Made by a program: the position numbers and the translations under genes. From Polytrichum commune (Eukaryota; Streptophyta; Polytrichopsida; Polytrichales; Polytrichaceae): DNA of 64,000 nucleotides. The notes under the pieces are model-generated. The model was not told the DNA's origin and did no database searches. It was given only the letters and a program-made list of their open reading frames with translations. Below, one piece after another: positions 1 to 64,000 of the stretch (positions are counted from its first letter, which is position 1; the number at the start of each line of letters is the position of its first letter). The stretch is taken from contig OX485807.1 of the NCBI GenBank assembly GCA_950295325.1, positions 44,236,440 through 44,300,439 of the forward strand, in the 5' to 3' direction.

Positions 1-753
1 AGCTTATTACCGGGCTTAGAAGGCTTAGATGCCACCTTGATGGATCCCATGCGGAATGACTACAACAAGCTCATGGTCATTTTTGACAAGCTATCGGTCA
101 AAAACCTAAGCTATGTAGCCTAGAAATGTTGAGAGTTCGAGATTTCATTTTTGTGAGCCCCAAGCCAATGAGCTTTCAAGCATTCTTTGGCTTCACATGA
201 TTCCTTCTTTGTTAAGTATCATTCCCCTTTTGATATCATCAAATAGAAACAAATATCATCAAATAAAAACAAATATATTTGGCCGGCGACGAAGCCTGAA
301 AAATTGCAGCGAGTGGACTGTATACAGTAGCGCCTGCAGCCCTCACTAATACTCCTCCACAAAAATATTAATGGCCGCGCAAAGCAAAATATAGATTCTT
401 TCAAATATTTGGAAAAAAGGCCACAGGTGCAGCTGAGCCGGAATAAGCCGGAGGTCTCTATAAAATGAAATGGTGAAAAGAAAATGTCACACTTTGAGCA
501 TGGCCACTTGACACTTGCTCAAAGTATTAGAGCTTGAAAATTGCTCAAGCTCTCAATAATTTGAGCTTTGGATGAAAGCGTTTCAACTCCAGGGAACAAA
601 TTACCGAACATTGCAAGTTCAAGCTCTAATGTAATGCGGGCCTCGACATCCTCCTCTCCCTCCCTTTGACATTCTCCAAACAAATTTAGGCAGTCAAGCT
701 CTAAACAAAATAATTTGGACATTGGAGAAGAAAAGCAGGGTAGAATAACTTAC
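1..753. other. Intron or 3' continuation of the ABCC gene, no exon seen
   Basis: The transporter exon ending at 754 is followed on the minus strand by a good donor (GTAAGT). The next expected exon should encode the ABC signature (LSGGQ-like), and I cannot find it in these 753 bases on the minus strand. It therefore lies left of the window, or the gene is broken here. A 67-codon minus-strand reading frame at 519-722 shows no transporter similarity and I treat it as intronic. Confidence 0.5.
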
Positions 754-3700
754 AATCTCCGTGTCATGGCCTGCAGGTAACTGCGATATGTCATGGTCCA
801 ATGCACATGCGGTGATTGTCTCATTATACCGCACCTCATCATATACACTACCGAACAGGATGTTTGATCGTATCGTGTTATTTAAGATCCAGGGTTGCTG
901 AGGTGCGTATGCCACTGGTCTGTCCGTTTTAAAGGTCCCTGCCACACACTATAAACACGGCCGAGATGCTTACATACATGAGACCTGCTTGCAACAACAA
1001 ACATCTTATTTTTTGAAGTGAGAATATTTGATCAATCCTCCTGAATCAGTCAAAGTGAGAAGATTATCGTACCTCCATCTCACCCAAAAGTGCCAGAAGG
1101 AGTGAGCTCTTTCCACTTCCAACAGGACCAACTATTGCCACAATTTCACCTCGCTTGACTTCAAGATTGATTCCTTCTAAAGTTTCAGTCTCATCGGTAA
1201 TTTTATTTAAAAGTTGCCCCTTCTTCCCTGCTAGTGCATGGGCTTTGAGATCTCCAACCTTGTCAACTTTCGTATCTTTCGAAGCACCATTCTTCGCCTT
1301 TTCATCGGCACACCTATCCTTAAGGATCCATGAGAACTCCCCATCAATGACAACAATTGCTGCATCTGTTGTGGTGGTTGGGACCTAAGACATGCATTAA
1401 AGAGTCAATCTCCATGGTGACTTAGAATGCAACAGAGAAAACACGCAATCCTCCTATTAGATGTGCACATTTGATTGCAATATGAGACAAATTTGACAGG
1501 TTTGTGTCTAATTTGAAAGTACCTATGCAACTTTGAGACAAAATTCACCTCATCATCAGTGTCACCACGGTTACTTAAGCCTTTTCCATTGGGAAGGTCA
1601 AGGAGCTTTTGAAGACGTTGAATTGCCACCAGAGACTCTGATGCAAACTGCACGCCTGTCAAAATGCCATGGATGACGAAGTTAGATTCAAAGACGTAAT
1701 TCTCTCTGTTACATTTCAGGCATAATGTCAATAGTGTCAGGTTAGTGCTGCGGCCATTCATTGCATCTACCTCTAAACTAGTGCAGTCATGTCGTTAGGT
1801 TCCATTTGTGATTCCAAAATGTGTAGCTTACCTGTAGGGGCAATTCCAAACAAACGCACAAGAATGCTGAAGAGGGCTAAGATTGTGAAGGACCGAGTGG
1901 GTGTCAACGCCGCTGTCCCATTTAATGCAACATACGTCCCAAAGGTGGCCAGTGAAGCCAGAGGGGTAACTCCATCCTGCAAACACAAATATAGTCAGAT
2001 TGACCTGAGTAAATGCCATTTCGTAATCAATTTCATCTAACAGCTAACTCAACCTTGGGTTTTGAGTTTCTCTATTTCTGATGTTCATCAATTTAATCAA
2101 GAAAAATGAAGACTAGTTTCACGTGAACTATGTGGGCGATACCACCTGTTCCAGACATTTTTGCAAACCCTATAACATCTCCATAGATGTTGAGCGAATT
2201 GGGTAGACATTATTACCTTGAGGGTAGATGTTGAAGCTCGAAAATAGGCAGCTCTTCTGATCCAATGCATCTCGATGGCCCTCAAGTCACTAATTCGCTT
2301 CAAAAATGCTGCAGTCCATCCATTGTATTTGACTACACGGACTCCGGTCAAAACTTCATTCACAGATCGCACCCGAGAATCTGTGTACACTATGGCCCTC
2401 CGGCGGAGCCTCCCAACAAGTTGAGCAAGCTTAACCTGATGGATATGCGCAATATTTATGAACAGATATGCCACAAATACATGATGAAGAAAGCACGACC
2501 TGTAGTCTAAAATTTTTTTGCATCTACAAGAAGAAAAGTGCATTTCAAGATTGCTACTAGAGTTCCATTAAATTGGTCTTCTCTGTACAAACATGCAACA
2601 CAATATGAAAAAACGATTGTCGCAAAGATTGCCAATGTCCCATCGATTGAGATTAAAATATCTTTTTCCTGAACTCACGTCAGTGAGAATTGAAGAAATG
2701 GAGGTTGATATCCAACATCCGAGTTGAAGTGGATAACCAGCACACAAGTCTACAAAAGTCTGCCGACTTATTCCAGTGTTCACATTTGAAGTTTCAAATT
2801 TCTCAAAAAAATCGTAAATTTACAGAAGCTACATGCGTCCCGACATGTAAATGTGGAACATTGTCTGTGGTTGGGAGTGGTTAGACTTTCTCAAGAATTC
2901 AATAGAAAATGAAAGGAAGGATGAAGGCAATACAGGTTATGAGTACTTCCTAAAGGATTTCAGTGACAATGGTTTACAAGTTCGAGCTTCTCTTGGCTAC
3001 GTTAAGATTACATAACTGTCATATTCATTGAATCATTGCAATTATGAAACCAAACAGGCAGTGGAACTACGAACCTGTAGAGGTTGAGTGAGAAAGACGA
3101 CGAAGACCCCAGGTAAACCTGCAATTCCAGCTTCATACAGTACAAGGCCCCCAACGACAACTATATCCACCATGCCAAACCAAACTGCAAATCCCAAATA
3201 AATTTTGAAATTCAATAACAAGTAGGCTTATTGAAAAACAAACTGTGTTTATAGTAGGTTAGGCAGCTAGAGCATAGTGTGAAATTGAATTAGATCCGCA
3301 GGATCATTTCCATCTCCTATATGAAGCAGTGTAATGTTGAAGAGCAGACCCATTTCTGCACAAACTGAGATTTTAAGCAATGACGGTTGCAAATCCTGGC
3401 TTCTATACGAAACTGTATTCCTAAGCGTGCTTACATGGAAAGAATGCAGATAGCACTAAAATGTTAATTCCTGTACTGGCAAAGACTGTGCAAATTGGTA
3501 AAGTTTCTCACCAAAGTGGAAATATGTGGCAGCATCAACTACCTTTTGAGTGTCATTAGTGACCAGATTCAACATGACTCCTGTATTTGTGCTCACCAGG
3601 GACACCAACCGCATATCTTCAAGCTGCACACTTACAAATGATTAGTTGCATTTGTTCAAATCTGATCAAAACATGGTCAAATTAGGTACAGAGCCAATCA

Positions 3701-4887
3701 TGTCCGAAAGAAAAATGCTCCTCGTACAAATTAAACGCCAACTCATTCAAATTGTTCAAACTAAGACAGGTCACAGAACAAGCACATCTGTGTCTGGGAA
3801 AAATAGATGACAAAAACCTTCTTGAAAACCGCCATAGCAATAGTCGCACGTGCTCTCATTCCAAATCTCTGGCCAAATGTGAAGCACATGTGCTGTGAAA
3901 TGCTTTGAGTTTCTGATGTCACCAGCATGGCAACCACTAAAATTGTAGCCCACCACCATTGGAGGCGATCAGTCCCACTCTTTTGTACAACTTGAACTAA
4001 GGCCCTTAGAACATACACCTGCACAATTACCAGTCACCACCGCAGAATGTAAATCCCCATTCTCTCCTCTCTTGGAATCTTACAATGTGAGCATAATTTC
4101 AAACAGCACAAAATCCTCCACAAATTATGAGGTTATAAAACTCCGAAGCCGTTCAAAATGTCAAGGTAGAACAAATACAGTCTCTGGGTCACCAAATCCT
4201 TCCTGAAACAAAGCATGTAATTGGACCTGCCACATGCCCCAGAGAGTCCTTCTTGCAGGACAACAAGGCCCAATCTCTCAGCCTATAAACTAACGTGATA
4301 ATAAACTGACCTGTAATACAACAGCTGCCAACCAGATTGGCTTACAAAGACCGCTTAACAAGTATTCTTTACCCATGCATCGGTAAAGCAGCTGCCAGAC
4401 AGAAACCCTTTTCGGATCCATCACGTTCTTAGATTTCCTTTTCTCATCCTCGACAGCCCTAATCCACTTCTTGTGACATTGAAGTGTGCTCTCTTTCGGA
4501 ATAAGGTCATACAAATCTTCAGCCTGCCAATTATACAGACCCAGATCAATGAGCATATAAAACACATGTCAATCATCAAACTATGGAAATCAAGAACCTC
4601 AAGAATCAAGAGATTCGAGCAGAAATCATCAACTCCTAATTATGATTATGTAAAATAACATTAGCCTCCAAAGTGCTTCCTATAGGTAGGAGCCCAACCT
4701 CCAGAGGCTTCTTTTGTCCAGTTGTGATGAGAGGTTGGACCCATTGCCATGTCAAGAAGCTGAATAGTGATGCTTTAAGCAATGGACTTGGTCCGCCTGT
4801 CATCACCCTCCCTTGTTCTCCATCTTCAATAAAATCCTTGACCATCGCATGACTCCCACTCTTCGCTTCCATTCCTTCCGCTGCCAT
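754..4887 (-). CDS. ABC transporter subfamily C (MRP-type), N-terminal half: TMD1 plus part of NBD1
   Basis: ATP-driven export pump of the ABCC/MRP family, expected in the vacuolar or plasma membrane. Exons read on the minus strand: 4887-4660, 4523-4311, 4018-3818, 3623-3512, 3184-3075, 2435-2217, 1976-1832, 1655-1549, 1384-1073, a probable 7-nt microexon 984-978, and 938-754. All have GT-AG borders and phases join, giving about 613 residues. The first membrane domain contains family-typical stretches such as [16 protein letters not shown] and [23 protein letters not shown]1 has Walker [10 protein letters not shown] and Q-loop YAPQQPWI; the visible part stops at GHDTEI, just before the signature motif. 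The pre-TMD1 segment ([14 protein letters not shown]) begins only about 40 residues from the chosen Met, so this is a short type without the extra N-terminal TMD0. NBD1 carries an unusually long insert between [14 protein letters not shown] and the Walker A strand. Substrate cannot be told. Confidence 0.87.
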
Positions 4888-6560
4888 TTTTCAAGCCCGG
4901 AACATTCGAGAACCTTCTTCCCTACATATACTGTAAACAATTTCAACCCATTTTCAACACCATCAGCCACAACCCGGTGATGGTAAGGGGACCCTAAGAA
5001 AAAATAATTTGCAATAAAAAGGCTCCCTCGCCCGCTCAATCTGCCGAAAATGATGTTATGTCAAGATGTGTTTCCTCTACATGCGTCCGATTGCTTGCAC
5101 ATAAGCAGGCATAAGGCTGAACATGAATCTTTGGCCGGGCAAAGTGTTTAAGGGCTCTTGCGCCATCTTGCGCTGGAGTAATGTGAACACTTCCCCATTA
5201 AAAATCATGGTCATTCCATAACGGCATGGGTTGAAAGAATTTAACCTTAAAAAATAATGTTGAACACCATGTCAAATAGCCTCAACATCCAATTGGCAGA
5301 AAATCGAAGTACTAGCGTACATGGTTGAGATTAAGAAACATGGTGGAGATTAAAAACGGTTGTATGTGGTCACAACCGGATTCTGCAAGGAGCTTTCTGA
5401 GTGTAAATGCTTGAAAAACTGCTCCAATTCAATAATACCTCGAGATTAATGTGCTACCCGAAATAGACCTCCCAGTCTGCAAGAATCGTCTCCCCAGTCA
5501 ATTCTCCAGTGTCTCGAACACATCCTGTCGAAGAGAACTTTCGTACATACGTTACAAATGAATTTCCCAAATCTAAGAATCCCAAGCTTCCTCTCTCTTC
5601 CTGACCAGATTTAAACCAAGGTCATAACAAGAAAGATTCATGAGATGATGAATGCCCGAAACCTTTGGCAGTTCCAAGATATGATCATATCATGATCAGA
5701 ATATCATAACTGACTACCACTTTGACGCAAGTAAAGGCTCCTCCCAGACTCATGTAATATTGCAACTTACGAATAAATATATGCCTCTACCAAGAGCTCG
5801 CCTGTTTCGAGTAAGTATAACATGGGGGATGACTCGATGCTGATGATGAGAAGTACCTAGCACTGATGCTATTTTTTCGAAAGTTCGAAGCCAACCCGTC
5901 GGCGGAATAATACTCCAAGTAAAACAATACACAACACCGTCTGCATTCAGGTCGCAGAATCAGTGCCATGTGCGCTCTCTCCTTATCCTCTCCTCTCAAT
6001 CCGTTCATGATAAGTTAACTTCCATCCGTGTCATCAGCCCATTTAATCCTGGGCTTGCAAATTTGCAATCCTCTCGAGTTCAAACCCGAGCTTCTACATT
6101 CTCCTCTCCGCGTGTCATAATTGGAGACATCATCAACACTCTCCGACACCGAATCACCGTCGAAATTAACAACTCAAACGCGACATCCATACATACATAA
6201 CCCCACTAAAACACATGAAAAGATCCGAACCGCCTCCGACCCGGACCCAAGCCGCCGCTTAACTATGTCGTAACAACTTACCCTCTACATGATGATAGCA
6301 TACTTACTCCAAATTCTGCGCACCCAATTCCCCGGCCAATGTTCGAGTCACACCAGAATTGCAAAACTTGTTGCTATGTCGATTCCCATGTGGGACCGGC
6401 CTGGCTGGCAAAGTGGAGCTGCTCTATTTGTACCAGCTACCGCTTGGGCCCCGCTTCCGGCCAGGCCAAAAACTTTTCTGACACATTGTGCGATCAGGAT
6501 TCAGGAGTGAGGCCAAAAAACAAAAGCAACAGGAATCGCGGGCACGCTGCGGCCAGATGG
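4888..6560. other. 5' flank of the ABCC gene, no gene recognised
   Basis: Region upstream of the transporter start codon, presumably holding its promoter and 5' UTR. I see no convincing TATA box at a fixed distance and no second coding region. The short reading frames on both strands have no recognisable motifs. Confidence 0.4.
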
Positions 6561-6599
6561 TGCGAAGCGCTCGTCGTGCCTGGTTTCGCGTCAAAACGC

Positions 6600-6880
6600 A
6601 GTGACAGCGCGGCTGAAGGGTTTAAGGCACCGGGTAGAGCGCGGGCCCGGGGACTGGGAACGAAGGCGAGCACCGGGTCCGGGCCGATCGCGGCGCGGGT
6701 TGTGGGGTTTAAGGCACCCGGTCCAGCGCGGGCCCGGCGTTCCGAATGAAGGCGGGCACTGGGACCCGGCAAGTCGCAGCACGGGTGTGGGGTTTGAGGC
6801 TCCGGGTCCAGTCCGGACTGGCCCGTGATTCTAAAAGAGGGCGCGGGTGCGACCCTGTTCGCAGCGCGGGTGTGGGCCAT
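6600..6880. repeat. GC-rich minisatellite, about 86-bp unit, three copies
   Basis: Copies are anchored by gtttaaggcac/gtttgaggctc at 6620, 6707 and 6792 (spacings 87 and 85). Each unit also contains GCGCGGGCCCGG-like and GGCGGGCACyGGG-like stretches. The block is far richer in GC than anything around it. Overlapping reading frames in several phases are by-products of the lack of AT-rich stops and are not called as genes. Confidence 0.75.
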
Positions 6881-8208
6881 AAATTTAAATACATCCCTTA
6901 TGGAATCATACTTTCAAACAGTGCATGCATGGCATGAGATTTTTCTTTGACAACACTCCATATAACCCATAAGTTTGTGCTGATATCAAGTGAGTCTCCC
7001 TTAAGAAATTTAGGATTTTTAATGATATTTTAAGTGTTAAATTATCCCAAAAAAGAAATCTACATGTTATAATAAATTGTCTTACATTTTCATCTTGGGT
7101 AATTATGGTCAGGGCCCAGCTCAAAGAGGTGGGTGTCTAGCCCTCGCCAGAAGTGTGGGGTTTAAGGAAAGGCAATGTTTAACATGGTGGCAAGGACATG
7201 CATGGAGTGCATGGTAGGTGTGTAGGGGTCACGTGGTATGTAGAGTAGACGAGAGGCCCTTTAGGATAAATGTGACTGTATGTCCACTTAGGTCCCATGT
7301 GAGCCTCGATTTAAGGGTGAGTTTACATGGGTCCAAGACCAAAGAGAATCCAAAATCAAGCAATTCTATTGGTCGAGAGGAAACATTCGGACTCAGTCCT
7401 CTACACTATGGTTTGGTTCCAAGATATGAAAGAAAGAGGAAATGATGAAAATGTGACATCACTTTCTTGTTGAATCTCAGCAATCTTCACTCAAATAAGA
7501 TATTGCTCTTAGTTTGAGGAACCATTCTTTGAAATTGGGTCCAATATTGAATCCAAAAGTCCCTTGACGGGTATGTTGGACCCCAAGTTTCTTGAGCCCA
7601 AATCCCAATGTAAGCCCACCCTAAATTAGACATTGATTGCAATGTGGTTAGAGTCTTCTAAACTGTAAGATGTTTCTTCATTGTAGAGTGCAAATTGAAG
7701 AGAGTTGTATAATGATAACCATTTAAGAACATGTTTGATTTAGGTCCACATGTTTTAGTGCATTTTAATATACAAATTTTTTTTTCGTCACCACTTAAAC
7801 AAGTAGGATATGTGGTCTTATTGTCCACGGTTCCAACTCCACATCAATTTAGGTTGTTGGATCACATCGGGATTCCTCTCATCAAATTAGCCACTTGCAA
7901 ATCACAAAAATGGTCATTTCAAAAAAAATTAAGTCATAGTGGAGATCCACAAATGCTATAAGAGACCAACATGAAGATTGCACCTTTCTCATCAAATGGT
8001 CACATAGACTATCCCAATCATCATGTTAACTATTGAACTTAGAATGAATAAATATATAATGAGCATGTTGTCCAATTCTTCTCATTATAACACATGTTTT
8101 TTTAGGGGTTTCTTCTTAACTACAAGCCTTTGCCATATACCATGATGACTTAAAGACATGTGTTCATTTGCAAAAAAGTGACCATATAAGGTCCATGTAT
8201 CCTACCTA
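6881..8208. other. No gene recognised
   Basis: AT-rich sequence with only short reading frames on both strands, no recognised domain, no RNA gene and no well-defined repeat. Confidence 0.4.
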
Positions 8209-8397
8209 CATAACATTATTCAGTGGTTATTAATTGTTTTATTTTAATCATTTTCAATGACAATGCTTCGCCCAAATCTCACTCGTTTCTTAGTTTGAAT
8301 CTACTTACTAACAAGCATCCATAAGGTATAATTCTAGCACCTTACATGACATATTCCCAACCCCACCCACATGGTCACTCAATTGATCAATGTTATG
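8209..8397. mobile_element. Inverted-repeat MITE, CATAACATTATTCAG family, 189 bp
   Basis: The left end CATAACATTATTCAG is answered at the right by an imperfect inverse (caattgatcaatgttatg). The copy at 38920-39108 has exactly the same length and shares an internal ATTCCCA-n-CCCCACCCA stretch near the right end, so the two are relatives. Shorter foldback members with the same termini lie at 46.2, 47.2 and 52.9 kb. I could not assign a target-site duplication. Confidence 0.6.
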
Positions 8398-11300
8398 AGA
8401 TTTTTAAGGAGAGAACTTTCTATTACATAATAATTCTATAAGAATAAGGCAACCAAATTTATGCTAATATGCATAATGCATTTGAGAAACCGGATAAGGT
8501 TAGGTCGGAAATACATTATTAGGTGTTGGTGTGGGTAGATGCAAGTTATCATATGTCCATATACATATGGATAGAAAATACTTCATCATCCACTCCAATA
8601 GAGATTGCTTGGCTAGGGATTTGTGGTGTCTACGTTAACTCATCCATTATGAAGATGAAAATGTGTTGAATCTATCATAACATGTAAACGAGTACTTTTA
8701 GACTCCAAGAGTAGAGTCAAAGATCCCCAAATTAGTAATGGTGTTGTCAAATTGAAAAGGCTCTCAATCTTGTAAGGGACATTTTTTACTAGAGCCCTCT
8801 GTCCATGATGGATGAGTTTACGCAAACGCACAAATCCCAAGCATGTTTGCTTTGTTGACTACTTGACAAAAACAAAAAGTCAACGATGTCTCATGTCCAC
8901 CCTATACTTATCCCATTGGTTGCTTGAAGCTTATCCCATTGGTTGCCTCTTTGTTGGAGCTTTCTTGGTCTTTTCTTGTCTTCTTGGAGCGGTTGCCTTT
9001 TGGTTGGATGTTGTTCGTTGAAGGGTCGTTTACACTACAAAGATGGTTGTGGTCGCCGTGGTAGCATAACATTACTCATATGTAGGTTGATGCACCACAG
9101 GGTCTGGAATTTGCTAGGCATTAAGCCCCCATTTATTCCGGGCTTTTCTTGCTAAATGAATAGTACCCAACCTGAGTATTGTTCAATGCACAACACATTC
9201 ACTGATAGGTAGTCAAAACCAGTGGGGGTTACTGAAACATTGTTGAACAATAATGTATTATGAAATATTGTATTTGAAACTAATAGCCTACATGTGCATC
9301 ATGTCGTTGTGTTGTAGGTGTGGGCCCAACGTGGCACCGTGGCTTTCATTTGCACCTGCTAGGCAAGTCTCTACTATTTCAACTTTCCATGATTGTGGGC
9401 ATATTTGTTTTTTTGCCATTCAATGTCTTACTACGAACTCTCATATTAGAAAGGTAGCATAGTCAAGAGGTTGAGTAACGTAATGAACATTTAACCACAA
9501 TAAACAACCCCAATTACAATGTTTACAATCACACTTGTCTTGTGTGAATCTTTGTGGTAGGGGTCAATGGTGGGGTCAGCCTTCAAAGTCGTAATCTATC
9601 ATTGGCAGCCTTGGACTTGAGAAGATATTAAAGTGATTATTTTTCTTGTTGGCCTTGGATAATAGTGTTTAAGTGGTGTTCTCCTCAACTTTCTCTCGAC
9701 ACCTCGCCCTTGATGCAATCTAGTGATGTCACATGAGCATGAACAACCATCCCAAGGGCGGTTAACCATGTAAGGAGGTTGATGGGGTAAGGAGTGGTCA
9801 TGGGAGTGATCATGGGAGTGATCATGGGAGTAGTTAATAATTTATTGTGTCTCTTTCATGAATATAGGATGGAATAAAGTAAACCAATTCCGTTACCACA
9901 ACCACCCCATGCTAGTGTAAATGGCCCTTGATGAGTGTGTTTTAATCAATTTAAAATGTGTATTTGAACTATAAAACTTCCATTTTTGGCAAATTGCTTC
10001 AAAAACGACTTTGTTCATATTTAACTTAATATTCAATTATTATTTCTCGATCAGTTGAATATCTTAATGCTAATGAAGTTTTAGCTTTAAATATACAACA
10101 TGTGTGCCCTTGAATACAAATACACATGTTGTATTTCTATCATCAATATCACATATGAGTGTAATTTAATTTCACCCTTGACATAAGACAATGCACTTGA
10201 TAAAGTTTCAAACCCCTTAACTAAAACTTTTGATTTGAAGAATTAGTTAGGCTTGTCAAAATTTTGTATATACATTGTGCACTTAGCCCCTATGTCCTTT
10301 AAGGGTTGAAGAGTACCATGACACATGTTGTATTTGTATTAGTCATGAGACATGCAAACGTGGAAAGACATGCTTTTGGAGTCGCCAAATCTCATGCGTT
10401 GAAGTGTACAACAATGTTGTCTTGCGTTGGTGACATATCTTTACAACACAAGATGAGTTGCCTACATCTCATATGCTTGTAGTATTTAGGGGTATCATGC
10501 TAGATTGATAGTGATGACACAATCATGTTGTATTAATTGAGTAGGATGTGCTAACTTACATTCACGCGGTCATGTTATGTCATATAAGATTCATGTGTGA
10601 TTGGTTTACCCAAAAACATTACATGAGAAGGCCTTGAAAACGAGACAACCCATGACAAGCATAAGGGGAATGGGCTCTCATTCACATCAATGTTACTTTT
10701 CATTTTGTCTAGAAGATCGATGTCTTGCAATGTTGCCGTCTTGGTTGTTTTGCTTTGTTGTGGGTTGAAAATTTCCAAATGTCATGTCAATGTTGTCTCT
10801 GTGAACATGCTTCATTTGTTGGTATATGTCATGTTGAAGCAAAGAAAGCCTTGGTTGTGGTAAATTGCAAAATATCAATTCTAGTGACCTTGATCTAGAT
10901 GGATGCCATGAAAATTGCCACCCCTACAAAATTTGTTGTAATGAATGGATACCAAAAATACATGTATTATGATGAGTTTGGACTATGTGCTCCATTTACA
11001 AATATTATTCTTAGTTCAAGAGTCCATACAATTGAAAGGATCTACACAATTATCTAAAAAGAAAAATAAGATGTACTTTGACCTCTCATAATTGTTGCAT
11101 CACAATTCCAATTTTAAAACTTGAATCACTAACACGATTCCTGATCCATTCCAACATTGGAAATGCCCACAATAAGTTCACATACCTTCAACAGAATTAT
11201 GGGAAACCATTAGAAAATATCCGTTTGATAGTTCACAAATGCTCCAATTTAGCTTTATGTCATTTTGGATGATTTTATTTTATTATTATTATTTCACTTT

Positions 11301-13510
11301 AATACATAGTGCTACTAAAGTTGACACATTTTGGCCCTTTTGTCTTGATGCCCAACAAGTGATGTTCAAGCTTTGCATGAAGACCAATTTAAAGGCAATA
11401 ATGCAAGCACTATTTGGTGATCTCAACCCCTCAAGACGTGAATATAACAAACTATTGTCTCCCACTTCTTGATGGAGTAAGTCATGTCAAGTTGGCGGAG
11501 ATTGCGCCACACATGTGCTAGGGAGTAGTGTGTATGATGAGAGATGTTTTTTTAGAAATCAAGCTCATAACATTACTCATAGCATTGTTGATGTTGTGGT
11601 TGTCAATTGTTTGATTTAGGTTGGGGAAAACTGCACGGTGTGGATTGCCAGCCCCATGAGTTGGGGAAGCTTTAAAGTCAAGTCTACTCAAACTCTATAT
11701 TGGGGAGGTCAGCCTATAGGGCCTACAGGGAGGGAGAGTACTCTAAATCAAGGGTGACATGCTTCTCTAGATTTTATTTTTGTTTCTTTGACAATTTCTT
11801 ACCGTGTGGAGCAAACCATTGTATATACACATCTGAATTACATAGGGGTGCATAGGTAAGCATCTTGATAATGTTATGCTTCGCAATGCCCTTAATGAGT
11901 CATTGCCACTAGTTATACAAACGTTTATGCAAAAGCTCTACGCCCTCATTGATGTTCCATATGACAAGACAAAGTTGATATGTGGCTCACCTTAGTAGAG
12001 AGAACGAGGGCCATGAGAAAAAATAATTCAAGTTACTTGTGGTCATGGAGGGTGGTCCAAAGACCATGAGCAAGAGAAATACACATATTTTTTTCAAATG
12101 CCTTGGTCACAAGATAGAGTGGAAAGTGGACTCAAACCGGCATGCAATGCTCTTCATTGAAACATTTAAAAATAGATATAAACATATACTTTTAAAGTGA
12201 GTTTTACCAAAACAATCAATTTCTTTTGTAAAAATGGATGTATTCTTATGATACGGTCATTGTATTTTTTGTGAGACAACCTATTTGGGTTCTCTTGACC
12301 ACCAAATACTTTGCATTGATGGACATGTAGGATTTCATGTCACTATCTCATTCATTTCCAATGTGCTCACCAATGGCCTCTTTTAATTTTGGTGGCCTTG
12401 TGTAAAATGAAGTGGGATGCCACTCACTTCTCAACTAATGAGAGTTTCGAAAAATGATGGTTGCGGTCATTAGTGACCATTACCATTGATGAATAGACAT
12501 TACAGGACAATGGAATCTGTGCTTCTTTTTGCACCCTTCACAAGCCAAAAGAAATGCATATAAAGTCTAAAATTAATCTTGCCCATCAAAAGAGAAGTGA
12601 AAATGGAAAAAATGCCCATCACATGGAAAGGCAACATCTTGGCAACCATTACCTATCAACCATATCCCATAACTATGGGCAAATAATGTTGTATCATGTA
12701 ATATGTAAGTCACGCTTCAATTTCATAATTACTTAGGAGATACACATCAACTTCTACACTTGTAAGTGACACCTAACCAAACCCAATTTGAGTTTGTGTT
12801 GAGTTTTCAATGTGATTGTGATAGTGACAAGAGATAAATTGAATATAGAAAAATAATTCACATGATCCTTAATGGAGCAATTGTGAATCACGTCTAAGTC
12901 ACAATTATAGTTTGCAGTGTCCCGACAAATTTTTGGGCATGATCGGTCAAAATCCTAGTGTTTCCAAGTCCAATTGGTTACATAATATGATCTTTCAGTT
13001 TTTCTTTATTGAATTAAAGGTTTTTCTAAAGTCTTGAACTTCCACTGGTTATTCCTCAAACTCAACCAATTTATTTGTAACTAACGGCCAGTTCTCCCCG
13101 TTCATTGATAGTTTGTTGTGAGATGGGTGTTTAGAAACAATTTGGAGGGGCGAAGCCTAGCAAGGTCGGCAAAAGGTCAATAATCATTGCATCATGTACC
13201 CTACAAATTGATTTGATGTATACTACCATTAGGCCACTAAACCATTTTTCAGTAAGCTAAAATTTCATCTCTTTACAATTCTACTTCAAACTTGACATGG
13301 GATGAACTCTCATCAAAGAATTAAATATGCTCTGATGATTGTTCCACAACTCTGACCATAGTGTGCTTGTGAATCTTAACACATGATTTCTTATTTCACC
13401 TTATTTATACAAAAGGTTTCCTAATTTACATGTTTTCAATGCATCAAAAACTTTCAATCCACAGTGTTATACATGATGAAGAAGTTCTTATAAATTTGTC
13501 ATAGCAATGG
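8398..13510. other. Gene-free AT-rich stretch
   Basis: Five kilobases without a credible coding region or RNA gene. It holds minor repeats: a duplicated cttatcccattggttgc near 8910-8945, a 15-bp repeat near 9800, and a short hairpin of ACACATGTTGTAT near 10090-10132. Short reading frames have no recognisable motifs and codon content like their surroundings. Confidence 0.45.
9793..9833. repeat. 15-bp direct repeat, about 3 copies
   Basis: The unit tcatgggagtgatca/tcatgggagtagt is repeated head to tail. It is a short microsatellite-like expansion without visible function. Confidence 0.7.
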
Positions 13511-13897
13511 TTGAAGAGGTTGATTACAAAATTTGGATTGCTGGCAATTGAAAGCGATGCAAGTAGACTTGAGCTGCTTGAGTTTGTAGAAACTTTAAGG
13601 CATGAATGTGAAAACAAATCATCGTATGAGGCATGGCAATTTTGTGGGGGCATCAACGAGTGCTATACCAATTGGTCACATCTCATGATCCTTTGGCAAA
13701 ATGTACTTGTCATACCCTCAAGTATTAAAATTTGTGAAATGATTTTTTTTAAAACAAAATGCTATCAAGAGACGCTTGAGAGCTTCATTGAAGTTGGATT
13801 CTTTGATACGAGTATCATTATGTAGGATAGATGTGGAGAACTTGTATTTGAGTTACGGCGCAATATGAAGGATCATAGAATTCTTAGTTTGGACTAA
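13511..13897 (+). pseudogene. hAT transposase C-terminal (dimerisation) domain remnant
   Basis: The reading frame contains WSHLMILWQNVLVIPSS followed by ICEMIFFKTKC and ETLESFIEVGFF. This resembles the hAT C-terminal dimerisation region, where a tryptophan, an IPxS stretch, a CERxFS block and an ETLdaLmr block come in that order. Codons after an in-frame TAG at 13823-13825 continue with GELVFELRRNMKDHRILSLD, typical of the tail seen after that domain in plant hAT copies. The characteristic ERGFS is decayed to EMIFF. Upstream transposase domains are not recognisable. A dead fragment is the best reading; it is not a host gene. Confidence 0.6.
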
Positions 13898-14456
13898 ATA
13901 ATGTAAGAAGTTCAAACATTTTACATTTATATTTGAAAGAATACAACTTGATCTTCAAATTTGTGTGAAACATTAAGATTCTCTCAACCCATCATTTGAA
14001 ATGTAGTTTTTGATTTTGACCATCACATTGGAAAACAAAAAACACCCGTTAAATGAAATGAAGGTGGACTTGTCAAAAAGGAGCACAACATGGAATACAT
14101 TGACGTTTCTATTTCTTTCACTTCTTTTAAGTACTCGTTTTATGGCCATCATGAACACTACTTCATTTAACTTTAAAGAAACAATGATTTGGAGGACTAC
14201 GTACTCATATAAAGAAAGGTTTGAAATACATAACATTTGGGCAACATTTAGTATGATGTGTTAAGTCTAAAACATGTTGTTCAAGGAGCCTCAAGTATGA
14301 AGCCTTGGCAGGTTAATTTATAATCCAACCCTAGCATATATGTTCTATGAGTTTGAAAATCTGGTTCCCATGCACTCCCTTAGCTATTATAAAGCGTAAT
14401 TTATCCAAGCACTTATGTTGCTTTTTTATAGTATATCACTCATTTATTTGGAGACA

Positions 14457-14467
14457 ATTCCCCATTG
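14457..14467. repeat. Target-site duplication of LINE, copy 1
   Basis: ATTCCCCATTG occurs here beside the A-rich tail side of the LINE and again at 16381-16391 beyond its 5' end. Including three more bases, 13 of 14 positions match. Confidence 0.6.
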
Positions 14468-16380
14468 CATCTTCTTTCTTTCTTTCTTTCTCTTTTTTTC
14501 TTTCTTCTTCTTGTTGAGATAGAAGGCCAATAAGCTAACGCCAAAAATTGAAACCAAGAAAGAAAACGCTCCCGCTTTGAGGGGAGGTAGGACCCCTTGG
14601 ACACGAAACACCGCCACGTAAAAGTTAACAACACCGACCCAACCTAAGACAACCCACCTAGCCAGGGACCTCCCCCACCCCACCTGCCAAGGACAACCCC
14701 CAGACCACCAAGACAACCCTTAACAAAGAGTTGGACACCCTACCCATGTTGTTGTTTCCAATTCCATTCATTATGTAAATTGTTCCTCCTACAAAGGACG
14801 TTCCTAGCACCCCACGTCTTGTCAAATCCCTCGAGCAAGGCCATAGTAGAGAATCTATTAATCTTGATTTGCTTAATTACATGTTTCCACATTGCCTTAG
14901 CATACAAGATGAGTTCATCCCAAATGCGACGTTTGACCTTGGACTCGTGCCATTGTTCGTGGTTGAAGAATTTGTCATTCCGTTCAATCCAAATGATCCA
15001 TAGAGTGATGCCACGAAAGAGATGCCAAATTTTAATTTGTTTGCAAAATTTCTTCTGAATCCTTTCCCTAAACATAGTTTGTTTCCAATAAACGCTATCA
15101 TAGTTGCCGGTCTTCACCCCGCACATCTCGTGCATGATGAACGTGGCCCATCTCCAAGCCCTCCGTGCTTGAAGGCAATCCCAAATTTTGTGTTTTACCG
15201 ACTCACTTGTGTTAGGGTGGCTGAAGATACATTACTTTTAAATGGATGCAGGTGCGATGCGAGCCATCCACTCGTTAACTGCTACCGCTTTATGCCAAAT
15301 TGACCACATGAATGCGGCTTCCTTCCCGGCCCGAAACGGATCCCATACTTGAGACTAGTAAAATTTGTAATTCCTAGGTAGGTAGCCTTGTCATTTGTCC
15401 ACAACATTATTGACCCCTTCGGTCCTTTTAGTAATAAAGTCCCTACCTGATTGCGTGGTGTAATCAAGGAAGCGAAACCCTTCAACCCAACGCCACCTAT
15501 ATGGGTCCCATCTAAGGGTAGCCGCTTTCCCATAGAAAAAGGTGATTTCTTTTTTTTTCCCTTCCTTCATTTGCCCTCTAGTGGTATGAATGATTCTTAC
15601 TTCATGAAAAAGGCCATCCATTTCCCCTATTGGTTTTTTCCATTCGTTTAGGCATCGTGAGTGGGTACCTGTTGGGTCCTTTTGGCATAAAAGCAAATAA
15701 CATAAAGAAAGAGAGAATCACGACATAGAGACTTCGTAAGCAAATGTAGCTCTCACCCTTGTTAAACCCTTAAGGCCGAGGCCTTGATACACAAAAACTA
15801 GTCACAACTCTAATCTATCACTCAAATCTATCCTACGTCAACTATCTCTATTCTAAGCACTCGAAGAAGGTGTCGGACCCTTCACCGATAGCCTTCATAT
15901 ACTATGAAATAAGAAGTTTCACAAGAAATATTCTAAATCTACTTACTTGTAGATGTGACACGTAGATATATCATAATATAGATATGACTAATATAGAAAT
16001 TCCTACCTCATCAACTTGATAAGGTGTAGGCCTTGTCACCGTTCTATCAATTTGGACATGGACAAGTAATGACCACTTGACCAATATCTTCTAGTATTGA
16101 TCACAAATCCTTAACAACTTACATACTTTCTAATCCTAATTATATCTTCACAATGCTAGTGAATCCACAATTTTAAACATAACATACCCACCGTAAAGCA
16201 TTGAACCGGAAGGGGTTAACTAGGTGTTGGAATTGCATGCATGAAGGCATAAAGTCCCTCGTGCACTCAAGGATGAAGATTGGGTCTTCTTTGCCTACCA
16301 AATAAAAACCAATTCATTTTCCAACATAGGTAGTATCCAAACCCTTTTCTAGCATGGGTCTCCACTTTTAAGTTAGGACG
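14468..16380 (-). mobile_element. 5'-truncated LINE retrotransposon (L1-like), with nested solo LTR
   Basis: Degenerate minus-strand coding sequence runs from about 15696 to 14740 in shifting frames. It includes LWSIWHKAVAVNEW-type zinc-binding RT sequence near 15290 and ITLWIIWIERNDKFFN plus KVKRRIWDELILYAK near 15000, both typical of the C terminus of plant LINE ORF2. On the minus strand the element ends in a purine-rich AAGAAGAAG/GAAAGAAAG tail at 14515-14470. An 11-bp duplication (ATTCCCCATTG) brackets 14468-16380. A 515-bp solo LTR splits the coding part at 15670-16184; codons on both sides of it belong to the same frame region (FRFNALRWV then THSRCLNEWKKPIGEM). Frameshifts and stops show that it is dead. 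Confidence 0.72.
15670..16184. mobile_element. Solo LTR inserted in the LINE
   Basis: The segment begins TGTTGGGTCC and ends ACATAACA, matching the TG...CA termini of plant LTR retrotransposons, with TGTT/AACA as a short inverted terminal pair. TACC flanks both sides (15666-15669 and 16185-16188); a 5-bp duplication would need one mismatch. Removing the segment rejoins LINE sequence. No internal retrotransposon genes are present. The superfamily (Copia or Gypsy) cannot be told. Confidence 0.62.
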
Positions 16381-16638
16381 ATTCCCCATTGTAGAGACTT
16401 CAAGTTCCCCTTGATAATCGATTGGAATCTTAAACCATTCGTTGAGTACAATTCGTGTATTACTAAAGTTCTATCTAAAAGTGGGTTCAAATCCATGTGC
16501 CATTTGTGTGAAACTACACTAAGAATACGATATTCAATATTTTGAGAGAGTGGGATCCTCTCAAAATAATATTGGCCATTTGGACACCTAAAAGTCATGT
16601 TAGGTTGATATATACTAGATTATACTTCAGACGTGTAG

Positions 16639-16993
16639 TTTCCATTAAAAGGAGAGTATGTGAAGCTGGGAAATCGACTCATTTAGGTTGAGTCGACCTA
16701 AATGAGGACAATATTTTGTCAATTTAGGTTGAGTCGACCTAAATGAGGACAATATTTTGTCAATTTAGGTTGAGTTGACCTAAATGAGGACATTATGTTG
16801 TCAATTTAGGTTGAGTCGACCTAAATGAGGACAATTATGTTAGTCAATTTAGGTTGAGTCGACCTAAATGAGGACAAGATGTTGTCAATTTAGGTTGAGT
16901 CGACCTAAATGAGGACAAGATGTTGTCAATTTAGGTTGAGTCGACCTAAATGAGTCGATTTCCCAACTTAACATACTCTCATTTTAATGGAAA
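16639..16993. mobile_element. Inverted-repeat element around a palindromic array
   Basis: The left arm TTTCCATTAAAAGGAGAGTA, then gaagctgggaaatcgactc, is answered on the right by gagtcgatttcccaactta and tactctcattttaatggaaa. The arms are about 45-50 bp with few mismatches and enclose the seven 41-bp repeats. A further copy of ACTCTCATTTTAATG at about 17626-17640 could mean that the real element runs to about 17.64 kb. No coding capacity is seen. Confidence 0.7.
16682..16958. repeat. 41-bp tandem repeat, 7 copies, each with a GTCGAC palindrome
   Basis: Starts of tttaggttgag lie at 16682, 16723, 16764, 16805, 16848, 16889 and 16930, so spacing is 41 bp except one of 43. Each unit carries the near-palindrome TTTAGGTTGAGTCGACCTAAA minus its last base, followed by tgaggacaa and a variable AT stretch ending in ttgtcaa. 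Only a few substitutions separate the copies. Confidence 0.93.
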
Positions 16994-19900
16994 TTATGGC
17001 GGAATTTAAGGCCGAAAATCAAATGTTATTTTTTTACTTGTACTCTACAACTTTCTAGTGGTTTTCATTTCATTCTTGGATTAATAGTTTGCTTTATGTC
17101 ACGGGTAGGTCACTCTAAGGCAATTTTGTGCACCACATGCGGCTGGGGGTTTTTTGTTTTGGGGCTATTTACCTTCAAGGGTTGAATTAAAGCCTCCCTA
17201 TAATTACTTAAATTTCAAAAATGGCCCATTTGTTTGCACCCAGCCATTACTTATATTGTCCAAGTCACTGCAATTTTTTGTACTCTATATTCTTTTTAAG
17301 TAATTTTGGACGGACAGAAATCCCAAATATCATCCATCCCCATGAGTCCTAAACCCATTTACATACCACACTAAACATACCTTCTAGGATCCTTATCTTC
17401 AACCCCTATATTAATTTTACAAAAAAATAATGGCCCACGTTTTATGTCCATCTAACTTACTTATAATCGGATTGTCTACATTTAATGGCCCCTTCATTAT
17501 TTGGAATTCCTTTATAATTTTTATTTCAGAGGATTTTAATCCTCTCTATATTATGCCGCACGTCGTTTTTAAAATGCACTAAGTGACCTACCCGTGCTTT
17601 ATGTACTCTCAATTCACTAGAAAACTCTCATTTTAATGAATATTGTGTTTAAGTATGATAAATTAATGTCACTTCCTATTTGGAATTACACAATGCTATA
17701 ATTGTTTACTATCAATCTCATTTTTTACCAACAAAGGTCGCATTGGTTGGTTGAACATTATAGAAAATTCACATCTTTACTTGGTTGAAAATTACATCAA
17801 TAGTTAAAAAATATATAGGATAGTGTAATCCTAAATCGTAAGTGACATTAAATATCATATTCAATTAGTTTGAACTTTGGCCGTCCCAACCCATTGCATT
17901 CATGCATATGGATTGATATCATGGATGAACCCAAATCCATACACCCCATGCAACAATATGCCCATCCCCAAGCATACTTGCAATATGCATGTATGTTCAT
18001 GTTGATAAGCTCCCCATGACTCGCCGCCATGCCTTTTTTTATAATTAAATTGTCCTACTTTGTCCTAATGCCCATGCCATGTCACACCACCTTAATTCCA
18101 TGCATGTCAACGCCCCCTTGTTCCGCCATTATGCCCGCCTTTTGCACTTGGAGCCGCCCCCACCTTTCCACACTTGTTTCCGCTTGGCCACATGTTTTTT
18201 TGGCCACATGTTTGTTTTGGGAAGATGTTTTTGGCATGTGACCCATTATCTCTGAAAAACTACACCATTTATGGTATTTAGTGTCACATGAATAATGTCA
18301 CTCACCCTATTTTGAGGCATCTGCTAGGTTACATTGATGATTAACAACTTCACCATAATTGTCACCTCATGGCACTTGGCATTCAAGTGCGCTTACTAAT
18401 ATCTTGTTACGAGCAGTTCAATAGTGTTATGAGGTGCATGCCTATGTTACACAATAGTCTACAAGTTGACTGAAGTATAAACAAATGACACTTGCCATTA
18501 GTATGCTCAAAACTATCTTCCCCTTGCATACTAAAACACAAGAGTATCATCTAAAGTAAATGGTGCTAATACATTACAACATAAACTTTTAGTATTAGCA
18601 TCTACTATGGTTTAGGTATGATACTTATATATTGTAAATGATGCTAAACTGCCACTTTTATCCCTAAAGGACGAGCTTGATGTTTTTGTTTGGGCAATCA
18701 CTGTTGCACGACCATACCAACACACACTTTTATGTTATGGTATTCCAAAATTGGACATGTGGACGGCTAAAAGTTGGTGTGAACAATTGTAACATGTGGA
18801 CGACTACAAAATTGTTACTTGTATGATCATATCCATCAAAAGAGGTGCCAATTATCATTGAATTGGTTTGAACTGTTTACACGATTTTAAGATCAATAGC
18901 TTTGGCCTTTAAGGTAAGTGCGAAGTGTACATGGCTACTATCATCACTTCAACAATTTTACTTTATTTAGTTTTTGTTGGTTGTTTTTGCTCCCCTCCCC
19001 TCCCCTCTCCTTGCATGGGGATTCCAAAATACCAATATACTTATTTGGTTCCGCATGCAAATGTTATAAGGTATCAAAGTTTTGTTGTCAAATGATCTAA
19101 ACCCATGGCATTAACTCAAAGTCTAAGGTAGTGGATATTCTCTAAATTGTTGGATACAAACCATGAAGGCTTTTAAAGTGTAGGCACAATGTTGGTTATG
19201 GGTTGATAGAGATCTCAACTCTTATCACATCCCGGAGTTCAACTTAGTGTTTGAATAAGGTCACATAATCAATCTCTCTCACATACACATGATATGTATT
19301 AAGGAGATTGCATTTTATGTTGAAGAGAATTGTTCAATCAAGGGAGTTTTTAGGGCCTCATATTTCTAGGGCTGCCAATGTGGATTATGGACCCTACCAA
19401 TACTTATGAATAGCTAAAGCATACCTTGTACTTATTATAAATAATAATTTCATTGCATTTTTATGTAAACTTGAAACAAATTATGGAAACAAAGTTGCAA
19501 ATAATACAAAAATGTGTGAACCTTACTACCATTTGCATCGAGTTATAATCCAATATTGCCACACACATTGCCACATAAAAACATGCATACATTTCACAAA
19601 TGTTTTTATGTGTGGGGAAATGGTTTTATGAATATAATGTGAGTCACTTTGAAATGTCACATACATGATGCACTTACAAATGCAACCAACTTGAAAATGA
19701 AGCAGCACCATAGTTCACACTCGTGGCAACATGGAAGACCTCTTTCTTTGCTTCCTTTGACACGCTAGATATCCGCTTTTTGATAGCTTGTCACCACTTT
19801 TTGAGCATAATATTTCCAACCTCTAGATAACTTGGGTGACTTTATGCATAGGCTCTCAAACTCACGTTTTAAGCAACCTTCAAGAACACTATATTCGTTA

Positions 19901-20415
19901 AATTGAGACTTTCTCTAGTCTCAAATTAATATATGGATCAAACAACATTCCGTGTTCCGAAACTATATTGCGAACAATCTCAAATATATTATATGTTCTA
20001 ATATCCCAAATCTATTATGTGTGGACATAAGCACATATGGTAGAGCACTCAACACCAACTTCATCAACAAAAACACTTTGGGTAGAGCACTCCAAACTAG
20101 TTTCATCCAATAAACATATAAAATGGTTTATATTATTAGCATGGTCAATAAAATATAGACATTGCAACATACAAAGTGCATGCAATAAATGCATTTTTCT
20201 TCAATGGATAATTTAGTCCCAAACTTAATAAAAAAATGAACTTCACATTTGTATTGAAATATAGTAAATGAATATTCATCCAACCCCAAACAATATAGCA
20301 TTCGCAAGTTCTACCCAAACTTTGCCCCAAGTTTGAGGAGCACACATATGAGTAATATATATTCGTCGAATTACATATTACACTATAATCATGCTAACAC
20401 AATCCTACCAACTTC
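16994..20415. other. No gene recognised
   Basis: AT-rich DNA with short reading frames only. A 15-bp inverted pair, CACGGGTAGGTCACT at 17099 and its reverse complement at 17582, suggests another decayed inverted-repeat element of about 0.5 kb. A small pyrimidine tract (ctcccctcccctcccctctcc) lies near 18990-19010. Nothing else is supported. Confidence 0.4.
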
Positions 20416-23400
20416 TCATTTAACGTGGGTTGCTTCTTCTGCGATCCGAGCAAGGTTGTCTTTTGCAAAAGTTATGTACTTTTGAGGGATGGACACCGAT
20501 CCACTATGATTTTTCCGTGGTTTCCATGCTATGAATATGGAATCTGTATCTATCCAAGATGGACCATGCTCAGAATCCACCTTCCACCGAAAGTTAGGGT
20601 TTGTATCCCAGCCTGTATAATGCCGAACAACATCTTCATTCCGTGATGTCGGTCGGTAGTACTCTACTTGTATTTGTCGAAAATGAGGGCTGGAAGTTAC
20701 AAAATTTGGTTTGGACAAAGCTCTTGCCACCCACACTGGCTTTGCATATGTCTCATCTCCAGGACGCAAAATGAGCATATAACCTTCATGACAATCCACT
20801 GCAATGCGGAAAGATGGTGGCGGACGACTACTAGCAGGCCCCACGTAATGGTCGTCCACATCAAACTCCTCTCGAACCTCTCCATTTCCCAAAAGACTAG
20901 CCTCCGAAGCTTGTACATTGACACGTGTTTGTGGCCAAAACCCATGCCTTAAAGTAAGGGGTGTATCTTCATGAAGGTTTGCCAAAGCGCCACGAACACG
21001 TGTCCAATATTGTATCCAACTTCCGTAACGAAGCCAACACGATCCACCAACATCCGCTACCCTCAAACTCTCCCAATATTGTATGAAGCCTGATATGCCT
21101 TTACAAATGTCCTCCAAATTCTTCATGAGTATTGGTTTGCAAGGCTTAGGCTCTCCGTCAGGCAACATCGTCCTTCCTTCCCCATCAACACGCCATACAA
21201 GGAGACCCTCCGGCGGGCTCCAGTCTTGTGATGTGCACAACAACTTGTATTGCATGGCGGGGACACCATCGTCACGCACGTAGAACCGAAATTGTTGTGC
21301 CTTCGTATGCCCGATCAATCGGTGAGCTCCGCTTCGAATATACGGTTCTATAAATGCCTTGAAGTCTGGAACCTCCTCAATCATATGTGGGATGACGGGA
21401 ATGTTCTCCAAATCCATGTACGACTTCATCAACAATGGGATTGTTGGAAAATCCTCCTCACGCAACTTCATGCTCCACCGCCCAAAGGACGCATCAATAT
21501 CATCGTGCGTGTGGCCTACCAATAGAAAGGACACAAAAACCTCCTTGAAAATGCCTTTCGCAACCAACAACGACCAATATGCAAAAACATATCTACTTTT
21601 ATTGTCCTTCGCACAATTGTCCAATTGGACACGCAGAGTTGGGGGCAAATTCTTGGCAATCACATCTTCACTTGGTGGCTCCGGCAATGAGTGCACGCAT
21701 ACATCTCTTCCATCCAAGACCGCTTCATATAGAGGTGTTGATCCCGAGTTTTCAAATAGCAATCTTGATGAATAGGACGGCGGTTTCTCCAAATCACGTA
21801 AAAGCTTTGCAAATGACCCTATCGTGTGGTTTGAATCCCCCGGATACAAATCAAGAGCATAATGAGCATACTTGACATCTCCATGCCCATGTGCAATCAT
21901 TCCTGCAAAGGCAACCCAATGGTTTAATATTCAACTATAACACCAAAAAATTCACATGGTGTACATGTATGGCCCCAAGTACAAACCTAAACGCACAAAT
22001 TTGTGTTTAGGTAATGCAATGCAATTGTTATCAAAATCACCTGTAACCGAAACAGGAAGCTTAAAAAGGCCGTCCGTGGCTTTTATTCGATTTGCAAAAC
22101 ATGGTGAGGCTGTTTTGGCATGGTCCATTTTGTCATGGATGATTGTAAGGACTTCCAAAGGCCTGGAGATGGACAAAGCTCTATTTGTGTAGTAATCATT
22201 ACGGTGTGCCTCTTGCATGTTCACATGCTTGAAATAGTTCATTTGATGTGCGGCATAGGACTCTGTCCCCATCGTGTGTGCATCTCGAAGGCGTTTCAAC
22301 TTCTCGCATTTGGAACAACGGGCAAATTTGTCGCCTCGTCTTTTTGTGATGTATTCGCTAAAGTGAGATTTTTTTATAGCACTCAGTTTCGACAACGAAA
22401 TAGGGTCCAACCCGGCCTTCTCGCCAACTGCGTTTACGTCCAACAATATGTCTTTCCATTTCGTGCCTGTAGGAAGAACCTTCTCCACAACCTTTTCACC
22501 GGTTGCGAGTGTCCGTGTTTTGTGCGGCATTGCATCGGCAAGGGGGACAATGATGGTTGCCAGAGTGGCTGTTGCTTGTCTCGTTGCTTCTCTTGGTTTC
22601 TTTAAGCCCGTGTTCCCATGGTGACGGGCACGGCGGCCTTCATTGGCATACGCGGCTTGTCTATAAAATTCCGCTTTCGACACACCGTGAATGGTGTACC
22701 ATGCCGTACAACACACGTCTATGCTCTCAAGGGTGATGACCTTGCGACCCGCTCCGTTCACATGTATCGCCCTATGGACATCAAGTTTTTTGGTGGATCT
22801 TAGACGGAAATCTCCAAGCCACATTTATTCACGGATGGCCTTCAATTTATCTCTTGGGAACAATTGGCAACAACGATGTACACAACAATCCTTCGTAGCA
22901 ACTTCTCTAATAGACTCCTCACAGAGCAACCTTTGACGTTTACACTTATTTGCAGACGGAGTAGGACGTGTCAATGTTTCGTACTTCCGAAGGCCTTTGC
23001 GTGGCCGAATGTTTGCTTGGAGCTCCTGTTGGATTTGGACGTGTCGTCGCTCATGGTTGCGCAAACTAACCCCCTCAATTGTCACATTCCTCAACGGCCA
23101 CCTTCGCAACGAGAACCTATGAGTTGGATTGACTTCCGAATGTACAAGTGATTCTAATCTAACAACTCCAACGTCCTCGGTGCCAAGGGAGTGTTCATCA
23201 ATGCAATCTTGTGGATGTGTGTTACGACAAATACCCTCCGCCACAGCAACTCCACTGTCATTAACAAGTACCACATCCAAATTCACCCATGAAGCTCGTG
23301 AAAGCCCCGCACATTCCACAATGGGGCAAAAAGGGTCAGATGGCGAAGGACTCCCCAAATGACCTTCATCTGCACTGTCATCAAAACTATCCTCCCCGAC

Positions 23401-23505
23401 AATGTCTAGCTCATCCCCAGACAGAGATTGGGTGCTGCCCATGTCTTCAGAGAAGGAATCCCCTCTTCCACCAACTCCCTCCATTGCGCCTACACAAATG
23501 CACAT
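20416..23505 (-). CDS. DUF7869-type transposase-like protein, one intron, one in-frame stop
   Basis: Exons are 23505-22041 and 21902-20416 around a 138-bp GT-AG intron that joins VSVTG to MIAHGHGD in frame. A single TAA at 22825-22827 interrupts an otherwise open frame (KAIRE, stop, MWLGDF), so the present copy makes a full product only with readthrough. The protein, near 980 residues, starts with an acidic Ser/Asp-rich region, then a Cys-rich segment (CCVHRCC), then ITLESIDVCCTAWYTIHGVS and MPHKTRTL, blocks I associate with this family. The C-terminal region has HDKMDHAKT, LDNCAKDNKSRYVF and VGHTHDDIDASFGR, likely an RNase H-like integrase core with conserved Asp residues. The family is widespread and repetitive in genomes such as those of non-seed plants, so I read it as transposon-borne. 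Element termini were not found. Confidence 0.75.
22825..22827 (-). other. In-frame TAA stop within the DUF7869-type gene
   Basis: The reading frame is open for 226 codons upstream and 261 codons downstream (to the intron donor) with no frame change, so a single substitution created it. CAA to TAA by C-to-T change would be one simple route. Confidence 0.85.
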
Positions 23506-23689
23506 GAAACCTCAACAAACATGGACACAACGTAAGGGTCCAAAAAAATCAAATATTGGAAAATGCAAAACATCACGATAAATGGGGACACTGAGGATCA
23601 AGACATTTGCAACACAAATGCAATGTGAGCTCCCAATACTATGCGCCAGTCCACAAAATGTTCCACAAAATATTTTGGGTGGGAGTTTG

Positions 23690-24830
23690 GGTCGGCCGAC
23701 CTAAACCCTGTGGCACCAGGGATTGAGGGCCATCCACACCTTGCCCGTGGGATAGGGTCGGGTTCCGGTCGACCGACTCAAACCTTGTACAATGATGGGT
23801 TGAGGGCCATTTAGAATTCCATCACGCTGTGGGGAAAATTTTGGGTCGACCGACCCAATCCTTGTCATGGTCAACTACAACCTCCGAAACTGGGGAAGGG
23901 GTTGGGTCGACCGACCCAATCTTTGACGGGGTTAATCCACCCACACTGGATAGGGGTTTGGGTCGGTCGACCCAAACTTTCACAGGCTAAATCCATCCAC
24001 ACTGGGAAGGGGTTTGGGTCGACCGACCCAAACTTTCACAGGGTAAACCCACCACACTCGGAAGGGGTTTGGGTCGGTCGACCCAAACTTTCACAGGGTA
24101 AGTCCACCCACACTGGGAAAGGGTTTAGGTCGGTCGACCCAAACTTTCACAGTGTAAATCCACCCACACTGGGATGAGGTTTGGGTCGCTCGACCCAAAC
24201 ATTACATATGATGGGATAAGGTTCCTACTCTGTCCGTCCAAACCTTCTGAGTACCTTGGGTAAGGGCCATTAACAATTCGTTCACGATGTGCGAAAAAGT
24301 TTGGGTCGACCGACCCAAACCTTCTGAAAGGTTTTACGATAAACGCCCATAGTGGGGTAGGGGTTTGGGTCGACCGACCCAAATCTCAGAAGGGTCAGAC
24401 TAGACCCCCCCCCAACACTAGTGAGGGGGTTTGGGTCGACCGACCCAAACCTCACAAGGGTCAGACTAGACCCCCCCCCCAAACACTAGTGAAGGGGTTT
24501 GGGTCGACCGACCCAAACCTCACAAGGGTCAGACTAGACCCCCCCCCCCCAACACTAGTGAAGGGGTTTGGGTCGATCGACCCAAACCTCACAAGGGTCA
24601 GGCTAGACCCCCCCCCAACACTAGTGAAGGGGTTTGGGTCGACCGACCCAAACCTCACAAGGGTGAGACTAGAACCCGCCCACACTAGTGGAGGGGTTTG
24701 GGTCGATCGACCCAAACCTCAGAATGGTCAGACTAGAACCCGCCCACACTAGTGGAGGGGTTTGGGTCGACCGACCCAAACCTCACAAGGGTCAAACTGA
24801 AACCCGCCAACACTAGTGTCGACCGACGTA
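23690..24830. repeat. Array of about 17 GGGTCGACCGACCC palindromes
   Basis: The core TTTGGGTCGACCGACCCAAA, with variants such as GGGTCGGTCGACCC and GGGTCGATCGACCC, recurs from about 23690 to 24780. Spacing is about 55-56 bp in the part near 23890-24200 (linker tttcacagg-taaatccacccacactgg) and 65-69 bp in the part 24300-24780 (linker cctcacaagggtcagactaga, a run of 8-10 C, acactagtgaag). Centres vary between symmetric and slightly offset forms while the arms stay intact. The array is directly upstream of the DUF7869-type gene start. Long reading frames through it on both strands only reflect the repeat period. Confidence 0.95.
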
Positions 24831-24862
24831 TAATACAGCGTATAATGCGGCGTATAATGCAG
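24823..24862. repeat. 12-bp repeat cgtataatgcag, 3 copies
   Basis: Three head-to-tail copies of cgtataatrcrg immediately follow the palindrome array. Confidence 0.8.
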
Positions 24863-25463
24863 CGGATATTGAGAGGTGTGTGGAATTTCATCTCATTGCA
24901 AAGTTCATTGCGGACTTGCATGCTGTGAATAGGTCCTCATGAACAACAGCGTGAACGAACCTCGAAGTACAGCTCCGACTAAGAGTTCTCTCTACGAATT
25001 CAGGAGTGGGAGAAGAGCAAAAAAGAACCAACTTTTGGGGGGTGCGCCCCTTTATACTATCCACCTCCACTTGCCCGACTTCCTCATTGGATGCCTTTCC
25101 CGCCTTCTTATTTCAAACCTCCTGACAGAATTCCCCGTTTTCTGTTTATTGTAGAAAATGCGCATCTTTCAATGCCCCTCTCATACCCCAGCCGTCATAT
25201 GTCTTAGTCTATGATATTTAATCTTTTTTTGGTTTTGTGTGTATATGACATACGACATTGGGAGGAAGGGTGGCGGCCACATTAATTTTTTCAAGTGTCA
25301 CAACGGTATATTTTAACCAATATGTATACCCAACCACAACTCCATTCAATGCTTTCAAGTGCAAACCTATTTAGGTGGGGTTGGGGCCATTTGGAGGTTG
25401 CAATTATGAGAGAGTTTCCAAGGCTTGAGGCCATTGTCATGATGAATAAAATTATTTATTTGT

Positions 25464-25488
25464 CTCCCCTAAACCCTAAACCCTAGAA
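25464..25488. repeat. Short telomere-like CCCTAAA run
   Basis: Roughly three units of the plant telomere repeat (ccctaaaccctaaaccctag). Such interstitial runs are common in plant promoters and repeats; this one is too short to mark a former chromosome end. Confidence 0.7.
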
Positions 25489-25644
25489 CATTGCGGCTCT
25501 GTTATCTCGCATGGAAGTGTGGCAATGATAAACGTATGTGGACGTTGTTAAGGGGATACTAACTAGCAATGTCGCTTTTTGGTTCAATCTTTTAATGTTA
25601 TTTCAATCCATCCTCAAGTTCACTTCAAGTTTACTAATGTGTGT

Positions 25645-26480
25645 GACCAAAACATCCAAAGTTGGACCCTAAACCCTTATAACATCCACAACATGAAATA
25701 CGTATTGACAAAATACAAAACCAATTAGTATATCATGTTTAAACGTCCCAAATAACATATTAACATGATCAAGATTGTATTTACTATAACCTTCCTATTA
25801 GACTCTTCTTCATATTATGCAAACAATATCTGTTATATCTTTCTCCATTATCCAATACATGTGGAGGGAACAATGAATAAGAACATGATTGCGTGAATGG
25901 CTTCATTTGATGTTGTGCTTCTCTTATTTACTTTTGCATCACATTCCATATATTAAATACATCATGAACCATGGTTTATTGGCGACTATGTGATTTCCTA
26001 AAGTGAGCAAAACATCCAAAGTTGAACCCCTTACCCCTAATAACATCCACAACATTTCATGTTATTTGAATAAACACAAGACCATTCACTATATCACGTT
26101 TAAACGTCCGTAATAACAAATAAACATAATCAAGATCGTCTTTTCTATTACCTTCCAGTAAAAACCTATTCTCACCAGTAAGTCAATGTTATATGTTAAT
26201 ATTGGATAGATTAATATGTTATAAACCTAACTCCTAAACCCTAAATACAAAAATTCGTAGTTGTTCACTGCTACCTCCACATACAAACAACATGAACTTT
26301 ATCCTGCGCCATTATGTAATATACGTGGAGGGAACATTCAATAACAACATGATTGCGTCAAAGGGCTTCATTTGATGTTGTGGTTCTCCGATTTACTTTT
26401 ATATCACATTCGAAGTACATATATCACGATCCATGGTTTATTGGCGACTATGTGATTCATTCAAGTGAGTATGTAAGGGA
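25645..26480. repeat. Diverged direct duplication, two copies
   Basis: A block starting aaaacatccaaagttg at about 25650 recurs at about 26009. It includes ataacatccacaacat, tatcatgtttaaacgtcc and a later gtggagggaaca ... ttggcgactatgtgatt stretch. Later landmarks are spaced up to about 460 bp because of insertions. No coding sense is visible. Confidence 0.75.
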
Positions 26481-26905
26481 TTTACTAAAAACTTGAGCAT
26501 GTTAGCATTTCGACATAAGGATCATGCAATTCCAAACCCTGAGAAAATGCTCTTGGGGAAGGTATACATTTAGCAAACACATTCAAATATCCTAAATTTC
26601 CGAATTTCATGTTGGGGGACGGGGGTTATATTTTTTATTCATTGCATATTGTGTGAGTTCTTGGCATCATTGGTAAAGTCTAAATGTCAACGATTACATC
26701 GTTAAATGTCACGCAATTGTATTATTTTTCTAACTTGCTCAAACAAAAGAGAAACCAATGATTTCAACTTGTTTGGGAAATTTAGGTTATGGTGTCATGT
26801 GAGTAGGGGTTAAGTCTTAGTTTTAGCATAACGTTGCGTTGTAAAAATGCATTAGTTGTATAAATGGTTTCATTTTGTAGAATACCGCATTTGATGTGCA
26901 CCTTA

Positions 26906-27436
26906 TGGGGCATTCCCACTTGACATTAGTTAGAAGTAGTATTAGTCTAAATGCGGTTTTAGTTATCTAGGTTTCACACATATGGCTCTTTTTAGTGCCG
27001 AGCCTAGGTGGCAAATGATGTGGCATGGCTTAAAAGTGGAGGTTTTAAGCCTCAACCACCGACGCTCCCATCGGTACCTAAACATTAGGCAAGAATATAG
27101 GAATTTTAAAAGTGTCGCCTCCCACCCTTGTGATTGGTTGCTTTTTAGTCTTAGCTATGAGGGCACGAGGAGCTTCATTAACAAAAACCGATGGTAAGAT
27201 AGGTGAGTAGTAAGGCATTTGGGGATGGGACAAAAACTACCCAACATTCATTGCTTGGTAGATAAAACCATGAACATGTGTGAAAGCTACTTAACTAAAA
27301 CCTACTTGAAAATCTCCGGAGCAAGTTCTTGTAGGTGCATTGGGATAGTTGGATGCCTCCGCTATAACCGAGGGAGCTTTACCCGGTCTTTATAAAATAG
27401 TGAGGGTCTTAACTAAAGTCAAGTGGGAATGCCCCA
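26906..27436. mobile_element. 531-bp MITE with TTA target duplication (PIF/Harbinger-like)
   Basis: Left end TGGGGCATTCCCACTTGAC and right end GTCAAGTGGGAATGCCCCA are perfect inverses. The arms continue with one or two mismatches (attagtta / taactaaa). TTA lies directly outside both ends (26903-26905 and 27437-27439), the 3-bp duplication expected of PIF/Harbinger elements. A short reading frame inside has no recognisable motif. Confidence 0.85.
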
Positions 27437-28010
27437 TTAGGGTACTCCAAAGTGTCTTGAAAATACTAATGCCCGCTAAGGGTTTACAGTTTGGCTTTAG
27501 GATTTAGGGTTCCCCGTAATCCTAATTCCGTTGGTGCCCTAATCCCGTTGGCACCCTATTCGTGCGGTTGGGGGCCAATTCCCGAGGCATACAAAACCCC
27601 AGCCGTCACAACTTTTCGCTCTTTCTCTCTCTCTCCGCGCCAAGCATTCGCTCCGCGCCTCTTGTGGAAGCGCCGCCTCTCCTGAAGCGCCGCTTTCACG
27701 AAGCGCCGTGGCGATTCAGGGTGGCGATTTTCTTCTCTTCCCTCCCTTCTTGTTGCTTTGGCGCCTACTGATTCTTCTCCTTCCCTCCCTTCTCTTGCTG
27801 TAGAAGTTAGGAAGTGTTTGCAATAGAACAGAAACCTAAGGAGAGAGTTTTAGAGTGCGTGAGAGTTAGTAGAGTGATTGTTGTAGAGTGAAGTAAGTAG
27901 AAGATTGTTGAAGGGTTTTCCAACATTCTAAGCTTGCGGGTTTTGGAGGCTGTATTGTAGTTGGAGAGTTTGTGAGATTTAGGAGTTCTATAAGATAATC
28001 AGGAGGTGTT
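27437..28010. other. GC-richer, pyrimidine-rich leader-like segment
   Basis: Contains ctctttctctctctctccgcgcc and repeated gcgccg blocks, then a purine-rich stretch leading into the 99-bp repeats. It resembles a 5' UTR or the R-U5 part of a retroelement, but no gene follows within a reasonable distance. Confidence 0.3.
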
Positions 28011-28410
28011 TGAGAGATACAAAAGTCATTTGAGAGAGTCAGTCATTGTTTTGAGAGATTCACTTGTTCTTAGGGATTCAGAGGTTGTTTGAAACACTCA
28101 ATTGTTGTTTGAGAGATACAAAAGTCATTTGAGAGAGTCAGTCATTGTTTTGAGAGATTCACTTGTTCTTAGGGATTCAAAGGTTGTTTGAAACACTCAA
28201 TTGTTGTTTGAGAGATACAAAAGTCATTTGAGAGAGTCAGTCATTGTTTTGAGAGATTCACTTGTTCTTAGGGATTCAGAGGTTGTTTGAAACACTCAAT
28301 TGTTGTTTGAGAGATACAAAAGTCATTTGAGAGAGTCAGTCATTGTTTTGAGAGATTCACTTGTTCTTAGGGATTCAGAGGTTGTTTGAAGTATTGAATT
28401 GTTGTTTGAG
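28011..28410. repeat. 99-bp tandem repeat, 4 copies
   Basis: Starts of tgagagatac lie at 28011, 28110, 28209 and 28308, exactly 99 bp apart. The units are nearly identical; the fourth diverges at its 3' end (gaagtattgaattg). Each unit contains several gttTGAGAGA-type sub-motifs, so the 99-bp repeat itself grew from a shorter motif. 99 is a multiple of three, but no long open frame uses it. Confidence 0.95.
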
Positions 28411-28675
28411 AGATTCAAAAGAGATCTAGGAGTTGTATGAGAGATTGTGGATTTGTGTGAGAGGTTACATTCAACTGTTTCTGTGTTATTGGAAGAAGAA
28501 CACCTGTTCTAAAGCAACTGTTTACAACAACTGCTACATACAACAAAGGTATTTTCTTTTATTATATGCAATAAGTGTTTGTCAATTGAAGGTATTGTAG
28601 CATACACAACGCATAAGCATTGTATATGCTACGTGCCAACTTTTAAAAATTACATTAAAATAGGAAAGTTTGGGG

Positions 28676-28795
28676 AGACGACCCAAACACGGCCACAGGT
28701 TTGGGTCGGTCGACCCAAACACAGCCTCTTGTTTGGGTCGACCGACCCAAACACAAAACAAAGCATCATGTTTGGGCCGAACGACCCAAACAACG
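28676..28795. repeat. Second cluster of GGGTCGACCGACCC palindromes
   Basis: Four occurrences of the same core as the 23.7-24.8 kb array lie here, two of them full palindromes and two half or mutated (gacgacccaaac; tttgggccgaacgacccaaac). Linkers are short and unlike those of the main array. Confidence 0.9.
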
Positions 28796-28799
28796 TCTT

Positions 28800-29877
28800 C
28801 TAATTATAAACTCATAAAGAAATCCATGATTTTTGCATCAATATAAAATTCATATCAAAAAATAGGTAGAAAATCAAAATAAAATTACAATGTAAAAAAG
28901 AAAATAACAAATACGAGACTTCAATGTTTTTGAATGTAAAATCTAATTCAAAATTCACATCCGCTTGCATGGCAATGCATATGTTGCATCTGATGCGCTC
29001 TGATCTGCCAAGGCGATATAACCACTAAGCATAGGTTCTTTGTTGGCTCTGTCTGTAGGACAGAGACTATGCATCAACTTCCTTGTTTCAAGAGCAAATT
29101 TCCTAACCACTTTGCGTTCACACTTGGACGTTACTTGTTCTTGTTATTTTTGGTCCACTTTATTTAATGTGGTCTCTCTCTCTCTCTCTCTCTCTCTAAT
29201 TGCTCCCTAAAATGCATTGAAAGAGGTCTAGTTAATTATAGTTATTTCGGTAGTTCTTGATTATTCATTTACAAAAATTTGAGTGATAAATGAGTAGCTT
29301 CAATCCTTGACCCACATTTGAGAAGAAGGTGCTCAAAATCCAAGAAAGGTTTGGTATAGTGAATAACCATGGATTGGCATGAGCAAAGTGGACAACCACA
29401 ATTATAGTCTTTCATAGTAAAGAACAGAGCCTCACGGTTCTACTGTTTTCTTGTTTTCCCAGTGTGCATCGCGAAACGACCACCAGTGCGACTACCAACC
29501 TCCTCTGCACAACGACACAATTCCAGTCTTCCCTACAAGCCATACAATTTCTTGCGCTAGCAGCTTCATGTGCACCCAAGCATTCACAATTTGCACAAAT
29601 GTTCTATACTTTGGGTTTGGTGTACACGGTTGGAGTGTCGCTTCATGACTACTCTATTCTACATTCATGTAGGGATCAGGTGCCCAATGCATTATGTGGA
29701 GTCAACCTCTCCAACAGACACAAAACCTGCAATGAATTGTAGCTTCCAATGCAGAGAGGTAGCTAGTTCACAACGATTGCCAAACCGTGCTTCTGTGCAT
29801 GTCTGCAATTGGCATGCATATATTTTGGAAAATTCCTCCAACTGCCTATTTTCAACTACAACGTTCGTGCTTGGTGA
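28800..29877. other. No gene recognised; CT microsatellite
   Basis: AT-rich sequence with a (CT)n run at about 29172-29197. Short plus-strand frames at 29451-29980 have no recognisable motif. Confidence 0.4.
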
Positions 29878-30309
29878 TCATGTTGCCCATTGCACAAACA
29901 TAATGCACAAGCTTGGCGCCCTTTTGTTGTTTCTCAAGCCTCCTCCTCCTTCTCCACCTAATGTTGTGTGGACCATGTGACAAAGGTGTTGCTGGGCGCG
30001 GGGGGGGGGGGGGGGGGATACATAGTCGTCAAGGTATTTGGAGCCTGCATTATCTTCCGGAAACATGAGCTCGGTGTATTTTTTATGCAACTTGGTGATC
30101 TTCACCATTTGCTGCCCATCCTCGCATAATTCCATCAACAAGCTCCGACCAATGCCGTCTTTTGTGCTCTTCAGAGGTGGCGTGTTGCCAACAATTCTTT
30201 TTGCCACCGGTTTTAGTCCATTGCCAGGATGTAGCACCCAACACTGCGCTCCGGCTCGGACAAGTTCCTGCGACCAACATTGCCATGCATGTTGTTTTCC
30301 ACACTTCAA
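29878..30309 (-). CDS. Possible coding fragment, unknown
   Basis: A 143-codon frame whose first 100 residues read like real protein (KITKLHKKYTELMFPEDN and GRSLLMELCEDGQQM), ending in a proline run encoded by a poly-G/CCT tract at about 30000-30020. No domain recognised, no splice partners seen. It could be the end of a transposase or a chance frame in GC-richer DNA. Confidence 0.2.
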   Translation of the reverse strand: MKCGKQHAWQCWSQELVRAGAQCWVLHPGNGLKPVAKRIVGNTPPLKSTKDGIGRSLLMELCEDGQQMVKITKLHKKYTELMFPEDNAGSKYLDDYVSPPPPPRAQQHLCHMVHTTLGGEGGGGLRNNKRAPSLCIMFVQWAT

Positions 30310-30604
30310 CTACTACTTTGCATGCCCTTCCACTCCCATGCATGATAAATGAATAATAAACATCAATAAATGTGAGGGCTCATGGTTGGAACACTTGCCA
30401 AAGACCTATACTGTGGTTGAACTATAAGAGGCCGCTTGACACGCCTTGTGCCTCGTCCTAATCCCCAACCCCCGCCTCTGCTTCTAGCCCCCTTAGCATT
30501 GGTCACAACATTCCCCCCCCCTCCTGTACATGGCGTCAGTTGCATCGAGCTTCTCATGTGCTAAATTTAGATTCAAATTCCCATGGCCTGCCACTTGTGC
30601 TAGT

Positions 30605-31882
30605 AGGAAGACGAGTCACTTTGACATACGACAACGACACAAAAACTTTTGTATCGGAGTTTTGAGCTTCGTGCAATGTTATTTACATATGTGGGAGTTG
30701 TGTCACTTTATTGTCATACATAAGGTCCGTGAAGGAATATTCTATTTCTAAAAGTTTTATAGATCTTCTAGCTAGATGTAGGTGTAGATCTAGGGAGACT
30801 AGTAGACAATAGATAGTAAATAATAAATATTTAACAATAGACAGTAAACAACAAATTATAAATAATGAATAATAAATGGAAAAACAGTATATGGTAAATG
30901 GTAAATGGTAAATATTAAATAATATACCTAAATAATAAGTAGTAAAGAGTAAAATATTACATAATTAATTTAAATATTAAATATTAAATGGTGAAAATTA
31001 GATAGTAAATTGTAAATAGGATAGAAAAAAAGAAAAATATATATACTAAATAATATATACTAAATGGTTAATAGTAGACAATAAATTATAAAATAATTTA
31101 CAAGAAATAATATACTGTAAATAGTAGGTAATAGAGAATAATTAGTGGTCTTAGTCTAGAAAGGTTTGAAGCACTCCTTATATATCATGTGTGATGCGGT
31201 GATTTAATGACTAAGGCACATGTGTGGAAGCCATAAGGTGCAAGGTTCAAATCCCTTGGCCGCTGCCCTTGGCCTAGCCATGTAGGTGAGTGGTAGGTAA
31301 CCTATCTTTGTAGGTGGGATGGTAGGTTTATGGTCACCTACCTAGGAGGTTTAGAAGCTGCGGACCTACCAACCATATATAATTTTTACTAAGATTTATA
31401 TAAATATTAAATTAAATTAGATTACCTCTAAAATTTACCAATCATTAGAAATTGCCACCGCGGTAAAAAAATTACATGCTAAAACCATGACATGATTCTG
31501 ACATCCCGTTTGTGTTAGATAATAAGACTAGTTTAGGATGACAACATGTCCACAGTGGCTACAAACTCCATGACATGTGTGCTAGTTGGAGAAAAATGTT
31601 AGTTTACTGTCCTTCTGGTGTGGGAAAGGACCATGTTTGCTAATAGTGTTTTCCATACAAAAAATAATTAAACTAATACTTTTTAGCAACCATAACAAAT
31701 GTCGGAGAAGTTGCAGCCACTATGGAAAATGTGTCATCCTAGACCAGTCCTATTATTGAGTAAACGGGATATCATAATCATGTCGTGGTTTTAGCATGTG
31801 TAATTTTTTACTGCAACAATAATTTATGATTATGAGTAACTTTTTGCAAATTTTTAGGGATAATTTAATATAATTATGTGAT

Positions 31883-31933
<51 letters not shown>

Positions 31934-32898
31934 GTGATATGTTTAGTTGGTAGGTCCGCTCCTACTTCATCTTCGGCATTTGACGGCCTACCCCCAGCAG
32001 GTGGACCGCCTGCAAGGCTAGGCTAAGGGTAAGGACCAAGGGAATCAAACCTTGCAACTCATGGCTTCCACTTAGAGGCCTTAACTGCTAAGTCATTCCA
32101 CTACACATGACATATAAGGAGTGCTCCAAAATTTTCTATATGAAGGCCACTATTTATTGTTTATCATATACTATGTGCTCTATTGTCTATTATCTACTGT
32201 TTATTATTTTTTCTTTATTGCCTAATATTTATTATTTACTGTATATTGTCTACTATTTACTATCGATTATTTATTATTTACTTTCTACTATTAGTGTTTA
32301 CTGTCTACTATCTATTATTTATTGTTTAGTGCCTAATATTTATTATTTGTTGTCTATTTATTATTATTTATTTAAGACTATTTTATATTTACTATCTATT
32401 ATCCATTATTTATTGTCTACTATTTATTGTTTATTGTCCACTGTCTATTATTTATTGTTTAGTGCCTAACATTTATTATTTATTGTATACTATTTTCTAT
32501 TTACTTTCTATTATCTAAATATTTAATATTTAATATTTTAGTGTTTTTATGTTGGATGAATGGGAAGACACACTTGTATGTGGTAATTGCCTCTCTCCCA
32601 CCTTAGTAGTTAATGAGGAAGGTGAGTGACATCTAAATATAGATCTAGAAGATCTAGAAGATCTAGATGTAGAAGATATGGAAGATCTAGATCTAGAAGA
32701 TATGGAAGATCTAGATCTAGAAGATCTAGAAAATCTAGAAAATTAGTTAAAGATAGAACATTCCTTCACGTACGGAGCTTTTCCATGGCAATGAAGTGAC
32801 ACAACTCCCACACATATAAGAAAAATTACACGGAGCTCAAAACTCCGACACAAAAGTTTTTAATGTCGTGACCGTATTTCAAAGTGACCCTCCTTCCT
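30605..32898. mobile_element. 2.3-kb foldback element with tRNA-like sequence in both arms
   Basis: The sequence from about 30605 (aggaagacgagtcactttga) rightwards is repeated in inverse from about 32898 (aggaaggagggtcactttga on the minus strand) leftwards, with indels and substitutions. In order, both arms carry ttttgtrtcggagttttgagc, gtgggagttgtgtcact, runs of gatctagaa, a low-complexity wattwattattta-type block, a tRNA-like segment and a segment with catgacatgattctgacatcccg. The axis is near 31.64-31.76 kb. A (TA)n(TG)n microsatellite sits at 31882-31930. No coding region is seen. Confidence 0.8.
31882..31930. repeat. (TA)n(TG)n microsatellite
   Basis: Alternating purine-pyrimidine run, about 9 TA units followed by about 12 GT units, inside the foldback near its axis. 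Confidence 0.9.
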
Positions 32899-34177
32899 GC
32901 TTTTTGTAGATACGAAACGTGCAAGAGACGCACAATTAGTGCAAGATGATTAGCAAATCCAAATCATGTCCGCTGGCATTTGCCTCATGTTTTTCGAGCT
33001 CATATGAATATCTTATTCATATTCAAAGTGAAGATTCACGTGCTCATATATGAGTGGTCATATAGGTCCCCCAATTATGTTGACTATTTCCGAGGATACT
33101 TAGCATATTTTGAGCACATAAACCAATCTCTTTAAATACATGTCATTTTGGTGTTCGTTTTAAGATCCATGCCTAACCACGTACCACTCAAATATGGGTG
33201 TCCGGATTATTTTTTTATTTTTTATTTTGGCACGTCTACCTTAGAGGATCCTAATGTACTCTAGTAACGAGTGATTCTTACAAACCCACCACCATGACCA
33301 CTAGAGTACTACATGGTTCTTTCGAGCACACCTAGCATACACACATGCACATGCTACAACAAACCACCCGACATCATCACTGCACAATGGGTTCTAAACT
33401 ATTCATGCAACAATGTGAGATGCACATGCAAATATGGTGAGATTATCCCTTAAACGACTCAAGTGCTCACGGCTTTGATCCCAAGACTTCATGAATAATT
33501 GTAATGTGTGCATTGAACTTTGTTTTGGTTCCCAATAAGGGTTTCTTAACACGACTGACTTAATGCCCATGAACACCACTTTCTAAAATCTCAGGCCCTT
33601 GCCACACCACCGGCAACTTCCATGAACCGGTGGCCCTGATTGGCCGAGCAACCTTGCCGCTTACCACACAAGCGGCATTATGAGGGGAGGTGTGATGACG
33701 TGTTCAAGAATTTAGGCCATTGGAACTACCAGGGGATTCCCACCGGAAACCCATGGAATCCGGTGGTGGTCACCCCCTGGCCCACTGAGACCGTCCTCTC
33801 CTGCTCTCTCCCGCCGAATCTCTGTGCGTAGTCGTCGTCAATGATGAGGAACTTCCTGCTGCTCGTGTGGTGACTCTAGCGAGATTGGGGTGAAATGGCT
33901 ATAGCGAGCCTACAGGTTTTCCTAGCCTGCACGGCGAAATTGCCTGCTGGCCGTCTGGTAAGGGCCTCATATGCATAATGTACATCAAAGGAGTCCCCAC
34001 AGGCCCAACAACTCTAATAACACCAACACTGGAATTGGTATATATAAAAGTTAAATTTACTTTCAGTCAAGGCTGCTTACAATGTAATCATAGAGGTTGA
34101 TATAATTGTGGTGATAAGATATATGCACCGATATAGAAATTTGGTCAGAGCCATTCAAAATGAACACATAAATATGA
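32899..34177. other. No gene recognised
   Basis: AT-rich flank of the foldback, then a GC-richer island at 33600-33840 with short hairpins (ccaccgg ... ccggtgg repeated twice). Nothing codes convincingly. Confidence 0.35.
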
Positions 34178-34597
34178 CTCACTAATAAACAAGATCAAAT
34201 CCAAAGGATAGAACATGCACTAGGCATAGGCCCCCACATTGTGATAACAACAAGCAAAGATGGTACCATACACAACCATAGCATTACTAGATCATAAAGA
34301 CTTATGCATCCCCCCTCCACAAACTACACGGTACAATTCATCGAATTCACATACTGCCACGATAGATTCCCAGAACAAGCCAAAACACACAAACACACCA
34401 AATATGATCCACTAATCCACATTATACAAAATAATGGATGGAAAATCAACCCCCTCATCACAATCATTGTTGGAGTAAGAGGGGCCATTCATGAACACTC
34501 TATCGAACAACTCAACAAACTTAAACTCCCAAAGTCTAGCATTAAAACACTCATGAAAAATTTACACCAAAATGCCATCATACTGCATCATGGGTAA
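34178..34597 (+). pseudogene. Reverse-transcriptase-element C-terminal fragment
   Basis: The frame reads IEHALGIGPHIVITTSKDG, then after an in-frame TAA (34295-34297) NYTVQFIEFTYCHDRFPEQ, KYDPLIHIIQNNGW and INPLITIIVGVRGAIHEHS, ending in IKTLMKNLHQNAI. This succession resembles the region behind the RT domain of some non-LTR elements in green lineages. The match rests on general memory of such proteins, so the assignment to a LINE-type element is moderate. The stop and lack of upstream RT motifs show a dead remnant. Confidence 0.45.
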
Positions 34598-35544
34598 CAT
34601 GATCAGTATCGGGTTAACGGGCTCACATTCATGCTGGTACATGGTACGGGCTTTATTTTTTCTTTTCTTTCTGCATCCCCCTATCCCACGTTGAAAAACC
34701 CATGAAGGAAATACACCACATTGCAATTAAATAGCCCACCAACCACATCCTCAACAAAGCCTAAACTCAACGACAAACAAGAACACATACTTCCCCCTTC
34801 CTAATCCCCTCTCGACTCCCTAATATGGGCCGCACTAATCAACAATTAAGGGGCCAGTGAATTTGCACTTGATTTATGAAATGAAAACTATATTTCAACT
34901 CAAATGACCTATTACAAAAAGAAAGGGAGATTACGTTTATGGTAGGCACACCTATTTCTGTTACATGTAAGCAATTTTGCATAAGTGTAGTACAAGTGTG
35001 ATACTAAAGTAATTTTTCACATGTATGAAAATTGATATCACAACGTTCAACAAAAAACCTCACAATATATTTCCAAGTTTTGAAATTACTGTAAATTTTC
35101 AAAGGCAAGATTCTCCCCCAACCCATATTCACAGCATAGGTCGACTTATTTCCGATAGCTGGGAGACGAATACTTGAGTACAATTGGTGTCCTTTTGATT
35201 TGCTGCTTTCATCACGCCGAATGTGAATGCTACATGTCTGATTCTTCACGGCCTTTTCCATCCCATGAGAAAACGACGACTACATGTGTGAAACTTCACG
35301 ACTTTAGGGGACTCTACATATTAAGATAGGGGGAGGGGGTAATTGGAAATGGGTATTTCTGCTATATTTATGACACCAGCAATCAAATATCCGCACAAGC
35401 CCCAACCGGCTTCCTTTATTAATTTCTGCATTATATATGGATAAGTCCAATTGGAAGAATGCGATTGGTGTCACTTTTGGCATCATCGACTAAAAGCAAC
35501 AGGTCAAGTAACCCTAGAAAACATCCCTATGAGTTCTATAGTAA
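34598..35544. other. No gene recognised
   Basis: Short frames only, no repeats of note. Confidence 0.35.
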
Positions 35545-36079
35545 GGGCCAAGTTCCATGTGCCGGTCTTGGTCCGTTTTTTTCAAAATAAATGGGTGGGC
35601 CGGTGAAAAGAGAGTGGTGCCATGTGTCCATCCTTCTCACCCATGGATGGGTGTCCCACATTTTGTGTTGTGCAAGAACGGGTGCCAAAGGACCGGCGGT
35701 CCTAACGGTCACAAGAAGGACATGTGCTGGTTAGAAAGCTCCGGTGACCGGATCGGCCGGTCACCTAGGGTACACCCTTGGATACTAAAGGCCACTTTGT
35801 TCTTCTAGTCCCTTCTTTTGAGGAGTACTCATAGGGAACGTGTATTTTATGATGTTTTTAGAATCTAAATGACCTTCATTGCCGGTGACCTTCATAAAGT
35901 GTCATGTCTTATCACTCACCAAATTTAGTTAGAAAGTAGGAAATCGAAAAAAACCGGCACCCCACATAGAAGTACGGACCCCTCCATAAAATGGGTGACA
36001 TCACCCATTTTTTGGACGATGTCACCCGTTTCTCACCCATTTAAAAAACGGACCGGGACCGGCACATGGAACTTGGCCC
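35545..36079. mobile_element. 535-bp MITE with TAA target duplication (PIF/Harbinger-like)
   Basis: Terminal inverted repeats of about 38 bp start GGGCCAAGTTCCATGTGCCG and differ at only a few positions (ccggtcttggtccg versus ccggtcccggtccg). TAA flanks both ends (35542-35544 and 36080-36082). The GGGCC start plus a 3-bp TAA duplication is the Tourist / PIF-Harbinger pattern. No transposase inside. Confidence 0.9.
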
Positions 36080-36176
36080 TAAATGGCCTTTGGAGCCTTC
36101 AAGGGTCGAAGAGTGTCGTTTATGTTGTATAGTGTTGTGATCGAGTGGCCAAGTTGGGCCCACATTCACACACTAA

Positions 36177-36538
36177 GGGCCGGTTCACACTATGCCCAAG
36201 TCGAGAGGAGAAGCGTCACTTTTCTAGACCAAACTATGTCAAGAGGAGAAGCCTTTGGGTTGAAAAAGTATATTAAAATAATCCATGGCTAAAAATGTTC
36301 GGCCTCTCGACGGAAGTTTGGGTCGAGCATTTTGCTCGACCCAAACTTGGCTCGAGAGGCCGAACTCTTCCCGCCATATTTTCCTAAAAGTGTTGCCACC
36401 TAGGCTCTTTTGGAGGCGACGTCCTTTGGACTTCGGCCTCTAGTGTGAAGGCCGAGAGGACGAACTTTGGACATTTATGCATTTTCATTGGTCGAAACGC
36501 TTCTCCTCTCGAAGTTTGGCCATAGTGTGAACCGGCCC
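36177..36538. mobile_element. 362-bp MITE with TAA target duplication and internal hairpin
   Basis: Ends GGGCCGGTTCACACTATG and its exact inverse, with arms continuing through cgagaggagaagcg. TAA lies at 36174-36176 and 36539-36541. In the middle, AGTTTGGGTCGAG and CTCGACCCAAACT form a hairpin with the loop cattttg, which uses the same TTTGGGTCGA half-site as the 23.7-kb array. Confidence 0.9.
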
Positions 36539-36918
36539 TAACCTAGCTAGGTTACTGTGACAATAAGTTAAGGATTGGACACATCGACACCGTCCACCAC
36601 CCACTATGAACATTATGCGGCGATTTAAAATGTCCGAGCCAAGTCCAAATTATTCAGCTTATCCAATACCGTAACATTATTAAGCATCTACGTGATGGTC
36701 TCTTTCCAAAGAAGAGGTTGCGATTGAAATATTTTGATAATTTATAGTTGCTTATCAAAAAGTACACAACTTGAGTGCTCCCCATAAATGGGGGATTCCC
36801 AGGATCGAAGGAGAATCATGTTCATGTGATACCTAGTTGCATGGAACGTAGTTAGGGAGTTGTGTAATGTTACGACATATCGCACATAAGCCGCGCTACA
36901 ATTTGTTTGGTTGCCTGA

Positions 36919-38386
36919 GGGTTGGTTTCACATGGGGTCCCAAGTGCCAAGTCTCACTCATGCCAGCAAGTTCCCAACATGGAGGCAAAGTCCCAACTTT
37001 TGATGGACCTCAAGAAACCATTAAAGTATGGTTTACATCCACATTACATTACTTGGGGGGGGGGGGGATCTGTTCTATGGGACCCCTGGACATGTTTGAA
37101 GTATTTTGTTTGGAACAATCGCATCAACAACCGGCATTTAAATAAGTTCAGTATGAATATGGGCTGAGACCAAGGCCTGTCCATGTTATTAATAAATTTA
37201 TACGTTCTTAGCCTTGCCATGCTTAGCGTTAGTAGACCCTGGGTCATTGCCTTGCCCGGGCGAGTGTACAACTGGGTTGCTTTTAGGTGCTAGGGTGTAC
37301 ACCTAGATGGGTCCAATTGCACTGCTTCCAATGAAATGAAATTGATTTTAAAGTTTGGGAAGCCAAAAGGCCAATGATACCCGACCTTGCTACCCTCCAT
37401 TAATGGGGTACCATTACCTCCCAACCATGGTTGGAGTTGATGAATTCGATGACACATAGATTGTTCCAATGCGTATATAGTTTAGGCATGGGCTATCATT
37501 AGATGTCTCGTTGGTGGAAGCCTATTCATTCAAATGTGACCGACATGACTATTGCTAGGGGGGGGGGACCAAGCAACACACTGAGTGACTTGTTGGGAAA
37601 CCCACAATAGACACCAGGATGGGTGGTAGGCCTCACCCAAGCCCATTATTCTCAAATGAACACACCTCATCAGCTAAGTAATGTTATGCACTAAAGTCAA
37701 ACCTTGATTAATTATGTAAAAATTCTCAAGACATTTTGTTTAGAGGGTTGTCATTATTGTTTATTTGTGTGGAGACCCAACTCTCAACACAAGTCCCAAA
37801 CCTCGGGGAGTGCACTTAAAGTTAAGACTAGGAATCACGTGAGTGCGTACTTTTGACCCCCCTATGTATGTACTAAAAAATCAAATAAAAATTGTAAAAA
37901 AATAAATGAAGTTGTTAAACACAATCTAAAGCTCTTGTTGTATAAATTTTAAAAAAATCAATTGTAAATATTTTAAATTGATTTTTGAAGCAAAAAACAA
38001 CGCATTTTAGTTCAAACTTCTATCATTTTTAAAAATAATTTTTAAAAACTTTTCGTCTTGAAATTTATACCAAGTGATAGATATATACGTAATGATTTGG
38101 CACTTAAAAAGTCTTAATTTAAAAACTATTTCAAGGCCAAGTATTGTAGGGGGTATGCCATTAAAGCGCACTCACATGTATTCCTAATCTTAACTTTAAG
38201 TGCACTCCCCGGGTCCCAAACCTCTCCTCCAAAAAATGTTGCTAAGTAGGCATCCATGTCATACTTGGGACTTAGAACCCATGTGAAGTGGTAAGTAGTA
38301 GATCCACACTCTCAACAACTAAGATTGCACGGATTGATCTCAAGTGAATTGAGACTTAGAACTTGGCACCCCATGTGAACCGGCCC
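36919..38386. mobile_element. 1.47-kb decayed TIR element containing a nested element
   Basis: Left end GGGTTGGTTTCACATGGGGT and right end (inverse) GGGCCGGTTCACATGGGGTG match with few changes, and both continue with gccaagt...agtctca. Right flank TAA, left flank TGA (one change from TAA). The termini share GGGCCGGTTCACA with the 36177-36538 MITE, so this is a longer relative. A separate 409-bp element interrupts it at 37804-38212. Confidence 0.68.
37804..38212. mobile_element. 409-bp MITE with 11-bp target duplication (Mutator-like)
   Basis: Inverted arms CGGGGAGTGCACTTAAAGTT... match for about 35 bp with small differences. The 11-bp sequence GTCCCAAACCT occurs directly before (37793-37803) and after (38213-38223) the element. 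Duplications of 9-11 bp are typical of Mutator-like elements. It sits inside the 36919-38386 element. Confidence 0.85.
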
Positions 38387-38919
38387 TAAGGTATGTGGGC
38401 CTTATGTGGTCACTCTTCTTCATCAAACACCTACGTCAACCGGAGTGGGTATATAGCAAGGCTTGTAGTTAAATTTTTTTACTAAAAAGACACATGTTTT
38501 GATGAGATTGGATAATGTGCTCAGAATATGGAGACCATTCTAGGTTTTATGGGTCCAAGAGTTAACACAGTTGCGAGAGCATGTGTGATCATTTAAAGCA
38601 AAAGAGAATCGTCACTTTGACCTCCTATAATTCTTGCATCTCGACTGTGACTTTGAAACTCAAAATGATAATTTGCCAAGCTTCATGATTGTTAACAAAC
38701 GAGGCATTTTCCCTATCCAATCCAATGGCCAAAATTGTTTGTGGAGTAGGACGTGCTCACAATAGGGCCACATATGTACCTTATAGGCCTGCATTGTAGT
38801 GAGTAAACTTTTGCATGCCTTCATGCAACCAGTGGGTCAATTTTGGAAGCTCTTGGATGGCATCGGAGCCATGAAATTTATGAGTGAGGAGGTTCTACAT
38901 GAGTATGCATGGTTTACAC

Positions 38920-39108
38920 CATAACATTATTCAACTGCTATCAACCGTTCAATTCTAATAATATCAATACACTACTTCACGTGAGTTTTTCAACCTGAAT
39001 ATACTAGTGCAGTGCTATGTTGTGAGAATAAACATAATACAATTCTAAATAGACTCTGGCTTATTCCCAGCCCCACCCAACATACAAACTCAGCTGAATA
39101 ATATTATG
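38920..39108. mobile_element. Inverted-repeat MITE, 189 bp, same family as 8209-8397
   Basis: Ends CATAACATTATTCA and TGAATAATATTATG are inverses. Length and the internal ATTCCCAGCCCCACCCA agree with the copy at 8.2 kb. Confidence 0.65.
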
Positions 39109-39270
39109 ACCAAACGCACCAAGTTACCAACTCATTATAATTCACCAATTTGTGGGAAAGTAGTGGACTTAATTGTGACACGCACAGTAAAAATTTGGGA
39201 AACAATGACGTGCATGGTTGCCATCAGAAAGACATCTTTAGGGAGGGATTCTACTCTAAAAGGAAAGATA

Positions 39271-40200
39271 AAGGAGGACATGCCACTTTTCTGTTGGACA
39301 AGCATTTTGCATGAACCAACGTGGTCAATGGTCACCAATATATATATGTATCATTGATGCACTTTCTGGCTTGACATCTTTCTGAATTCTACTCTACGAC
39401 ATAACGTCCACTTCTAACTTCACAGACAATTTTGGCCATTCCATTGCATCGAGATCCGGTTCGCAATTACATTACGCAAACAAGGGAGACAAATTCCACA
39501 TACTCTTATGACTTCTAGCATTATAGCAGCTATGTATACACGGAACTCTGTAGATTCCAAACTCTGCCGATGCCCTTGACCGTGATGAAACATCAGGCTC
39601 TCAAGACATTCATCAGCCCTTCGAATCCCAGGTTCAGATGGAGGTCAAGTGATTGCGATTCTAACTGCTGTGAACAATTAGCGAAATCTCTTACGCTTTT
39701 CCCTTGTTCTCAACAAAGCAGGGACTGCTTTCTCGATCATCGTGAAACAAGGAGAACGAAATCTACCGGATCCCAACCTCCATATTCAAGGAGAACATGT
39801 CACGTGTCTGGTGGACCGGTACTTTGAATGAACCACTACGGATCAATGGTCACCAACATATCCATTAGTTGTAATCTAATTTGCAAGTCTGCGCTTGAGT
39901 TCTTGTGGATTGTATAGACCAGGATATCAACCCGAACTTGCCGAACATGGAAGGAAGTGTTGTACGAAATGAAACACGAAGAACGAAATCTACAGGATCC
40001 CAACCTCCGTATTCGAGGAAGACATGTCACGTATCGATATCTGTTGGACCGTTGCTTTGAATGAATCGATACGGATCAACGGTCACCAACATATCCATTA
40101 GTTACAATCTACTTTGCAAGTCTGTGCTTGAGTTCTTCTGGATTATATAGACCAGGATAGCAACACCAACTTACCGAACATGGAAGAAAGTGTTGTATGC
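39271..40200. repeat. Diverged repeats, about 230-240 bp apart, 2-3 copies
   Basis: The stretch gacatgtcacgt...tggaccgg-acttTgaatgaaccactacggatcaatggtcaccaacatatcc near 39795-39860 recurs near 40021-40100, preceded in both by gaacgaaatctac-ggatcccaacctcc and followed by cagaccaggata-caac. An older third copy (gacatgccacttttctgttggaca ... tggtcaatggtcaccaata) lies near 39277-39343. Coding meaning unknown. Confidence 0.7.
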
Positions 40201-41503
40201 AAAACAATATAATCAACTCCTCGACTAAAACTTTGGTTGAGTTATCGGATACCTGGACTATTAGTCTAGCTACCACAACTCGTCACCCACCCTCCTTGTG
40301 CCGGTCATGGACTAGATGTCCAGCGAGAGGCGAGTGGATGCTTGAGTTGGTTATCAGTCAGCACCGATCGATTCATGGACATGATTTGGAAATTATGGAG
40401 GATTGTGGGTCCTCTCATAATAGAATTAGAAGTCAAACCCTCGAAAATTCTTGAAAATCACATACTGCATACCCTTGATACAAAACTTGACGTAATTCGC
40501 TCAGATTATTATAAACACTACGGACTGGTGGAAAATTACAAACATGAGAAGATCTTGCAATGGTCCTACTGGCAAAACGTCTCTCGATTGAGGTGTGCTA
40601 GAAAGAAAAACTTTTGTTTGAACGTGAAATGGTTTATGAGCATATCTCCATGTCAGATTGTAACAAGCAGGTAAGCGCCAACCATCGCTGGAATTCCGAT
40701 CAGTAGATTTTGGGGATACATTAATAATGTGAGGCTCATGAGGCACACTGATCAACAGATGTGATATCAGAAAATTTGGGGAACAAGTCTTACCCTATTT
40801 CTGTGCCTTGATTATATCATTGCCCAGGAGATACATCAAATCTCTCCAAGGATTCTCTTTTATCCTGCTCCTGCTGATTTTACCAAACAATGTGGGATAG
40901 AGTTCCCAGAGAAACTACAACAAATATGATATTTAGTGTCGTATGGTATTTTATGTCAATATGGTAACCTTTCGGATGACACCTTCTTAAGAATAAGTGA
41001 ACAAATATTGTCATGGATGATGGATGAGTTCATCCATTGGCCAAAACCCTACCTTCTCTTGTCAGCAACTTGTGATGAAACATTGTCATGGGGGGGCGTT
41101 ATGGTAATGAGGTGTGGCATTTGGACGGTTTAGTGTTTAGACAATTGTGAAGTTTAGATGATTTGGTTTAGTGTTTGGGTGGGTTGAGGGAGTGTCTTGA
41201 AAGGTTTAGGGTTGGATACCCCAACCAAGGAGTTGGACTCTTTTTCCACACCTCAAGCATCTTAGTTTGATGTTTCGAAGTTCATGCATGAATGTCTCTC
41301 TCATGTCTCTAAGTTGTGTGTGCATGCCTCAAGCAAAGAGATGGACTTTCCTCCCCCCCAGACCCAAAATTTTATTTTGAGATTTGAAGTTCATAACTAT
41401 GGTTTATTAAGTGAATCTTGACTTATGCACAAATTTTGGACACAATGAATTTATGTGTGTGAACTTCTATTGACGGAAGGCTAAGATTTCGGACCCTAAA
41501 CCC
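40201..41503. other. No gene firmly recognised; truncated TA-type MITE inside
   Basis: A 110-codon plus-strand frame at 40342-40674 has no recognisable domain or splice context. At 40932 the sequence TTTAGTGTCGTATGGTATTTTATGTCA starts a partial copy of the element described at 49813-50686, recognisable for about 100 bp. The 3' flank of the LRRC45-like gene ends here. Confidence 0.35.
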
Positions 41504-44500
41504 TTAGCCAATGCCCGCAACTGAATGTTGCATAATCAATGAGGATTTAAGAGTAGCAAATTGTTGGTGGATCCATTCTAGGACTGCGCTTTCAGTTCCC
41601 ATCACACGCTTTTCAGTGTCAAATTTTCTCCGCTCTTGTTCACTTTGTACCTAAATGACATGCACCAAAATAAATATGACCATTTAGTCACAAAGTTCCA
41701 ATTTGAAGAACATTTACTTTGAAGTCTTCTTAAAGTTTTATAAATGTTACAAATTGCCAAAGGATTCATAAAGTGCATACTCCAAAAGGTAAGGCCCCCC
41801 ATATTCTCACTTGTTTCACATGTAGCTGCACAATGTCGATTTGCCGTCGGGTGGTTGTCACATCATTCTCTAGTTGTTTCCGGTCCTCGAGATGCTACAT
41901 TAAAATTATGATGGAAGATTAGAGCTACACAAAATTCTTCCCTTGAGCACATTCATTTCTTGAGTACCATTCCCATTGAAGACGAGATGGGGCATTTAGG
42001 TAATAGTGTTCACTATTAGCTACATATAGGGAAGTTGGACAAATGTTTTGTGTGGAAATGAAAATGCTCATGCGATTATTGTTTGTGTAGTCAATGCAAG
42101 TTAAAAAGAGAACCATTTCATACAAATCCCGACTATACACATATTTCTATAAGTAAAATGACTACCATATCACTGCTAATGTGTGTGTTTTTACAAACAA
42201 CACAATGTACATGCAACAAATAAGAGATGCATTCCACATCTAATGTTGGTGTTTTCGTTCACTTCTATCACCATAAGGTTCAACAATAAAACCACATATG
42301 TATAACTTCAATCAATCCTACATTCATGAACAATAATTTAAGTTAAACTAGACCAATGCTTAGTCCAAACTCACAACTTTTGAATCTATTGTAAATTTCA
42401 CTAATAGATTATACAGAGCTAGTTATGAAATTTTTAAAAGATTTATTATTAAATATTCATCATCAATCGATTATTTATCTAAATCCAAAAATAAGATTTT
42501 TATATCTTGAACAATTTCATCATTGTTTAATAGATTTACTTCCAAATATTCAATGATGATTCATATACCCTGACATGAAATTTTAGAAATATTGAAAGTG
42601 TATTGACTTTGCCAATAGATTTGAGGTAACCAAAAAGTACAATCTTTGAGAGTATGTCCAATTTTGCTTAAACACAAATCCATGCATAGATCCAAATTTC
42701 TTTAATTCTAAATCATTATATATCATCACTCAGTGAATGAATTTAAATATGGGTGCAAGTGCGGTAAAGTGGACAACTCCTGATCCTTGCCTAGTGTCCA
42801 GTGAAAGTGATTCAAAAGTATACACTAACTTTGAATTTTGTGAAGAAAAAAATCATAGACATTTAAAAAACGTGTTGATTTATAAAGCCAAGAAAATTAT
42901 GATGACAAAAAGAAATTCCAAGAAAAGTCTACATATTCTAGAAGACGATACAAGTGGTGTGCAAGTAGGTGATATTATTGAACAAGTGATTGTCTAGAAT
43001 TTTTTTGAAGTACGATAAAACTACATTAAATTGATGGTGTTCCACAAAGTTTTGTGATGATGCCCTCAAGTAGATAATGAATGCAAGGCATATGAAAGAA
43101 AATTCCAACTCCAAAATAGTTAAGGTCATGAAATCAACCTCCAAAATCAGACTCAACCATTTGTTTTTGAGCATCACTTTTAATGATAAGTAATGAAGAT
43201 CTTAACTTAATTTTCTACATTTGAGTATTCAACACAACAACAAAGGTCATCATGAAAAGAAATCCAATTCAAACAACGCTTTGCCACTATTTTTAGACCT
43301 TTGACCCAAAAAATGATGGGTTTAGTATACTCGAGCATTTTTTTGGTCCACTTTACCATGCTTGCACCCAGATGCTATCTAATCTTGAATGACTGGAGAT
43401 TTTATGTTTTTCAATTAAATACCCAAAAATCCTTCAAATGTGGCCACTTTTATGTTCCATTGTACAAGAAATTAGAATGGAAAGATCATACCTTGGTGAG
43501 CTCGTGCGCAAGGGCTTGGGAGTGTTTCACTCGCTCGGCTTCAATATTTGACTCCAATTCTTTGACCTTTTGATTGGCATTTCTTATTCTTTCTTGGTTC
43601 TTTCCCTATCGTGACGAATACATTCAAATTTGCAAGTTGATCATATCAACCCAATCACAACAATGAAGTCAATCGGAATTGCATCAATAGAACCTCTATT
43701 AGGAGACATTGTGAACTAAAATGCTAGAGAGAGAGAGAGGAATTGCATCAATAGAAACTCTATTAAGACATTGTGAACTAAAAAGCTAGAGAGAGAGAGA
43801 GAGAATAATGCATGTTACTGAAGCTATATACCTGCTCCATTGTCATTGCCAACATTTGTTCTTCAACGCTTGTTTTGGCAAGCTCTATCTTAGTAATGTT
43901 GGCCTTTAATTGAGCTATTTGCTTTTCATAGTCTTCGGAGTATTCTAAAAGAACCTGGTCATCACCCCAAATACAACATACAAGGTTAGTAAACCCATGT
44001 GCATATGAGCATAATTTGTACTTTGGAAGGACAAAGAATTTGTTCAATATATCATTTTGGAATATGAGTTTGAGAGGCTACAATAAGTTATACAACAAGG
44101 TAGCCAACCTATTCCCGACCATTTAATCCATTTAGGCCCCGGGCTAGATCACATCTTCATTTGGTTGGGTCCCGCCCCTCCCACGCCACCTTCACTGCCC
44201 CCGGTCTTCCTGCCCACACATGCATGGGGACTCTTCCTCGTTGGGAACCAATGTGACAATACCCGGTCACTTAAGCCATTAAGCTCCTTTGGCGTGTGAA
44301 GGAACTCCATCAATTAATTTGAGAATAATGAAAGTGACGTCGACTTGAATATTTGTAATTTTGACCATATATTGTCATAATGGTTCCCAACGAGGAGGAG
44401 TTCCCATGCAGGTGGTGGTCGGGAACGAGGTGGTTACCTTGAGTTGATTTTTAATGACATTAAAAGTCTATCGTAAAGTAAAGCAGATCAAGTGAGCTTG

Positions 44501-47500
44501 AAATCTCCTATTGGTCCCTTGTTAGAGTGTAACCAAAAAGTCCTGGAGGGCTTCAAGTTTGAGTTTTGGGCGCTGACATGTTTTATGTTATATAACTAAG
44601 GAATCTCCTCATTCTCTTTGTCACCTACACGCGCATGCTGATCTAAGAATTCCTTGCTCCTCTCACCACTTGTGTACCCCCCAAATAGAATCAAACTCAT
44701 GACATAACTCAAGAGTTTCTTAAATTGTTTTGACCTCTGAATAGAAACAAAAAACAATCTACTCCCTTGTTTATAACCTGTTCACTAACACGAGTGTTGG
44801 AAGTGGCAAATATGAAAGATTCCTTTAAAATTGAGGTTTTGCTTCAACTTTTGATGACTTTGTGGGGTAAACTCTATTGGTGAAGGTAAATGCACTCATG
44901 GGAAAAGCAAACATACAAAGTACTTCTATGTAACCAATTTTAATAACAAGATGTGGCACTTTCAACCTTCTTCGTTTTTTGATGATCCCTATTGCTTGTC
45001 TCACACCGGCTCTGCAATGAAACCATTCAAGGCTTTAGGGTTCCAACAATGTGATGTTAAATTTGTGCTCTTTTGCCTATTGTGAAGTTTCCAAGTCGAC
45101 CATGACATGAATTCGACCCGAAATTTTGTAAGGCTTCATCATTTGGTTATATTTTAGATTTGTTAGGTTTTTTTTTTTTTGATTTATTCAAAGAAAAATC
45201 AAAATAGAATTAATGCACCTCGTGAGCAAATTATTCTCATCAAATCAAGCACCAATCTAGGTGGAATTTTTTTTGGATGTAATTTTCCATGTGTAAGTTT
45301 TAGGTTACATGAAGATAATGATGATTCTACCTGCAATGTTGCAATCTCGGCTTTCAATGTAGCGATTTTTCCATCATGTATTTTCATAAGCGCTTCCTAG
45401 ATCAAGACAAGATTACTATTAACTTTCATTGGTACATGATCACACACAATGATGAAATGAGGTTGGAAGATGATACAATATTTATTTCATGAAAAGAAAA
45501 TGAGGAACCATAAATTTAGTAGCCTTTGGCTAGATTTTGTGTCAGAGATTTATAATTGATGTTCAAGTAAAATTAGGCTAAGTCTAAGTCCACAATTCTA
45601 GCATGTTGAGTTTAGTCATAGGATTCTATAATAAGATTGTATGGTAGGATCTTCTGATAGAATATGTTTAGTTGATTATTATAATAGTATAGCATTTAAT
45701 ATGATTGTCTTTTAACTATTCAACATTTATTTTTATACTTATGATATAAGAAATAGATATGTGATTTTTTCTTCATATCTTAATAGCATAACAATCAGCT
45801 AATCACAAGGATTCACATATTTCCCAGAAAATTTATGTATGTTAGATTGACATATCCGCCTGAAGAATTAAAGCAACCAAAAAGTCCAAGATTTTAAAAT
45901 ATGTCCAAATTTACTTAACCACACCATCGATCTTTGGCTCATCAAATTTCTCGATGTGGTTCTAGTGTAAACCTTATCTTCTTGATGTGTTTGGTCCTTC
46001 ATTGCCATTTTTGCCTCCGTTTGTAATACAATGGACTTTTGTTTCTCACAATCCTGTAATACAAAAAAAAACGATGTAATGTGGAAAAGGAAAACCATCT
46101 CAATGTGTCATTCATTTCCTTAGCACCTTTTACATTTATATTCCTTGAGATGTCATATTGATTATGGAATTACATAAAAGTATGCTAAGGTGCTAGCATC
46201 ATAACATTATTCAGATTCATAACAGTGTTATGTGGGACTAATAGTATTCCACAAAATATTCTTCACACCCAGACTAATATATGGAAAATATTCCATAGAA
46301 TATTGTCAGTTCCACAAAACACTATTCAATTTATGGATCTGAATAGTTTTATGATAAGATAATGTGGAAATGAAATGATATTAATGTCCTCAAAGTCTCC
46401 ATGCACCTGAATAGCATCCTCCTTTGCACACTCCAAAGTCTTGAGTTCAGCCATCCATTTTGATTGGATTGCCTCAATCTACATAAAAAAAATGAGTGAG
46501 TGAGTAATTTTTCATATGTTAGTACACGCGTATGTGTTAAACTTGCCTAGGTCTGAGATGACCCTAAACTATCAGGTGATAGTGGAGAGGTACCCATTTC
46601 CGAATGGAGTGGTTGGTGGTTCGATTCCCGTCGTGAAATCTTCTCTCTAGTTGACCGAAAAAAACTAGCTAAGTAGGTAGGAAGCCAAGAGCCCACCCAC
46701 AACAAGGCAGGCAACAAACCCCACCTTGCACCAAGGGGACTCTTGAGCAGGGTAGGGCCAACATGCTCAAATTAATGTTGGATTGCCCGACATTGGTTAT
46801 TTATTTATTTATTCAAACTTGCCTACAAGCTACGCTAAATAATGTAACATAATTTTGTTTTCTTGTCTCTAATGACCTCACCTCTTCAATATGTTTTTGA
46901 TTTTGTTGTTTGATATCGTTCTCAAGTCGTTGTATAATAGATGCATCATAAAGTTTGTCACTTCTCGCCCTTTCTACATGTCAACCACAAACCTGATAGC
47001 TTGAATAGTGCTTAACAATCTCGTCTAGCAAAGTAACCTCACAATATCCTCCAAAAACAACTTCATATTTCTATAATCTACCAAAGTGTGAAAGACTTTT
47101 CAAGCATACTAATTATCGGTCATGAACTATTTTTATTTTTTTCCTTACATAAAATTATTTAATTCCATAACAATGTTCAGTGGGATTGACAACGTTCCAA
47201 AAAAATATTCCCAAATATTCCCACATTCAGATTGAATGTGGGATATATTTGAGAATATTATGTGGAATGTTGTTAGTCCCACAAAACACTCTTATGGATC
47301 TGAATAATGTTATGTACGTCCATGACATTGTGTAGAATCTAATATGATCTTATCAATAGAGTAATACTTCAACAATATTATCCTTGAGAATTATATAATA
47401 GTTTTGGGTACTCTCAAACTCTGCATATTAACTTTGTTGTTGACGTCGCATAATTTTAGATAAAAAGTTAGATAAACACATCTGTTGACATGTCCTCAAA

Positions 47501-50500
47501 CATGTATTTGGAAGTATTGGAGCTTGGTTCAAATAAGCATCAACTTTACCAAGTCATGTTCTCATGCATGGTAAAACCAAATCAAATGAGAAATTTTGCA
47601 TTAATGCATGAGTATTAGCAATTGGTGTTCACAAAACATTCATTTTATTCAGCACAAAACATGAGGGGAATGCAAACCTTCTATGGCTTGTATGCGAGCG
47701 GCATTGCTCATTTGAAGCCGTTTGACCTATTTTGTACATAGCATCCAACAATGAGACCCGTAACCCAAAATATTAGTGTTTCATGTTCAATATGCATATC
47801 TTTGATGCTACAATTATGAAAAGTATGATACAAGCAGTTTTGTGACACATTTGGACCACTATGGTATATTTTGTACGGGTTTTGTACATGATCTTTGAGT
47901 AGTTTGTTTTCGACACTTGTTTCGGCCTCCAAAGCGAGAGCTTCTTGCTTATGCTCCCGTGCATTCATAAGCTCTATCTATTGTACATCCACCAATTATG
48001 TCAAATATATAAAGATCAATCGCCATAGTCTTTTAATATGAGAGGTATTTGAACATTTTGTAGTTATATCCTCCATGCAATGAGGACAATTTTTAATTCC
48101 ACGCATTGACTTTAAGAATGATATCATCACGATGAAGCATTTGTTGGTATGAAATCACTTTTACTTACATTCAAAGTTGATAGCTTTGTGCTTGCTAGTT
48201 TCTCGTTGCTCAATATTGACTCTTCGAGCTCATGAACTCGCTATTCTCCACAATCGGAACATCAAATACATCATAATTAATTGGATCTTGAGAGTATGAT
48301 ATTAAATGTGTTTAACAAAAATTCTCACATATATTTAAAGAGTAGAGAAAAGGGAGAAATGATGCCCACAATGTTCGCTATATCATTATATGCAATTTCC
48401 TCACATTGAATAGCCAAAAATCTTTAGTTTCTAGTGCTTTTTAATGATTACTTAACTATATTACTTAACTGGATGGTGGTCCACTATCCCTATCTCTAAT
48501 ATAATACATCATGTCGATATTTGTTCTTATAATGTAGTAAAAAATGAGGCGTTGGAACTTCCCTTATTTAAATTCATTAGAGGTAAATCTCAATCACTAT
48601 TTGAGAATATATTAGTAACTCAAAATGCAATATTAGGAAGTCTTGAATCTTTCTTTCAATGGCACCATCAAGTCGCCATTAGCCTCTATCTCACGAAAGC
48701 TAGCATAGTCGGCCACTCTAGGGAATTAGCTAGTCAGATACCATCCTATTGTACTCTTAGTCCCATAAGCCTTTCAAACTTGTATAAGTATGTTTTACTT
48801 TGAAATCATCAACCTTCCAATAAAAACATATCCTGCATATGCTTGTCTTTGCTAGTATTATCACCTTTTAAGATTCTTTTCATTTTTTCCTTTCCAAAAT
48901 TTTCATTTTCAAGTGGACATATTCAAACAAATCGAAGTAGGCTAAGGTAAACATCCCTTATTCAGTTACTTATCTTGATTAGACACCTACATTTGAGTGA
49001 CATGTGGTTTGGGTCCAGCTCCAAGAACAAATACCAGAAAAGAAAAGATGGGTTTTAAAGAGATTGGACTTTGTGCTCAAAACACAATAACAACGATTTC
49101 AGGCTCAATAGTTAACACAAATTGGGGATGGTCTATACAATTATTTGATGAGCACAAGAATTTCCCTTTTGATAATGAATAAGATATTCATATAATCTCC
49201 ACAAATAATGAGAAAAGTGGCGACAATCTTGATTTGGTACTGCTAATCACCTTGTACTAATCACACGTTTCATATCCTAGACGAAGTGGGCTAGTAGGTA
49301 AAAGCAACCATTTAAGACCAGTCTACCTTATGTGTTCCTTATAGAGGACTTGGGTACCATGATCATAAGTTGGTTTAAGGTTTAGGGTTTAGTAACATTC
49401 TAAAGCATGTCAAATAGGTAAGTCAGTACAAGCTTCAGGGCATCATTTTTGGATAGTAAACGGCATTAACTAGTATTTAGGTAATTCCGAACTTTTGAAT
49501 GGTTCCAAACTAAGCGAAGAGTTTTTGAAAATGTAAACACTCGTGCTTCAAGTGTTGTTATTTGTACTCACCATGTATCCATTATATAACTAGCCAAAAA
49601 CATTCGGAATCTCCTAAATAATAGTTCATTGTGCTTAAGACTTGGAGGATTAATCACGAGTGAATACCTTTTTGGACATATGCAGTTGTAATTGTAGCTC
49701 CGTAACTTCCTTTTCCACAAACTTTCGCAACAAGTGCTCTTCTTTGAGCTCAACTTGAAGAGTCTTTCATGCACCAAATCAAGATATTGATTAGTTACTA
49801 CTAAATATTTTATTTAGTGTCATATGGTATTTTATGTCACCGTGGTAACTTTTCTAATGACATTTCTTATGAATAAGTTTACAATTATTGTTGACATTCC
49901 AACTTATTTTTAGTTCATCCGCTTTTAATTTGGTATATTCTGCATCATAACATGTCTGTAATGAAATATTGTCATGGGTGATTGAAATTTGGATGAAAAA
50001 TCCGCGTAGTAAGTGATAGTAATTGCAACATTGTAGAACTATAATGCTCATTTTTAATCTTTTTAATCTTTTTTAAAATCAAGGAATGACAATTAATCTT
50101 AGTTTTACAATTAGTGTTGGTGACACTACATGAGCAATTTACAATTAGTATTGAGCAAAACAAACATAATTGGTGACACTGAGGGTCACTTCACACACAA
50201 GCCAAGAGCTGTGACCACAACATTGTGAGAGCCCAAAAGAAAGTGCCCAAAGGCCGTCCCAACGCACCTCCAAAATCATGTAGTGTGGTCACGGACCCTC
50301 AAGTGTACTGTGAAATCATATTTGACCAAGCCCTCAACCAAATGCTATTTCAATGGCATTCTATTCATGCGGGATCCTCACGCATGATAAAATAGAATTA
50401 ACCAACAATTGTGAATGTTCAGAGTGAAATGATCTCCCGGTTCTGTGTAAGGCCTACCACCAAGAGGTGGTTTTTGAGAATAGTCCAAGTGACCATGAGA

Positions 50501-53500
50501 CATGATCCATTTGATGCCACGTAGGAATCCACGTAGACTTTACATCCATCTTGCATTCACATACTCCGTTGGTCCCTCAAGCGTAGTGTGAAGCGAACTT
50601 GGACCGGCTCCGCCTTTTCCACCAATGAGAGTGCTTGAAGTGTAATGGTCACGGGCTGTCAGACTCGTGTGTGAAGTTGCCCTAAATACAATGTTTAGTG
50701 TAGTGTTTTCTTTCTTTGATATGCTTCATTTTATTTTGATCTATGCTGTTGACTGTTAACCCTACCTCAAGTCGCGTGTTCGAGGCCACCTTTTGTAAGT
50801 GTAGTTCACATATCTCTGATTTACATGCATTCTACAATTTGCATTTTGGTTAAGCAAAATCGAGAAACAACGTAGTATTATTTTTATTAATTTCACACAT
50901 GTATAACAACTTACATGTGTTCAATTCAATAAATTGCTTCTTAAATATGTTTACTCTTAATGTGTAATATACAATGATGTAATTTCAACTCAAAAGAGTA
51001 TAATCATTATGATATTACATACTTTGCGCATGTTTCAATGAATGGTATAGTTTTTGACAAGGAAACTTTCAAAACGTCGTGAAGAAGGGGATTGCCATTT
51101 CTTGATGAATGACGCTCATTTCGTCTTGAAATGACTTGATGCGCTCTAAATTGACATCACCCATTTCGGCAACGGTATTGACCTTTGGGCCCTACACAAA
51201 ATTCGTCAATTCTACATCATTGTCAAGTCAAATTATGTATTTTTCTTTAAAATATTTTATTCCTCGATGTTCCTCCTCCAAGATACACAAACAAATTGTA
51301 TGTTTACATCAAAAGCTATTCTTCCATTTCAATTCATGTGTGATACTACGTGATTGTTGTAATACATGGTCAACACCATTTATAAGTTATGCACATATGT
51401 GGAAATTCTTTGAATTATGTAAACATGACAAATGTATGTCTAAGAATGCACCTAGTCTTAGAATTTGATGAATGGACATTTATGGTCCAAGTCTAGGTTA
51501 ATTCTTAATAGGGTCATATTGGTTTTAACCTATTCTAATCATCTCTTTTGTATGAGGTGTTTCAAAAATTTGGACATACTTACATCTCCATGAGATTCTA
51601 ATTTTGCATCTTCATGCAAGGTTGAAGGAGTCATTGCCTTAGAGGCACGGTTTTTCTCAAGCAATCCATCTAAGAGAATCAAAGTGGGCACAACGTGTGA
51701 GTTTGTTTATTTATTACTATTAATACTATTAATACTATTACTCTTTGTATGTATTATTTTATGTCAATCTATTATGATTAGAGTCAAAGAATTTGTGCGC
51801 CAAAGTTTTTGAGATTCATCTCACCAATTTGTTTTTGCACAAAGGGCGGTATGCCATTCCCCGCAAGCCGTACATCTGTTAAACAATGGTTTTTTTGAAG
51901 CATTGTGAGTAATGTCGTAGCTCCACTTGGTCCAATCTCATTCCATCTCAGATCTACAAATATGGGTATCATAATACTGAGCATTTTTCAAAGAATGGAT
52001 TTGAGCATGTACTTGACACACACTCACACTACATCCTAAGTGGTAGTTTACCCCCGATATTCCCCCAATGATTACTTCAAATCCAAACCCCAAATCTTAG
52101 GGTGTTGGGTTGGTGATAGGCGATGACAGTAGATGAGCCATTTATAAATGGGATGAATATGTGGAGATGCTAGATGATTATCTCCAGTTTAAGCCATGCC
52201 TAAATTTCTATAATGGCCTTTATAAGTATCCTCTAGTTGTAGAATGACGTATGGGCTCCAATGCTCCATAGGGCGTAATATATCTACATTGCCAAGAAAA
52301 ACATAACCCTAACCCTATATATGACCAGAATCCCTCGTGTGCACCCTTGTGCTACAAGCATGATAATCAAGGTGCACTCTTTAGGTCTTTCTTGGAAAAT
52401 AAGAACGAATATGTACTCCTAAGGTCCTATCACCTTGAGCATACTTAAAATTTACACCATAGTTCTTTTCACAATTTGAGCTCAATATTGAAGGTCAAAT
52501 GACACGATGTGCATTTGAAGAGAAATCCATGAATTGAGACCAACTTGAACAATTTTCTCACAAAGAGTGCATTGCATAAATAGTATGTAGAGTGAAATAT
52601 TCCAAATGGGTCAAAGCAATTATGAACACAATTGGAAAAAGGATATGAAGTCAATGGAAAACATTGCAATACCAAGACATTCCAACGAGAAGTTGCATTG
52701 TAATGCGTGAGCCAATGCGGCAATGGTTGAGGGACCAATCCGATTGCTTCGCAAATCTACCTAGAATAGACACCAAATGTGAATTTGTATCGGTCATGAT
52801 GACACCTTTGAGTTGCATTCTATATGTTTCCATAGAAAACTTGCAAAGGAAGAGTTGCACTCTTTACCTCATTGATTCATGTTTTCATCAACAACTCTAG
52901 TGTAACTTTCATAACATGAACACGTTAAGTTCAAGTAAAGAACATAACATTATTCAGATCCATAACAATGTTTTGTGGGACTGACAATATTCGAATGTGG
53001 GAAATATTCGGGAATATTTTGTGGAATATTGTCAGTCCCACAAAACACTATTATGGATCTGAATAATGTTATGAAGGTGATATATTGGTGTTGAGTGTTG
53101 ATGAAGTACCTCTTTGAGGGATCGATTTGAAGCAATTGCAGATGCAAGAGAAGCAATGCCCGTGCGAGCTAGACCCAAACTATTCCACTCCAAAGAAAGC
53201 CTACAGTGAGTTCATTAAATATGATATTTAGTGTCAGCAATTGCATTTGTCTTGCTCAATACCGATTGTAAACCGCCCGTGTAGTGTCACCAACACTAAA
53301 TGCAAACCTAACATTATTTATCATTCCTTGTAAAAAAAATTAGAGTATCATAGATTTACAATGTTATAATTATCATCAATTGCTCAGTGAGTTTTATCCA
53401 AATTTTAATCATTCATGACAATATTTCGTGACATAATTTGTCAGGATGCAAAATTTGTCAAGATGCAAAATATACCAAACTTTGTTTCAATAATTGGCAT

Positions 53501-55433
53501 GAATTTCATTCAAATTCCAGTCATCCATGATGGTACACATAAACTTATTCATTAGAAAAGTTACCCTAGTGACATAAAATATCAAATGACATTAAATACA
53601 ATATTTAATGTAATGGTTTCATAATATCAATTTTCAAGATTTTTTTTTAGAATTTTTATGACATGAATCTCAAAAAGAAACAAGTTTGAGAAACAAGCAA
53701 TTTGATTCAACATGCTATAGCTAAGTATAAGCTATTAAAATATGTTTATTTTATGAAGAAATTGATTTAATGAAACATGAAAGGATGACCACCTTTTTAA
53801 AGAAGTTGCAGCCCGTACAATTTGTGCAAGATCATCTCCTCTATAGATGTTGCAACCTATTCCCACCCCAAAACATCAAACCCTTCGATAGTCTTATATT
53901 CTATTTTGTGAATTTGGATCTTGAACTCGTTAGGCTCTTCCATATTCAATGAAGAAGTGTTTTATTTTTTATTTTTTACTACAATGATTCTTATAGACAT
54001 GATCAACATAAATAATATCTTGGATGCAAAATTGAAGATTTGGGCGAACCAACCCATACACTCGTTCCTTGTTGGATGCCTAAACCCTTGCCTCCAAAGA
54101 ACCAGTGTACGGGTTGGTTCGCCCCAGCCTAGAAATGAATGGGGGAAGGAACAATTTAATACACCGCTTAGGTCAAGCTCCGTGAGGTTGTCGTTATTCT
54201 TGATGACACGAAGAAGAGCCTCACAACCTACATATAGCAAACATAGAGAAAATGTTGAGATAATTGATTGTAGTATTGTTTGCTATTTTTAAGACTAATA
54301 TCCATGATATATGATGAGAACAATAGAAGAAAACTGTGCCCCAAAAAATCGCAGATGGTTCTTTTGACCAGCTTGATCTGCAGTCGCTAAATGACTACAA
54401 GTTTTTCTTTTTACGTTTTGTAACTGTAAGTTTTAAGATTTTTGGGGGTGTAACATACCGTTTGAAAGGTATTTTCAAGACCTTTCCATCCGTATGCTAC
54501 ACGCCCCCAAAATTTTAACATTTCAATCGCTAAACCAAATAAACAAATCTACAATCGTTTAGCGACGCAGATCATCCTGGTTCTTATTGGCATAGTTTTC
54601 TACTAGTGGAAGTAAAGCTTATAACGATAATACATAATCTCATTGGACAACATACAATTAAAATCGATTTGAATTGATCAAGGATCTTCCTTACCATTAC
54701 CACAAAGACTTCGGTCACTTATCTTGAGCACACCATCATGCCTATCTCCCACGACTCTTTTCTTGGGATTTCCTTCAACCACGTCTCGGATTGGGGAAGC
54801 TTTTGGCTCACTCGTGGTGGTCTTGTTCATGAGTACGTTATATTTAGTATCGAATCGTTGTAGTAACTTGTCCTTTGCATCTAAAATCCTTTCGTGTTCC
54901 TCACGATCTTTAACTTGACCAAGAACATCTTTCACTTGTTGGGTGATGGTTTTGGCGTCGATAGTTGTTTCCCTGTTAAATGGATGGGCATGGGTTGAGA
55001 GATTTGGAGCCTTTTCGTCCACGATTTGTAGCTTGTCGGCGGCCTCTTTCCCAATTTTCCATTCAAACCTCTCTAAATTCTTCAACCTTTCAAGCTTGGA
55101 GTTGATTCTATAGACATTCAATCTCGCGACATTCGAGAGTTCAGGATCCAGTAAACGGGCCTTCTCTCGAACATCGACTTTGTTGAGTGCAAAGACAGCC
55201 TCTTCGCCAAGTGACGCCTTCCTCGTCGTCTCTACTCGCATCTTCTCTTCGATTTTCATGACATGGTTTTGGTGAGCAGCCCGCAACGCTGCAACTTCCT
55301 TCAATTCTTCTTGAATGTTGGTTTCATCGTCGGATGAACTCGTGGCATCTATTTTAATCTGGTTGCAATTGTTCTCCACAGACAAACCTTCCTCTGCAGT
55401 CTCCGTTTTTTGGTTCTCGCTTTCCTGGTCCAT
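41504..55433 (-). CDS. LRRC45: LRRC45-like protein: LRR domain plus long coiled coil (centrosome/basal body)
   Basis: Exons on the minus strand: 55433-54695, 54227-54165, 53856-53793, 53200-53110, 52760-52673, 51953-51825, 51669-51584, 51191-51161 (donor uncertain), 50815-50766, 49763-49668, 48240-48169, 47977-47888, 47726-47678, 46973-46882, 46478-46407, 46053-45973, 45396-45331, 43954-43832, 43605-43492, 41894-41811, 41650-41504 (stop TAA). With that choice the phases join and the product is about 808 residues. Residues 1-230 are charged helix. LRRs follow (VLKISDRSLCGNGCEALL, LTELDLSGCN, LSLEWNSLG, VDLRSNRIG, LDLRWNEIGPSGA, VRLAGNGIPPFV), one LRR per exon or so, then about 400 residues of coiled coil. 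The LEWNSLG and LDLRWN repeats and LRR-then-coil order match animal LRRC45 (about 670 residues), a centriole-linker and ciliogenesis protein. The N-terminal helical region is extra. Introns hold many transposons. Confidence 0.75.
42751..43369. mobile_element. 619-bp inverted-repeat element in an intron
   Basis: Left GGGTGCAAG-n-GGTAAAGTGGAC and right (inverse) GGGTGCAAGCATGGTAAAGTGGACC agree over about 24 bp with two or three differences. It lies wholly in the last-but-two intron of the LRRC45-like gene. An 86-codon frame inside has no recognisable motif. No clear target duplication. Confidence 0.6.
43676..43805. repeat. 64-bp direct duplication with GA microsatellites
   Basis: gaattgcatcaatagaa-ctctatta...acattgtgaactaaaa-gctagagagagag occurs twice head to tail, each copy ending in a (GA)n run, right beside a coding exon. 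Confidence 0.85.
44099..44438. mobile_element. 340-bp inverted-repeat element in an intron
   Basis: Ends GGTAGCCAACCTATTCCCGA and (inverse) GGTAACCACCTCGTTCCCGA match with few changes. A second inner pair (gcatggggactcttcctcgt / gcatgggaactcctcctcgt inverse) lies inside. No coding capacity. Confidence 0.65.
46200..46353. mobile_element. Foldback MITE, CATAACATTATTCAG family
   Basis: Nearly complete hairpin: CATAACATTATTCAG at the left, ctgaatagttttatg at the right, arms containing gtgggact-a-agtattccaca and its inverse. Intronic. Confidence 0.75.
46550..46814 (+). mobile_element. tRNA-derived SINE with 11-bp target duplication
   Basis: AAACTTGCCTA stands directly before (46539-46549) and after (46815-46825) the element. 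About 70 bases in is GGTTCGATTCC, a perfect pol III box B, preceded by a weaker box A region near tatcaggtgatagtgg. The 3' end is (ttat)n. Length of 265 bp, box order, simple tail and target duplication all fit a SINE. It sits in the LRRC45-like gene, between exons 46973-46882 and 46478-46407, in antisense orientation to that gene. Confidence 0.85.
47166..47314. mobile_element. Foldback MITE, CATAACATTATTCAG family
   Basis: Left ccataacaatgttcag-tgggattgacaacgttcca and right tggaatgttgttagtcccac...ctgaataatgttatg are inverses with few mismatches; centre is cattcagattgaatg. Intronic. Confidence 0.75.
49813..50686. mobile_element. TA-flanked MITE (371 bp) interrupted by a 500-bp MITE
   Basis: Left end TTTAGTGTCATATGGTATTT with TA outside (49811-49812); right end ...GGTGACACT(G)A split by the nested insertion, finishing in TAAA with TA outside (50687-50688). 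Subtracting the nested 500 bp and its 3-bp duplication leaves 371 bp, against 370 bp for the inverted copy at 53227-53596. A TA duplication suggests a Tc1/mariner-type origin. Both lie in introns of the LRRC45-like gene. Confidence 0.8.
50183..50682. mobile_element. 500-bp MITE with TAA/TGA target duplication, nested
   Basis: Ends GGGTCACTTCACACACAAG and (inverse) GGGCAACTTCACACACGAG. TGA before (50180-50182) and TAA after (50683-50685). The uninterrupted sister copy at 53.2 kb has TGACACTAAATA at the equivalent place, which is the empty site. PIF/Harbinger-like by end sequence and 3-bp duplication. Confidence 0.85.
52943..53073. mobile_element. Foldback MITE, best-preserved CATAACATTATTCAG copy
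   Basis: About 50-bp arms are almost perfectly inverted (CATAACATTATTCAGATCCA then taacaatgttttgtgggact and gacaatattc), leaving a short centre around cgaatgtgggaaatattc. Intronic, close to the exon that ends at 53110. Confidence 0.85.
53227..53596. mobile_element. TA-flanked MITE, uninterrupted copy (370 bp)
   Basis: Starts TTTAGTGTCAGCAATTGC, ends ATGACATTAAA, TA on both sides (53225-53226, 53597-53598). It aligns in inverse orientation with the copy at 49813-50686 along its whole length. Confidence 0.78.
54375..54573. mobile_element. About 200-bp inverted-repeat element in first intron of LRRC45-like gene
   Basis: GATCTGCAGTCGCTAAATGA at the left and (inverse) GATCTGCGTCGCTAAACGAT at the right; a second inner pair, ttttgggggtgtaacatac / gtatgctacacgcccccaaaa, makes the middle foldable. 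Confidence 0.7.
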
Positions 55434-55802
55434 AGCTCAAACCCTCACACGGTTTTTGTGCAAGACTTCATGCGGAAAGAACGTAGTGACGATTACCAAA
55501 TAACGTAATCCAATCGACCGCAAAAAATTTGCACTCCACTCAAACAATAGAAATGTCTTCAACCTATGATACATCACATCTCTGCTTCAACAAACCACAC
55601 AAGTGGTGTATGAAAGGTGATAAGAACCCTAATTCTGTGGCTTATGCTTATGTTATTCACATATTGTATTGTTTTGTGTAGATAGATAGGTGGACACATC
55701 GGCTCCCTCAAGGAGCAAGTGTGAATGAAGAGTCTCTTGGCCCACATGCTATGAGCAACCATTGGGTGGGGGGTTTTGTGACATCTAACATGACTAGTGA
55801 GA

Positions 55803-56073
55803 AGGAATTATCGCATATGAGCACAACTCTCATTCATCCAACATAATAACCATGAGTGAGGAATCGTCACATACAAGTGTTAACTCATTCATCCAACATA
55901 ATAACCCTGAGTGAGGAATCGTCACATACAAGTGTTAACTCTCATTCATCCAACATAATAACCCTGAGTGAGGAATCGTCACATACAAGTGTTAACTCTC
56001 ATTCATCCAACATAATAACCCTAAGTGAGGAATCGTCACATACAAGTGTTAACTCTCATTCATCCAACATAAA
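55803..56073. repeat. 57-bp minisatellite, about 5 copies
   Basis: gaatcgtcacatacaagtg begins at 55861, 55916, 55973 and 56030, with an older copy (gaattatcgcatatgag) at 55805. Units include taactctcattcatccaaca and taataaccctgagtgag. The later three copies differ by single bases. 57 bp makes a 19-codon open repeat in one frame, judged accidental. Confidence 0.95.
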
Positions 56074-56124
56074 AGCCTTGAGATAGTATGCAACCTAGAG
56101 GTTGCTTTTTTTGGTTGATTTGAT

Positions 56125-56606
56125 ACTACGCTAAATATACCAATAAGTGAGGGTGGTACTAATTCAAGTCACACGCACAATCTAGCCAAATCTCAAAGTT
56201 ACCAAGGGCTAAAGCTGCTACTAAGTGACACTAAGTTCACGACCACATAAAATTCTATGCTCATATCCCATAGATTTCAAGAATATTAATGCGTGCTTGT
56301 GATTATTGCGTGCCACATGCTTGTTAGTAAATAATGCCAAGCGCTTATACATTTAGTGATTAGTGCCAAGTGCAAGTGCTTTCATGTCAAGTGCCGATAC
56401 TTTCATGTCAAGTGCCGATACTTTCATGCCAAGTGCTAGTATTTTAAGCGAATAGTGCCAAAGACAAAGATGAACTATGCTTCCTAGTCTTAAATCTAAG
56501 ATCTTTTGGTGGCACTAATCATAGTGTAAAGAAATTTAGTATCACCTTCACGTACTTCCTACCCTCACTAATTTCCCAGTCACTAATTGGTATATTTAGT
56601 GTAATA
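56125..56606. mobile_element. About 480-bp inverted-repeat element
   Basis: Left ctacgctaaatataccaat-agtga and right (inverse) ttacactaaatataccaattagtga match closely, followed by gtgagggtggtact / gtgagggtaggaagta. The CTAAATA end resembles the TTTAGTG termini of the 49.8-kb and 53.2-kb elements. Confidence 0.6.
56383..56450. repeat. 20-bp repeat, about 3 copies
   Basis: tactttcatgtcaagtgccga is repeated head to tail within the inverted-repeat element above. Confidence 0.8.
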
Positions 56607-56996
56607 AAGACCCCAAGTTAGTTTAGTCTGGGTCATTTGAGACAAATCGACCAAAAACCTATATGCTCAAAGTTTTTCGGTTGGATGGATGAGAGGTAAG
56701 CTCCTATGTAGTAAATCCCTTTCGTCGTAATGACTTGACTAGGATTTCTTCATTATTTGAAAAACTTGATGTTTCTTTCTCGGCTCAGAGTAATGTTTGC
56801 CGGGTATCCCATGAACCAACAGGTGATATGGACATGAAGCAAGTGCCTATTTGTACAAGTCTTGGGCAAACATGACATCATTATACATCTAAATTTTGTC
56901 TGGCACACATTATTGATCATCAACCCACATGAATAATCTGTAATCACTAGGTGGTAAGTAGAGAAGGTGGCATGGGACAGATTGTTTACAAAGACA

Positions 56997-57103
56997 AAAG
57001 ATTGGAACAGCCTACAGAGAACAGAGCAAGAAATTTGAACTTCCACAAAAGATTGGAAAAGCCTACGGAGAGCAGATAGCAAGAAATTTGAACTTCCATC
57101 GGA
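56997..57103. repeat. About 52-bp tandem duplication downstream of RECQL2
   Basis: aagattggaacagcctacag...caagaaatttgaacttccac is repeated once with a few changes; probably in the 3' UTR or just beyond. Confidence 0.85.
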
Positions 57104-57525
57104 CAGTCTAAGAATCATGAAATTGCAGAATCGCTCATTATTCCTGTTCGGTACTTTACAACCACCACCCATATGGGCGATTTATCAAAGAAGAATTTGC
57201 ACTTGCGAGCTTAGAATCCTCCAGGTATAATAATGTGATTGAGCAAATGTGCAATGTAAGGAAATTAATGAGCATACAGTAACAAGCAGCACATCCTAAA
57301 ACAGAAGAAAGTTTGACCTGAATTCAGCTCAGACTACACCAATTGAGTGATACCTGCCCAGAAGTTGTTTTAGTGTAAGAGACTAAGGGTTTACAATGTT
57401 CAGAAAAATGATCCAATCACCTTGCACCTTTAATAAACTCATCAGAGTTCAAGTCTAGTAGAAGAATCCTTCAGTGGAGATACAAAACACAGCTCTGTTG
57501 AATTGAGTTTGGTATTATACGTCTA

Positions 57526-60500
57526 CTACCTTTTAACTCGCTTGAATAATGAAAAATCATCATCCTCATCATCTGTTTCTTCTATCACATCCTCCGTGTC
57601 ATTTTGGATCACGGCTTTGGTGCCATTAGCTGGTGGACCCTCTCCTTCATCACTATCACTGTCAAGGTCAATGCATTCATTGCTTTTGGAGGGGACTTTA
57701 ACATCTACCTGTTTAGTTTCTTTTTGTTGAAACAATGCTGGGATAGATTTCTGACCACTTAATGCCTTCTTTGAAGAACTTTGACGGGTAGAGGGCTTGG
57801 GAGTAGGAGCTGCCTCGTCATCAAGTGGTCTTTTGCCTTTAGGGTTTTTCCACTGTCCAGTTTGTGCATGATGATCATTTGGATTAATCTCTTCGTGCTG
57901 TCTCATTGCCCATAAGATTTCTTCTCCATATTGATCTGCTATTCTCTTCCCAATGACTTCCTCCAGCTGTAGCACACCAAAGTTGACAGGATTAGTTCTG
58001 TAAGCTTGACCAACATCATTGAGCCGTTGAACAAAAACTACATGGCTTTCAGATGTACAAGCCTCTCCTTGTACATCAACTTTCTGATATCTGTACCTGT
58101 TCAAGTGAATCTGGCTTCTGAGTGCAAAGCAACGTGATATGTTGCGATGAGAGCACAGAATGTGGAAAAATGCCACCATGAGCTGCAGCAAGATTCTGCC
58201 TCAGTTGATCAAGCATGATCCCCATTCCAGTTTGCATTTGTCCATTGTCTATAGCTGTTTTACTTGCCTTGGAACCCTTTTTTGCACTCTGAAGTCCTTG
58301 AACAATCTCAAGTTTCACTTTCCGCTGGCCTGCCAATCAATGATTCCCATGTCGGACAGAAATTAAGGCATGTAGTTATGTCTTATACAAGTATTCTGTA
58401 AAAACTCAGGACAAACAAGCTAAATAAATCCAGTTAATTTTGACAGCTGAATGAAGAGAGGGTATGGAACTTCAAGATTACGTTCCTTTCTCCAGTTCGT
58501 ACTTTCAGTTTCTTCCTACGGAAGATATAATTCTACTTCACTCAAAGTTTCGAATCTTTGAAATTCTTCATTTTTGCAATTTATAGACCTTGCCAATCAA
58601 GAAGTATGTTGAGCTTAGTATATAAACCCTTACATTACAGACAAAGGGTGGACAGAAAAAGTCACATCTATTAGCTTATCTCGTTCACTGGCCTAAAAAT
58701 TGTTCTGTGCTACACATGGGTGTTTATGGGAAGTTTGTGCCATCTTTTGTTGTACCATACCTCTGGAGACTGAAACTACAAACAACTCGAGCCTTCAGAT
58801 ATCCAAATTGCTTAAGCAGTATACAGAAAGCACAATAGAACAAACATAAACATATAACTCAAAGAAAGTACCTTGAAGAAGAGCTCTCCAGCCAGTTCCC
58901 AATGCCACATAAGCATTGGTAGCATATGCTGTGTGTGCAAACTCCTCTTTCTGGATCAGGTTTTAGCGAAATATGCATTCCAGAGTGCTAGGTCAGACCA
59001 GTTTACACAGAACTAAAAATATGTATATTTATTTGCACATATCTCTGATAATAATGTTGGCAAAAGAGGGCCTCATATGAGTGAGACAATTGATCCAACA
59101 AGCTGGTATTGCGTGAATAGGTGGCAATTGAGTGTCATTTCTCCCAAAACACCATTGCATACTAGCCCAATGTTTGTAGTTGCAGAGAAAACTCCAAGAG
59201 GAAGGCAAATTACCAAAATTCCATCTAAGATGAGCTGGATAATTACACGTTCCACATCATCTTTGCTCAAATCCTTTGCTAGCTGGGCCTCTCCATCTAG
59301 TCACATGCCACTCAACTCAGATCCTCGTGTCAAGCATGGCAACATGACCAGAATGATGGGCAAAATAAGATGGCTACTCATGTGAAACATAAAAGGTTTT
59401 GGATGGACACTGCAGATTAACCTGATTTCCGTGTTTGGCTTCTCCAGAGATCCACAAGCTGCAACATTGTGGACCTTTGCTCACCCGCTTCCTTAACAAC
59501 TGTGACCAAAGACTTGGCATGGTCTGCATGACAGACCCATACATCAGTTGATACATTACTACACATTTAATGACTTCCAGAACATAATCAGTATGACTGA
59601 CATTTCTAGTGATCAAGAGGGACCAATGCATCCTACTGTAATAGAGACAAGTAGCATATGTCAAAGCTATTTCAAGCACGGGCTACCTGAGTAAGAAAGC
59701 CAAGACAGCTGGCGAGAGAAACCATTGCAATTGCTACAAGAGGCATTGTATGGACAGAAAACATACCAGTAACATCCATATCCACAACCTCCTTTGAGAA
59801 AGCGCAGTTATCACACATTCCTATTTAAGATAAGAGATGTAACAAGATGAGAGAACCACAAAAGCTAGGTATGTACTAGAATAACTTCTTGGGCTAAGCC
59901 CATGTTGTGAGTATGTTATTATCCACAGAAATGTCTACTCATATCTTACAATATAGACAAGGAGTGCTGCTTGGCAGTAATAACTGGAAGATCAATCACA
60001 TGCACTGATTACAAACAAGGCTGTCAAAGATTTTCAGGTGCACAACTTATTACCATTGCACTTCTGAATTTTCTCCCCAAAATGTCGAAAAAATGCTGCA
60101 CGACGGCATGCCCGTTTTCCCTGAAATAGATACACCAAGATGTTACTACCCGCATCAAACACTTCTCAGATATCACAGGTGAGTGCACCTATTTCATAGG
60201 CTACCTGATTCCACATTTCTTCTACCACATGCTCTCTCCTATCAAAGATGAAAATAAATTCTAAGAATTAACTTCATTGGATTCATGTTGAACAATAAGG
60301 ACCTGACAAAATCGGCATATGGCATATAAGTTGTGGAGGCCTGCCACTTCAGCAAAGACCATGGAGCTCTGCATAAGCACAAAGTAGACATTAGGTGTTA
60401 ATATCCAAATCCTTTCGTGTAGAGCAACACATTTGCAGCATCAAATAGGGGGCAACAGCAGATAGAACCTCAAGGAATCAGTATCCTACATGGACCCTAA

Positions 60501-63500
60501 AGAAATTTAACATCAAAAATAGCAAGATAAAATTATGTCTACTTCCCAGGAGGAAACACATTTTGCAGGAGTTGATGTTTAGTAGAAAATCACAGCCTCA
60601 CCTGGCGTGGCAGGTCTGCAGGTCTAAAATATAGGAGGCAATGAGCAGGAAGGCCATCACGGCCTGCACGCCCGCTTTCCTGCCAGATTCAGAACAAAGA
60701 ACTTAGCAATTATGTATAAATAGTAACTTATTGATAACTCAAAATAAGCAGGCAGATGAGAACTACCTGATAATAGGTCTCCAAGGATTTGCTGAGACTG
60801 TGGTGTATCACAAACCGCACTGCAGAAAGGCATTGACAAAACTTATCAGAACACAGCCTAACCTCCTTGATGCAAATCACGTCCAGCAAGAAAATTTCTG
60901 ACTATCAATAAGACACTAGCACCAAATACTAATGACAAGGACAAGGGTGCTACTTCGCTACAATGCAGGAAGAAACAAGGATCTCACCATCAGGTTTGTT
61001 TATTCCCATTCCAAATGCTACCTACATAACCCACAATATCAACAAAAAGTAGGTGTGAGCAATATCTGATAGGAGAATGCAGTGCAGAATTTCCATGTAA
61101 AGAGACAATTCTCAACAGGTTTATGCAGTTGAAAGACGTATACCAGAGGGAAAATGCCTAAAGAAACTGGAATCATGATGATTCTGGTGGCCACCAGCAT
61201 CAGACTTCATGAAATTCCATTGAATGTTTGTTCACAGCTGTATTGAAAGCTTTCTTTTCTTTTTTTAACCTTAAGAAACAGGTAATTTATAAAATACAAA
61301 TAATCTGCGGTAACAGTAAGGACGAAGGGACAAAAGTGTTTCCAGAGACCCACCGTGCCAACAATGACCTGCAATTTGTTGGTGCTCCATCTATCAACAC
61401 CCAATCAAGACATCCAACCAAAGCATCTCTTAAAAGTCCCTGGAATAAAGAGTGCCTAGAAGGATGTATATGCACCAGGCAGCTCTAAGAGTGGGTATGT
61501 TTGGACTCAAGAATTCCACCAACTCACTCCATGATAAGGTACTGAGGCCTGAGGCCTTAAAGTAACACCTTCCTTTAGGTGACACCTATTTTTAATCCTT
61601 TAGCTGTCAAAATGTGAGTGCAACGGTGCCATTGAGTAAGTCATTGTTAAAAGTAATTAATCATATGTGGCATTAAGTATAAAATAGCACCACCTCGGCC
61701 ATTCATAATAGCCTTGTACGAAGGATGCAAGAACACTTTTAGATGAGCACCAACTTTGGCAAATCACGATGGCTAATCGTGGATCTATCTGCTCAAGGAG
61801 GTGGTGTAAGAAGCAATCCACAAAAGAGGTACAACACCTTCATAAAATAAAAGATCTTCACCCACAATAAGGTTGAATTTGTGGTTAATTTTAACCTGAC
61901 AATCCAACATCAATAGACCCCCCTAGCGGAGAGTAAAAGGCTCTTTCCTTAAGACGACTTTGCAAATTTCTGTAGGTTTCATATATATTTGTTATTTTAA
62001 AATTTTAAAATTTTAAAATTTTGTAGACTCTATATAGATTTGCTAATCTATGGATTTTTTTTTGAAATTTTCCAAGCTCTCTAACCTGCCTGAAATAGCA
62101 AAGTCTCTTAGAGTGTCACTTTCAGGCCTCAGTACCTTATACACAAGCAGATGTACAAAAATGCCCATCATACCACTACCAACATATTGATAGAACAAAC
62201 CACATGTTAGGTTAATAGTAGATGCACACCGTGTATGCACAGAAGACCTTGCTGCAGCACCCATGTCGGCATGATAATGTTGAGCTGAAATCCCACGATT
62301 ACGCAGCTCTGCTGCCACCTGAGGATCCCATCCATATCAATATTCAAGGATAGAACCAGTGCAAGTTAAATGATCCAATCACTTCTGTTATACAAAGTTG
62401 ATGGTCTTCACCATAAAAACACTCATGCTCAAGCAGACACAAATTGAAAGTAGACATGACCAAACTGCAAGAGATGTTGTTCCAAGTAAGACAACTTGTG
62501 GAAGCATCCTCGTATTTCTATTGTAGTGGTTAGGACTCACACCTGCTCACACTCTTTGCGTGAAAAGCAGTACACGATGCCTGATTCTTTTCCTGGAAAC
62601 TTGTCCAGAATAAATTCTGCGATGTCATCAATAGCTGCACTTGCATTCCCCTTCTTTTCTCGTACCTGCAACCACCCAATTCGAGCGAATATAAACTACT
62701 AGGCTGGAATTGTAGGAAGTAGTCTTATCAAGCTATCAGTAATTGGACCTTCTGTTGTTGATAGATTCTGCCAGGACCCGGTCAGTGGCTGCACAAGTGA
62801 TAGGGGTACCTGAAGCTATGCTCACAGATGGTTGCAAAAGCGTGGGAACAGGTTGACTAGATCACACAATGCTAGATGTATGTTTCTAAAACCTAAGTAG
62901 AACCTTGAGGGACATAAGAATTATGCACATTTTGTTTATATATGTACCTCATAGAAGAGGTTGGGGCGGTTAACAGTACTGACAAACTTCTCACACCTTG
63001 TGATTTGGAGCATCTCCCTCAAATCTGTCTGCACTCGCTCTGTAGCTGTAGCCTGAACAACAAGCCCTTATCCCTCAGTACCTTTGCAGCCACGATAAAT
63101 ACCAAGAAATTCCAACAGGCCGTGTCTTCTTGACTCACCAGATAATGCACCATATGAAATGTTTAACTTTCACGCATTTACTGCCTAATTAGACTGCTTA
63201 CTATGAGAGGATTTGGAATTCCAGCGGCAGTAGAGTAAGCCACTTACAGTCAAAGCTATCATTGGCACTTTTGGAAACTGTTTCTTCAAAATCCCCAAGT
63301 TTTTATAGTCTGGTCGAAAGTCATGTCCCCACTGACTACAGCAATGGGCTTCCTGCAAAATTGAGACAACTTGAACATTAGTACCATTGTAGTTGCTTTC
63401 ATCCAAGGAGCTCATCCTAATCAAATTACTGGAACATTTCAAAATGTGGGTCTCAGTGTAGTAAAGTCACGTTCACTTACATCTATGGCTATAAGAGACA

Positions 63501-63990
63501 GACGGCCACCATGATTGCACTTTTCAAGTTTTGATACAAATCTCTTGCTTTTTGCAACCTTCTCAGGCGTCACATACAATATCCTAAGATCGCCCTCCCC
63601 TTTCTCTAATGCTTTATATATCGATTTCTCATCATCTTTTGTTGTTGCTGATGTGAGCATACTTGCTGCAATTCCTAATGCAGTCAGCCCCATCACCTGT
63701 CACACATTGTCCCAAAAGTCTTTGGTCAGAGGATTGAAGGTGCCATATTTATGAAGAATCTTAATGGGCAAGATTGAAATAGTGATTGAATTTGCAAATG
63801 TAATTCAAAATAAGACATTCCGCATCAATGTAAGTGAAAATACCTGGTCCTGTATGAGGGAAAGGAGAGGGCTGATTACAAGTGCTGTGCCTGAGCGTAG
63901 TAATGCAGGAAGCTGGTAACAAAGACTTTTCCCACCTCCTGCTGCCATGATTACAACGACATCCCTCCCACTCATCACTGCATTTATTAT
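57526..63990 (-). CDS. RECQL2: RecQ-family DNA helicase, RECQL2-like (N-terminal exon(s) outside window)
   Basis: ATP-dependent 3'-5' DNA helicase of DNA repair and recombination, nuclear. Minus-strand exons: 63990-63844, 63696-63481, 63352-63248, 63052-62948, 62665-62543, 62318-62230, 61390-61354, 61021-60988, 60819-60767, 60679-60602, 60368-60303, 60120-60054, 59820-59767, 59523-59422, 59296-59214, 58950-58872, 58329-58097, 57966-57526 (stop). All phases fit; about 703 residues are visible. Helicase motifs in order: Walker A AAGGGKS (about residue 16), DEAH formed across a junction (ID then EAH), [11 protein letters not shown] aromatic loop, [43 protein letters not shown]. The zinc domain has [17 protein letters not shown] and CDNC, then a winged-helix region. 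The C-terminal tail (last about 110 residues) is Ser/Lys-rich then acidic and ends in KRVKR. The closest family I know is plant RECQL2; the first about 85 residues are missing on the right. Confidence 0.92.
61535..62139. mobile_element. 605-bp inverted-repeat element in RECQL2 intron
   Basis: Ends TAAGGTACTGAGGCCTGA (left) and its exact inverse tcaggcctcagtacctta (right). It fills most of the 839-bp intron between exons 62318-62230 and 61390-61354, the longest in the gene. No flanking duplication was clear. Confidence 0.72.
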
Positions 63991-64000
63991 CTGGCACAAC

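Follow-up and report, generated by a model that had tools for sequence, protein, structure and literature searches.

Lineage-specific palindromic codes in DUF7869 transposons of the moss Polytrichum commune and a candidate protein that may read them

A palindrome with two free central bases

In the moss Polytrichum commune, a stretch of 64,000 nucleotides (the window; contig OX485807.1 of assembly GCA_950295325.1, positions 44,236,440 to 44,300,439) contains a dense series of palindromes beside a gene of the DUF7869 type. This raises the question of what the palindromes are for and, if they are binding sites, which protein would read them. A preliminary description had counted about 17 palindromes centred on GTCGAC directly upstream of the gene and had proposed that they look selected, either as subterminal binding sites of a transposase or as a promoter.

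Seventeen cores (at most 3 mismatches at the 18 arm positions; 12 exact) were found by motif scan, forming an unstranded array at window positions 23686-24780, with core starts from 23686 to 24761. The periods were as described, since spacings of 77, 77 and 61 bp are followed by 55-56 bp, a gap of 120 bp and finally 64-69 bp. The array begins approx. 175 bp upstream of the first open reading frame of the DUF7869 gene (22825-23511, minus strand), so the reported placement was recovered as well. The proposed core, however, had to be replaced: the GTCGAC-centred form TGGGTCGACCCA occurs 18 times in the genome versus 11 times for its reversed control, whereas TTTGGGTCG-NN-CGACCCAAA occurs in 9731 exact copies in 408 Mb versus none for the reversed control. 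This motif, referred to as the fam1 code, has 20 letters, i.e., the half-sites TTTGGGTCG and CGACCCAAA and two free centre bases, and its symmetry centre is the unconstrained dinucleotide (CG-NN-CG). Allowing centres of 0-8 bp gave 9735 genome sites, 4 more than with the 2-bp centre. With up to 3 mismatches allowed, the window contains 20 matches to a 16-bp form of the motif lacking NN, 11 of them inside the array (shuffles predict 0.43). About 406 of the 408 Mb of the genome are contained in seven large contigs of 42-78 Mb, and TTTAGGG-type repeats are present.

Substitution in cores and linkers was compared over 10 arrays, from which cores with more than 5 arm mismatches were dropped; spacings of 183 (F2) and 81 (L019) suggest about two dropped cores among 81 intervals. 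The pairwise mismatch was 3.3% in the arms (246/7550), 24.3% in the linkers (3663/15066) and 45.6% at the centre bases (371/814) of the same arrays, in agreement with the impression that the palindromes look selected. Within the window array, arm and linker differences amount to 12/180 and 55/356 in the first half and to 0/378 and 206/938 in the second. A plain satellite is ruled out by the rates of arms, linkers and centre together with the fixed spacing. Neutral palindromic minisatellites, in which hairpins drive tandem duplication without any function, would account for the many tandem sites and their drifting periods. Nevertheless, we regard such an origin as extremely improbable, as the arms drift about seven times less than the linkers, the 2-bp centre is present in 9731 of 9735 sites, and sites outside arrays occupy corresponding places even where lineages differ in code (see below).

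The transposon carrying the array

Based on blastn alignments to two fuller copies, A and B, the array is part of a truncated copy of an approximately 17 kb long DUF7869 DNA transposon, fam1, covering window positions 19885..28858 (unstranded). The window copy matches A at 97.4% over 19885-22697, B at 95.8% over 19885-23707, and the fuller copies at 84.5-86.0% over 24914-26909; it is cut off near 28858 and lacks the portion with the ParB-like, methylase-like and phosphatase genes. Its left terminal inverted repeat (TIR), AACACTATATTCGTTAAATTGAGACTTT, was located by terminal alignment at 19885..19912 on the plus strand. Genome-wide, the TIR pattern was matched 337 times in forward and 351 times in reverse orientation (control 0), and many of 100 places among the matches listed pair approx. 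17 kb apart. Copy A (C1:1174918-1193533) is 18.6 kb long including an internal insertion, copy B (C1:2112817-2129768) 17.0 kb, and a copy of the sister family fam2 17.3 kb; their 4-bp target duplications are CCTT, TTAT and TTGT, respectively. A 1.76-kb stretch (approx. C1:1177732-1179489) interrupts the DUF7869 gene of copy A and is absent from B and from the window copy.

In the window, the DUF7869 gene consists of three frames on the minus strand. The domain-bearing ORF at 20416..21930 (504 aa) matches PF25273 with an E-value of 1.3e-41. The middle ORF (21952..22824, 290 aa) and the first ORF (22825..23511, 228 aa) are open frames, the former 73% identical to fam2 and 43% to fam3, the latter 53% and 37%. 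For PF25273, 150 of 150 scored genome matches lie above the cut-off, of 1491 candidates; no paper on DUF7869 was found in the open literature. In fuller copies, the DUF7869 gene occupies one strand and a divergent chain of ORFs the other. The chain comprises a ParB-like ORF with a GQH motif, ORFs with a methylase-like GG motif, an ORF of 498-499 aa and a gene for a NIF-type (CTD-phosphatase-like) phosphatase, which was recognized in fam1 and fam2 (PF03031, E 1.3e-13; L002 2835-3647 and L015 4401-5180).

The proposed link between array and DUF7869 transposon held. Three TIR-bounded elements make up 53.7 kb of C1:1-2.16 Mb, yet contain 81 of the 100 fam1 sites among the matches listed for that interval, with 19 elsewhere; arrays lying mostly far from DUF7869 genes, which would have spoken against the link, were not what was found in this sample. 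Of the remaining 19, 17 are in another element, X (L007-L009), and 2 at C1:438 kb. Element X carries the fam1 code mostly as 32-bp units. No fam1 proteins were detected by tblastn in the L007-L009 stretches examined, and a similarity search for its classification returned weak matches only. It also bears the palindrome AGACCCTGTGCG-TTAA-CGCACAGGGTCT (L007 6615-6642, L008 8068-8095), possibly a further code. A 454-bp stretch at one element X locus (L009 130-583) resembles window 26902-27349 at 96% in reverse orientation and is perhaps a nested repeat.

A second, unstranded palindrome group was found by motif scan at window 28668..28790. It comprises 4 sites, of which 2 are exact and the other two deviate at 1 and at 5 positions. 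The surrounding segment, 28592-28856, aligns to copy A, and the sites correspond to those that fuller copies carry upstream of their ParB-like gene. Between the two groups lies a 99-bp tandem repeat of four copies (28007-28421) which contains no palindrome code. Another palindrome array, at 16681-16954, has a 41-bp period and the sequence ATTTAGGTTGAGTCGACCTAAAT; in contrast to the seven codes described below, it lacks a 2-bp centre. As its flanks are near-perfect inverted repeats, this array sits in a small MITE-like inverted-repeat element. In fam1 arrays, e.g., at window 23957-24088, the centre AC is exchanged for its reverse complement GT while the linkers keep register, as if cores had been inverted or converted in place.

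The suggestion of subterminal transposase sites was set aside. The window array lies approx. 3.8 kb from the element end, other sites are likewise internal, upstream of or between the ORFs of the second gene or in one open frame, and the TIRs of fam1 and fam2 are nearly the same while their palindromes differ. A promoter or enhancer role is possible.

Seven codes at matching positions in sister lineages

The fam2 elements carry a palindrome of their own, GTTTACGGACG-NN-CGTCCGTAAAC (847 genome copies, control 0), and a further family, fam3, carries CCCACGGGTG-NN-CACCCGTGGG (644 copies, control 0; also 644 with any centre). The fam3 ParB-like protein was used as a query, and from the resulting 91 rows 15 loci were chosen by protein identity alone. 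A de novo search found an own repeated palindrome in 13 of the 15, compared to 0 in 75 shuffled sequences. It recovered the fam3 code and, in addition, the half-sites CCCACGGGCG (177 genome copies), GTTCCTCTCG (284 copies for its 9-bp form), CTTCCACTCG and CTTTCACTCG. In total, seven codes (fam1, fam2, fam3, 3c, d, 31 and 32) were obtained, each with a pair of half-sites flanking 2 bp. Directly before this centre, each of the seven half-sites reads CG or TG, which suggests one reader family.

Exact sites of the seven codes are confined to their own lineage, except for the fam1 code in element X and one 31-code site in L033 of the d-group; at 2 mismatches, neighbouring codes overlap. L022 and L028, whose ParB-like frames have stops, showed no repeated palindrome in the stretches examined; exact d-code sites do occur near the L028 gene, at distances of approx. 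5 and 16 kb and beyond the stretch searched for palindromes. L020 and L027, with one stop each in this frame, keep theirs.

It is improbable that the elements exploit host transcription factors, with a separate dimeric factor of the host recognizing each code. Sites do concentrate upstream of and between ORFs, and the fam1 code is also used by element X, as could be expected of host sites. On the other hand, the codes are nearly private to their lineages and change stepwise on both sides between relatives, and among the 100 fam1 sites listed, the fam1 elements hold 81 and element X 17.

The GQH codon of the ParB-like ORF served as the reference point for the positions of own-code sites (at most 3 arm mismatches) in 15 anchored loci, omitting L020, which has no GQH anchor, as well as L022 and L028; seven d-group loci in this count are close relatives and were counted as one code. 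An upstream group at 1.1-2.4 kb is present in 15/15 loci and 7/7 codes, a group 0.3-0.6 kb downstream, around the 3′ end of the ParB-like ORF, also in 15/15 loci and 7/7 codes, and a third group at 1.8-2.4 kb in 13/15 loci and 6/7 codes. The downstream groups at ORF ends are probably intronic. The DUF7869 gene was located in the lineages fam1, fam2, fam3, d and 32, and in all five own-code sites stand close upstream of it. The code changes while the places stay. New insertions would hardly produce such a pattern; sites evolving in place, following a reader, agree with it. In general, the motifs are lineage-specific, often tandem and concentrated in noncoding regions. They are not confined to noncoding DNA, as two sites in copy A (L002 2019-2107) are in frame within ORF 903-2399 (498 aa) and encode the peptides FGSTDPN and FGSGDPN, both of which also occur in the 499-aa frame of copy B.

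Changes between related codes affect both arms. At the base distinguishing code 3 from 3c, four fam3-type loci show T opposite A in 53 of their 54 sites and G with A in the remaining one. Two 3c loci contribute 31 sites, 28 of them with C opposite G and three in which the C is confined to the left arm. For codes d, 31 and 32, eleven loci contribute 95 sites, and in 88 of these the left and right arms pair at both positions that tell the codes apart. Among the loci counted, copies F3 and L013 are 99% alike. Since tandem copies have a common origin, not every change is an independent event; sites outside arrays have changed as well. Palindromes acting as RNA hairpins or as small-RNA sources would equally be preserved by two-sided changes, and any inverted repeat can fold. 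We nevertheless consider an RNA function very unlikely, since a fixed 2-nt loop of free sequence is odd for RNA but natural for a protein dimer, and the main window array lies upstream of an open frame.

A candidate reader and its relation to known systems

The explanation that we favour, and hold to be fairly probable, is that the palindromes are sites of a dimeric, self-recognizing protein of the element, probably the ParB-like product, which perhaps opposes silencing. The transposon would encode a homodimeric DNA-binding protein, each subunit of which would read a half-site of 9-11 bp ending in CG or TG, with exactly 2 unread bp in between. Each lineage examined has its own half-site, which is repeated in front of its genes and, in probable introns, between the ORFs of the second gene, in many cases as tandem copies. 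The most likely reader would be the product of the ParB-like/methylase-like gene that accompanies the sites. It would bind the copies of its own family but not those of other families, and may in this way switch on or protect the former; by analogy with VANDAL/VANC, it could release these copies from silencing or activate them while other elements stay dormant.

The comparison of fam1 and fam2 bears on the identity of the reader. Their TIRs share 26 of 28 bases (left ends) and the ORFs of the DUF7869 gene are 66%, 73% and, for the first, 53% identical. The ParB-like ORFs are 34% identical (25% in the N-terminal part), and the methylase-like ORFs 36-37%. In the codes, 3 of 9 centre-proximal half-site positions differ, with no cross-match at two mismatches. 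As TIR and DUF7869 are kept while ParB-like protein and code have diverged, the ParB-like product is favoured over DUF7869 with moderate confidence. Across the seven codes, using one rounded identity per pair, the identities of ParB-like proteins and half-sites are correlated (r 0.77; 8 of 5040 permutations as high in a Mantel test), which is partly expected because whole elements share descent.

That the palindromes are bound, as internal sites of transposition or autoregulation, by the presumed transposase DUF7869 or by the N-terminal part of this protein is unlikely in our judgement. Such binding would agree with the own-code sites close upstream of its gene in fam1, fam2, fam3, d and 32, and the first ORF does diverge faster between fam1 and fam2 than the other two. 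However, the codes differ in spite of near-identical TIRs and main ORFs 66-73% identical, and the internal sites also surround the ParB-like gene. Further, at L012, the locus of the best-scoring DUF7869 match, neither any of the seven codes nor a repeated palindrome was found on the one side examined.

For the ParB-like product preferred here, the GQH motif is invariant in 15 aligned members. The ParB assignment is suggested by weak profile matches, namely to phrog_1033 in 2 of 15 members (E 0.016 and 0.055). Searches of Pfam, NCBIfam and solved structures with single proteins and profiles gave nothing relevant; the sole PDB match below 0.001, a cytochrome c555 trimer, was rejected because it reflected three weak repeats. 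Among phages no match was found, and of 50 pattern matches in viral contigs none was confirmed as a relative. The methylase-like ORFs were so assigned by eye, tentatively, from their conserved GG motif; a Pfam search with 11 members gave no relevant match and one weak unrelated one, and no DPPY-type catalytic motif was seen. In the open literature, screened by titles and the beginnings of abstracts for ParB with transposons and for palindromic family-specific sites, nothing describing these codes was found.

The closest worked case is that of VANDAL transposons and their VANC proteins in Arabidopsis. Short family-specific motifs, often in tandem, occupy noncoding regions there, motif and protein diverge together, and VANC binding and loss of methylation were measured (PMC5735166, PMC10398659). 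The moss elements likewise have a family-specific, often tandem noncoding motif, the exceptions being the in-frame sites and element X. The presence of the fam1 code in element X has a parallel in AT9TSD1, an unrelated element which can carry the VANC6 motif (PMC5735166). There are differences: the VANC motifs given there are short (YAGTATTAY; AGTTGTCC/AGTTGTAC; PMC5735166, PMC10398659) and the term “palindrom” is absent from PMC5735166, whereas the moss motif has two half-sites of 9-11 bp around a fixed 2-bp centre. VANDAL elements combine a Mutator-type transposase with a VANC homologue, whereas the transposase-like gene here matches DUF7869. While VANC effects were measured, the moss codes are known from sequence and are likened to VANC motifs by function.

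A study on Ectocarpus describes Sola1-1_Ec32, a giant transposon with accessory genes for a ParB-like protein and a DNA methyltransferase, and an accessory gene that possibly binds and modifies its own element (PMC12477816). Like the moss element, it is a giant DNA transposon in which transposase and accessory gene lie on opposite strands. The passages on it name no binding sites, and “palindrom” does not occur in that paper (PMC12477816). The ParB and methylase signals found here are too weak to claim membership.

Bacterial ParB recognizes the palindromic site parS, and VirB is a ParB-related anti-silencer. VirB is reported to offset silencing by H-NS (PMC10653881). The moss elements also combine a palindromic site with a ParB-like protein, but the bacterial system belongs to another domain of life, and any homology of the element protein to bacterial ParB is putative.

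In CACTA (En/Spm) elements, the TIR begins with CACTA, the target duplication is 3 bp and TNPA goes with subterminal motif repeats. What the two have in common is many short sites within an element for a protein which that element encodes, such a protein being putative here. Membership in CACTA was rejected, as the TIR in the moss starts with AACACTATA, the duplications are 4 bp long in 3/3 copies, and the sites are internal.

The codes bear on how transposons tell their own copies apart and on how this specificity can change without loss of function. We tentatively put forward, as a speculative possibility, a eukaryotic counterpart of parS: private palindromes in front of and inside the genes would be the nucleation points from which ParB-like proteins of giant transposons spread over their own copies and mark them epigenetically or shield them. 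As sister families compete in one genome, these proteins would diversify into a set of mutually exclusive codes for “self”. The codes are candidate binding sites for ParB-like accessory genes of the kind reported in algal giant transposons. A single moss genome offers seven readable codes at matching positions, differing by one-base steps on both sides, with a candidate reader gene adjacent, so that co-evolution of code and reader becomes directly testable. Standing at the same places in sister families, the codes look like a name-tag read by a protein that each family encodes.
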